Shown here: positions 1-40,861 of the stretch, in pieces
Layout of the letters: each line of letters opens with the position of its first letter
Numbering within the stretch: the stretch's first letter is position 1
DNA from: Candidatus Kaiserbacteria bacterium
GTDB lineage: Bacteria; Patescibacteriota; Minisyncoccia; Phycocordibacterales; UBA918
Direction of reading: 5' to 3'
Assembly: GCA_020428905.1 (NCBI GenBank)
Contig: JAGQLY010000008.1
Span: forward strand, 1 to 40,861
Length of the DNA stretch: 40,861 bases
The notes under the pieces: generated by a model
Database searches by the model: none
Seen by the model: the letters and a program-made list of their open reading frames with translations, nothing else
What the model was told of the DNA's origin: nothing
Position numbers and translations under genes: made by a program

Positions 1-507
1 GATCGGGCGATCCTCGAGCTCCTCTTCTCCACCGGTCTTCGTGTGTCAGAGCTTTGTAATCTCTCAGTTGAAGACATTGATCTTTCACGGGACGAGTTTT
101 CAGTTCGTGGTAAGGGAGACAAGGTGCGTGTCGTATTTATTTCAGATATGGCGAGAAAAGCGGTTGCTGAATACCTCAAGACGCGGAAAGACATGGATGA
201 CGCGCTCTTTATACAGTACGGAAAGAATGCGTCACGCACTCAAAAAGAAAACAAAGACCTCCGCCTTACGCCGCGCAGTGTCCAACGCATCATCAAGCGG
301 TACGCGACCATTGCTGGTATCACCCGCAAGGTAACACCGCACGTTATCCGGCACAGCTTCGCTACTGACCTCCTCTCAAATGGCGCCGACCTCCGTAGTG
401 TGCAGGCGTTGCTTGGTCACGCGAATATCGCAACAACACAGGTGTACACACATGTCACCGACAAGCATCTCCGAGACATTCATAAAAAGTTTCACTCACG
501 AAAATAG
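1..507 (+). CDS. Tyrosine recombinase (XerC/XerD-like), 5'-truncated
   Basis: The open frame enters from the window edge and ends at TAG 505-507, giving 168 residues of the catalytic domain. The segment LLFSTGLRVSEL near the start carries the first catalytic arginine. Near the end, HVIRHSFATDLL supplies the H-x-x-R pair, GHANIATTQ the LGH-type histidine, and VYTHV the nucleophilic tyrosine. This is the Xer/phage-integrase catalytic set. The core-binding N-terminal domain lies outside the window, so a chromosome-dimer resolvase cannot be told from an element integrase; the compact C-terminus favours Xer. A hairpin with a T-run follows at 578-611. A second ATG-initiated frame inside it is only a shadow. 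Confidence 0.93.
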   Translation, partial: DRAILELLFSTGLRVSELCNLSVEDIDLSRDEFSVRGKGDKVRVVFISDMARKAVAEYLKTRKDMDDALFIQYGKNASRTQKENKDLRLTPRSVQRIIKRYATIAGITRKVTPHVIRHSFATDLLSNGADLRSVQALLGHANIATTQVYTHVTDKHLRDIHKKFHSRK

Positions 508-577
508 TGTGTAGTAACACGCCACATTGGAATTACAACACAGAAGTGTTGTAATTCTTGACGCGACAACCAGTGCC

Positions 578-611
578 GTCCGTGCCAGTTTGCGACGGAC
601 ACTCATTTTTT
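578..611 (+). terminator. Terminator after the recombinase gene
   Basis: GTCCGT (578-583) pairs with ACGGAC (595-600), followed by a run of seven T at 605-611. A second, longer hairpin with 12-base arms lies just upstream at 530-557 (GAATTACAACAC, loop agaa) but has only a short T stretch. Together they would end plus-strand transcription; the T-run overlaps the stop codon of the convergent LRR gene. Confidence 0.55.
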
Positions 612-1210
612 TAATCCGTCAGTACGTGTGTCGAAATGGGAAGTGACTGTTGAATGATTTCTAGGTCTGGTACGGCGTAGTTATTGCCGCGGAGGTCAAG
701 TATCTTAAGATTTTTGAGATTTCCCAGTTCGTACGGAAGTCCGGTAAGACTATTGTTGCTGAGGTCAAGTATCTCAAGGTTCGAGAGCCGCCCAAGTTCT
801 GCCGGAATGTCGGTCAGTCTGTTGTTGGAAAGGTTGAGTGTGCGTAAGTGTTCAAGACGGTGTATCTCTGCCGGAAGAGATGTGAGTATATTTCCGGAGA
901 GATTGAGTACAACCGTGTCTGTTTTTGAAAAGATGGACGTTGGCACTTTGGTAAGTTCACTGTAGCTCAGGTCGATGGTGTCACGAGGTGTCACTTCCCT
1001 ATCCACAGTGCAGGGAGCAAAGGCGCAATCAGGTCCTTGCCGTCCGACGTAGCTGCCGTCCGGACATTGACGTGCGTCCGCGGTGCAGACAGCAAGGCCC
1101 TCGTCAGTGTTTTTTGGCGCTACGGCGGTACTGCCGACAAGCATTGAAACGATAAAACTTAACAATATGAGGACGGAAAGTATGAATACGGCTTTTTGTG
1201 CATTATTCAT
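611..1210 (-). CDS. Membrane-anchored leucine-rich repeat protein
   Basis: 199 residues from ATG at 1210; a GTG at 1234 would add eight residues but overlaps the upstream gene. Residues 8-27 form one hydrophobic segment, an uncleaved signal or N-terminal anchor. Residues about 40-66 hold four cysteines in a C-x6-C-PDGSYVGR-x-GPDC-x3-C arrangement that I associate with secreted CPR proteins (from memory). Residues about 75-185 hold about four leucine-rich repeats of the L-x-x-L-x-L-x-x-N-x-L type, for example LNLSNNRLTDIPAELGRL. It is probably exported and binds a partner outside the membrane; the ligand is unknown. It starts 11 bases after the response regulator stop, so the two are likely cotranscribed. 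Confidence 0.85.
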   Translation of the reverse strand: MNNAQKAVFILSVLILLSFIVSMLVGSTAVAPKNTDEGLAVCTADARQCPDGSYVGRQGPDCAFAPCTVDREVTPRDTIDLSYSELTKVPTSIFSKTDTVVLNLSGNILTSLPAEIHRLEHLRTLNLSNNRLTDIPAELGRLSNLEILDLSNNSLTGLPYELGNLKNLKILDLRGNNYAVPDLEIIQQSLPISTHVLTD

Positions 1211-1221
1211 ACGAGAAGTGA

Positions 1222-1665
1222 TTATTCTTTGCACAGTGGGTGCACGGGCTCGTATCCTTCCGGATCGCTTAGGTAGATAAGAAACTGTTTGGCAATGCTG
1301 CTCGGCTTGTAGGCGCTCCCAATAAAATAATCGCTCGCGCCAAGTTCTTTTGCGCGGGCGACGTGTGATTCTTCGGAAAAGTTAGAAACGATCATGACCG
1401 GTATATCTTTGGTGTCTTCGGTTTCTCGAAGAAGGGTGAGTGCCGCGAATCCATCGCGATTTGCCGCTGCTCCATTCTTCCCGATCATGACGTCCATAGA
1501 GATGATGTCTGGCCTCTTCTCGCGTACCGTCTCGAGAAACGGCTCGTCGGCGTCAGGGAGAATGGTGACATCAAAATTGAGCGCACGAAATGCAGTGCCT
1601 AGGAGGTCTTGCGTATAGGGATCGTCCTCAACGATGATAATCTTCCGTGTCTCCGTATGATGCAT
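1222..1665 (-). CDS. Single-domain response regulator (receiver only)
   Basis: 147 residues from ATG at 1665. The CheY-like receiver fold is shown by the acidic pair EDD (13-14), phospho-acceptor D58 in the segment IISMDVM, the switch serine S94, and the conserved lysine K120 in AYKPSS. There is no output domain, so it probably acts by protein-protein contact or within a phosphorelay; no histidine kinase is visible in the window. A longer open frame reaching 1869 overlaps the divergent exonuclease gene and is not credible. A TACACT hexamer at 1672-1677 sits six bases before the ATG, suggesting a leaderless transcript. The LRR protein gene follows directly. Confidence 0.85.
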   Translation of the reverse strand: MHHTETRKIIIVEDDPYTQDLLGTAFRALNFDVTILPDADEPFLETVREKRPDIISMDVMIGKNGAAANRDGFAALTLLRETEDTKDIPVMIVSNFSEESHVARAKELGASDYFIGSAYKPSSIAKQFLIYLSDPEGYEPVHPLCKE

Positions 1666-1722
1666 AGTATAAGTGTAGCGTACCTGGGTGCGCACGCAAT
1701 GGTCAGGTTGTATAGACCGTTT

Positions 1723-1749
1723 TTGACCAGTGCAAAATTGTAGTATCAT
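1723..1749 (+). promoter_or_regulatory. Probable promoter of the exonuclease III gene
   Basis: TTGACC (1723-1728), a short 15-base spacer, then TATCAT (1744-1749), seven bases before the ATG at 1757. The mRNA would begin at or next to the start codon. Confidence 0.4.
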
Positions 1750-1756
1750 CAAGACC

Positions 1757-2554
1757 ATGAAAATCTTCTCCTGGAATGTAAACGGTATTCGGGCGGTACT
1801 AAAGAAGGGTGCACTACAGTCGTTCCTCGACACACACGATCCCGATATTCTCTGTATACAGGAAACCAAGGCGGAACGGGGGCAGGTTGATGTTGACTTT
1901 GAGCACTATGAAGAACATTGGCACTCTGCAGAGCGCAAAGGGTACTCCGGCACAGCCATTTTTACCAAAAGAGCCCCAGAAAATGTCCTGTACGGGTTTC
2001 CTGATGAGATACAGAGTGCTCACCATCTCGCTGATACGTATGGTGACACCACAAAGGAGGGTCGCGTCCTCACCCTTGAATTCGAGGGATTTTTTGTAAG
2101 TACGGTCTATACCCCCAACGCAAAGGATGACCTTTCACGTATCCCTATGCGACGACAGTGGGATCCATCTTACCGTGAGTACGTAGAACTTCTCCAAAAA
2201 CAAAAGCCGGTTATCTGTTGCGGTGACTTTAATGTAGCTCATACTGAGGACGACCTAGCCCGCCCGAAAGAAAATGTGGGTAACAAAGGATTTACCGAAG
2301 AAGAGCGGAATGGTTTCGAGTCACTGCTGGCGACAGGACTCATAGACACATTTAGGTCTACCCACGAAGGTAACGGGTTTTACACCTGGTGGTCACACTG
2401 GGGACAGGCGCGTGAGCGAAATGTCGGATGGCGCATTGACTATGTTCTTATGTCGGAAAGTCTTACACCTATTATGAAAAAAGCAGATATCCACGCGGAT
2501 GTTTTGGGAAGCGATCACTGCCCCGTTTCGGTAGAGTTGGGAATCGAGTTCTAG
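1757..2554 (+). CDS. xth: Exodeoxyribonuclease III / AP endonuclease
   Basis: 265 residues, normal for the family. The start MKIFSWNVNGIRA is diagnostic of the EEP-fold ExoIII/APE family. QETK (E36) supplies the metal-binding glutamate, GDFNVAH the catalytic Asp and Asn, WRIDYVL the C-terminal substrate-binding segment, and SDHCPV the catalytic Asp-His. It cleaves DNA at abasic sites and degrades 3' ends in base-excision repair. The frame is open nine codons further upstream but ATG 1757 gives the canonical N-terminus. It is transcribed alone, divergently from the response regulator, and is followed by a gene-free stretch. Confidence 0.96.
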   Translation: MKIFSWNVNGIRAVLKKGALQSFLDTHDPDILCIQETKAERGQVDVDFEHYEEHWHSAERKGYSGTAIFTKRAPENVLYGFPDEIQSAHHLADTYGDTTKEGRVLTLEFEGFFVSTVYTPNAKDDLSRIPMRRQWDPSYREYVELLQKQKPVICCGDFNVAHTEDDLARPKENVGNKGFTEEERNGFESLLATGLIDTFRSTHEGNGFYTWWSHWGQARERNVGWRIDYVLMSESLTPIMKKADIHADVLGSDHCPVSVELGIEF

Positions 2555-2619
2555 AGAAATATGGCGCAAATACTATAGAATGTGGCATGTCCGTTATAAA
2601 GGACACGGTGTTGCTTTGG

Positions 2620-2638
2620 TTATACACAGTTATGCACA
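2620..2638 (+). promoter_or_regulatory. Two adjacent DnaA-box-like nonamers
   Basis: TTATACACA (2620-2628) and TTATGCACA (2630-2638) both fit the bacterial DnaA consensus TTATNCACA and are separated by one base. They lie in the 2555-3210 gene-free stretch; a one-mismatch relative, TGTGGATAT, is at 3171-3179. The match is read directly; use as an origin is inference. Confidence 0.45.
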
Positions 2639-2640
2639 AG

Positions 2641-2672
2641 TATGTCCTTTACACGATCCTGTAAAGGACATA
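2641..2672. promoter_or_regulatory. Perfect 12-base palindrome overlapping a promoter
   Basis: TATGTCCTTTAC (2641-2652) and GTAAAGGACATA (2661-2672) are exact inverted copies with an 8-base centre. They cover the -35 hexamer and spacer of the promoter at 2648-2676, the position expected for a repressor operator. Related ATGTCC/GGACAC halves occur at 2588-2606, 5815-5826 and 6461-6476. Confidence 0.45.
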
Positions 2673-2676
2673 CTAT
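2648..2676 (+). promoter_or_regulatory. Sigma-70-type promoter of the candidate structured RNA
   Basis: TTTACA (2648-2653), exactly 17 bases, then TACTAT (2671-2676). Transcription would start near 2683, with no protein-coding gene downstream before the terminator at 2987-3048. Confidence 0.55.
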
Positions 2677-2682
2677 GTGGTC

Positions 2683-3048
2683 AGGCCCAGAAAGGGCGGG
2701 CATCCAACACCACTTTTGCTCTTAAGTAAAACCTTGAGAACAAAAGTGGTGCTTGGACCCCAAAGAGCACATTTCACAATAGAGTAATACCTCCAAAAAA
2801 CTCTTAAGTACATCCCACTTAGATGACCAGTGTGTGAGCCAACCAGAGTCGTGGTCTACCGCAAACGACGTTTCTGGCTGGCTCAGACAGCTGAGCCATC
2901 ATCATGGGTCTCACCCCGGGAGGAGCACAGACTCTCCACCCAAAGAGGCAAAGCCTCACCTAGACCCTATATCCACCCCATAGAATAAGGCCCGACGGAT
3001 CGGCCGCTGAAGCGCACGCTTCGGCCATCGATCCCTCGGGCCTTTTTT
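2683..3048 (+). ncRNA. Candidate structured non-coding RNA, family unknown
   Basis: About 365 bases between a good promoter and a strong terminator, with no credible reading frame. Hairpins in order: a GCCC/GGGC stem near 2685; a long stem at about 2702-2757 whose core arms CACCACTTTTG and CAAAAGTGGTG are perfect and which extends through TCCAA/TTGGA; AGAGT/ACTCT near 2785; a long stem GAGCCAACCAGA with TCTGGCTGGCTC (one mismatch), continued inside by GTCGT/ACGAC, near 2837-2884; a GGGTCT/AGACCC stem enclosing GAGGC-AAA-GCCTC near 2906-2969; then the terminator. I do not see the signatures of tmRNA, SRP RNA or RNase P. It could be a divergent known RNA or a new one. Confidence 0.5.
2987..3048 (+). 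terminator. Strong intrinsic terminator of the candidate RNA
   Basis: AAGGCCCGA (2987-2995) pairs with TCGGGCCTT (3036-3044); the stem continues through GGATCG/CGATCC and GGCCG/CGGCC and ends in a T6 run at 3043-3048. Confidence 0.8.
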
Positions 3049-3062
3049 AAGTGAACAAAGGA

Positions 3063-3188
3063 GCGCAGCGACTATTGTGAACTTACACAGGAAGTCGTAG
3101 GTATTTTCGACCACCCAGGGAGAAAATCCCACGACTTGTCGGGGAGTGAAATATAGGGCGCAGCGACTGTTGTGGATATATACAGGAA
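3063..3188. repeat. Imperfect 31-base direct repeat
   Basis: GCGCAGCGACT begins both copies (3063-3093 and 3158-3188) and ACAGGAA ends both; 26 of 31 positions agree. The second copy contains TGTGGATAT, a one-mismatch DnaA box. Between the copies AAGTCGT and ACGACTT can pair, with GGG/CCC inside. The function is unknown; the arrangement recalls origin iterons or a duplicated RNA hairpin. Confidence 0.5.
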
Positions 3189-3210
3189 ACCGGCTGTTTT
3201 TTGGTCCGCC

Positions 3211-4686
3211 CTACCCCACACCGTGTTTGCGATTGAGTTTTTTGAGTTCTGCGGCCTCTTCCTTTTCTTGCTTCTCTCTCCCCTGCTCACCAAGTGCCGA
3301 AAGCTCATCTTCGCTCATGGCAAGAAGTGTAGCGACACGCCCCTCAAGATATTCTTCGGTGTTTTTTTTCGGTTCGTCGAGCACTTCTTCAAGGAGTGCG
3401 TGGAGCGCATCCCCGAGCTTCTTGCTCGGGCGTTCTCCTGTGAGCTCCATAATGCGATCACCGTTTATTTTAAGCATCTTGACCGAAATGGGGTCACGAA
3501 GCGCTTGTTCCACCATGGCAGTGTACTTGCGTAGACGGAATGGCTGTTCCTTTGGTCTGCCGGTACCGATACGGTCACAGCGACGTAGCTTCAGGAGGTC
3601 CCAGATGTTTTCTTGTCCCACATTCGCAATGGTGCGCCGTACTGCAGAAAGGGTAACTTCGTCAGGGTCTGAGAAGAACATGTGCCACCGTACCAGCTTG
3701 ACCACCCGTTCAACGGTCTCTCGCGGGAATTTTAGGTCGGTAAGAATGCGTTTGGTCATACGTGCACCCACCACTTCGTGCCCGTGAAAGGTCCAGTCGT
3801 TTTTTTCTTTCGACCAGCGTCGTGTTTCTGGTTTTGAAATATCATGAAAAAGGCCTGCGATACGAATATCGAAATCCCAGTCCTTGTCCGCGGCGTGCTG
3901 CATGGTACGAAGCAGGTGCTCATACACATCGTATGCATGTGCTTGGTTTTGTTCTACACCAATACCGGTGAGAAGATCGGGGGCAATATGTTCGAGGAGG
4001 TGTAGCTTTTCAAAAAACACGATACCCTGCATCGGCTGTGTGGTAGCGAGTACCCGTATAAATTCGTCGCGGATGCGTTCTTTAGAAATACGCCCGAGAT
4101 TAGAGCTATTTTCGACTATCGCACTCATGGTGTCGCTCTCGATAGTGAATCCGAGTTCTACTGCAAGACGCACGGCGCGCATCATGCGAAGCGCATCTTC
4201 CGCGAATCGTTCAGTCGCTTTCCCTACCGCACAGATACGTTTGTGTGTCAGGTCGGCTGTTCCGCCGAAAGGGTCCACCAACGTTTCATCGTGGAGTCGA
4301 AACGCGATTGCATTTACTGTAAAGTCACGTCGCTTAAGGTCTTCTTCAAGCGAAACGCCGAAGGTAACCGTGTCAGGACGACGCGCATCCGAATATCCGG
4401 ACTCGCTTCGATACGGTGTCACCTCAACAACGCGCACACGTTCATCGGTTGTTTCTTTGTTTACAACACCCACGGTACCGTAATCATTATTGCAATACGT
4501 TTCCTCAAACAACGCCTCTATTTGTTCCGGGTGTACGTTTGTGGTGATGTCCCAGTCTTTTGGCGTACGACCCAGCGAAAGATCGCGTACGCAACCTCCC
4601 ACCAGGTACGCCTCAAAACCAGCACTTTCTAAGGTTTCGGTTACTTGCTTTACTTCCAGTGGAATATCAGTTGCTCGAATTGGCAT
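3211..4686 (-). CDS. cca: CCA-adding tRNA nucleotidyltransferase with HD domain
   Basis: 491 residues from ATG 4686. Polymerase-beta-superfamily head: YLVGGCVRD (28-35) and the metal-binding DWD at 44-46, then RRDFTVNAIAF (119-129), the class II CCA-enzyme signature. An HD phosphohydrolase-type domain follows (LFHDISKP, HD at 281-282). It builds or repairs the 3' CCA end of tRNAs, which matters here because two of the four nearby tRNA genes do not encode CCA. The frame is open to 4734, but ATG 4686 is preceded by TACAAT (4697-4702) ten bases upstream, fitting the leaderless pattern. It lies 80 bases downstream of the small unknown gene and the tRNA-Arg unit. Confidence 0.93.
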   Translation of the reverse strand: MPIRATDIPLEVKQVTETLESAGFEAYLVGGCVRDLSLGRTPKDWDITTNVHPEQIEALFEETYCNNDYGTVGVVNKETTDERVRVVEVTPYRSESGYSDARRPDTVTFGVSLEEDLKRRDFTVNAIAFRLHDETLVDPFGGTADLTHKRICAVGKATERFAEDALRMMRAVRLAVELGFTIESDTMSAIVENSSNLGRISKERIRDEFIRVLATTQPMQGIVFFEKLHLLEHIAPDLLTGIGVEQNQAHAYDVYEHLLRTMQHAADKDWDFDIRIAGLFHDISKPETRRWSKEKNDWTFHGHEVVGARMTKRILTDLKFPRETVERVVKLVRWHMFFSDPDEVTLSAVRRTIANVGQENIWDLLKLRRCDRIGTGRPKEQPFRLRKYTAMVEQALRDPISVKMLKINGDRIMELTGERPSKKLGDALHALLEEVLDEPKKNTEEYLEGRVATLLAMSEDELSALGEQGREKQEKEEAAELKKLNRKHGVG

Positions 4687-4766
4687 GGATGCGTTAATTG
4701 TAGCAGCAATTGCTCGTCTTTGCCGACTGACCAATGCTACCCGCCCTTAGTAGATGTGGTTTTTAG

Positions 4767-5084
4767 CTACCAAAGTGGATTGTCTGGCAATACAACTGTC
4801 CGTCGGTCTTGTTCAACACAGGTTGCCAATACTTCTACGAGGCCATCATGCACACCAGGAAACGTCTTTTGCAATGTTGATACAAACACTTCTTTATCCC
4901 AGATTTCTTTTTCTGAAGGGTTTTGTAACAAACGGTTTGCGTGATTCACAGCAAATTGGTACGCCGCCCGCTCTTCTTCTGTAGCGGTTTCTCCCAAACT
5001 TTTAAATAATTCCTTGAATGACCGTACGTCAGCAAGTCGACTTTCACTTGGTTTCTCTTGTTCTGGTGCGAACTTTGGTTCCAT
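4767..5084 (-). CDS. Unknown small acidic protein downstream of tRNA-Arg
   Basis: 105 residues from ATG 5084; not recognised. The sequence is charged and predicted helical, with one cysteine (VLATCVEQD) and no membrane segment or signal peptide. An upstream ATG at 5102 would read into the tRNA CCA end and is rejected. The start codon lies only 10 bases after the CCA end of tRNA-Arg, so the gene must be read from the tRNA promoter at 5187-5215 or from the TATACT overlapping the start. The CCA-adding enzyme gene lies just downstream on the same strand, so a role in tRNA handling is possible but unproven. Confidence 0.7.
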   Translation of the reverse strand: MEPKFAPEQEKPSESRLADVRSFKELFKSLGETATEEERAAYQFAVNHANRLLQNPSEKEIWDKEVFVSTLQKTFPGVHDGLVEVLATCVEQDRRTVVLPDNPLW

Positions 5085-5094
5085 AAGTATATGA

Positions 5095-5169
5095 TGGTGC
5101 ACCCGGAGGGACTCGAACCCCCAACGACTGATCCGAAGTCAGTAATGATATCCATTTCACCACGGGTGC
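5095..5169 (-). tRNA. tRNA-Arg (anticodon TCG), CCA encoded
   Basis: The acceptor arms GCACCCG/CGGGTGC pair perfectly. The anticodon stem ACTGA/TCAGT encloses the loop CTTCGGA, giving anticodon TCG (CGA codons). The T arm has GGTTCGAGTCC, the discriminator is A, and CCA is encoded at 5095-5097. A promoter lies at 5187-5215. Confidence 0.96.
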
Positions 5170-5186
5170 GTTTATTGGTGGACATC

Positions 5187-5215
5187 ATCATAGTGTGAAA
5201 TACACTAAAGTGCAA
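5187..5215 (-). promoter_or_regulatory. Promoter of tRNA-Arg
   Basis: Minus strand TTGCAC (5210-5215), 17-base spacer, TATGAT (5187-5192), ending 17 bases before the mature tRNA 5' end. Confidence 0.65.
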
Positions 5216-5316
5216 CCATGTGTGTTACACGCTCCCCCACAAGCACCACATGAGCTTACGGTTAATACCATTGAGCGAGTCCCCATCTTGGATTCGATAC
5301 AGGATAAGATAATAAA

Positions 5317-5345
5317 TTGCTCTTCCCCACTAAATCACGTATAAT
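5317..5345 (+). promoter_or_regulatory. Promoter of tRNA-Gly(GCC)
   Basis: TTGCTC (5317-5322), 17-base spacer, perfect TATAAT (5340-5345), ending 19 bases before the tRNA. Confidence 0.65.
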
Positions 5346-5364
5346 CCCGTGCACAGTTACATAT

Positions 5365-5438
5365 GCGGCCATGGTTAAGTGGTATAACGAGTCCTTGCCA
5401 AGGATTAGTCGGGAGTTCGATTCTCCCTGGCCGCACCA
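5365..5438 (+). tRNA. tRNA-Gly (anticodon GCC), CCA encoded
   Basis: Acceptor arms GCGGCCA/TGGCCGC; the anticodon loop TTGCCAA gives GCC; the T arm has GAGTTCGATTCTC; CCA is encoded at 5436-5438. The open frame across it on the other strand is an antisense artefact in this part. Confidence 0.96.
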
Positions 5439-5729
5439 AGCGAGACGAATAGTCTCCAAATCATCATTCTGGCTTTGTTTTGAGCCATAATCTTTCATTC
5501 CTAACCTATCGTACTGGTGTTCGAGGTTTTTATAGTTGGTTAGGATTGGTTTCATCCAATCGTGAACGCTCATTACCAACTCTTTGCTGACCATTTTGTG
5601 CTCATCACCAAAGTATGAAAGGATGCTGGTCTTTACTTTATTAGAGCCGTTGATGACTAACACTGCCAGGGGTTTTTCTTTGTAAAGCACTGGTAGGATT
5701 GACTTGGGAGTAGGTGAATACGTGCTTGG
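5439..5729 (-). pseudogene. Possible decayed gene fragment, unknown
   Basis: A minus-strand frame is open from the stop at 5730-5732 down into the antisense of tRNA-Gly. Its first ~97 codons read like a normal protein (KSILPVLYKEKPLAVLVI, later SVHDWMKPILTNYKNL), but there is no ATG until well inside, the only early start is GTG 5690, and it cannot end before the tRNA. I do not recognise the family. It may be the remains of a gene whose ends were lost, or chance. On the plus strand the stretch shows nothing else. Confidence 0.2.
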
Positions 5730-5790
5730 CTACGGTGAAGCACTACCGAAACCACGCGATATACGACAGTGGCCCCCAACAGGACATACC

Positions 5791-5819
5791 TGTGGATAAC
5801 CAGGTTTATATGTGTATAA
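5791..5819 (-). promoter_or_regulatory. Two DnaA-box-like nonamers
   Basis: TGTGGATAA (5791-5799) is the exact reverse complement of the classical box TTATCCACA; TGTGTATAA (5811-5819) fits TTATNCACA. They share orientation, are 11 bases apart, and lie about 90 bases before the first parS-like site in an AT-rich gene-free stretch. Confidence 0.5.
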
Positions 5820-5910
5820 AGGACACTGCTAATTCGCAGCACATGTCGCTTAAAAATGGCTGAAACATTGTATATATTGCATTGTCCCATATAACTTTTT
5901 GCTACGTATA

Positions 5911-5978
5911 CGTTTCACGTGGAACATATATAAAAGCTAAAGAGTGTGCTATTTTGAATAAAAGTTCCATGTGGAACG
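5911..5978. promoter_or_regulatory. parS-like sites 1 and 2
   Basis: CGTTTCACGTGGAACA (5911-5926) differs at one base from the ParB site TGTTTCACGTGGAACA. AGTTCCATGTGGAACG (5963-5978) keeps the GTTCC...GGAAC arms. The second site lies just before the yraN start codon at 5986. The parS consensus is established for Bacillus and many other phyla. Confidence 0.6.
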
Positions 5979-5985
5979 ACTGATT

Positions 5986-6384
5986 ATGGCAAAACATAAT
6001 GATATCGGTAAACTTGGCGAAGATATAGCTGCAAAGTGGCTCGAAAACAGTGGTTTTTCTATAATCGAGCGAAATTATCTTCAAAAATGGGGAGAGGTTG
6101 ATATTATTGCCTGCAAAACAAGAGACAAAGCCCACTTTGTGGAAGTAAAAACCGTTTCATATGAAACAAAGGATAAGCTTATACATGCGGTTTCACATGA
6201 AACTTGGCGCCCCGAAGAAATGGTGCACGAACATAAGCTCAAAAAACTTGGTCGTACCATACAGACATGGTTGAGTGAGAAAAAATACACAAAGGACTTC
6301 CAGATCGACGTGATTACGGTGCGTGTAGTTCCACGTGAAAAGTACGCAGTAGTTAAATATATAGAAAATGTTGTTTTGGAGTAG
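5986..6384 (+). CDS. YraN/UPF0102-family putative endonuclease
   Basis: 132 residues, about the family length. The restriction-endonuclease-like core is visible: GKLGEDIAAKWLENSGF (8-24), then WGEVDIIA and HFVEVKTV, giving the E-x-D ... E-x-K active-site pattern of the YraN/Holliday-junction-resolvase-like fold. Its biological role is unsettled even in model bacteria. ATG 5986 is chosen over GTG 5971, which lies inside a parS-like palindrome. Unusually, three parS-like palindromes lie within the coding sequence, two of them read as VSYET and VSHET. No Shine-Dalgarno is seen. Confidence 0.88.
   Translation: MAKHNDIGKLGEDIAAKWLENSGFSIIERNYLQKWGEVDIIACKTRDKAHFVEVKTVSYETKDKLIHAVSHETWRPEEMVHEHKLKKLGRTIQTWLSEKKYTKDFQIDVITVRVVPREKYAVVKYIENVVLE
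6153..6204. promoter_or_regulatory. parS-like sites 3 and 4, inside the yraN coding region
   Basis: CGTTTCATATGAAACA (6153-6168) and GGTTTCACATGAAACT (6189-6204). Both keep the outer GTTTCA/TGAAAC arms; the central CACGTG is changed to CATATG or CACATG. Their centres are 36 bases apart. Confidence 0.5.
6327..6342. promoter_or_regulatory. parS-like site 5, inside the yraN coding region
   Basis: AGTTCCACGTGAAAAG (6327-6342) keeps the core TTCCACGTGAAA of the classical site TGTTCCACGTGAAACA, with differences only at the ends. Confidence 0.5.
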
Positions 6385-6414
6385 TTCCACGTGAAATATG
6401 TTTCACGTGGAACA
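6383..6414. promoter_or_regulatory. parS-like sites 6 and 7, back to back; site 7 is a perfect match
   Basis: AGTTCCACGTGAAATA (6383-6398) is directly followed by TGTTTCACGTGGAACA (6399-6414). The latter is the exact reverse complement of the Bacillus parS consensus TGTTCCACGTGAAACA. They start at the yraN stop codon. Confidence 0.75.
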
Positions 6415-6432
6415 TATACTATTTTATTTCAT

Positions 6433-6448
6433 GTTTTCACATGAAACA
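6433..6448. promoter_or_regulatory. parS-like site 8
   Basis: GTTTTCACATGAAACA (6433-6448): right arm intact, one change in the left arm. It is followed immediately by the long hairpin at 6450-6487. Confidence 0.45.
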
Positions 6449-6449
6449 G

Positions 6450-6487
6450 GAGCAGCGACCATGTCCTATAGGACACGGTCGCTGCTC
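6450..6487. repeat. Long perfect-armed hairpin beside the parS cluster
   Basis: GAGCAGCGACC (6450-6460) pairs with GGTCGCTGCTC (6477-6487); inside, TGTCC-TATA-GGACA continues the stem after one A/C mismatch. There is no clear T-run on either side, so a normal terminator is doubtful. It shares the ATGTCC...GGACAC core with the palindromes near 2.6 kb. The rest of 6488-6633 shows nothing I can name. Confidence 0.45.
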
Positions 6488-6633
6488 TTCGTTCTGTCGG
6501 GCCGGGCGGTATCAATTCTTAGGGGGTATGTTCAGGTTGTATGCCGTTTTTCAAAAAATCGACGGGCCCTTTGATCTAGGTCAAAAAACGCAAATCGGCC
6601 AAACAACAGAGAGTTTGGCCGGCTTGCATATTG

Positions 6634-6704
6634 TCGGGGAGCCGGGAATCGAACCCGGGCCACACGGTCCCAAACCGCGTACACTACCATTATGCTACAC
6701 CCCG
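6634..6704 (-). tRNA. tRNA-Pro (anticodon TGG), CCA not encoded
   Basis: The anticodon stem CGCGG/CCGTG encloses TTTGGGA, giving TGG. The T arm has CCGGGTTCGATTCCCGG and the acceptor begins with C1 as expected for proline. One T-T mismatch sits in the acceptor stem. After the discriminator A the DNA reads CAA, so CCA must be added by the cca product. Upstream (6705-6965) are a perfect AAATAAAAGT inverted repeat at 6716-6737 and a CGAGGG...CCCTCG hairpin, but no clear gene. Confidence 0.92.
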
Positions 6705-6965
6705 AGTGGGTAGGTAAATAAAAGTCTACTTTTATTTAAGCTGCGAACGAGGGGTGAAAGCTTTTGCTTACACCCTCGCGACTCTAGCGAATCATTGAGC
6801 TTACATAGTTAAAGCCCAAAATTCAACGCACAAAATAATACCACTCACAGCAAAAAAATGCGAGTCCGAGGACAGATTTGTTGCGCGGTATGTCTCCTAA
6901 AGAGGTGTTTCGGACGGAAATGACACTTTCCCATGAAAGAAATCGTTATTTCGCGCGTCATCACG

Positions 6966-6971
6966 TATAAT
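6966..6971 (+). promoter_or_regulatory. -10 element of the sigma-factor gene
   Basis: Perfect TATAAT nine bases before the ATG at 6981, with no recognisable -35. This is one of the clearest cases of the leaderless arrangement. Confidence 0.5.
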
Positions 6972-6980
6972 GTATTCCGC

Positions 6981-7577
6981 ATGGCGAAAAACAGACAGCC
7001 AAAAGGGGATACAGAAAGCAGAAGTCCTGAACAGGACTTCTTGAGGGCGTTCGATGAATACGCAGATGCACTGTTTCGTCATGCATCATACCGCCTTTCT
7101 GATCGTGAGCGTGCTATAGAAATTGTGCATGACACCTTCACCAAGGTGTGGGGATACCAGCGAGGAGGACACGAAATCCTCTCGTATAAGTCCTTTTTGT
7201 ATAAAGTACTCAACAATCTCATTGTTGATGAGTACCGAAGACAGAAAGAAGTATCTCTCGACGCACTGCTCGAAGAGTCGGAAGTGGGGGAGGGTGCCTT
7301 CGAGTATCTTCAAGAAGGAGGGATTGAAGAGCTCACTTTTTCACTTGATGCGAAGAGGGTTGCAGACCTCATTGTCTCGCTACCAGTACAGTATCGAGAA
7401 GTGATCACACTTCGCTTCGTTGATGGGCTCGGGCCTCGAGAAATCAGCGAGCTTATAGAAGAAACAGAAAACGTTGTTTCTGTTCGCATCCATAGAGGAA
7501 TCAAGTTGCTTCGAACTATGCTCGAGGATGCAGAGGAAGTGGCACGCAAAAATCGATCTACACACACGTCACCATGA
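6981..7577 (+). CDS. ECF-type RNA polymerase sigma factor
   Basis: 198 residues from ATG 6981. Region 2 lies at about residues 28-85 (DALFRHASYRL, then IVHDTFTKVW, a typical ECF region 2 motif). A variable linker follows, then region 4 at about 130-180 with SLPVQYREVITLRFVDGLG and a helix-turn-helix segment ending VRIHRGIKLLRTML. It recruits RNA polymerase to a stress or envelope regulon. Its stop overlaps the start of the DUF5667 membrane protein (ATGA), the usual layout of a sigma/anti-sigma pair. A start at 6933 is also open, but TATAAT at 6966-6971 lies inside that extension. Confidence 0.9.
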   Translation: MAKNRQPKGDTESRSPEQDFLRAFDEYADALFRHASYRLSDRERAIEIVHDTFTKVWGYQRGGHEILSYKSFLYKVLNNLIVDEYRRQKEVSLDALLEESEVGEGAFEYLQEGGIEELTFSLDAKRVADLIVSLPVQYREVITLRFVDGLGPREISELIEETENVVSVRIHRGIKLLRTMLEDAEEVARKNRSTHTSP

Positions 7578-8914
7578 AGTCGTTTCACACCGAAATAATC
7601 AAATACACCAAAAAGACAAAACTCACACTCCGCGAGCGGCGTGAGTTGCGTGAGCGTGTGGTTTCATACATGGAGTATCATCCACTCAATATCACTGCGA
7701 CACGGCCGGTTGCACCTGCAGGAGCTTTCTATGAATTCATGCGTGTGCGAGTGGTTGGCTCGTGGTATGGGCGTGTTGTGGCGGGAGTCATGGCGGTACT
7801 CATTTTCATTGTCGTGCCCATTGCCGCGGAACGTTCTGTGCCGGGGGATGCACTGTATTTGGTAAAGACGCATGTAAACGAAAGTGTGCGTGCACAGTTT
7901 GCTAATACTGCTTACGAAAAGGTCGCCTTTGAGACGGAACTTATCGAACGGCGTATCTCCGAGGCACGGCTTTTAGCAAAGGAAGGAAAATTGACTGAAG
8001 AAGTTGAAGCTGAAATCGCAGAGACGGTGAAGGGTCATGCAGATGCAGCGCAAGAAGGTCTTGCCGAGCTTCGTGCTGATAACGCCGAAGAGGCAGCTAT
8101 TGCGGAAATCACTTTCGGCTCTGCGCTTGAGGTACAGACGGCTGTTCTGGAGACAGGGCAGGGAACAGATGCAGGACTTGCGGTGCCGACCATCAAGGAT
8201 GTCGTTCGTTCTGCACAGGAGACAGCGCTTTCACAACGAAGTACCTCGACACCGTCATTTGAGGGTCTCTTGGTCCGTGTCGAACTCGAGGCAGAACGTG
8301 CACATGATTTCTTCGAAGCTATTCAGGGGGCAGCAACCGATGCTGAACAGGGCGACATTAATCGTCGTCTCACTGCCATCGATACCAACATTGAAAGTGC
8401 AAAGGTGTCGTATGCAGACGGTTCAGCGGATGCCACAGTAACGTTGAGCACCACCCTGGGCATGATCCAGAAGCTCATTGTTTTCATGACAGACATTGAC
8501 GTGCGCGAATCGGTCACATTAGAGGCGTTGGTGCCGGTGGCACCGACCGACGAAGAGCGAATTCTTATGGGCGAAGAGCGACTTGCTGTACTTGAGGAAG
8601 TTCAAAGAGGTATACGAAACGGCTTTGATACGATTACTGAAGACGGTGCTGTGACCGAGATAGATATCGACCTTTTTGCGAAGGATCTCGCCGACCTTGA
8701 TGCGATGATTGTGGCCGCACACACCGCCCGTGACGCCGAAGACGTGGCACTCTTTGAAAACACGCTCACCATGGCAGAATCGCTTGCGCAGGGGTTGGTT
8801 GAAGCACTTGCCGTCGACGAACATGAGACAGAAGAAAACATACCGACAGAAGAGAAGTCAACGTCGGTGAATGCAACGACAAGCGTATCTGTTGATGTCG
8901 AAACGGCTCTCTAA
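7574..8914 (+). CDS. DUF5667 membrane protein, candidate regulator of the ECF sigma factor
   Basis: 446 residues. A basic cytoplasmic head (1-60, rich in K and R) precedes one membrane segment at about 66-85 (GVMAVLIFIVVPIA). The DUF5667 signature follows at about 87-150: RSVPGDALYLVK and later LIERRISEARLLA. The remainder is long, acidic, probably helical and outside the membrane, ending in a Thr/Ser-rich tail. In other bacteria DUF5667 proteins are found next to ECF sigma factors. The four-base overlap with the sigma gene suggests translational coupling and an anti-sigma-like or sensing role, which is inference; no classical zinc-binding anti-sigma motif is seen. Confidence 0.82.
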   Translation: MKSFHTEIIKYTKKTKLTLRERRELRERVVSYMEYHPLNITATRPVAPAGAFYEFMRVRVVGSWYGRVVAGVMAVLIFIVVPIAAERSVPGDALYLVKTHVNESVRAQFANTAYEKVAFETELIERRISEARLLAKEGKLTEEVEAEIAETVKGHADAAQEGLAELRADNAEEAAIAEITFGSALEVQTAVLETGQGTDAGLAVPTIKDVVRSAQETALSQRSTSTPSFEGLLVRVELEAERAHDFFEAIQGAATDAEQGDINRRLTAIDTNIESAKVSYADGSADATVTLSTTLGMIQKLIVFMTDIDVRESVTLEALVPVAPTDEERILMGEERLAVLEEVQRGIRNGFDTITEDGAVTEIDIDLFAKDLADLDAMIVAAHTARDAEDVALFENTLTMAESLAQGLVEALAVDEHETEENIPTEEKSTSVNATTSVSVDVETAL

Positions 8915-8948
8915 TAGTGAAGGAATACCGCAAATCACACAGTGGGCG

Positions 8949-8977
8949 TTGACAGGGGACGCTCATTTTTGTACAGT
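8949..8977 (+). promoter_or_regulatory. Consensus-like promoter of the RNase P RNA unit
   Basis: Perfect TTGACA (8949-8954), 17-base spacer, TACAGT (8972-8977). The start would be near 8984, about 55 bases before the predicted mature rnpB 5' end. The leader can fold through GCACAC (8995-9000) with GTGTGC. Confidence 0.7.
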
Positions 8978-9039
8978 ATTTTCTATGTATAGTCGCACAC
9001 GTACCCGAACCGTCTTTCTGGCACTGAGTTGCCGGAGGG

Positions 9040-9438
9040 GGTCGGTGTGTGCGTAAGGACTTGTTCTACGAAAACACCGGCCCGCATGCGGGCCGGTGTT
9101 TTTGTTCAGGGAAAGCGTCCAATCTATCGAAATTGAGCGCTTCCCCTGGGCAAGTAGTCCAGCGTCCGTGCAGTGGCGAGTACTGTACAAATGCAACCGC
9201 CGATGGGGTGAAACATGGTAACTGGAGCAAGAAGCAGGTCGTCCACATTGGAGAAGGACGACCTGAAAAATAAAGAACGAAAATCAGGACAATCGGGACC
9301 GTCAGGGTCTCCCATACAGTACGGGAAACCGTATCAGGCCGACGGCCTGATTGAGTTCGTGTCGTCACGGGCAGCGCCGCCTATGTATGACGAGGAATCC
9401 ACAAACGCGGTCGGCTACATCCGCTGATAAGGCCGACC
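9040..9438 (+). ncRNA. rnpB: RNase P RNA (bacterial type)
   Basis: This is the catalytic RNA that matures tRNA 5' ends. The strongest evidence is the segment 9193-9206, GCAACCGCCGATGG, followed by GGGTGAAA and GGTAACTGGAGCAAGAA, which closely follows the conserved bacterial sequence from the ACCGCCGATGG block onward. A GC-rich hairpin at 9073-9100 fits P3 and is followed by GGGAAAGCGTCC (9109-9120), corresponding to the 5' P4 region. ATCCACAAACGCGG then TCGGCTACAT (9396-9420) corresponds to the 3' P4 strand. GGTCGG (9040-9045) can pair with CCGACC (9433-9438) as P1. The P4 strands are more divergent than usual; the ends are approximate. Confidence 0.8.
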
Positions 9439-9449
9439 GTAAACATCTT

Positions 9450-9490
9450 GAGCGCAGCGGGACAGTGTCGTCCTTCTGCGCTCATATTTT
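9450..9490 (+). terminator. Probable terminator of rnpB
   Basis: GAGCGCAG (9450-9457) pairs with CTGCGCTC (9476-9483), followed by ATATTTT. Confidence 0.5.
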
Positions 9491-9560
9491 ATAAAATGTT
9501 TGAGCACATCAGCAAAAATTGGTACCCTCTAGAGATACTATACGTTTAATACGATACGCT

Positions 9561-10664
9561 ATGGATTTTGGAGTAGTTTCGTGGGCAGGAAAATTGTTAC
9601 CTACACTCACCTACACGCTACCGGTTGTAGGGGAGGTGGATCTCAAACCGTATGTAATTGGACTGGTGCTTTTCTTGGGGCTTTCGGTCCTCTTCAAGCT
9701 CGTGCAGCTTGTTGTGGTGGCTCGCCTTAAGGCGTTCTCGAAGCGTACTCGTACTGACATTGACGATGTCGTCATCGGAGCGATTGCGGGCATTCGTCCG
9801 TGGGTGTATATGCTTATGGCGCTCTATATTGCCCTCCAGCCATTTGGTCTACCGTCGGGGGTGGCGCGCCTCGCAACATTCATCTTCCTTTTTGCGGTGG
9901 TGTGGCAGGCGATCGAGATTGTTGTGCGCTTCATCGACTATGCGGCAACGCGCCTCCTTGAGAAAGACGAAGACGGTGACGGTGTTCCTGATCCAAATAC
10001 TGCAAATGCATCGCACCTGGTCGCCCTACTTGCGCGTATCGTACTCTGGGTACTCGGTCTGCTCTTTGTGCTGTCCAATCTTGGTATTGAGGTGACATCG
10101 CTTGTCGCGGGCCTTGGTATCGGTGGCATTGCCATTGCCTTTGCGCTTCAGGGCATTTTGTCTGACCTCTTTAGCTCGTTCTCGCTCTATTTTGACAAAC
10201 CATTCCGCATTGGCGACTACATTGTGATTGGTGAACATTCCGGCACGGTAGAGCGTATCGGTATCAAGACCACTCGGCTTAAGACGCTCCAAGGGGAAGA
10301 GTTAGTGGTATCCAATGCGGAACTGACCGCCGCGCGCGTGCAGAATTTCAAAAAAATGAAAGAACGACGTGTGACGTTTCGGTTTGGAGTGTTGTACGAA
10401 ACACCATATGAAAAAGTGCGAGAAATCCCCAGCATCGTTGCGCGATTATTTGAGGTGCAGGAACGCGCACGACTCGATCGGGTGCACTTCACCTCGTTTG
10501 GCGACTCGGCACTACTCTTTGATGTGGTGTACTACGTTGAGTCACCCGACTATACCGACTATCTTGATATTCAACAACGGGTCAATCTCGACCTTTTGGA
10601 CAAATTTGCCGAGGTTGGCATCGAATTCGCGTACCCAACCCAAACGGTGTATGTGAAGCAGTAG
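9561..10664 (+). CDS. MscS-family mechanosensitive ion channel
   Basis: 367 residues. Several hydrophobic segments fill residues 20-180. The MscS pore helix and beta domain follow: VAGLGIGGIAIAFALQ, then FSLYFDKPFRIGDYIVIG and GTVERIGIKTTRL, then NAELTAARVQNF. The C-terminal cage domain reaches the end. It opens under membrane tension to release solutes on osmotic downshock. A short DxDxDG-like acidic stretch (EDGDGVPDPN) lies between two membrane segments and could bind a cation. ATG 9561 is chosen; TTTAAT ten bases upstream may be its -10. It is transcribed alone. Confidence 0.93.
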   Translation: MDFGVVSWAGKLLPTLTYTLPVVGEVDLKPYVIGLVLFLGLSVLFKLVQLVVVARLKAFSKRTRTDIDDVVIGAIAGIRPWVYMLMALYIALQPFGLPSGVARLATFIFLFAVVWQAIEIVVRFIDYAATRLLEKDEDGDGVPDPNTANASHLVALLARIVLWVLGLLFVLSNLGIEVTSLVAGLGIGGIAIAFALQGILSDLFSSFSLYFDKPFRIGDYIVIGEHSGTVERIGIKTTRLKTLQGEELVVSNAELTAARVQNFKKMKERRVTFRFGVLYETPYEKVREIPSIVARLFEVQERARLDRVHFTSFGDSALLFDVVYYVESPDYTDYLDIQQRVNLDLLDKFAEVGIEFAYPTQTVYVKQ

Positions 10665-10668
10665 GAGC

Positions 10669-10697
10669 TTCAACTGTGTTCGGCAATGTGTTAGAAT
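10669..10697 (+). promoter_or_regulatory. Promoter of tRNA-Gly(TCC)
   Basis: TTCAAC (10669-10674), 17-base spacer, TAGAAT (10692-10697). The predicted leader of about 85 bases before the tRNA folds into a GCGGT...ACCGC hairpin; no other gene is seen there. Confidence 0.5.
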
Positions 10698-10789
10698 GCC
10701 GGCGCGGTCTTCGCGGGTGTATCTAGCGATACAACCGCTTCGCTCGTAAGGATGCTACTCAGGCCAGCTTGGTAGTATCTTATTCGCTC

Positions 10790-10860
10790 GCGGGTGTAGT
10801 TTAGTGGTAAAACAGCTGCCTTCCAAGCAGCGGTCGGGAGTTCGATTCTTCTCACCCGCA
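10790..10860 (+). tRNA. tRNA-Gly (anticodon TCC), CCA not encoded
   Basis: Acceptor arms GCGGGTG/CACCCGC; the anticodon stem GCTGC/GCAGC encloses CTTCCAA, giving TCC. The T stem GGGAG/CTTCT holds only through two G-T pairs, weaker than normal. After the discriminator A the DNA reads CAG, so CCA is added enzymatically. The last 21 bases are repeated at 11032-11052. Confidence 0.93.
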
Positions 10861-11052
10861 CAGCCAACATGAAAAGCTGTTCCGAAAGGAACGGCTTTTC
10901 TGTTGTTGCTGTGCGGAGTGAAGAAAGTGCCCTGCGGCACTTTCGCGAAGAATCGAAAGACGGAACGATGTGAGTTTGCGAACGAGTGAGTCGGGGTCGA
11001 TAAAAATTTCTGGAAGAAATTTATTCGTGACCGATTCTTCTCACCCGCACAG
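10843..11052 (+). repeat. Direct repeat of the tRNA-Gly 3' end (att-like)
   Basis: CGATTCTTCTCACCCGCACA and the following G (21 bases) occur at 10843-10863, inside the tRNA 3' end, and again at 11032-11052. Such duplications mark integrase attachment sites, but only about 170 bases separate the copies, so it may be an excised element's scar or a partial tRNA duplication. The space between (10904-11031) holds two small hairpins and no gene. Confidence 0.6.
10870..10903 (+). terminator. Terminator after tRNA-Gly(TCC)
   Basis: GAAAAGC-T-GTTCC, loop GAAA, GGAAC-G-GCTTTTC, then TGTTGTTG. Confidence 0.6.
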
Positions 11053-11055
11053 AGG

Positions 11056-11078
11056 AAAAGCCGGCTTCCTGCCGGCTG
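11056..11078 (-). terminator. Terminator of the 11085-12119 gene
   Basis: On the minus strand AGCCGGC-AGGAA-GCCGGCT is followed by TTTCC, just past the gene's stop codon. Confidence 0.55.
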
Positions 11079-11084
11079 TTTCTG

Positions 11085-12119
11085 TTATGCTCGAATTCGA
11101 GGCCTACGATGTTCTCGGTATTCGAGCGGTATTTGCCGTTCCAGGTTTTGAAACAGCTTCCACACATCCGTGTTACACCTACCCGTTTCTTTGCAGCGCC
11201 TCCACGCTGCCTCACCAATACCAGGCACGTCGTTTAGTGACCTCACAGAGAGAAGGTGTAGCACCAACTCATTCACCAGACATACGGCGAATACCGAATC
11301 CTTTGGAGGCATCGCCCCTAATGTCCGTATTTCAATCCGCGCTAGGTTTGGTGTTGCATTGCCGTCTCCGTCCTCTAGTCCGGTGATCCGCACCGGCCAG
11401 TACAAACCCCCTGTTTTACGTGTTCCATTTCCGGCACTCGCAACTGGACCGGGATGCCAGAGACCGTCCCTCTCGTAGAGCAGCACGGGGAGTTTTTCCA
11501 AAAACTCCAGATAGCCCTCTACCACCCGGTATGAGAGTGGTGTGTGTGGAGAGCGAACCGACGTACACCAGGTGTAGAGGCCGAAGCGGTGCTTCGCCAA
11601 GTTCGGTTGTAGGTAGGCAAGTAGCTGTTCCGACAACCAAAAGAGGGCGTAAAAGAGACGTTGGGTCTGGCGGTTTTCGACACCACCCAACCCCTGTATC
11701 CCGACAGTTATCTGGAGCGCCGCATTCTGTGACATTTCCCGCCGTATCAGATCCCTGATATTTCTTCCTTCACCGCGTCCATATTGCCCATCCCACTCCG
11801 TTACAAGTCCCCGAATCTTTGCTTCGTAGCGGGTGTCCTGTACGGTGGGTGCTTCATGGTGTATAGGAAGGCAGTAGGGCGAAAGGCCCTGTTCCTCAAG
11901 GAACTGAACCACCGTATCCAAGTCCTGCTGGATTTTGCGCGGGTCAATAGATGGGTGTGTGGCTGCTTCAAGCATCCAGGCACCAACCTCGCCACCGATG
12001 TGGAACAGGAGCGGTTGTAGTTTGCTCAGGTCTAGGGTGTCGGCCCTGGTGAACGCCCAACCCCTCTTGAGGAACACTTCCCACTCTGTTGCCATGGGTA
12101 GGGTGAGATAGTAATTCAT
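11085..12119 (-). CDS. Unknown protein, possibly carboxylate-amine ligase (GCS2)-like
   Basis: 344 residues from ATG 12119, with a strong Shine-Dalgarno GAGGAGGT directly upstream, unlike most genes here. There is no signal peptide or membrane segment. It is rich in W, R and L. Weak resemblance to glutamate-cysteine-ligase/GCS2-type proteins: an early glutamate in HIGGEVGAWML, a central AALQITVGIQG recalling their GLHVHVGI segment, and RIEIRTLGAMP near residue 265 recalling the E-x-R strand. I would not assign a function. The gene stands alone, downstream of a 40-base inverted-repeat leader and next to a duplicated tRNA end, so horizontal acquisition is possible. Confidence 0.75.
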   Translation of the reverse strand: MNYYLTLPMATEWEVFLKRGWAFTRADTLDLSKLQPLLFHIGGEVGAWMLEAATHPSIDPRKIQQDLDTVVQFLEEQGLSPYCLPIHHEAPTVQDTRYEAKIRGLVTEWDGQYGRGEGRNIRDLIRREMSQNAALQITVGIQGLGGVENRQTQRLFYALFWLSEQLLAYLQPNLAKHRFGLYTWCTSVRSPHTPLSYRVVEGYLEFLEKLPVLLYERDGLWHPGPVASAGNGTRKTGGLYWPVRITGLEDGDGNATPNLARIEIRTLGAMPPKDSVFAVCLVNELVLHLLSVRSLNDVPGIGEAAWRRCKETGRCNTDVWKLFQNLERQIPLEYREHRRPRIRA

Positions 12120-12184
12120 TACACCTCCTCGGTGTGTTGATGTGGTTGTAAAAAGATCAGTCCAATCCGTGGAAATTTTCCCGA

Positions 12185-12224
12185 TTGGCGTGAGGGTGCT
12201 ACTGGTGTAGGGCGCTCACGCCAA
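12185..12224. promoter_or_regulatory. Inverted repeat in the leader of the 11085-12119 gene
   Basis: TTGGCGTGAG (12185-12194) and CTCACGCCAA (12215-12224) are perfect 10-base arms 20 bases apart, about 65 bases upstream of the start codon. It could be an operator or an RNA regulatory hairpin. Confidence 0.4.
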
Positions 12225-12229
12225 CAAAG

Positions 12230-12270
12230 AAAAAAAGAAACTCCCCGCTCCGTACGGAGCGGGGAGTTTC
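12230..12270 (-). terminator. Strong terminator
   Basis: GAAACTCCCCGCTCC-GTAC-GGAGCGGGGAGTTTC is a perfect stem; on the minus strand it is followed by a T7 run (12230-12236). Confidence 0.8.
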
Positions 12271-12350
12271 AGTAGTGGTACATCTACGAAGCCGCTCCTT
12301 GCGAGAAGGTAAAGAAAAAGTTAAAAGCGAACAACGTTGAATACTGCATA
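12237..12350 (-). ncRNA. Candidate small RNA A
   Basis: A promoter (12357-12384, minus strand) and a strong terminator (12237-12270) enclose about 110 bases without a credible gene; the longest start-stop near a Shine-Dalgarno-like AAGGAG encodes only four residues. It could instead be the long leader of the 11085-12119 gene, with the hairpin acting as an attenuator. Confidence 0.4.
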
Positions 12351-12356
12351 GCTCTC

Positions 12357-12384
12357 ATAGTATGCGAAGTGGAATAAAAGTCAA
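12357..12384 (-). promoter_or_regulatory. Promoter of candidate small RNA A
   Basis: Minus strand TTGACT (12379-12384), 16-base spacer, TACTAT (12357-12362). Confidence 0.5.
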
Positions 12385-12390
12385 CCACAA

Positions 12391-12429
12391 ACACAAAAGC
12401 CCCCGGAGTACACCAGAGGGCTTTTGTGT
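12391..12429. terminator. Terminator between small units
   Basis: ACACAAAAGCCC (12391-12402) pairs with GGGCTTTTGTGT (12418-12429); T-rich on both strands. Confidence 0.6.
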
Positions 12430-12532
12430 GTGATGGGATGTAACACACAAGTGCTACTCCGCACGTAGCGTACGTCTGGGATCGTGTGTTGATGCATAGG
12501 AATGCATCTCCAGACAGTAATACCTCCGCTAC
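12391..12532 (-). ncRNA. Candidate small RNA B with possible 17-residue peptide
   Basis: A TATACT hexamer (12539-12544, minus strand) and a terminator hairpin (12391-12429) bound about 140 bases. Inside, GTCTGG/CCAGAC and two ATGCAT palindromes can fold. A 17-codon frame (ATG 12507, stop 12454-12456) begins MHSYASTHDP and follows CTGGAG. No -35 is visible. It may be a small RNA, a leader peptide, or nothing. Confidence 0.35.
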
Positions 12533-12566
12533 TCAAATAGTATACCACACAGAAATAGAAGAAAAG

Positions 12567-12605
12567 GAAAATCCCACGAAGGCCTGTGGCCTTCGTGGGA
12601 TTTTC
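12567..12605 (-). terminator. Terminator of the HU gene
   Basis: GAAAATCCCACGAAGGCC pairs perfectly with GGCCTTCGTGGGATTTTC, followed on the minus strand by a T-rich stretch. Confidence 0.75.
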
Positions 12606-12617
12606 ACAAAAAGAGTA

Positions 12618-12890
12618 TTACTTAACGGCATCCTTGAGAGCCTTCGCAGCGCGGAACTTCGGTACGCGCATTGCAGGAATCTCAATAGTCTGGCCAGTTC
12701 GTGGGTTGCGGCCAGTTCGTGCATTACGCATCTTCGCAGAGAAGATACCAAGACCAGCGATAGATACCTCGTTTCCGCCCTTAAGAGCGTCTACGATAGT
12801 ATCGATAGCAGTCTCGACTGCACGCTCAGCGTCAGCGCGAGTACCCCCTACGACCTCATGCACTTTGTTGATGATGTCTGCCTTGTTCAT
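12618..12890 (-). CDS. hup: HU-family DNA-binding protein
   Basis: 90 residues, the classic HU length. The start MNKADIINKVHE forms the dimerisation helices, GLGIFSAKMRNARTGRNPRT contains the flexible DNA-bending arm with the family signature, and a C-terminal helix follows. It bends and compacts chromosomal DNA as a homodimer, and is probably the main nucleoid protein of such a small genome. It has its own promoter (12965-12991) with a leader of about 70 bases, unusual here, and its own terminator. Confidence 0.97.
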   Translation of the reverse strand: MNKADIINKVHEVVGGTRADAERAVETAIDTIVDALKGGNEVSIAGLGIFSAKMRNARTGRNPRTGQTIEIPAMRVPKFRAAKALKDAVK

Positions 12891-12964
12891 AGGAACGAAT
12901 GTGTAGTTACTACTGTGTAATGATGTGCGTATGCACGTGATGCCAGATAATGTGGCTATTAGTC

Positions 12965-12991
12965 ATTATATAGTAGTTATCACGGAGTCAA
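12965..12991 (-). promoter_or_regulatory. Promoter of the HU gene
   Basis: Minus strand TTGACT (12986-12991), 15-base spacer, perfect TATAAT (12965-12970). Confidence 0.5.
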
Positions 12992-13032
12992 TACACTACC
13001 ATGTATATAAAAAATGTGTCGTAATTTTGACG

Positions 13033-13067
13033 AAAAACAGCGGCGGTCTTCGGCCGCCGCTGTTTTT
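13033..13067. terminator. Terminator of RNase Y gene
   Basis: AAAAACAGCGGCGG (13033-13046) pairs with CCGCCGCTGTTTTT (13054-13067); works on both strands and lies 25 bases past the rny stop. Confidence 0.75.
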
Positions 13068-13091
13068 CACACCTGTGTCGCACGAAATACC

Positions 13092-14618
13092 TTACCGTGC
13101 GTACTCAACAACGCGATTTTCACGTATTACGTTCACCTTAATTTCTCCCGGATAGCGTAGTTTTTCTTCAATATCGGTCGCAATACTGCGAGCGAGGTTG
13201 TGTGCCTCAAGGTCAGTCACCTTTTCAGGATTTACCAGCACACGAATCTCACGTCCTGCCTGAATAGCAAAGGCACGCTCAACACCTGGCATACTCGTGG
13301 CAATATTTTCAAGCTCCGTAAGGCGTTTGAGGTAGTTTTCAACCGAATCTCGACGTGCACCTGGTCGGCCGCCAGAAAGCGCATCGGCAACTTGGACAAT
13401 CATAGATTCCGGTGTCTCATATGGGTATTCTTCGTGGTGAGCACGCATCGCGAGAATAACCGCCTCATCAACATCGTATTTCTGTAAAATACGAATACCA
13501 ATTTCTACGTGCGTACCCTGCACTTCTTGGCTTACGGTCTTTCCAATGTCGTGAAGCAGGGCACCCGCTCGTGCAACGGCAACGTCTGCTCCTACTTCTT
13601 CCGCGATAATGGCTGCAATGTGTGCCATTTCGACTGAGTGCCAGAGCACATTTTGTCCATAGCTGGTGCGGAAGTGAAGACGGCCAACGATTTTTATGAG
13701 ATCGGGATGAAGTCCGGGCACATTTGCCTCGTAGACGGCCTTCTCTCCCATTTTGCGCACAATAGTGCCCACCTCTTTACGCGCCTTCTCCACCACCTCT
13801 TCGATCTTCGCTGGCTGAATACGACCATCAGAGAGTAGACTTTCAAGCGCGACACGCGCAACTTCACGACGTACCGGATCAAACGACGACAGAGTGATAT
13901 GTCCCGGTGTGTCGTCTATGAGTACATCCACTCCTGTTGCGCGTTCAAACGCACGCACATTACGGCCTTCTTTTCCGATAATCTTTCCCTTGACGCTGTC
14001 GTTCGGTATTTCTACCGTCGAGCTCATCACATCGGCACGCATCGTGTTTCCGATACGGTGTATTGCTGCGGTGAGGATGTTTCGTGCTTCTGCATCGTAC
14101 TGCTCTTCGCCGCGCAGCTGCATTTTTTGGATACGGGAAACAATGTCCGCTTCGTGCGACTTCTCAACATTCTGAGTGAGACGCTCAAGAGCGGCCTCTT
14201 TAGAGAGTCCTGCAACTTCCTCGAGTCGAGTCGCAATAGACTTCTCGTGTTCGTCGAGTTGGACCTTGATGGCTTTGATTTTCTCAACGTTTGCACGCAC
14301 CGCCTCAGTTTCAGAATCGATGTCGATCTGTCGCTTATCGAGGAGGTCTTCTTTATTGATGAGGCGCTCCTCGGTTTTTTCAAGTTTTTCGGTGCGTTCC
14401 TTGATCTGCTGCTTTACCTCGCGCTCAAGTGTTTCCGCTTTTTCTTCTGCTTTTTCAATAATTTTGAGTGCCTTTTCTTCTGCTTCGAGCGTGCGTTCTT
14501 TGAGCGCAAGCTCAAGTGATTCTTTTTTACTGAGTGCGTGAAGGTATCGCAGATAGTAGCCGATACCAAGGCACACAATACCCACACCAATGAGTGTGGA
14601 GGTTATTCCTAGTGTCAT
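13092..14618 (-). CDS. rny: Ribonuclease Y
   Basis: 508 residues, normal length. The order is typical: N-terminal membrane anchor (about 4-24), a long coiled coil rich in E and K (about 28-190), a KH RNA-binding domain (IIGKEGRNVRAFERATGVD), and an HD domain (ALLHDIGKT, then HVEIG and RAHHEEYPYE), ending IKVNVIRENRVVEYAR. It is a membrane-bound endoribonuclease that starts mRNA decay in many bacteria lacking RNase E. A TACTTT at 14627-14632, eight bases before the ATG, fits the leaderless pattern. It is transcribed alone between two terminators. Confidence 0.97.
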   Translation of the reverse strand: MTLGITSTLIGVGIVCLGIGYYLRYLHALSKKESLELALKERTLEAEEKALKIIEKAEEKAETLEREVKQQIKERTEKLEKTEERLINKEDLLDKRQIDIDSETEAVRANVEKIKAIKVQLDEHEKSIATRLEEVAGLSKEAALERLTQNVEKSHEADIVSRIQKMQLRGEEQYDAEARNILTAAIHRIGNTMRADVMSSTVEIPNDSVKGKIIGKEGRNVRAFERATGVDVLIDDTPGHITLSSFDPVRREVARVALESLLSDGRIQPAKIEEVVEKARKEVGTIVRKMGEKAVYEANVPGLHPDLIKIVGRLHFRTSYGQNVLWHSVEMAHIAAIIAEEVGADVAVARAGALLHDIGKTVSQEVQGTHVEIGIRILQKYDVDEAVILAMRAHHEEYPYETPESMIVQVADALSGGRPGARRDSVENYLKRLTELENIATSMPGVERAFAIQAGREIRVLVNPEKVTDLEAHNLARSIATDIEEKLRYPGEIKVNVIRENRVVEYAR

Positions 14619-14754
14619 ACGTCACAAAAGTACGAATGTATGCCGGGTTCAGAGTGAGGAATGTCGTCGCTACAGCCGATACGGTAGTACAGTCGCACGG
14701 TTACAAACAAATAAGTCGACACTGACACAGTAGCACGAAGGAGTGGGGGTGGCA

Positions 14755-14781
14755 AAACCGGCGCCCTTCGGGCGCCGGTTT
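14755..14781 (-). terminator. Terminator of the clpP gene
   Basis: AAACCGGCGCCC-TTCG-GGCGCCGGTTT, a very stable hairpin 30 bases past the clpP stop on the minus strand. The stretch 14619-14754 holds nothing else I can see. Confidence 0.65.
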
Positions 14782-14812
14782 GTTTGGTGGTCATTTTAAA
14801 AATACTCAAATA

Positions 14813-15412
14813 CTATTTAAGTATTTCGTCGACCAAACCATATTGCTTTGCTTCGTCAGCAGTCATAAAGAAGTCGCGATCGGTGTCTTTTTCTACCTGC
14901 GACAACGGCTTTCCAGATGCTTTTGCAAGCATTTTGTTCAGTCGTTCGCGGGTTTTTAAGATGTGTCGTGCGGTAATCTCAATATCGGATGCCTGACCCT
15001 GCGCGCCACCCCACGGCTGATGGATCATTACTTCTGCGTTTTGGAGAATGCTACGTTTCCCTTTAGCTCCCTGTGAGAGGATGATAGAACCCATTGATGC
15101 GGCCATACCGACACACACGGTGCTCACGTCTGGCTTGATGTGGTTCATGGTATCGACAATCGCAAGGCCGGCACTCACCGATCCTCCGGGTGAGTTGATG
15201 TACATAAAGATGTCTTTCTTTGGATCTTCTGCTTCAAGGAAAAGAAGTTGTGCCACGACAAGGTTGGCCATATGGTCCTCGATACTGCCGGTCACAAAGA
15301 CAATGCGCTCTTTGAGAAGACGAGAGTAAATATCAAACGCGCGCTCGCCACCCTGGGTCTTTTCGATGACCATAGGGACCAACTGCGCTGCGGTAGTGTG
15401 TTGTGATTCCAT
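14813..15412 (-). CDS. clpP: ATP-dependent Clp protease proteolytic subunit
   Basis: 199 residues from ATG 15412. All family landmarks are present: the oxyanion motif [12 protein letters not shown], the catalytic serine in GMAASMGS, the catalytic histidine in MIHQPWGG, and the catalytic aspartate in the segment TDRDFFM. It forms the tetradecameric protease chamber fed by Clp ATPases. Two upstream in-frame starts (15424, 15442) exist, but TACTAT (15423-15428) sits ten bases before ATG 15412, which matches the local leaderless pattern and gives a normal length. It is isolated by terminators on both sides. Confidence 0.96.
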
Positions 15413-15458
15413 AATGTTGTGCATAGTAGCAGAAAACAGCACGTTGAGCTAGAAGGTG

Positions 15459-15482
15459 AAAAAAGGCGCCCGAGGGGGCGCC
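15459..15482 (-). terminator. Terminator after the frameshifted gene
   Basis: On the minus strand GGCGCC-CCCTCG-GGCGCC is followed by TTTTTT. Confidence 0.75.
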
Positions 15483-15508
15483 AGGTGAATCGGAGGATTG
15501 TTCCGTGC

Positions 15509-15789
15509 CTAGAGGCCTCGGAACAATCCGTCGAAAAATGTAAGAAACAACGGCGATTGGTCGTTGATGCCCTCGCGCTTCGCCACGTCACACCAGTAGT
15601 ACAGACAGCCGAGGAGCAGCGTTGTCGCTGCGTATTGGCCTTGCTGGGTGCGACGAATTTTTGGGGCCACAGGGCGAGCTGGGCGAGGCGGCCATCTCCG
15701 CTAGTCTCCACTTTGACATCGCGGGTTAGTGATCCAATCGAGTTCCCGTAGCGTGCTACGGTCCCCTCGGTAAAAACTATTGTATTCAT
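15509..15789 (-). pseudogene. Small unknown gene with a -1 frameshift at an A5 run
   Basis: ATG 15789 has a strong Shine-Dalgarno GGAGGA four bases upstream. The first frame reads sensibly to about residue 43 (GRLAQLALWPQK), then becomes implausible, passes through a terminator and overlaps clpP. Shifting by -1 at the CCCCAAAAA run (15658-15662) gives a natural continuation, including YAATTLLLGCLYYWCDVAK, that stops at 15509-15511 just before the terminator. The joined product is about 93 residues and unrecognised, with a central hydrophobic stretch. It could be a real mutation, an assembly error in the homopolymer, or slippage-dependent expression. Confidence 0.5.
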
Positions 15790-15853
15790 GCCATCCTCCG
15801 GTGGGCTTTGGTGACTCCGTATGTATACCTAACACACCTAGGTCGTTTCGGCA

Positions 15854-15891
15854 ACACAAAAACCTTTCGATATATCGAAAGGTTTTTGTGT
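15854..15891. terminator. Perfectly palindromic terminator after trigger factor
   Basis: ACACAAAAACCTTTCGATA and its exact complement form a 38-base palindrome directly past the tig stop codon. Confidence 0.75.
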
Positions 15892-15905
15892 CGGTATGTG
15901 TGTAA

Positions 15906-17054
15906 CTACTTTTGTTCCTCAAGCATCTTGAGAATTACTTCGTTGGTTAGTACTGACTCAACGTATACGCGAACGCGCGTTTCATCGGCATCTTTATACT
16001 GTTCAAGAAGGTGCGACACCTGATGGTCAACTGCGCTTGGGTCGGGGTTGATTTCCTCCTTTTTGCCTATTTCATTCAATACGAGCTGTAGCTTTGCGCG
16101 CTTTTCCGCAGAGGGTGTCCACTCGGCGATCAGTTCCTCCTCGGTCTTCTTGATGTGGGTGAGGTAATCTTCGAATTTCAGTTGTGCACGGTTGAGGTCT
16201 TCCCGCATTTGAGCAAGCATCTGCTGTATTTCTGCGTTGGTCATCACTTCTGGCAAATCGACGGTCGTCTTCTCAACAATCGCATCGGTAATCTGCGCGC
16301 GGTGGCGTGATGCAACATCGCGTTCCTTCTCGACGGCAAGATGTTCGCGAAGCTTGCTCTTGAATTCCTGCACGGAAGTAAATTGTCCGGGCTGTCCCAG
16401 CGCCTTCACGTACTCGTCGGTGAGTTCGGGGAGTGGAAGCTTGCTGAAGTCTTCCTCTTCGGTGATTGGTGTCTCGTGATCGTGAGCGCAATTCTCGTCA
16501 TGGACATGTTCGTCCACCTCACCAGACGCACCCTCTTTTTTTGCAACCGCTTTAGATTGAAGACGCTCGTACGCCATCTTCTGGCGCATGATGTCTTCGA
16601 TTTGTTTCTCGACCTCCTCGTCGGTCACCTCGTGTGACTCGCGCTTTTTGTTGATATCTGCGGCGATCTTCTTGTAGTCGGGGAGGGTGATCTTGGGGAG
16701 TACTGCCACGATCGCTTTGAAGCCAAGCGGGTTGTCTTGCGCGATTTTGGTGATGCTGATCTGTGGGTAGCCAACCACCTCAAGCTTGTGCTCGCTCACT
16801 ATCTCAGGATACGCTTCGTTAATAGCACGTTCAGCCATTTCTTGCAGGAGAGTCATTTCTCCGACTTTCTCGAGGATGACCTTTTCTGGCACATGTCCCT
16901 TCCGAAAGCCATCAACCTCCATGTCTTTTCCTATCGCTTTAAGAGCAGCTTCGCGCTGTTTGGCAAGATAGGTAAAGGGAATCTCGCCCGTTATGGTAAC
17001 GGTCGAATGGTCGCCTTTTTCAATAGAAAACGCCTGTAGTTCGTCGTGTGTCAT
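15906..17054 (-). CDS. tig: Trigger factor without PPIase domain
   Basis: 382 residues from ATG 17054. The N-terminal ribosome-binding domain carries the signature GFRKGHVPE (49-57). The C-terminal chaperone arms run from about 209 (LPELTDEYVKALG) to the end. Between them the FKBP-type PPIase domain found in typical trigger factors of about 430 residues is missing; residues about 166-208 are a short charged linker with the His/Cys-rich piece DEHVHDENCAHDH. The protein binds nascent chains at the ribosome exit; prolyl isomerase activity is not expected. The frame is open to 17138 but CATAAT (17064-17069), nine bases before ATG 17054, supports this start. Confidence 0.93.
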   Translation of the reverse strand: MTHDELQAFSIEKGDHSTVTITGEIPFTYLAKQREAALKAIGKDMEVDGFRKGHVPEKVILEKVGEMTLLQEMAERAINEAYPEIVSEHKLEVVGYPQISITKIAQDNPLGFKAIVAVLPKITLPDYKKIAADINKKRESHEVTDEEVEKQIEDIMRQKMAYERLQSKAVAKKEGASGEVDEHVHDENCAHDHETPITEEEDFSKLPLPELTDEYVKALGQPGQFTSVQEFKSKLREHLAVEKERDVASRHRAQITDAIVEKTTVDLPEVMTNAEIQQMLAQMREDLNRAQLKFEDYLTHIKKTEEELIAEWTPSAEKRAKLQLVLNEIGKKEEINPDPSAVDHQVSHLLEQYKDADETRVRVYVESVLTNEVILKMLEEQK

Positions 17055-17171
17055 CCCTGTGAGATTATGTATATAAATGAGTTCCACCAGCACATGCTGT
17101 ACGGAAGGTTGTGGGTCTGTAGTGTACCTGTGTCGCAATAAAATGCAACCGACACGGTCGTTGAGGAGTGA

Positions 17172-17471
17172 CTAGTTGTTAAGTGCGTTTTCCATATCGG
17201 CGAGTGTGGTATCGAGGTCGGTGAGTTCGATGGCTTCAAGATCGGCGGCGATCACATCAAGGTCAACATGCGGTCCCATAGCATGGAGCACGGCCGCGCC
17301 ACCACTGTTGGTGTTTGGTGTGCGGGCAGTGTTGGTATCGCTCGTAAGCACTGATCCCCAGAAGTACAAACCGGCAAGTGCTGCAATAAGAACAACAAAG
17401 ATGAGTAGCATGACCACGCCGTGATGCCGCGTCTTCTCTTCGTGGAGGTTGTACTGTTGGTTTGGGTTCAT
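17172..17471 (-). CDS. Unknown small single-pass membrane protein
   Basis: 99 residues from ATG 17471. A hydrophilic N-terminus (about 18 residues) precedes a membrane helix, VVMLLIFVVLIAALAGLYFW, then a Thr/Asn/Ser-rich linker and an acidic, Asp/Leu-rich tail. No family is recognised. It starts 10 bases after the stop of the exported protein gene at 17482, so the two probably form an operon. The tail probably faces outside the cell. Confidence 0.7.
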   Translation of the reverse strand: MNPNQQYNLHEEKTRHHGVVMLLIFVVLIAALAGLYFWGSVLTSDTNTARTPNTNSGGAAVLHAMGPHVDLDVIAADLEAIELTDLDTTLADMENALNN

Positions 17472-17481
17472 GTGTTGGAAA

Positions 17482-17988
17482 TTATTCGACTGTCATAGCG
17501 CGAAGGAGTGCCAGTGCTTCATGGAGCTTCCGTTGCGCCTCAATAAGGAGTGTTCGCACATTCACTACGTCCTCTCGCAATGATGCGAACGCTTCTTGTG
17601 GGCGCTCGGTCTGCACAACAGCTCGAATGTGTTGGGGGAGAATCCTCAGCAACGCTTCTGCCTGAGAGAGAAGTGTGTCTGCTTCGCGAAGAGCGGCGAC
17701 CGCGTCGGACACCACAACACCATCTTCTTTAAGAAGAGCGACATGTGTCATGAGATGGGCATGTACGCGACTCAATTTGTCGTGAGCAGCAAAGAGGCGG
17801 GTCTGGAGTGTCGAACCGGAAGCGACGATACCTTCGTGTGTCGCTGCGGTGAGTGGGCGTTCGGGTGCACTGCGGCGTTCTTCTGATTGCTCAGCATGTG
17901 CGATACCTGCCGTGCAGAGGAGTAGGGTGCAACAACCGATGATGAGTCGGCGCACAGATGTTGAAGGAATGGATAAGATACGATACAT
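17482..17988 (-). CDS. Unknown exported helical protein
   Basis: 168 residues from ATG 17988. A signal peptide is evident: a basic start, the hydrophobic core LIIGCCTLLLCTAGI, and an AHA-like cleavage site before EQSEE. The mature part is almost all helical, Leu/Ala/His-rich, and cysteine-free, consistent with a coiled-coil or four-helix periplasmic-type protein. ATG 18003 (MRKLL) is an alternative; TACACT sits immediately before it, so with normal promoter spacing 17988 would be the first start on the transcript, preceded by GAGGAAA. Function unknown. Confidence 0.65.
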   Translation of the reverse strand: MYRILSIPSTSVRRLIIGCCTLLLCTAGIAHAEQSEERRSAPERPLTAATHEGIVASGSTLQTRLFAAHDKLSRVHAHLMTHVALLKEDGVVVSDAVAALREADTLLSQAEALLRILPQHIRAVVQTERPQEAFASLREDVVNVRTLLIEAQRKLHEALALLRAMTVE

Positions 17989-18072
17989 AAGCAGTTTCCT
18001 CATAAGTGTAGCACAGCGTTGGTGTGGGTTCGGTGTGTCTCTGCAAAAAAAGTGTGTACGAAGGAGTGTCTC

Positions 18073-18101
18073 TGTGACGTGTCCATATTGCATGCTATAC
18101 T
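18073..18101 (+). promoter_or_regulatory. Probable promoter of the pyrophosphatase gene
   Basis: TGTGAC (18073-18078), 17-base spacer, TATACT (18096-18101); predicted leader of about 28 bases. Confidence 0.4.
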
Positions 18102-18135
18102 CACGACGTTACACAATCAACACACGCGCTAGTTT

Positions 18136-18666
18136 ATGACAGACTACAATACACTCTATATCCCCGGAGACCTCGAAAAAAAAACAATCAATACCGTCGT
18201 CGAAGTGTCGGAAGGGTCTATCCTTAAGGTGGAATACAATCGCGAAAAGGGAACATTTGAGCTCGATCGTATCGAACCATCTATTTTTGCAAAACCGGCG
18301 AACTACGGCTTTATTCCCGGAACGCTCGATGACGATGGAGATGAACTCGATACACTGATTGTTTCTCCTGTTCCGATGCCGGTCGGTATCGTGCTCCAGG
18401 CGCACATTCTAGGCGTACTCAATTTTGAAGATGACGGCGAGCAGGATCATAAGATTATTTGCGTGCCAGCTGACGATCGTGATAGCGACAATCGCATCAA
18501 GAGTCTCGAAGATCTTGGTGAGCGCTGGAAGCAGAAGATCGAGTACCACTTCCGGACATACAAGGACCTAAAGAAGCCGGGTACGACGAAGGTGCTCGGG
18601 TATGGAAATGCTGACGATGCAGTGAGGGTTATTGAAGAGTGTATTGAACGTTTTGCGAAGCGGTAG
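18136..18666 (+). CDS. ppa: Inorganic pyrophosphatase (family I)
   Basis: 176 residues, standard for the soluble bacterial enzyme. Active-site elements: FAKPANYGFIPGTL, the metal-binding signature DGDELDTLI, and the C-terminal segment IEYHFRTYKDLKK. It hydrolyses PPi to phosphate, pulling polymer synthesis forward. It is convergent with nusA, sharing a bidirectional terminator at 18683-18725. A few bases before the start no Shine-Dalgarno is visible. Confidence 0.97.
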   Translation: MTDYNTLYIPGDLEKKTINTVVEVSEGSILKVEYNREKGTFELDRIEPSIFAKPANYGFIPGTLDDDGDELDTLIVSPVPMPVGIVLQAHILGVLNFEDDGEQDHKIICVPADDRDSDNRIKSLEDLGERWKQKIEYHFRTYKDLKKPGTTKVLGYGNADDAVRVIEECIERFAKR

Positions 18667-18682
18667 GGATTGTTGCTTTAGA

Positions 18683-18725
18683 AAACACAAAACGCCGCGC
18701 CCGTAGGGCGCGGCGTTTTGTGTTT
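18683..18725. terminator. Bidirectional terminator between ppa and nusA
   Basis: Twenty-base perfect arms (AAACACAAAACGCCGCGCCC and its complement) around GTA. Confidence 0.85.
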
Positions 18726-18733
18726 CAGTCTCG

Positions 18734-20140
18734 TTATTTTGTTTCTTCTGTTTCGTCTTCCGCGAGCTGTGCCTCAGCTTCTTCGGGGGTATCAACCTCC
18801 TCCGCTTCGTCGAGTTCGTTTTTGGCATCACGATCCCCCGTTGCCTCGTCCTCGATACGTTCGGGTTCAGTTGTGGTTGCAACCTCCTCCTCAAGTATTG
18901 CTTCGTCAGGGTTTGCGTCTTCGGCCACTGTCACTGCGCCATCTTCACCCGCCTCTGCAAGCTCGTCTCCGCCAGCAGAGACGATGTCGATCTTCCAACC
19001 GGTAAGCTTTGCTGCGAGACGTACGTTTTGTCCGCCGCGTCCGATAGCGAGCGACTGTTGGTCGGGTGCCACCTCTACGGTAGCGTGCCCGTGTTCAGTA
19101 CCCTCGGCGCCGCTTTCAATAGTTACTTTTAGTACCTGAGCGGGAGAGAGTGCATCTTCAATAAACTCGGCCGGTTCTTCTGACCATTCGATGATGTCGA
19201 TTTTTTCGCCACCGAGCTCACTCATCACTGTCGATACACGCACGCCGCGTTGTCCCACAAGTGAACCGACGGGGTCAATGTATTCGTCAGTTGCAAAGAC
19301 TGCGACCTTTGAGCGAGAACCCGCCTCGCGGGCGATCGCACGAATCTCGACGGCGCCATTCTGGAGTTCTGGTGCCTCAATTTCAAAGAGTTTTTCAAGA
19401 AAATCAGGGTGACTACGTGAGAGTTTGAGGAAGATACCGCGAGGTGTTTCATCGACAGACACGAGTAGTGCGCGGATACGTTCGCCCGGCTTAAACCGTT
19501 CGCCGGGAATCTGTTCATCATACGGCATGACACCGGTCACTCGGCCGAGATCTACATAGAGATTGCCGCGTTCAAAACGTTGTGCATGCCCGAGTACAAT
19601 ATCGCCTGCCTTCTGTCCAAACTCCGAAAGAGCAGATTCTTTTTCTGCTTCACGGATTTTTTGGATAATGACCTGTTTTGCGGTCTGTGCAGCAATACGG
19701 CCGAAGTCATCCTTTGGTTCGAGGGGGAAGACGAGCTCTTCCTCGAGCTCGACGTCTTTCTTAATGAGTCGTGCGTTCTCAATCATGATGTGCTTCTCAG
19801 GATCAAAGCGTACGCGAGGATCCTCTTCGGTTGCGCCGTCATCCTCTTCTTCAGTGTGCGGTCGGGTGCTGCGGCTGTCGTCTTCAGAGACGGGTGCCTG
19901 TTCATCCTTTTCTTCTATACGCACGAGGGTGTCATCTACCACGATCTTAATCTGATCGAATGTTGTTGCCCCGGTAGCAATATCAAAGGACGCACGAATG
20001 ATTTGTCCGCGCTTCCCAAATTCTTTTTTGTATGCAGTTGCCAGTGCTTGCTCGATAGCATCAATCATCTTCTCGCGGCCGATACCGCGCTCCTCCTCCA
20101 TCTGGTCAAGCACCGAGTTAATTACTTTTAGGTCAAACAT
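18734..20140 (-). CDS. nusA: Transcription termination/antitermination factor NusA
   Basis: 468 residues. The N-terminal polymerase-binding domain starts MFDLKVINSVLDQ and contains an acidic insertion of about 40 residues after position 80. The S1 domain (VDLGRVTGVMPYDEQIPGERF) and two KH domains (VGSLVGQRGVRVSTVMSELGGEKIDI, described here by its key residues G-x-x-G, and AIGRGGQNVRLAAKL) follow. The last ~65 residues are a strongly acidic disordered tail. NusA sits at the RNA exit channel and promotes pausing and intrinsic termination. Its own promoter at 20243-20270 is followed at once by a terminator hairpin at 20197-20226, suggesting autoregulation. Confidence 0.95.
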   Translation of the reverse strand: MFDLKVINSVLDQMEEERGIGREKMIDAIEQALATAYKKEFGKRGQIIRASFDIATGATTFDQIKIVVDDTLVRIEEKDEQAPVSEDDSRSTRPHTEEEDDGATEEDPRVRFDPEKHIMIENARLIKKDVELEEELVFPLEPKDDFGRIAAQTAKQVIIQKIREAEKESALSEFGQKAGDIVLGHAQRFERGNLYVDLGRVTGVMPYDEQIPGERFKPGERIRALLVSVDETPRGIFLKLSRSHPDFLEKLFEIEAPELQNGAVEIRAIAREAGSRSKVAVFATDEYIDPVGSLVGQRGVRVSTVMSELGGEKIDIIEWSEEPAEFIEDALSPAQVLKVTIESGAEGTEHGHATVEVAPDQQSLAIGRGGQNVRLAAKLTGWKIDIVSAGGDELAEAGEDGAVTVAEDANPDEAILEEEVATTTEPERIEDEATGDRDAKNELDEAEEVDTPEEAEAQLAEDETEETK

Positions 20141-20196
20141 GCTTCTTTATTCTTAGGATGTTCTGATAAATGAATATATGGTATTGGTATTTTTGA

Positions 20197-20226
20197 TAAA
20201 AAAACACCGGCCGCGTATGGCCGACG
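20197..20226 (-). terminator. Terminator-like attenuator in the nusA leader
   Basis: On the minus strand CGTCGGCC-ATACGC-GGCCGGTG (eight pairs, two G-T) is followed by a T7 run. It lies about 10 bases past the predicted transcript start and 57 bases before the nusA ATG, with no other minus-strand gene upstream to terminate. Confidence 0.6.
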
Positions 20227-20242
20227 TTCAATCAGTAGATGC

Positions 20243-20270
20243 AGTATACTCTCACGTTTATATAAGTCAA
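20243..20270 (-). promoter_or_regulatory. Promoter of nusA
   Basis: Minus strand TTGACT (20265-20270), 16-base spacer, TATACT (20243-20248); predicted start near 20236. Confidence 0.6.
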
Positions 20271-20346
20271 GAAGAAAAGCGACCACGTTTTTTATTCGTA
20301 TCCACCACTAGTGCTCAGTGTGTGGCAGAAGATTTTTGCGAGGTGC

Positions 20347-20352
20347 TATACT
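20347..20352 (+). promoter_or_regulatory. -10 element of the pilus operon
   Basis: TATACT, 33 bases before the pilB start codon; no clear -35. Confidence 0.35.
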
Positions 20353-20385
20353 TGAACATATTAAGAGCTCTTTGAGCAGTGTATT

Positions 20386-22137
20386 GTGCGAATCCGAGAC
20401 CCACAATTGAAACGCTTTATCCTAGATTCCGGACTGGTGTCCCGGAAGGATATCGATGCGGCTGAGAAACTGGTTGAGAAAGAAAACCGTACGCTCGCCG
20501 AGGCGCTTATTGCCACCGGTGCAATGACTGAAGATGATCTCCGTCGCGTTGAGTCATATGTGCTCGGAGTGCCCTTTGTGTCGCTCAAAGACAAGAAAAT
20601 TCCTTTTGAAATTCTTTCGCTCATTCCTGAGCCGGTTGCACGCACGCATAATATTGTCGCCTTCAAGAAGACTGATAACTCGCTCGAAGTAGCGATGCTT
20701 GACACTGCCGACCTGCCGGCAATCGACTTCATGAAAAAGAAGCTTGGTCTTAAGGTCCTGCCGCGCCTGACTGATACCGAGTCAATGCGTGGCACTCTCC
20801 AGCAGTACCAAAAGACTCTCAAGGATGAGTTCGGTGATCTTATTGCAAAGGAGTCTTCTGCACTTAAAATAATCGCTGAAGAAGAGGGAACTGAGGTTTC
20901 TGAGGAGGAAATGAAGAAGATGGCGGAAGACTTGCCAGTGGTTCGCATTGTCGATACGCTCTTGCGGCACGCCATCATTCAGGGCGCATCTGATATTCAT
21001 GTTGAACCGATGGAGGAAGGGCTTTTGGTGCGCTACCGCATTGATGGCATTTTGCACGATGCCATGACACTTCCGAAACATGCGGGGCCTACTATCTCGG
21101 CCCGTATAAAGGTGCTTTCGAAACTCAAGCTTGATGAAAAGCGTTTGCCTCAGGATGGACGTTTCAAGATGGAAATGGAAGGGCAGAAAGTTTCGTTTCG
21201 TGTATCCGTGCTCCCCATCTTTTTTGGTGAAAAAATTGTGATGCGTTTGCTGCGCGAGAATCGTTCGGGGTACACCCTCGAGGGAATTGGCCTTCATGGG
21301 AATGGACTCGAGCGTATTCATGACGCCATGAAACAAACCACCGGCATCATCCTCGTTACCGGACCGACAGGAAGCGGAAAGACCACAACGCTCTACACGG
21401 TACTCGATCTTTTGAATACGCCGGAGGTGAATATTTCTACGATTGAAGACCCGATTGAGTATCAGATGCCACGCATCAACCAGACACAGGTGAAGCCCGA
21501 CATCGGATTCACCTTTGCCAATGGATTGCGCTCACTCATGCGCCAGGACCCAGATATCATCATGGTGGGTGAGATCCGTGACCAAGAGACGGCAAGTCTC
21601 GCAATCAACGCGGCACTCACTGGACACCTAGTTCTTGCAACGGTTCACACCAACTCTGCTGCCGGAACAGTGCCACGACTTGTTGATATGGGAGTAGAGA
21701 CGTTTCTGCTCGTCTCCACCCTTCGAGTTGCGGTGGGACAACGCTTGGTGCGTAAGCTCACCGAATCGAAAGAGCCCTACACACTTTCGTCTTCAGAGAA
21801 GACTAGTCTCGGAAAGCATGTCGATCTCGACCGTGTGTTGCACGAACTTAAAGAAGAAGGAATTGTAAAGAGTTCAGCAACGTGGAATAGTGTGCCATTC
21901 TATCGTCCGCGGCAGAGCCAAGAATCAAACGATGGCTTCAAGGGACGTATGGGTATTCACGAAATACTCCCCGTTACCCCAACCCTAAAGGATCTCGTCA
22001 TGACCGGTACCACCTCAGATGCAATCGAGGCACAGGCACGCAAGGAAGGTATGATGACGATGATTGAAGACGGTATCTTTAAGGCGGCACTCGGTCAAAC
22101 GACCATTGAGGAAGTGCTTCGTGTTATCTCAGAATAA
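20386..22137 (+). CDS. pilB: Type IV pilus assembly ATPase PilB (GspE family)
   Basis: 583 residues from GTG 20386. The N-terminal MshEN/GspE-N-like domain (about 1-150) is followed by the ATPase core: Walker A GPTGSGKTTTLYTVL near residue 325, the Asp box near 350, Walker B DPDIIMVGEIRD near 388, the His box TGHLVLATVHTNSAAG near 412. The tetracysteine zinc motif of many GspE proteins is absent. It powers pilus extension at the inner face of the membrane. It heads the operon pilB-pilC-three prepilins-PilX-like gene; pilC starts 13 bases after its stop. Confidence 0.95.
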   Translation: MRIRDPQLKRFILDSGLVSRKDIDAAEKLVEKENRTLAEALIATGAMTEDDLRRVESYVLGVPFVSLKDKKIPFEILSLIPEPVARTHNIVAFKKTDNSLEVAMLDTADLPAIDFMKKKLGLKVLPRLTDTESMRGTLQQYQKTLKDEFGDLIAKESSALKIIAEEEGTEVSEEEMKKMAEDLPVVRIVDTLLRHAIIQGASDIHVEPMEEGLLVRYRIDGILHDAMTLPKHAGPTISARIKVLSKLKLDEKRLPQDGRFKMEMEGQKVSFRVSVLPIFFGEKIVMRLLRENRSGYTLEGIGLHGNGLERIHDAMKQTTGIILVTGPTGSGKTTTLYTVLDLLNTPEVNISTIEDPIEYQMPRINQTQVKPDIGFTFANGLRSLMRQDPDIIMVGEIRDQETASLAINAALTGHLVLATVHTNSAAGTVPRLVDMGVETFLLVSTLRVAVGQRLVRKLTESKEPYTLSSSEKTSLGKHVDLDRVLHELKEEGIVKSSATWNSVPFYRPRQSQESNDGFKGRMGIHEILPVTPTLKDLVMTGTTSDAIEAQARKEGMMTMIEDGIFKAALGQTTIEEVLRVISE

Positions 22138-22150
22138 ACGTTCATAATTC

Positions 22151-23377
22151 ATGACACTTTTTACTTACAAAGGAACAACCGCAGACGGCAAATCGGTCAC
22201 CGAGATGGTAGACGCGAATGACCGTTTTGCGGTGTATGAAATAGCTCGTCAAAATGGACATACCGTTTCATCAGTTTCTGAAAAGAAGCAGTTCTCGCTC
22301 AGTCGTCTGTTTAACATGGAGAAGATCAACGCGGCACTCAGTCGTGTGAAACTCGACGAGTTAGTTATTGCGACACGCAACCTCGCGTCGATGCTTAAGG
22401 CGGGTCTTGCGCTTGCACGGGCACTGACGGTTATTGAGCGGCAATCGAGAAATCCACGCATGAAGCAGGTTATGCAGGCGCTGCGCGAGTCGGTCAATAA
22501 GGGTGACCCGCTCAATGAGGCACTTGCTAAGCATCCAAAAACATTCTCACGGCTCTATGTATCAATGGTTCGTGCCGGAGAAGAAAGTGGTAAGTTGGCA
22601 GAAGCGCTTGAAACAATCAGTCTCCAGCTCGAACGTTCGTCGAACCTGCGCAAACGCATCAAAGGGGCCATGATTTATCCGTCGATTGTGGTTACGGTTA
22701 TGATCATCATCGGTATTTTGATGATGATATACGTAATGCCGACTATTACCGATACGTTCTTGCGACTCGGAACAGAGTTGCCGACAACAACCAAATTGCT
22801 TATTGGTACGAGCCAGTTTCTTAGCGCGCATGGTCTATTAGCAGTGGCGTCGGTGATCGGATTTGTGGCCGTGCTCGTTACACTCGGACGCACCAAAAGA
22901 GGTCGTTCTACTATACACTGGACGCTCATTCACCTCCCTGTTATTGGCACGATGGTGAAGCAGACAAACTCTGCATATACCGCGCGCACTCTTTCCTCAC
23001 TACTCTCAGCGGGTGTTGATGTGATCGGCGCACTTTCTATTACGGACGAAGTACTTCAAAACGTTCATTTTAAAAAGGTGATTAAAGATGCGGGTACGAA
23101 AGTAGAGAAGGGAGAACCACTTTCGGAAGCATTTATCCAAAATGAAAAGCTATACCCGGTCCTTTTTGGGGAAATGATCTTGGTGGGAGAAGAAACGGGC
23201 CAAATTTCACAAATGCTGACAGAGATCGCCGGTTTTTATGAAAACGAAGTGGAACAGAAAACCAAAGACCTCTCGACTATCATCGAGCCGCTGCTCATGG
23301 TTGTCATTGGTGCCACGGTTGGATTTTTTGCACTTGCAATGATTGCACCTATTTACTCAATTTCAGATAGTATCTAA
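22151..23377 (+). CDS. pilC: Type IV pilus platform protein PilC (GspF family)
   Basis: 408 residues, normal for the family. It has two T2SSF cytoplasmic domains (about 60-185 and 265-390), each recognisable by the L-x-x-L-L-x-x-G motif (NLASMLKAGLALARAL; TLSSLLSAGVDVIGAL), and three membrane helices near 165-190, 215-235 and 375-405. It anchors the PilB motor to the growing pilus. It starts MTLFTYKGTTADGK as is typical. Its stop overlaps the next start (TAATG). Confidence 0.95.
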   Translation: MTLFTYKGTTADGKSVTEMVDANDRFAVYEIARQNGHTVSSVSEKKQFSLSRLFNMEKINAALSRVKLDELVIATRNLASMLKAGLALARALTVIERQSRNPRMKQVMQALRESVNKGDPLNEALAKHPKTFSRLYVSMVRAGEESGKLAEALETISLQLERSSNLRKRIKGAMIYPSIVVTVMIIIGILMMIYVMPTITDTFLRLGTELPTTTKLLIGTSQFLSAHGLLAVASVIGFVAVLVTLGRTKRGRSTIHWTLIHLPVIGTMVKQTNSAYTARTLSSLLSAGVDVIGALSITDEVLQNVHFKKVIKDAGTKVEKGEPLSEAFIQNEKLYPVLFGEMILVGEETGQISQMLTEIAGFYENEVEQKTKDLSTIIEPLLMVVIGATVGFFALAMIAPIYSISDSI

Positions 23378-23835
23378 TGCGTACACGTGTCACAGCAGGG
23401 TATACTTTTGTCGAAATTCTTGTGGTGCTTGCAGTCATCGCTATTCTTGCAGCAGTGACCGTTACCGCTTTTCAGAACTTTTATGGAGCGTCAGCGCTCA
23501 AAACTAACAGTCAAGAGGTGTACATGGCACTCACCGATGCACGGCTCAATACGTTGGGTTCGGCAGGTGACACCGTCTATGGTGTACATCTGACTGATAC
23601 CGGGTTTGTCCTTTTTGTTGGTGATACCTACGATGCGCTTGATCCGGACAATCAAACATACGAATACACGTTTGGTATCACTGCGGTAGGGACGCTCCCG
23701 ACCGTAAATGCAGACGTAGTCTTCTCGCGACTTACCGGTATGCCGAGTGTGGCGGGCACCATTATATTGCGTAACCGCGCACAGACAGAAACCAGAACGC
23801 TCACCATATACGACTCGGGCTTGATAGAATACTGA
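23377..23835 (+). CDS. Prepilin-like protein (GspH/PilE type)
   Basis: 152 residues. A short basic leader ends in glycine before YTFVEILVVLAVIAILAAV, the class III (prepilin) signal with Glu at +5 relative to the cut. A hydrophobic N-terminal helix and a small beta-rich globular head follow (segment EVYMALTDARLNTLGSAGD is typical of GspH-like pilins). It could be a minor or the major pilin of the system; no larger pilA gene is visible in the cluster. A prepilin peptidase is needed but not encoded in the window. Confidence 0.85.
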   Translation: MRTRVTAGYTFVEILVVLAVIAILAAVTVTAFQNFYGASALKTNSQEVYMALTDARLNTLGSAGDTVYGVHLTDTGFVLFVGDTYDALDPDNQTYEYTFGITAVGTLPTVNADVVFSRLTGMPSVAGTIILRNRAQTETRTLTIYDSGLIEY

Positions 23836-23837
23836 GT

Positions 23838-24317
23838 ATGAGATTGCTTCTCTATTACAGAAACACTCGGGGCATTACTGCTGTTGAGGCGCTCGTTGGG
23901 ATCACCATTGTTGCGATGGTGTTGGTGTTTGGAGCGCATACCGTCATACGGTTTCTCACGGTCGGCGGTGAGGTTGGCGAAAAAACCCAGGCGTTGTATC
24001 TCGCGGAAGAGGGTCTTGAGATGGTCAAGTTCATTCGTGACGTTGAATGGGACACGATTGCTGGTCTCACTGATGGGGCGACCTACTATTTGTCCGTATC
24101 AGGTGTCTCTGTCGTCGTTTCAGGTACCCCAGAAACCATCGGTATTTTCTCGCGCAGTTTTGTTGTTGAGCCAGTAGAGCGAAATGCCGATGACGACATT
24201 GTTGCCAGTGGTACTGACGACGATGACTCCAAATACGTGACCGTAACGGTGTCGTGGGGGTCGCCGGCACAATCCCTCTCGTTTACGACAATTGTTGCTG
24301 ACATAAATAATCCGTAG
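23838..24317 (+). CDS. Prepilin-like minor pilin (PilV type)
   Basis: 159 residues, starting two bases after the previous stop. The leader RNTRG precedes ITAVEALVGITIVAMVLVF, a prepilin N-terminus with the conserved Glu at +5. ALYLAEEGLEMVKFIRD after the helix is the usual PilV/GspI-like continuation. The C-terminal head is acidic and Thr/Ser/Val-rich. It is predicted to be a minor pilin initiating or capping the filament. Confidence 0.85.
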   Translation: MRLLLYYRNTRGITAVEALVGITIVAMVLVFGAHTVIRFLTVGGEVGEKTQALYLAEEGLEMVKFIRDVEWDTIAGLTDGATYYLSVSGVSVVVSGTPETIGIFSRSFVVEPVERNADDDIVASGTDDDDSKYVTVTVSWGSPAQSLSFTTIVADINNP

Positions 24318-24319
24318 CC

Positions 24320-24814
24320 ATGTCATTACACACCACTACAAAAGGATTTTCCCTTATAGAAGTCATTGTCTATATCGCAGTGTTGGTGCTACTCTCGAGC
24401 GCGGCTGTTACTACGCTACTCTCGTTTGATACGGCACTGTTGCGCAACAAAACTGAGCGCGTCCTTACCAACGCCGCAACGGTGGCACTCGAGCGTATGG
24501 AGCACGATATGCGCGACGCACTCACCGCAGATACGACGGTGTCTGGACAGCTGACCCTTACATCGCCTGATGCAACTACGGTATTTTCTACTGATAGTGG
24601 ACAGTTGGTTCTTGAGGTGGACGGTGTTGATCAGGGCCCACTGACGCCCTCGGACGTCACTGTTGATAGTGTTACTTTCACTCGATACATAAGTGCGGGT
24701 GAACTTGATACAGAGATGGTGCGTGTCGCGCTTACGCTCTCTATAGAGACACACGCCGCGTCACTGACCGAGACCTACTATGTGAGCGCCATTTTGAGAA
24801 ACTCGTATGAATAA
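24320..24814 (+). CDS. Prepilin-like minor pilin (GspJ/PilW type)
   Basis: 164 residues, two bases after the previous stop. TTTKG precedes FSLIEVIVYIAVLVLLSSA, an ideal prepilin site with Glu+5. VALERMEHDMRDAL follows the helix as in GspJ/PilW proteins. The head is beta-rich and Thr/Val-rich, with a final TYYVSAILRN. Its end overlaps the next gene by eight bases. Confidence 0.85.
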   Translation: MSLHTTTKGFSLIEVIVYIAVLVLLSSAAVTTLLSFDTALLRNKTERVLTNAATVALERMEHDMRDALTADTTVSGQLTLTSPDATTVFSTDSGQLVLEVDGVDQGPLTPSDVTVDSVTFTRYISAGELDTEMVRVALTLSIETHAASLTETYYVSAILRNSYE

Positions 24815-26177
24815 TAGGTACCCGACACAACAGAAAAACCGCGGCGCAGCACTGCTTACCTTTGTTATTCTCTTCCTGCTCACCTCAGCAGCTTTTGTAT
24901 TCGCAGTGACACGAGGAGTCTACTTTGACCTCACTCGATACCGGACACTTGAGACAAGCAAACAAACATTTTTTGGAGTTGAATCTGCTATAGAGGATGC
25001 CATTCATCGGCATCGAAACAGTAAAGACTATGATGTGTCAGAGTCGTTTACGATAGGGGACACAGATCTCACCGTTTCTCGTGCAATCGTCTCAGGCCAC
25101 TTTGAATTTGATATTGTGGGCACAACAAACACGCTTGTGCGAAAAGGATACCTCGAGTTTACTATTGGTGCGGGAACATCATTCAGCTACGGGCTTCAAT
25201 CGGATACGGGTGGTATTTTGCTTGAGAACTCATCTTCGGTGCTCGGCAATATTTATTCAAACGGTACGGTGGTTGGTACTGGAGGTGGTCCGGACGGAAA
25301 CGACGTTTTCGGTACGGTCATTTCTGCGGGTGCGTCCGGATATGTTGAGGGTATCCATGCGACCGGAAATGTCTACGCACACGGCATTGATGACGCGGTT
25401 ATTGACGGAAACGCGTATTGTGACGCTATTGATGGCTCTACCGTGTCCGGAAATCTTTTGTGTAATACAGTGACTGCCACCAGTCCAAACCCAGCCGACG
25501 GCCCAGGTCCCGCAGACGATCAGCCACCATCAGACCTTCCGCTCACTGACGAAGACATTGATGACATAAAGGCGGCTGCCGAAGCGGGCGGTGTTATTGC
25601 AAGTACCGATCCCGAGTGTTCGGGTGGCACCTATAGTATTGATGCGAGCACAACTATCGGGCCGGTTAAAATCGAGTGTGATGTCGAGGTGCGAAATTCG
25701 GGGACGGTGGTTACGCTCGAGGGGCAGGTGTGGATCGAGGGGGATTTGATCATTGGTATTGGCCAGCCAGAGATTGCCATAAGTTCATCCCTCGAGGGTG
25801 AGACGCTTACTATTGTGGCCGATGACGAATCAAACAGGACGACGAGTAGTAAGGTTGATTTGGGTAACAAGGCAACATTCAGCGGCTATGGTGACAATTC
25901 GTACATCATTCTTGTCTCACAAAATAACGATGAAGAAATGGGTGGGTCAGAGATTGCAATCAACAGCGGACAGTCGTCTGTCGGAGACGTGTTGCTCCAT
26001 GCGGCTCATGGTGAGATTGTGATCAGCCAGAGCGGCGAGTTTGTGGGTGTGGCAGCTCGACTGATCCGTCTCCAAAACTCCGCTCAGATTATTTACCAAA
26101 CAGGAGCAATCAGCCTTTTGTTCCCAGATGGCCCAGGCGGTGGGTATATCATCAACGAGTGGAGTGAGGTTGAGTAG
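24807..26177 (+). CDS. Large PilX-like surface protein of the pilus operon
   Basis: 456 residues. The N-terminus (KNRGAALLTFVILFLLTSAAF) resembles PilX/GspK-like minor pilins: Gly-Ala start, long hydrophobic helix and no clear Glu+5. The remainder is an acidic, Gly/Ser/Thr-rich repetitive region with regularly spaced turns such as GNIYSNGTVVG, GNVYAHGI and GNAYCDAI, consistent with a right-handed beta-helix. A Pro/Asp-rich hinge lies around residue 225. It probably sits at the pilus tip and contacts a surface or host; this is inference. It is the last gene of the operon. Confidence 0.8.
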   Translation: MNNRYPTQQKNRGAALLTFVILFLLTSAAFVFAVTRGVYFDLTRYRTLETSKQTFFGVESAIEDAIHRHRNSKDYDVSESFTIGDTDLTVSRAIVSGHFEFDIVGTTNTLVRKGYLEFTIGAGTSFSYGLQSDTGGILLENSSSVLGNIYSNGTVVGTGGGPDGNDVFGTVISAGASGYVEGIHATGNVYAHGIDDAVIDGNAYCDAIDGSTVSGNLLCNTVTATSPNPADGPGPADDQPPSDLPLTDEDIDDIKAAAEAGGVIASTDPECSGGTYSIDASTTIGPVKIECDVEVRNSGTVVTLEGQVWIEGDLIIGIGQPEIAISSSLEGETLTIVADDESNRTTSSKVDLGNKATFSGYGDNSYIILVSQNNDEEMGGSEIAINSGQSSVGDVLLHAAHGEIVISQSGEFVGVAARLIRLQNSAQIIYQTGAISLLFPDGPGGGYIINEWSEVE

Positions 26178-26229
26178 GGTTTTAGTGTACGATAGTGGCC
26201 AAGAGAACCTTCATGGTAAAATACGGATA

Positions 26230-27009
26230 ATGAAAAAAACACACCGCCCACTCGTGATCGGCAACTGGAAAATGAACCCGGAGAGTAGTACGACCGCAGC
26301 ACGTTTGGCAACAGAAGTAAAAAAGGGCACAACTCGTGTTGATGGTGTTGATATTGTTGTTGCTCCTCCACACCCTTTCCTTTTGGAAGTGCGGAAAGTG
26401 CTTAATGGTAGCAGACGTGTTCTGCTTGGGGCACAAGACGCACACTGGGAAGTGGGGGGACCGTTCACCGGAAGCGTTTCACTCCCCATGCTTGCGGATA
26501 CTGGTGTCGTGTACGTTATAGTGGGGCATTCTGAGCGACGTGCGGCCGGAGAAACCGATAGTGATGTTCATAAAAAAGTGCACGCCGTACTTAAGGCACG
26601 AATGATTCCGGTCGTGTGTGTCGGAGAGAAGAAGCGAGATAGCAACGCACACTACTTGAATGACGTTGAAAAGCAAGTGCGTGCAGCGTGCGCGGGGATT
26701 TCTAAAGCACGAATGGGTACCGTGGTTATCGCGTATGAGCCAGTGTGGGCTATCGGTACCGGCAATACGGCGACACCCGACGATGCTCACGAAATGAAGA
26801 TCTTCATACAGCGCATACTCACGGATCTCTATGGACGTAACGTCGCAAGCAAAGTGCGGATTCTCTATGGCGGGTCCGTCACTGAACACACTGCGGAAGC
26901 ACTTATGGCACAGGGGACGGTTGACGGTTTTCTGGTTGGTGGTGCGAGTTTGCGTGCGTCAGAATTTCTTACTATTAGTACAGTAGCTGCACGCACGGCG
27001 ACGCTATGA
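26230..27009 (+). CDS. tpiA: Triosephosphate isomerase
   Basis: 259 residues from ATG 26230. The TIM-barrel landmarks are present: the start VIGNWKMN with the catalytic lysine, the catalytic histidine in GHSERR, the catalytic glutamate in AYEPVWAIGTG, and the phosphate-binding segments YGGSV and GFLVGGASL. It interconverts DHAP and glyceraldehyde-3-phosphate. The open frame extends to 26128 inside the upstream gene, but TAAAAT (26217-26222), seven bases before ATG 26230, marks the start. It overlaps pgk by ATGA, making a glycolytic pair. Confidence 0.96.
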   Translation: MKKTHRPLVIGNWKMNPESSTTAARLATEVKKGTTRVDGVDIVVAPPHPFLLEVRKVLNGSRRVLLGAQDAHWEVGGPFTGSVSLPMLADTGVVYVIVGHSERRAAGETDSDVHKKVHAVLKARMIPVVCVGEKKRDSNAHYLNDVEKQVRAACAGISKARMGTVVIAYEPVWAIGTGNTATPDDAHEMKIFIQRILTDLYGRNVASKVRILYGGSVTEHTAEALMAQGTVDGFLVGGASLRASEFLTISTVAARTATL

Positions 27010-28163
27010 AAAAGAAGATAAAAAAAGCGGGTCTGCCGTTTATCACCGACCGTACCGACCTCAAAGGAAAGCGAGTTATTGTACGCGCATCGCTTAATGT
27101 GCCCGTGCGTGACGGGGTGGTACAGAACTATTTTCGCATTATGCGAGCGTTGCCGACGCTCATGTACCTTATACATCACGGTGCGCGCGTCATTATTCTT
27201 GCGCACATTGGCCGTGACCCAAAAGAAACGCTGGAGCCGGTATATAACGTGCTTCGCGATCAGCTTCCGGTGACGTATGTTCCAAAAATCACCGGCCGCA
27301 AAGTAGAGAAGGTGCTCGCTGAGCTTGAGCCGGGGTCGGCGATACTACTCGAAAATGTGCGTTCAGAGGAAGGGGAAATAGCTAATGATCAAAAGTTTGC
27401 GGAAACACTTGCTACCTATGGTGATCTCTACGTGAATGATGCGTTTCCGGTTTCGCACCGTGAGCAGGCATCTATTGTCGGCATTCCACAGTACTTACCA
27501 AGCTACTTCGGCCTCGCATTTCGAGAAGAGTATTCGCAACTTATGAAAGCGATTAATCCGTCTGCACCGGCGCTCTTTATTTCTGGTGGTGCAAAGTCAG
27601 AAACGAAGCGTCCGCTGCTTGAGAAATACGTAAAGAAGTACGACCATGTTTTTGTTGCGGGGGTCTTGGCGAATGATTTTTTTGTAGCAAGGGGATATGA
27701 GGTGGGTACGTCACTGGTCTCGAAGGATCCGCTCACAGACTCGGTTCTCCTTAATCATGAAAAAGTGCTGCTGCCGGTTGATGTGGTCGTACAGGGCGGT
27801 TCTACGGTTCGTGTGACCACACCGGATGATGTGCAACCAAATGAGCGTATTGTTGACGCCGGTCCACAGTCTCTTGAGTTACTCAATACGTATATACAAA
27901 AGGCGGCAACTATTTTGTGGAACGGGCCTTTGGGGAGTTATGAAGAGGGTTTTGAAGAACATACAAAGATATGCGCCGAGTATATTGCGGCAAGCAAGGG
28001 ATACTCTATCGTTGGTGGTGGTGATACGGTTGCGGCGATCGAGTCGCTTGCACTGAATGATAAATTCGGCTTTCTCTCTGCAGCTGGTGGGGCAATGTTG
28101 CAGTTTCTTGGTGACGGCACTCTTTCTGGTATCCGGGCAGTCATGACGGATGGCAAAGTATAG
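27006..28163 (+). CDS. pgk: Phosphoglycerate kinase, divergent
   Basis: 385 residues, slightly short. N-terminal domain: RASLNVPV where most enzymes have RVDFNVP, so the substrate-binding aspartate is replaced by serine; AHIGRDPK replaces the usual GRPKG; RSEEGE and NDAFPVSHRE match the family. C-terminal nucleotide domain: SGGAKSETK, NGPLGSYE, and SIVGGGDTVAA. It makes ATP from 1,3-bisphosphoglycerate. It is translationally coupled to tpiA (ATGA overlap). The changed residues make measured activity of interest, though the fold assignment is secure. Confidence 0.94.
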   Translation: MKKKIKKAGLPFITDRTDLKGKRVIVRASLNVPVRDGVVQNYFRIMRALPTLMYLIHHGARVIILAHIGRDPKETLEPVYNVLRDQLPVTYVPKITGRKVEKVLAELEPGSAILLENVRSEEGEIANDQKFAETLATYGDLYVNDAFPVSHREQASIVGIPQYLPSYFGLAFREEYSQLMKAINPSAPALFISGGAKSETKRPLLEKYVKKYDHVFVAGVLANDFFVARGYEVGTSLVSKDPLTDSVLLNHEKVLLPVDVVVQGGSTVRVTTPDDVQPNERIVDAGPQSLELLNTYIQKAATILWNGPLGSYEEGFEEHTKICAEYIAASKGYSIVGGGDTVAAIESLALNDKFGFLSAAGGAMLQFLGDGTLSGIRAVMTDGKV

Positions 28164-28172
28164 GTGAAGTGA

Positions 28173-28214
28173 AAATACAAAATGCACTCGGCTAGCCGAG
28201 TGCATTTTGTATTT
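28173..28214. terminator. Bidirectional 42-base palindromic terminator
   Basis: AAATACAAAATGCACTCGGC and its complement around TA, with T-runs on both sides. It serves pgk (plus) and the HIT gene (minus), and overlaps the last codons of the latter. Confidence 0.85.
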
Positions 28215-28602
28215 TTGCCGCAAAAATGGATAACTCACCGTCTTCATATGTCACGTGTTGCGCAGGCGAGAGTGCATGATCGTCGGCAAATCGTGGGATG
28301 ACGTGCATGTGCAAATAGGGTATTTCTTGACCCGCAGCGGATCCATTGTTCACGATGATATTTACTCCATCTGCTCCGACCGCTTCTTTCATGACGTTCG
28401 CGATGCGTCGCGCTGTCTGTGCAACGCGGACAAACGATGCTTCGGAAATATCGAAGATGCTTTCCGAAGGCTCTTTGGGGATGACTAACGCGTGGCCCTT
28501 GTTTACGGGATTAATATCCAGGAAGGAGAGGGTGTGTTCGTCCTCGTAGACGATTTCTGCCGGAATTTCTCGGGCAATGATTTTATGAAAAATGGTACTC
28601 AT
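28192..28602 (-). CDS. HIT-family nucleotide hydrolase
   Basis: 136 residues. It starts MSTIFHKIIAREIPAEIVYED and has HALVIPKEP and NNGSAAGQE, typical of HINT/HIT proteins. The histidine triad reads YLHMHVIPR, so the first histidine of H-x-H-x-H is tyrosine while the catalytic second and the third remain. These enzymes cleave nucleoside phosphoramidates or dinucleoside polyphosphates. TATACT (28610-28615) is seven bases before the ATG. The promoter region is shared with divergent recJ only 40 bases away. Confidence 0.93.
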   Translation of the reverse strand: MSTIFHKIIAREIPAEIVYEDEHTLSFLDINPVNKGHALVIPKEPSESIFDISEASFVRVAQTARRIANVMKEAVGADGVNIIVNNGSAAGQEIPYLHMHVIPRFADDHALSPAQHVTYEDGELSIFAAKIQNALG

Positions 28603-28642
28603 AGGGAGTAGTATACTACGCCGTGCTAAAATTGCCGTACGT

Positions 28643-30361
28643 ATGGCCCTCCGACCTATATACCGATTGCACGAACCAGTATCTGAGGCCGTTGCTGTTG
28701 AGCTTGCGTCTTACGACCCGCTTGTGCAACAACTTCTCTACAATCGAAGTATTATCGATCGAGAGACTGCAGAACGGTTTCTTAATCCCGATTACGAACA
28801 ACATCTCCACGATCCTTTCTTGCTTACTGATATGGATCGAGCCGTTGAGCGCATCCTCGTTGCGTTGGCGGAAGGTGAACATATTCTTATTTACAGTGAC
28901 TATGATTGCGACGGTATTCCGGGTGGTGTTGTGCTCCACGATTTTTTAACTGCGCTTGGACACGCACGCTTCACCAACTATATTCCGCACCGACACGAAG
29001 AAGGGTATGGGTTTAATGCTGCATCCGTAGATCAGTTTGTGGCCAAGGGAGTATCACTCATTGTGACGGTTGATTGTGGCATCACCGACCACGAAGCTGT
29101 CGCAGCCGCACAGGCGGCCGGTATCGATGTTATTGTGACGGATCACCATGAACCGGGCGCGACACTCCCCGGGGCGTACGCGGTCGTGAATCCAAAGCGT
29201 GATGGGTCATACCCATTTCCGGGACTTTGTGGGACCGGTGTTGCATACAAGCTCGCGCAGGCGGTGCTCGCGCGCGGAAGGGAACGGGGGGTTGTTTCCC
29301 TTACGGAGGGTAAAGAGAAGTGGTGGCTTGATATGGTAGGGGTCGCTACTATTGCTGACATGGTACCACTTCAAGATGAGAACCGCGTACTCGCACACTA
29401 TGGTCTTACGGTGTTGCGAAAGTCGCGTCGGCCGGGCTTGCAGCAATTACTGCGCGCGGCCGGCGCGCGGCAAAGTGTACTTACCGAAGACGATGTTGGT
29501 TTCACCATTGGGCCACGCATCAATGCTGCGTCTCGTATGGATACTCCGGAGGACGCGTTTCACCTGTTGCGCACCACTGACGAGGTAGAAGCAGGTACCT
29601 ATGTGAGCCATCTTGAAAAGTTAAACAATGAACGAAAGGGAGTTGTAGCCGCCATGACGCGTGAGGCAAAGAAGAAGCTCCTCCAACATGAAACACTCCC
29701 CTCGGTTATTGTCCTCGGGAACCCATCTTGGCGACCATCGCTCGTCGGGCTTGTTGCCGGAAGTCTCGCAGAGGAGTTTTCTCGTCCTGCATTTGTGTGG
29801 GGGCGCGACGGTCAGGGGGTACTCAAAGGATCGTGTCGTTCCGGCTCGGGGGTGAGTGTGGTGACACTCATGGAGGCGACTCCTGATTCGTTTCGTACCT
29901 TTGGTGGACACCATGCGTCGGGAGGTTTCTCAGTGGCGGACGATGCAATACACACGCTCTCAGATGATTTGGCACGTGCGCAGGAGACACTCGTAACCAC
30001 AACCGACACGGGTAGTGAAGAATGTGTTGATGCCGATCTCTCCCTTGCCGATATTACTCCAGCATTACTTCGTTCCCTTAGGTCGCTCGCTCCCTACGGT
30101 GTGGGGAACCCTAAACCGCTGTTTCGGTTTCACGACGTTATTCCGGAAAATGTTGCTGTGTTTGGTAAGGCAAAAAATCATACCAAGCTCACTTTCGCGC
30201 TACCCGGAAGAGCTATTGAGGCGATTGCCTTTTTTAAGACACCCGATCAGTTTGTATCCACTCTAGAGACAGGAACACCGCTGACTCTTATTGCGCACGT
30301 TGAGGAAAGTTTTTTTATGGGACGGATGCAAACTCGCCTCCGTATCGTTGATGTTGTATAG
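28643..30361 (+). CDS. recJ: Single-stranded-DNA-specific exonuclease RecJ
   Basis: 572 residues from ATG 28643. The DHH phosphoesterase motifs are clear: YSDYDCDGIPGG near residue 87, VDCGITDH near 142, DHHEPG near 167, and the DHHA1 domain with GRDGQGVLKGSCRS and FGGHHASGGFSV. An OB-fold C-terminal domain closes the protein. It degrades single-stranded DNA 5' to 3' in recombination and repair. TAAAAT (28627-28632) is ten bases before the ATG. The stop overlaps a possible GTG start of rnhA, so the two form an operon. Confidence 0.95.
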   Translation: MALRPIYRLHEPVSEAVAVELASYDPLVQQLLYNRSIIDRETAERFLNPDYEQHLHDPFLLTDMDRAVERILVALAEGEHILIYSDYDCDGIPGGVVLHDFLTALGHARFTNYIPHRHEEGYGFNAASVDQFVAKGVSLIVTVDCGITDHEAVAAAQAAGIDVIVTDHHEPGATLPGAYAVVNPKRDGSYPFPGLCGTGVAYKLAQAVLARGRERGVVSLTEGKEKWWLDMVGVATIADMVPLQDENRVLAHYGLTVLRKSRRPGLQQLLRAAGARQSVLTEDDVGFTIGPRINAASRMDTPEDAFHLLRTTDEVEAGTYVSHLEKLNNERKGVVAAMTREAKKKLLQHETLPSVIVLGNPSWRPSLVGLVAGSLAEEFSRPAFVWGRDGQGVLKGSCRSGSGVSVVTLMEATPDSFRTFGGHHASGGFSVADDAIHTLSDDLARAQETLVTTTDTGSEECVDADLSLADITPALLRSLRSLAPYGVGNPKPLFRFHDVIPENVAVFGKAKNHTKLTFALPGRAIEAIAFFKTPDQFVSTLETGTPLTLIAHVEESFFMGRMQTRLRIVDVV

Positions 30362-30369
30362 TGACGGAC

Positions 30370-30801
30370 ATGGAAACAATCATTGTATATACTGACGGCG
30401 GTTCGCGTGGCAATCCTGGTCCTGCAGGAGCGGGAGCTTCTATCCAAGACACTTCGGGTGCAATCATCGAAGAGGTGTCCGAGTTTCTCGGCAACGGTAC
30501 CAATAACTTTGCAGAGTATCAGGCGGTGGTATTGGCACTTTATGCGCTGAAACGACGCTACGGCAAAGAGACCAAAGACATGCACTTTGAACTACGCATG
30601 GACAGCGAGCTCGTACAGAAACAACTAAGCGGGGTGTATCAAATAAAAGAGCCCGGCCTCATACCGCAATTTATAGAAATTCATAACCTCCGCGTTGCAC
30701 ATTTTCCTAATCTCACCATCATGCATGTGCCACGCGAGAAAAACACCGAAGCAGATCGTCTCGCAAATGAGGCGATGAATCAGGGAACGAAAGGTTTTTA
30801 A
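30370..30801 (+). CDS. rnhA: Ribonuclease HI-like protein
   Basis: 143 residues from ATG 30370 (a GTG at 30361 would add three). YTDGGSRGNPGPAGAGA contains the first catalytic Asp, NNFAEYQAVVLAL the catalytic Glu, LRMDSELV the third Asp, and EADRLANEAM the final Asp. This is the short RNase HI type without the basic handle loop. It removes RNA from RNA-DNA hybrids, fitting its place behind recJ. Confidence 0.93.
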   Translation: METIIVYTDGGSRGNPGPAGAGASIQDTSGAIIEEVSEFLGNGTNNFAEYQAVVLALYALKRRYGKETKDMHFELRMDSELVQKQLSGVYQIKEPGLIPQFIEIHNLRVAHFPNLTIMHVPREKNTEADRLANEAMNQGTKGF

Positions 30802-30841
30802 ACTGAGAAGATGAGAGACATGCTACGCTGATACTACGAAT

Positions 30842-32440
30842 ATGCGTAATGTTTTCTTTTATACCGTAACGACTACCTTTGTGGTGGGGGTGTTTGCACG
30901 GTCGTTTTTTGAGAGTGTGGGTACGCTCTCGCTGCTCTGCCTTATTCTTGGTAGTGCGTACTTCATTTTGTGGAAACGCCGGGTGCGACCGTACGTGTCG
31001 CGTCTCTTTGTGGGAAGTATTGCATTCTGCGCGTTTGGTCTTGGCGGGCTGTATCTCGATTGGCACGAGCGTTCCTCGTCGCTTCTTGAATCGGAGGTCG
31101 GTGTTGAGGGTGTGTATGTCGGCGTAGTGATACGTGAGCCGGATATTCGAGAGACGAGCGCACATCTCTATGTACGTCTTTCAGACTACGACGAAACCGT
31201 ACTTGTCATTGCTAACCGTTTCGTTGGTGTTTCTTATGGTGATACGTTGTCGCTTTCCGGACATATTGAAAAGCCAGAAGCGTTTGAGACAGATCTCGGA
31301 AGAATGTTTAATTATCCGGGCTACCTTAAGGCACGTGGTGTGCACTATACGATGCCCTTTGCTGACCTTGCGGTGCTGGATTCGGGGGGTGGGAACGCGA
31401 TTATCTCGGGACTCTTCTCCCTTAAACAGCGCATCATGCAGGCGGTGGAACGCAGTATTCCCGAGCCACAAGCGGGACTTGGTGAGGGGTTGCTTCTTGG
31501 AGTGAAGCGCGCGCTTGGTGATGATCTTGAAAAAGCCTTTCGTACCGTGGGTATTATTCATATCGTGGTGCTTTCCGGGTACAACATCATGCTCGTGGCC
31601 GATGCGATTACCCGACTACTTTCGTTTTTTCTCCGTCCACACACACGCATGGTGTTTGGAATACTTGGTATTAGTGCCTTTGCACTCATCGTGGGGCTAT
31701 CGGCGACGGTGGTACGCGCTTCGGTCATGGCCGCGCTGCTTCTTATTGCACGAGCGACCGGTCGCACGTATGTCATACTGCGAGCACTCGTACTTGCCGG
31801 TGTAGGAATGGTACTTATCAATCCATACTTACTTGCATTTGATCCGGGATTTCAACTCTCTTTCATGGCTACACTCGGACTCATTGTGCTTGCGCCACTC
31901 ATTGAGCAGCGCCTCCATCTTGTACCAACGAAGTTTCAGATTCGTGAGTTTCTCACCGCAACTATCACCACACAGCTTTTTGTACTTCCACTTCTCATGT
32001 ATCAGATTGGTGCGGTGTCTATCATTGCTATTGTGGTAAATGTGCTCGTGCTGCCCGCGGTACCACTCGCGATGTTACTCACCTTTGCTGCAGGTGTTGT
32101 GGGGAGCTTCTCTTCGGGTATTGCACTCATGGTAGGATTGTTTGCTTACCTGCCGCTCACGTACATTGTACATATTGCAGAGAAGTTTGCGCTTATTCCG
32201 GGCGCGGCCGTTACCATTCCCGAGATACCATTTGTGATTGTCCTGTTTCTCTACGCACTCATGGGTTATGGCATCTATCGTTGGCGCACCACCATGCTTG
32301 AGCACTCACTTATGAACAAGGAAAAAGATTTGGATGGCACTACCGGCACGCACCTTGACGGATGGACCATCGTTGAAGAAAAAGAAAACAGCCCCGACAC
32401 AAACGTTGTGTTGGAGCCATCCTCGCTCCCATTTCGGTAA
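30842..32440 (+). CDS. comEC: ComEC/Rec2 membrane channel, competence domain only
   Basis: 532 residues. An N-terminal pair of membrane helices is followed by an OB-like DUF4131 region (LYVRLSDYDETVL) and the Competence core starting near GLLLGVKRALGDDLEKAFRT with HIVVLSGYNIMLVA, equivalent to the usual LAVSGLHV. Many further membrane helices reach residue ~490, with FDPGFQLSFMATLGLIVLAP being typical. The C-terminal metallo-beta-lactamase domain present in most ComEC proteins is missing and is encoded separately at 33079. It carries single-stranded DNA across the membrane. GATACT lies six bases before the ATG. Confidence 0.93.
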   Translation: MRNVFFYTVTTTFVVGVFARSFFESVGTLSLLCLILGSAYFILWKRRVRPYVSRLFVGSIAFCAFGLGGLYLDWHERSSSLLESEVGVEGVYVGVVIREPDIRETSAHLYVRLSDYDETVLVIANRFVGVSYGDTLSLSGHIEKPEAFETDLGRMFNYPGYLKARGVHYTMPFADLAVLDSGGGNAIISGLFSLKQRIMQAVERSIPEPQAGLGEGLLLGVKRALGDDLEKAFRTVGIIHIVVLSGYNIMLVADAITRLLSFFLRPHTRMVFGILGISAFALIVGLSATVVRASVMAALLLIARATGRTYVILRALVLAGVGMVLINPYLLAFDPGFQLSFMATLGLIVLAPLIEQRLHLVPTKFQIREFLTATITTQLFVLPLLMYQIGAVSIIAIVVNVLVLPAVPLAMLLTFAAGVVGSFSSGIALMVGLFAYLPLTYIVHIAEKFALIPGAAVTIPEIPFVIVLFLYALMGYGIYRWRTTMLEHSLMNKEKDLDGTTGTHLDGWTIVEEKENSPDTNVVLEPSSLPFR

Positions 32441-32442
32441 TG

Positions 32443-33033
32443 TTAGAGCCCGAAGCGTTTTTCGACGACACTCCAATTTACATTCTTGAGAAATGCTTCG
32501 ATGTATTGTTTCTTTTCGCTCGGGAGGTAGTCCACCATGAAGGCGTGTTCCCACATGTCCATAGCGAGAATAATCGGTAGGCCGCCAAGTTGTCCGAGCT
32601 CGTGGTCACTGACCCACGCGGTATGCACAGTGCCTTTTTCATGATCTGCGTAGAGTATTGTCCAACCAATACCGCGACTCATGCCGACGGTGGTGAAGTG
32701 TGCGATAAACGCATCCCACGAACCGTACTTTTCACCCACCGCGTGCGCAAGTGGAGAGTCGGGGTTTGCCGCAGTCGCACCGCCTTCAAGTTGTGCAAAG
32801 TAGTATTCATGCATACGCATGCCGTTGAATTCAAAGCCGAGCCGACGGCGTGTTTCCATGATGGCGTAGGCATACTTCTCTCCATCAAGTTCAGTAAGTG
32901 TGTGGATCTGTTCGCGCAAATGGTTTACGTGTTTCACGTAGCTCTCGTAGAGACCGAGGTGTGCGGTGATCTGCTTTTCCGATAATCCCGGCAGTTCAGG
33001 GAGATTAAATGATTGTGTTTGGTAGGTGTGCAT
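32443..33033 (-). CDS. sod: Superoxide dismutase (Fe/Mn family)
   Basis: 196 residues. Metal ligands: His in HLGLYESYVKHVN, His in MRMHEYYFAQL, and Asp/His in MDMWEHAFMVDYL. The usual QDGSGW-like region reads GMSRGIGWTIL. It dismutates superoxide to hydrogen peroxide and oxygen; metal preference cannot be read safely. The N-terminal half is less conserved than usual. It is antisense-oriented and inserted between the two halves of the ComEC system, with its stop only three bases from the comEC stop. Confidence 0.93.
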   Translation of the reverse strand: MHTYQTQSFNLPELPGLSEKQITAHLGLYESYVKHVNHLREQIHTLTELDGEKYAYAIMETRRRLGFEFNGMRMHEYYFAQLEGGATAANPDSPLAHAVGEKYGSWDAFIAHFTTVGMSRGIGWTILYADHEKGTVHTAWVSDHELGQLGGLPIILAMDMWEHAFMVDYLPSEKKQYIEAFLKNVNWSVVEKRFGL

Positions 33034-33078
33034 AGCTTTGCGTTAGTTATCAGTGATTGGATTGTAGCATAGAGCTGT

Positions 33079-33996
33079 ATGTGGCACAGCACACGGGCGC
33101 GCAGTACAGTACTTCTGGTTGTTTTGTTGGTCGGTTTGGTGACCTCCTTTCTTTCGGCATACGGGTATTCTCTAAATCACTTTCTCAGTGCGACCGTATT
33201 CTCTGGCGGCGAGCGCTGTGACCCAGGACTCCTCTGCGTGTACTTTCTTGATGTGGGGCAAGGGGATGCGATTTTTATTGAAACGCCCGATGGACATCAG
33301 ATGCTCATAGATGGCGGTCCGGGAAGCGACGTGCTGCGAGAGCTTGGTGCAGTGATGTCGTTTTTTGATCGGACAATTGATGTTGTACTCGCCACACACC
33401 CCGATCAAGACCATGTTGGTGGGTTGGTAGACGTGCTTGATCGGTACACTGTTGGTGCGGTACTCATGACCGAGAACAAAAGTGATACGCCGGTCTACAA
33501 CCGGCTCACCGAGGCAGTAAGTGATGAAGGTGCTGCCGTTCATTATGCCCGTGCAGGAGACACACTTGTTCTTGGTGAAGGTGTTGCTGGTGAGGTGCGG
33601 TTTGAGGTTCTGTACCCCGATCGCGATCCAACACTTCTTGAAAGTAATACATCCTCTATTGTGGGTCGTCTGGTATATGGCGATACTGAGTGGATGCTTA
33701 CCGGGGATGCACCACAAGCGATTGAAGAATATTTGGTCGCACTCTTCGGGGTTACACTTCACAGCGATGTGCTTAAGGTGGGGCATCACGGATCGAAAAC
33801 AGCAACTGCCGAGACGTTCGTCTCGGCAGTTGCCCCCGACTACGCAGTTATTTCGGCTGGCAAAAATAATCGCTACGGTCATCCACATCAGGAAGTGCTC
33901 GATACTTTAGAAGCTGCAGGCATAGAAATAAAAAATACCGCCGACGAGGGCAGTATCAAGTTCTCCAGTGACGGAGCGTGGGTGTCTGTTGAGTAG
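33079..33996 (+). CDS. ComEC-type metallo-beta-lactamase domain protein
   Basis: 305 residues. One N-terminal membrane helix (about 11-30) precedes LCVYFLDVGQGDAIFIE, the hallmark opening of the ComEC hydrolase domain. The metal-binding motif THPDQDHVGG, DGGPGSD, LTGDAP, KVGHHGSKTA and ISAGKNNRYGHP follow. It probably works outside the membrane with the separate ComEC channel, degrading or processing the incoming strand. TAGCAT (33065-33070), eight bases before the ATG, fits a leaderless start. sod lies between it and comEC on the other strand. Confidence 0.93.
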   Translation: MWHSTRARSTVLLVVLLVGLVTSFLSAYGYSLNHFLSATVFSGGERCDPGLLCVYFLDVGQGDAIFIETPDGHQMLIDGGPGSDVLRELGAVMSFFDRTIDVVLATHPDQDHVGGLVDVLDRYTVGAVLMTENKSDTPVYNRLTEAVSDEGAAVHYARAGDTLVLGEGVAGEVRFEVLYPDRDPTLLESNTSSIVGRLVYGDTEWMLTGDAPQAIEEYLVALFGVTLHSDVLKVGHHGSKTATAETFVSAVAPDYAVISAGKNNRYGHPHQEVLDTLEAAGIEIKNTADEGSIKFSSDGAWVSVE

Positions 33997-34015
33997 GGTG
34001 GTTCATTATCTTTAT

Positions 34016-34309
34016 TCATCCCATGGTTTCCCAGATATCCTTGTTCGATAGCCGGGCAATTTTGACCAAACCTCCTGTGGGAGGCGACAGTCTGTGATCG
34101 ATCCACACTGTCACCTCAAAATGCTCTTCGTGGGAAATGTCCTCAGAGCAAGGGCGCCAGCCACGCAGACGTAGTCGAAGTGGGAGACGATACGGGACTT
34201 CGTTGATCAGCATCCTTCTTGTGTACCGAGCCTCCAGGAGGAGTAGTACAATCACGACGAGGATCAGGCCTACGAGGACGCCTAGTATTAGCCAGGTGTT
34301 TGTTTCCAC
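34016..34309 (-). CDS. Unknown small membrane protein
   Basis: 97 residues from GTG 34309, preceded by GGAG seven bases upstream, one of the few visible Shine-Dalgarno sequences. A strongly hydrophobic helix (LILGVLVGLILVVIVLLLL) near the N-terminus is followed by a short basic linker and a small hydrophilic domain with FEVTVWIDHRLSPPTGG. The family is not recognised. It lies between the hydrolase gene and rpmB, in the opposite orientation to the former. Confidence 0.6.
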   Translation of the reverse strand: METNTWLILGVLVGLILVVIVLLLLEARYTRRMLINEVPYRLPLRLRLRGWRPCSEDISHEEHFEVTVWIDHRLSPPTGGLVKIARLSNKDIWETMG

Positions 34310-34348
34310 TGTTACTCTCCGGTTGCTGTTCTGGTCTGAAGTATAAAG

Positions 34349-34379
34349 AAAAACACACCTTAGATTAAAGTGTGTTTTT
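34349..34379. terminator. Terminator of rpmB
   Basis: AAAAACACAC (34349-34358) pairs with GTGTGTTTTT (34370-34379), directly past the rpmB stop on the minus strand. Confidence 0.7.
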
Positions 34380-34389
34380 GGTATTTAGT

Positions 34390-34632
34390 TTAAATAAGCC
34401 CGGCCTCTTTGAGTGTCTTGTATGCGCCGTTCTTTGCGATCGTGCGGAGTGCCTTTGTTGAAATGTTCACCACGACTGCCTTTCCGAGTTCTGGCACGTA
34501 GATACGCTTCTTTTGGAGATTTGGTTGTCGGCGTGCTTTACCGCACGGATTAAACTGCGTCGCACGAGTGCGGTTGCTATATCGTCCACCGATCTGGGTT
34601 TTCTTGCCGGTTATTTGACACTGCTTTGCCAT
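34390..34632 (-). CDS. rpmB: 50S ribosomal protein L28
   Basis: 80 residues from ATG 34632. The start AKQCQITGKKTQIGGRYSN is the L28 signature; the basic middle and VNISTKALRTIAKNGAYKT complete it. It belongs to the large ribosomal subunit. Nine residues of open frame upstream are excluded because TACGAT (34642-34647) lies nine bases before ATG 34632. It is transcribed alone. Confidence 0.95.
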   Translation of the reverse strand: MAKQCQITGKKTQIGGRYSNRTRATQFNPCGKARRQPNLQKKRIYVPELGKAVVVNISTKALRTIAKNGAYKTLKEAGLI

Positions 34633-34729
34633 AGTCGCGACATCGTACCACAGCAGCACTATATTGCAAGCATCGGCATATCCGAGAATACGACTTTCAA
34701 CTTTTCGCTTTCTCCTTTACACTGTGCCT

Positions 34730-35401
34730 ATGGGTATTGAAACTATTAGTATCATCATTGCGTTAGTGCTTTCCATCATTCTTCACGAGGTTGCGCATGG
34801 TTATGCGGCCAACTGGCTTGGTGATCCGACCGCACGTCTTGCGGGGCGTCTCACGCTGAATCCTATCTCTCACATTGACCCACTAGGATCGATTGTTGTT
34901 CCCGGTCTCTTGTTCTTCTCGGGGGTGCCGTTCCTCTTTGGGTGGGCAAAGCCAGTACCGTATAATCCCTACAATTTGAAAAATCAACGTTGGGGCGAGG
35001 CGATCGTTGCTTTCGCAGGACCCGGCACCAATCTTTTACTCGCGCTTATTTTTGGCATATTCATTCATTTCGGCGCGACGACCGGTATCCTTTCTCTGGC
35101 GACACTCCAACTTGCCTCATATATCGTTTTCATTAACGTGCTGCTTGCGCTCTTTAATCTTATACCGTTCCCGCCACTCGACGGCTCGAAGGTTCTCGAT
35201 GCTCTTTTGCCCTACCGCGCACGGATAGCGTACCAGAAACTCGCCCACTTCACCGCCCGACACAGTCTCGCGGTAACACTCATTTTTATCTTCATTATCG
35301 TCAATTTCCTTTGGAAATACATCGCCGCCGGGGTATTTGTGATCGCAACACTCTTCACCGGTCTTGCCCCGCACGAATTTTTGCAGCTGCTGAATGTGTA
35401 G
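34730..35401 (+). CDS. Site-2 protease family zinc metallopeptidase (M50)
   Basis: 223 residues from ATG 34730. The zinc motif HEVAHG lies in the first membrane helix and NLIPFPPLDGSKV carries the third ligand in a later helix. Five to six hydrophobic helices fill the protein, and AFAGPGTNLLLAL is the conserved mid-segment. There is no PDZ domain, so this is the minimal S2P type rather than RseP. It cuts membrane-embedded substrates; a link to the ECF sigma pathway at 7 kb is conceivable but unsupported. TACACT (34718-34723) is six bases before the ATG. Confidence 0.93.
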   Translation: MGIETISIIIALVLSIILHEVAHGYAANWLGDPTARLAGRLTLNPISHIDPLGSIVVPGLLFFSGVPFLFGWAKPVPYNPYNLKNQRWGEAIVAFAGPGTNLLLALIFGIFIHFGATTGILSLATLQLASYIVFINVLLALFNLIPFPPLDGSKVLDALLPYRARIAYQKLAHFTARHSLAVTLIFIFIIVNFLWKYIAAGVFVIATLFTGLAPHEFLQLLNV

Positions 35402-35490
35402 GGTTGCATAAAGCTCTTTTGAGGTTTACATGGACCCCTCCTCGAAGAGGTTAACTGCCAGCCTCAGGCCCGCTACCGCTTCTTTTCTTC

Positions 35491-35521
35491 GCCCGCCACC
35501 AGTGCGGGCATTACTGTTTTT
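35491..35521 (+). terminator. Probable terminator of the protease gene
   Basis: GCCCGC-CACCAGT-GCGGGC followed after seven bases by TTTTT. Confidence 0.4.
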
Positions 35522-35564
35522 AAGTGCTGTGTGGCAACTGCCGTCCTCACAGCTACGGTATATG

Positions 35565-35593
35565 TTGCATTATTTTGACAAATACAGTAGAGT
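35565..35593 (+). promoter_or_regulatory. Promoter of the str operon
   Basis: TTGCAT (35565-35570), 17-base spacer, TAGAGT (35588-35593), 15 bases before the rpsL ATG. Confidence 0.45.
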
Positions 35594-35608
35594 GTCGGGA
35601 CCATTTTT

Positions 35609-36016
35609 ATGGCAACCATCAATCAGCTTACAAAAAAACGACGACGCGACCCGATCAAGAAATCAAAGACCGGGGCGCTTCGTGCTGGTTTTGACTCAGT
35701 TCGTAACCGTGCCAATTACTACAACTCACCGCTTAAGCGTGGAGTATGTACTCGTGTGACCACAAAGACACCGCGTAAGCCGAACTCTGCGATCCGAAAG
35801 ATTGCCCGTGTTCGTCTGACCAACGGCCTTGAAATCACCGCGTACATTCCCGGGGAAGGACACTCTCTCCAGGAACACTCAGTAGTATTGGTGCGTGGCG
35901 GTCGAGTGAAAGACATCGGTGTACAGTACACCGTGGTACGTGGAAAGTACGATGCATCGGGCGTCGACAAGCGTATGCGCGGCCGTTCTCGCTACGGTGT
36001 TAAGAAGCCGAAATAG
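35609..36016 (+). CDS. rpsL: 30S ribosomal protein S12
   Basis: 135 residues against about 124 in E. coli. The start [13 protein letters not shown] and the core [40 protein letters not shown] are conserved. Between them residues about 25-42 contain some 13 extra residues ([13 protein letters not shown]). The decoding-centre loops with the streptomycin-associated lysines (TPRKPNS, GGRVKD) are intact. It heads the str operon. Confidence 0.97.
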
Positions 36017-36072
36017 CCACAAACCCAGTACCAATAGTTTATACTCGCTTAAGATAATCGATAGGAAGCACT

Positions 36073-36546
36073 ATGCGACGACCAATCAAAAAGAGACCAA
36101 CTGTCTCACCAGATGAACAATACAATTCAGAGAATGTATCACGACTTATTAATTACGTGATGCTTCGAGGTCAAAAAGAAACCGCACGCAAAATTGTGTA
36201 CGGTGCTTTTGAGATGATTAAAAATGCCAAAGACGGAGGCGGTGATCCGCTCGAAATATTTGAGGCAGCACTCCAAAATGCGGGACCGCAGATGGAGGTA
36301 CGTTCACGGCGTGTGGGTGGCGCAAACTACCAGGTGCCGCGTGAGGTGCGCCCAGAACGACGACTCGCAATTGCGCTTCGCAACCTCATTGCGTCAGCGC
36401 GTTCACAAAAAGGTGTTCCAATGCACAAGGCACTTGCCGTTGAGCTTATGCAGGCAGCTCGAGAAGAAGGTTCTGCGGTGAAGAAGAAGGACGACATGCA
36501 CAAGATGGCCGAAGCAAACCGAGCGTTCGCTCACTTCGCGTGGTAG
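36073..36546 (+). CDS. rpsG: 30S ribosomal protein S7
   Basis: 157 residues, normal length. MRRPIKKR, the [23 protein letters not shown] core, and [16 protein letters not shown] are typical. It nucleates the head of the small subunit near the E site. AGGAAG just upstream of the start is a weak Shine-Dalgarno; TATACT lies further upstream and could be an internal promoter. It lies between rpsL and fusA as in most bacteria. Confidence 0.97.
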
Positions 36547-36591
36547 GCAGAGTAATTTAATAGTACGTAACTTTAAAAAAGAATAGATACT

Positions 36592-38763
36592 ATGGCACGA
36601 GCATTTCCACTCGAAAAACTTCGAAACTTCGGTATTGTTGCACACGTTGACGCGGGTAAGACTACGACATCTGAGCGTGTGCTGTTCTACACCGGTATGA
36701 GCCACAAAATCGGTGAGGTACATGACGGCGCAACGGTCACCGACTGGATGGAACAGGAGCGCGAGCGCGGTATCACCATTACAGCCGCCGCTATTTCGTG
36801 TAACTGGACGAAGACACTTGAGACCGATCGTACCAGTGTCGCACTCAAGCACACCTTCAACATCATCGATACTCCGGGACACATCGACTTTACCGCAGAG
36901 GTAAAGCGTTCAATGCGTGTGCTCGACGGCGCGGTGGTGGTCTTCGACGGCGCTGCTGGTGTGGAGCCACAGACTGAAACCAACTGGGGCTATGCCGATG
37001 AAGCCAATGTGCCACGCATTTGTTTCATTAATAAGATGGACAAACTCGGGGCCGATTTTGATGCATCGGTAAAGTCTATTCACGATCGTCTTTCTAAAAA
37101 AGCCGTTCGTATCCAGCTTCCGATTGGTCGCGAGGACTCACTCGCGGGTGTCGTTGATCTTATCACCATGAAGGCGTATCGCTTTGGTGGCAATATGGGT
37201 ATCGACGTGACCGAAGAAGATATTCCTGCAGATATGCAAGAGGAAGCAGCAAAATGGCGCAGCGAAATGATCGAAAAGATTGTTGAACATGACGATGTGC
37301 TCATGGAGGCGTTTCTCGAAGGGAACGAGCCAAGCAACGAAGACCTCAAGAAGACACTGCGTAAGGCGGTGATCGCGAATGAAATTTTCCCCGTAATGAC
37401 TGGTTCTGCACTCAAGAATATCGGGGTCCAGCTCGTGCTCGACGCAGTAGTTGATTATCTTCCTTCGCCGCTCGACCTTCCGGACATTGACGGTGTTGAT
37501 CCAGATAGCAATGAAGCCATTACTCGCAAAGCTTCAGATGAAGAGCCATTCTGTGCGCTTGCCTTCAAACTCCAGGACGACAAGTTCGTTGGCCAACTTG
37601 CTTTCTTCCGTGTGTATTCGGGTGTGGTGAAGGCGGGAAGCTACATTTTGAACTCCTCGACCGGAAACAAAGAACGTGTTGGACGTATTGTGCGACTTAT
37701 GGCGGATAAACGAGAAGAGGTGGAAGAGGTATATGCCGGAGAAATCGCAGCGATGGTGGGCCTTAAGGAGATAAAGACCTCACACACCCTGTGTGACGAA
37801 GCAAAGCCAATTGTGCTTGAGCAGATCGTATTCCCAGAACCAGTGGTTGCGGTACGTGTTGAACCAAAGACCAAAAACGACCAAGAGAAAATGGGTGTTG
37901 CGCTTAAGCGACTTGCTGACGAAGACCCAACCTTCAAAGTATCAACTGACGAAGAAACTCTCGAGACTATTATCGCTGGTATGGGCGAGCTCCATCTCGA
38001 TATCATTGTCGATCGCATGAAGCGTGAGTTTGGTGTGGAAGCAAATATCGGTAAGCCACAGGTAGCATACCGTGAGACTATTCAGCGTGAGGCGGAAGCA
38101 GAACATAAATACATTAAACAATCTGGTGGTCGCGGTCAGTATGGTCACGTAAAGCTTCGCATCAGGCCACTTGAAGCACTTGGCGAAGACGAGACAGTAG
38201 CAAAGAACGTAACTCGCGAGGACCACTTCGAATTCGTAAACAGTATTAAAGGAGGTGCTATTCCACAGGAATATATTCCTGCGGTTATGAAGGGGTGCAA
38301 GGAGGCAATGGCGCGCGGTTTTGTTGCCGGGTACAAAATGGAGGACGTCTCTGTCGAACTTTTTGACGGAAGCTTCCACGATGTGGACTCAAGTGAAATC
38401 GCCTTTAAGCTCGCTGGTATCAACGCTTTCAAAGAGGCGGCGCAGAAGGCGAATGCCGTTATCCTCGAACCGATCATGAAGGTTGAGGTACGTACACCGG
38501 AAGAGTATATGGGAGACATCAACGGAAATATCAACTCCAAGCGCGGACTCATCGAGGGAACTGAAGAGCTTGGCGGCAAAACGATTGTTCATGCAAAGGT
38601 GCCGCTTTCAGAAATGTTTGGGTACACCAACTCACTTCGTTCGATGACCCAAGGACGCGCATCAATGACCATGGAATTTGATCACTACGAAGTTGTGCCG
38701 CCAAACGTCGCACAAGAAATCAAAGCAGCGAGGGGCGTGAAGGGGGATGACGCTGATGCGTAG
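36592..38763 (+). CDS. fusA: Elongation factor G
   Basis: 723 residues. GTPase motifs: [19 protein letters not shown] (P-loop), the switch region [19 protein letters not shown], and NKMDK. Domains II-V follow, with [12 protein letters not shown] and the domain IV tip [13 protein letters not shown]. It drives tRNA-mRNA translocation on the ribosome. A hairpin with 11-base arms spans the stop codon (38736-38780). Confidence 0.98.
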
Positions 38764-38780
38764 CATCCGCCCCCTTCACG
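38736..38780 (+). repeat. Inverted repeat spanning the fusA stop codon
   Basis: CGTGAAGGGGG (38736-38746) and CCCCCTTCACG (38770-38780) are perfect arms; GATG/CATC can pair inside. No T-run follows. It may stabilise or slow the 3' end of the str mRNA. Confidence 0.45.
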
Positions 38781-38915
38781 AGGCGGAGCGTTGTGAGGAG
38801 TTCATTCATAGAGCGACGAACCGCGAGCCCGGGCAGGAAGTGGTTAGTAGAATTCGAGCATAGCGAAAAATTATACTTACCAACTTGACGCTAAAGGATA
38901 CAGAAATCGAAGGAT

Positions 38916-38951
38916 AAAGAAAAAAGCACTCGGAAGGGTGCTTTTTTCTTT
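38916..38951 (+). terminator. Terminator between fusA and tuf
   Basis: AAAGAAAAAAGCAC pairs with GTGCTTTTTTCTTT around a short loop, separating tuf from the upstream str genes. The stretch 38781-38915 before it shows no gene. Confidence 0.75.
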
Positions 38952-38974
38952 GGCCCTTCGCGTATCTTTGATAC

Positions 38975-39003
38975 TTGCAAAAAAATGGCCAATCCTGTAC
39001 TAT
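38975..39003 (+). promoter_or_regulatory. Upstream promoter of tuf
   Basis: TTGCAA (38975-38980), 17-base spacer, TACTAT (38998-39003). The transcript would have a leader of about 180 bases. Confidence 0.6.
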
Positions 39004-39084
39004 TTCCCCCGTCGTTTCGCTCTTTCCACATTGCGAGTCAGCCGTCAGGCGGGCTCACATACGCCTTTTGGTATGTAGGAAAGA

Positions 39085-39121
39085 GCCGAGACATGAAGTA
39101 CTTCGTGTTGAGGCCTTTTTT
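39085..39121 (+). terminator. Terminator-like attenuator in the tuf leader
   Basis: GCC (39085-39087) and ACATGAAG (39091-39098) pair with CTTCGTGT (39101-39108) and GGC (39112-39114), followed by TTTTTT. It lies inside the long leader, about 70 bases before the start codon. Confidence 0.45.
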
Positions 39122-39180
39122 GTTCTCGCGCCTTCAGCTCGTAGCACTTCATTTATTAGATACTTAAGAGTTAGTAAACA

Positions 39181-39186
39181 TACTAT
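39181..39186 (+). promoter_or_regulatory. Second, start-proximal -10 element of tuf
   Basis: TACTAT six bases before ATG 39193; it would give a leaderless tuf mRNA that bypasses the leader hairpin. Confidence 0.45.
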
Positions 39187-39192
39187 ATTCGT

Positions 39193-40380
39193 ATGGCAGA
39201 TTTTGATCGATCAAAGCCGCACGTAAACGTTGGTACCATTGGTCACGTTGACCACGGTAAGACTACGCTTACTGCTGCGATCCTCACCACCCTCAACGCT
39301 AAGGGCGACGGCTACACCGCAAACGTCAAAGCAGTTGAGGATATTGACAAAGCGCCGGAAGAAAAGGCGCGCGGTATTACTATTTCTCTCTCGCACTCTG
39401 AGTACGAGACACCAAAGCGTCACTACGCGCACATCGACGCGCCAGGTCACGCCGACTACATCAAGAACATGATCACTGGTGCAGCACAGATGGACGGTGC
39501 GGTACTCGTGGTTGCTGCGACTGACGGTGCAATGCCCCAGACCAAAGAGCATGTGCTTTTGGCAAAGCAGGTGGGAGTACCAAAGATGATGGTGTTCCTC
39601 AACAAGTGTGACATGGTAGATGATGAAGAAATGCTCCTGCTCGTTGAAGAGGAGCTTCGAGAACTTCTCGATAAGCATGGATTTGATGGTAAGGACGCAC
39701 CAATCATTCATGGTTCAGCACTCAAGGCACTTGAGGGTGATGCTAACTACCAAGCGAAGATAATCGAACTCGTTGATAGCATGGACACCTGGTTCCCGCA
39801 GCCGGTTCGTGAACTCGACAAACCATTCCTTATGCCAATTGAGGACATCTTCTCAATTGAAGGACGCGGTACGGTGGTAACCGGTCGTGTAGAACGTGGC
39901 CAACTTAAGGTTGGTGACGAGATCGAGATTGTTGGTATCAAGGATACCGCAACCACTACTGTTACCGGAGTCGAGATGTTCAACAAGCAGCTCGATTCTG
40001 CACAGTCAGGTGACAACGCAGGTATTTTGCTTCGCGGTACAAAGAAAGAGGATGTACACCGTGGACAGGTTCTTGCGGCAAAGGGTTCAGTAACGCCACA
40101 CACCGAATTTGAGGCAGAAGTATACGTGCTCTCAAAGGACGAGGGTGGACGCCACACACCATTCTTCACCGGGTACAAGCCACAGTTTTACGTACGTACC
40201 ACTGACGTAACTGGTGACGTAACACTTGCAGAAGGCACCGAAATGGTTATGCCGGGAGACACCGCAACCTTTAAGGTTAAGCTCGTAGCGCCGGTCGCGC
40301 TTGAGGAACAGCAGAACTTTGCTATCCGCGAAGGCGGCAAGACTGTTGGAGCGGGTGTAGTAACGAAAATAGTTGCATAG
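39193..40380 (+). CDS. tuf: Elongation factor Tu
   Basis: 395 residues. GTPase motifs [27 protein letters not shown] and NKCDMVDD, then domains II and III ([35 protein letters not shown]). It delivers aminoacyl-tRNA to the ribosome. It appears to have its own promoters and a terminator from fusA upstream, so it is probably expressed apart from the rest of the str operon. Confidence 0.98.
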
Positions 40381-40401
40381 CAACTAGCACTTGGGACGTA
40401 G

Positions 40402-40424
40402 CAATTTTGTTAACGACAAAATTG
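40402..40424. repeat. Hairpin between tuf and rpsJ
   Basis: CAATTTTGT (40402-40410) and ACAAAATTG (40416-40424), loop TAACG. It is AT-rich with no T-run, so at most a weak processing or termination site. Confidence 0.35.
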
Positions 40425-40463
40425 AGAACCGAGAGCTAAAGACTAAGAACTAAAAATCAAAAC

Positions 40464-40820
40464 ATGGCAACTAAAGCAAAAGAATCAACAAAAAAATCGG
40501 CCGCCGCCGAAGGTGGGCAAAAACTCCGGATACGTGTTCGTGCGTACGAGCACAAAATCCTTGATGCTTCAGTGAAGCAGATTATGGACACAGCACTGCG
40601 TTTTGACGCAAAGGTTGTTGGTCCTATTCCACTTCCGACCGAGATAAAGAAATACACGGTGAACCGCTCGTCATTCGTATACAAGGATGCGCGAGAACAG
40701 TTCGAGATGCGAATGCACAAGCGTGTCATTGACATCTTGAGTCCGGGTGCAAAAATCATCGAAGCGCTGACTAACCTCTCGCTTCCATCCGGCGTCAAGA
40801 TTGATGTTAAAATGATCTAA
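40464..40820 (+). CDS. rpsJ: 30S ribosomal protein S10
   Basis: 118 residues against about 103 in E. coli; the extra residues are a Lys/Ala-rich N-terminal extension (about 1-18). The core KLRIRVRAYEHKILDASVKQ, GPIPLPTEIKKYTVNRS and HKRVIDI is conserved. It is part of the small-subunit head and a NusG/NusB partner in antitermination. It probably starts the S10 ribosomal cluster, which would continue beyond the window. No Shine-Dalgarno is seen. Confidence 0.96.
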   Translation: MATKAKESTKKSAAAEGGQKLRIRVRAYEHKILDASVKQIMDTALRFDAKVVGPIPLPTEIKKYTVNRSSFVYKDAREQFEMRMHKRVIDILSPGAKIIEALTNLSLPSGVKIDVKMI

Positions 40821-40861
40821 AGCTTTAGTTTTCCAACATACAAAACCCGCGGCCGAAGGCC

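Follow-up and report, generated by a model that had tools for sequence, protein, structure and literature searches.

A cluster of eight parS-like sites in a contig of Candidatus Kaiserbacteria (GenBank assembly GCA_020428905.1, contig JAGQLY010000008.1) is very likely the chromosomal centromere, i.e. a parS array, of this Kaiserbacteria-like member of Candidatus Paceibacterota. Binding of ParB to it is inferred; a search for binding data on the ParBs of the group found none. The best reading of the locus as a whole is a dual-coding centromere linked to the replication origin and served by ParB and SMC in the absence of ParA, with both ParB binding and origin activity being inferences. Beyond what a first-pass annotation of the same DNA had noticed, the sites are written into the gene yraN and are accompanied by a conserved element made of DnaA-box-like sequences. 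The window, namely the whole stretch of 40,861 nucleotides that was analysed, is contig 34 of a 35-contig assembly of 668,765 bases. Its relevant features are the following:

5791-5825, forward strand: conserved origin-like element, TGTGGATAAccaggtttataTGTGTATAAAGGACA; contains a pair of 9-mers resembling DnaA boxes (many relatives have further ones) and AARGACA
5826-5910, forward strand: A+T-rich stretch between the DnaA-box element and parS 1; the A+T-richest 300 bases of the window start at 5851
5911-5926, no strand: parS 1, CGTTTCACGTGGAACA; core 14/14
5963-5978, no strand: parS 2, AGTTCCATGTGGAACG; core 14/14; directly 5' of yraN
5986-6384, forward strand: yraN (UPF0102, nuclease-like fold; Pfam PF02021, E=1e-19; also supported by alignment and an AlphaFold2 model)
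6153-6168, no strand: parS 3, CGTTTCATATGAAACA; perfect 14-base palindrome; within yraN, encoding V-S-Y-E-T
6189-6204, no strand: parS 4, GGTTTCACATGAAACT; core 14/14; within yraN, encoding V-S-H-E-T
6327-6342, no strand: parS 5, AGTTCCACGTGAAAAG; 13/14; within yraN, encoding V-P-R-E-K
6383-6398, no strand: parS 6, AGTTCCACGTGAAATA; 13/14; its core starts on the final base of the yraN stop codon
6399-6414, no strand: parS 7, exactly TGTTTCACGTGGAACA; adjoins parS 6
6433-6448, no strand: parS 8, GTTTTCACATGAAACA; 13/14

The parS-like cluster and its conservation

A motif scan of the window recovered eight parS-like 14-base cores spanning 5912-6447, of which five (starting at 5912, 5964, 6154, 6190 and 6400) match GTTYCAYRTGRAAC at 14/14 positions and three (6328, 6384 and 6434) at 13/14; the sites of the cluster thus match the parS consensus. 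The first-pass annotation had counted eight such sites within 540 bases, with a perfect match at 6399-6414, another site with a single mismatch, which is that at 5911-5926, and a back-to-back pair, namely the abutting 6383-6398 and 6399-6414; all of this is borne out. Its description of the sites as palindromes needs correcting in that most of them are imperfect, with that at 6154 alone being perfect.

A chance origin of the sites is rejected by two null models: none of 100 shuffled windows reached the observed match count, and a local Markov model predicts 0.001 sites of at least 13/14 per 540 bases. Outside the cluster the window offers one 12/14 match and nothing better. In the whole 668,765-base assembly the strict motif occurs five times, in every case inside the cluster and all within 500 bases, and a reversed control pattern does not occur at all. 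Equal density elsewhere, which the first-pass annotation had named as a ground for abandoning the centromere, was not encountered: no other part of the assembly has a comparable density of sites.

Directly 3' of the last parS is a strong hairpin (6449-6486; GAGCAGCGACC ATGTCCTATAGGACAC GGTCGCTGCTC) with a z-score of -7.3. It resembles a terminator, although no clear run of T follows, and at its tip is the palindrome TGTCCTATAGGACA, an echo of the AARGACA found in the DnaA-box element.

The relatives identified through yraN comprise Candidatus Kaiserbacteria, Nomurabacteria, Yonathbacteria, Taylorbacteria and other Paceibacterota. Strict parS sites were detected in 40 of 59 relative genomes, with yraN lying within nearly all of the loci sampled; the strict motif is absent from 6 of the 35 genomes of the family, and outside the family the sites become fewer and looser. 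Each of the 32 nearest yraN loci carries three or more sites, counted from 300 bases before to 200 bases after the gene, and one or more inside it; two or more sites are present at 59 of the 79 usable yraN loci. Between 250 bases before and 500 bases after the yraN start there are 3-5.5 sites per kb, against ~0.05-0.5 per kb beyond 1 kb. In the 400 kb read from contig 6 of one relative (G003), all seven sites of at least 13/14 fall within 0.7 kb. A scan of the phylum with the pattern EVKxVS(x)E recovered the exact in-frame site A in only 2 of 380 genomes, both within the family. The full dual-coding arrangement is thus a family-level feature, with looser forms extending across the order.

The strict sites of one genus occupy ~3 kb and not 0.5 kb (G005:C14 108725-111660; G011:C15 15081-18048). 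A record titled Burkholderiales (JAMPXW010000001.1) has a Paceibacterota-like yraN and DnaA-box element, and is probably a mislabelled bin.

The DnaA-box element and the position of the origin

Sequences resembling TGTGGATAA occur at 3.9 per kb in the 250 bases before yraN versus ~0.15 per kb, nearly all of them in one orientation. They build a composite, TGTGGATAACTNNGTGGATATGTGTATAAAGGACA and its variants, of which the window copy is 5791-5825. Of 197 genomes of the order, 74 contain one and only one match to the composite pattern, while the control has no match. At 28 of 30 matched loci, yraN follows 80-670 bases downstream in the same orientation. Hence, the locus meets the oriC criterion of clustered DnaA boxes occurring in single copy at a conserved position. 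No clear array of DnaA-trios, as defined earlier (PMC8287927), is present in the window, the upstream sequences having been inspected only by eye, and the strand from 5785 to 5905 has no special fold (z -0.5). In several loci (L104, L105, L122 and others), AAAGGACA is found just 3' of the DnaA-box element, often followed within ~30 bases by its inverted copy TGTCCTTTA; this inverted pair is possibly a binding site for another origin protein.

The cluster is not at dnaA. In the window assembly no two of dnaA, parB and the cluster share a contig, and the distances are inferred from relatives: the cluster and dnaA are separated by 13-52 kb in the 13 relatives with both on one contig, and the single-contig genome G036 (981,549 bases) has dnaA at 51 kb, the cluster at 84 kb and parB at 712 kb. 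The first-pass annotation had proposed looking for a GC-skew minimum near the sites, and in the relatives the outcome is mixed. The skew switches at the locus in four genomes: in G458 the changepoint is at 138,001, with the element at 138,403 and dnaA at ~101 kb; in G521 it is at 149,001, albeit with a wide accepted range, with the element at 149,754 and dnaA at ~114 kb; in G021 it is at 91,001, with the parS sites at 89.4-89.7 kb and dnaA at 122 kb; and in G036 its accepted range is 83-94 kb, with the element at 83.9 kb and dnaA at 51 kb. In G003 and G010, however, the switch is closer to dnaA than to the cluster, and in G001, G039 and G049 it could not be clearly placed. This suggests that the origin is perhaps not at the exact same spot in all genomes. 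In G003, G010 and G049 the skew hardly changes across the 30-46 kb that separate parS from dnaA, as would be seen after a shift of initiation or with two sites in use. Within the window the skew would fit a switch at around 6 kb; as only 6 kb lie to the left of it, we did not use this as proof.

We consider the DnaA-box element a good, as yet unproven, oriC candidate: it is probably the replication origin or a part thereof, with origin activity being inferred. A rival interpretation retains the centromere and places oriC at dnaA, 30-50 kb away, with the element reduced to a promoter of yraN under DnaA control or a site there that titrates DnaA. The changepoints near dnaA in G003 and G010 are in its favor, as are the DnaA-box-like sequences found near dnaA in several genomes. 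It is at odds with the switch at the yraN locus, ~30-40 kb from dnaA, in G458, G521, G021 and G036, and with the single-copy conservation of the composite element across the order, e.g. its sole occurrence in 818 kb of G036, at 83,868, beside parS. We view an origin at dnaA as the less likely of the two, while not setting it aside.

ParB, SMC and the apparent lack of ParA

The first-pass annotation would have given up the centromere if the genome lacked parB. It encodes one canonical ParB (contig 4, 362-1540, minus strand) with the ParB_N (5e-29), HTH_ParB and ParB_C domains, the CTP-binding motif and specificity residues of the parS type. ParB was likewise found in 58 of the 59 relative genomes. 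The genes around parB in the window genome, named by eye from their translations, are an AhpC-like gene, miaA and a ClpB-like gene, with no parA among them. Hence, the earlier statement that neither parA nor parB adjoins the sites is correct, with parB being on another contig and a parA match being absent from the genome. In the relatives G024, G003 and G036, parB is 178-353 kb from the cluster (178 kb in G024 and ~240 kb in G003), and no parAB operon was found near the sites in these three or in the window genome.

Searches with the ParA model PF13614 returned no match in the window genome, while all 14 control genomes were matched. Among the 59 genomes of the family and order there are matches in nine, one near full length and the others partial or weak. 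The near-full-length match (G012:C188 593-1183) comes from a contig of only 5 kb, in an assembly that is 6% contaminated, and could be of plasmid or foreign origin. The absence of ParA rests on this single Pfam model and on incomplete assemblies. ParBs that partner with ParA usually have an N-terminal LG(R/K)G stretch, which usually contacts ParA; this motif is not found ahead of the folded domain in any of the 28 ParBs of the order. SMC and ScpA are both present, SMC having been found in the window genome and ScpA in 39 of 41 genomes. The locus thus shows the feature set known from Streptococcus pneumoniae, i.e. an orphan parB, no parA found and SMC-ScpA present, and chromosome segregation by ParB and SMC without ParA appears likely.

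The centromere proposed in the first-pass annotation is supported by the retention of the cluster at one locus in the relatives, its position in the origin region and the canonical parB, with ParB binding not having been shown. The criterion that the sites of a centromere be concentrated in the origin region is met in the relatives. One might instead take the palindromes for operators of an ordinary dimeric repressor autoregulating yraN or its neighbors, with the likeness to parS being convergent. The sites do flank and overlap a single gene, two of them abut, and two are just upstream of yraN; but they also run through yraN and past its stop codon, the motif fits the ParB consensus down to the tolerated T/C positions, and the genome encodes a ParB with matching specificity residues, all of which makes a repressor improbable.

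Noc-type nucleoid occlusion, with Noc and not ParB bound to the sites, fares still worse and is rejected. The NCBIfam Noc model is the top-scoring one for the ParB of the window genome, yet its score is far under the cut-off (205.7 vs 315 bits). Noc sites are scattered round the chromosome, whereas there is one cluster here, and its DNA corresponds to parS and not to the NBS consensus. The residues at 173, 179, 184 and 201 separate parS from Noc-site binding, with Q/R at 173/201 defining the Noc type (Jalal et al., 2020, PMC7383237). The ParBs of the order have R173/G201 in 28 of 28 cases, no lysine at 179 or 184, and GERRLRA in 27 of 28; thus, neither the NBS consensus nor a protein of the Q173/R201 type is present.

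Returning to the proposed centromere, its mode of action can be inferred from the known behavior of these proteins. After nucleating on parS, ParB forms a closed CTP clamp that slides along the DNA, and the region loaded in this way attracts SMC-ScpAB. By inference, ParB made from its unlinked gene would load at the array, which lies immediately downstream of the conserved single-copy DnaA-box element, the probable origin or a part of it. Once loaded, it would close as a CTP-dependent clamp and slide into the flanking DNA, and it would recruit SMC-ScpAB, such that new origins might be organised and separated without a ParA motor. A dense array beside the origin could allow ParB to be loaded immediately on every new origin copy. 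In the absence of ParA, separation would have to depend either on loop extrusion by SMC or on some partner not yet identified.

The chromosomal ParABS systems of B. subtilis, Caulobacter and Pseudomonas aeruginosa share with this locus the 16-base parS consensus, several sites near the origin, a ParB with CTP-binding and parS-reading residues, and SMC-ScpA. They differ in that here no ParA was found, parB is unlinked, the LG(R/K)G motif is missing from the N-terminus of ParB, and all strict sites of the window genome lie within 0.5 kb over one gene. By analogy, the nearest precedent is the orphan ParB-parS system of S. pneumoniae, an organism without parA and with four parS sites near oriC (PMC7022226). 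Both have an orphan parB, parS near the origin, no ParA and an available SMC, whereas the present case, in an unrelated phylum, has one dense dual-coding array conserved at yraN. The DnaA-box element in turn resembles the BUS-type oriC with tandem DnaA boxes (PMC8287927) in its tandem boxes of the same orientation, its A+T-rich flank and, in four genomes, the skew switch; it differs in being beside yraN and the centromere and not dnaA, and in that DnaA-trios have not been demonstrated.

Sites written into the yraN coding sequence

Two of the sites precede yraN and three fall within it; of the remaining three, one begins at the final base of the stop codon and two follow the gene. An alignment with relatives indicates that YraN retains the conserved residues of the GEID...EVK signature. 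In the AlphaFold2 model (mean pLDDT 91) the in-gene motifs correspond to a strand end (57-61), a loop (69-73) and a turn between two strands (115-119); the match of YraN to a solved relative, 3fov, extends only as far as the EVK strand. Across the 79 usable related loci, 127 of the 138 sites within yraN share one reading frame, in which they read V-S-x-E-T or V-P-R-E-K.

Resampling of synonymous codons in the yraN of the window predicts 0.025 sites at 14/14, versus the two observed (P=0.0002). Similarly, shuffling codons within the gene predicts 4.6 sites for 32 loci versus 34 observed, and, for 48 more distant loci at a threshold of at least 13/14, 6.7 versus 54 observed. This excess over the codon nulls shows that the DNA, and not only the peptide, is under selection. 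The idea that the palindromes are a mere by-product of the V-S-x-E-T peptide, which is indeed conserved in relatives, is refuted by these nulls, which yield several-fold to 80-fold fewer sites, and is scarcely tenable given a site density just upstream of yraN equal to that inside. The array that straddles yraN and is written in its frame may be tolerated by the protein by virtue of encoding a strand end, a loop and a turn. A more sweeping proposal is that throughout the order the origin and centromere are fused in a ~0.7-kb locus, with DnaA boxes followed by a parS array in yraN, segregation by ParB and SMC without any ParA, and yraN retained next to the origin to provide a coding scaffold for the DNA of the centromere; the case for it is at present finely balanced.

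Taken singly, parS, ParB, ParA-less ParB and an oriC near parS are already known. For their combination, i.e. a dual-coding array inside yraN, adjoining a candidate origin away from dnaA, in an order without detectable ParA, we found no description in the open-access literature, and the same search uncovered no paper on centromeres of Patescibacteria; subscription papers were mostly not covered, and a prior description cannot be excluded. Patescibacteria constitute a very large and mostly uncultivated share of bacterial diversity, and the locus provides an entire order with a centromere that can be tested and with a candidate origin, as well as adding an independent lineage with ParB but no ParA. 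It is also a clear example of centromere evolution within a coding gene. The locus could further serve to mark the position of the origin in metagenome-assembled genomes, on which coverage-based estimates of growth rate depend.

A non-coding version of the array was observed in one relative (G058; L015 1501-1737), where five identical GTTTCACGTGAAAC sites, spaced by 53-63 bases, are upstream of yraN with none inside it.
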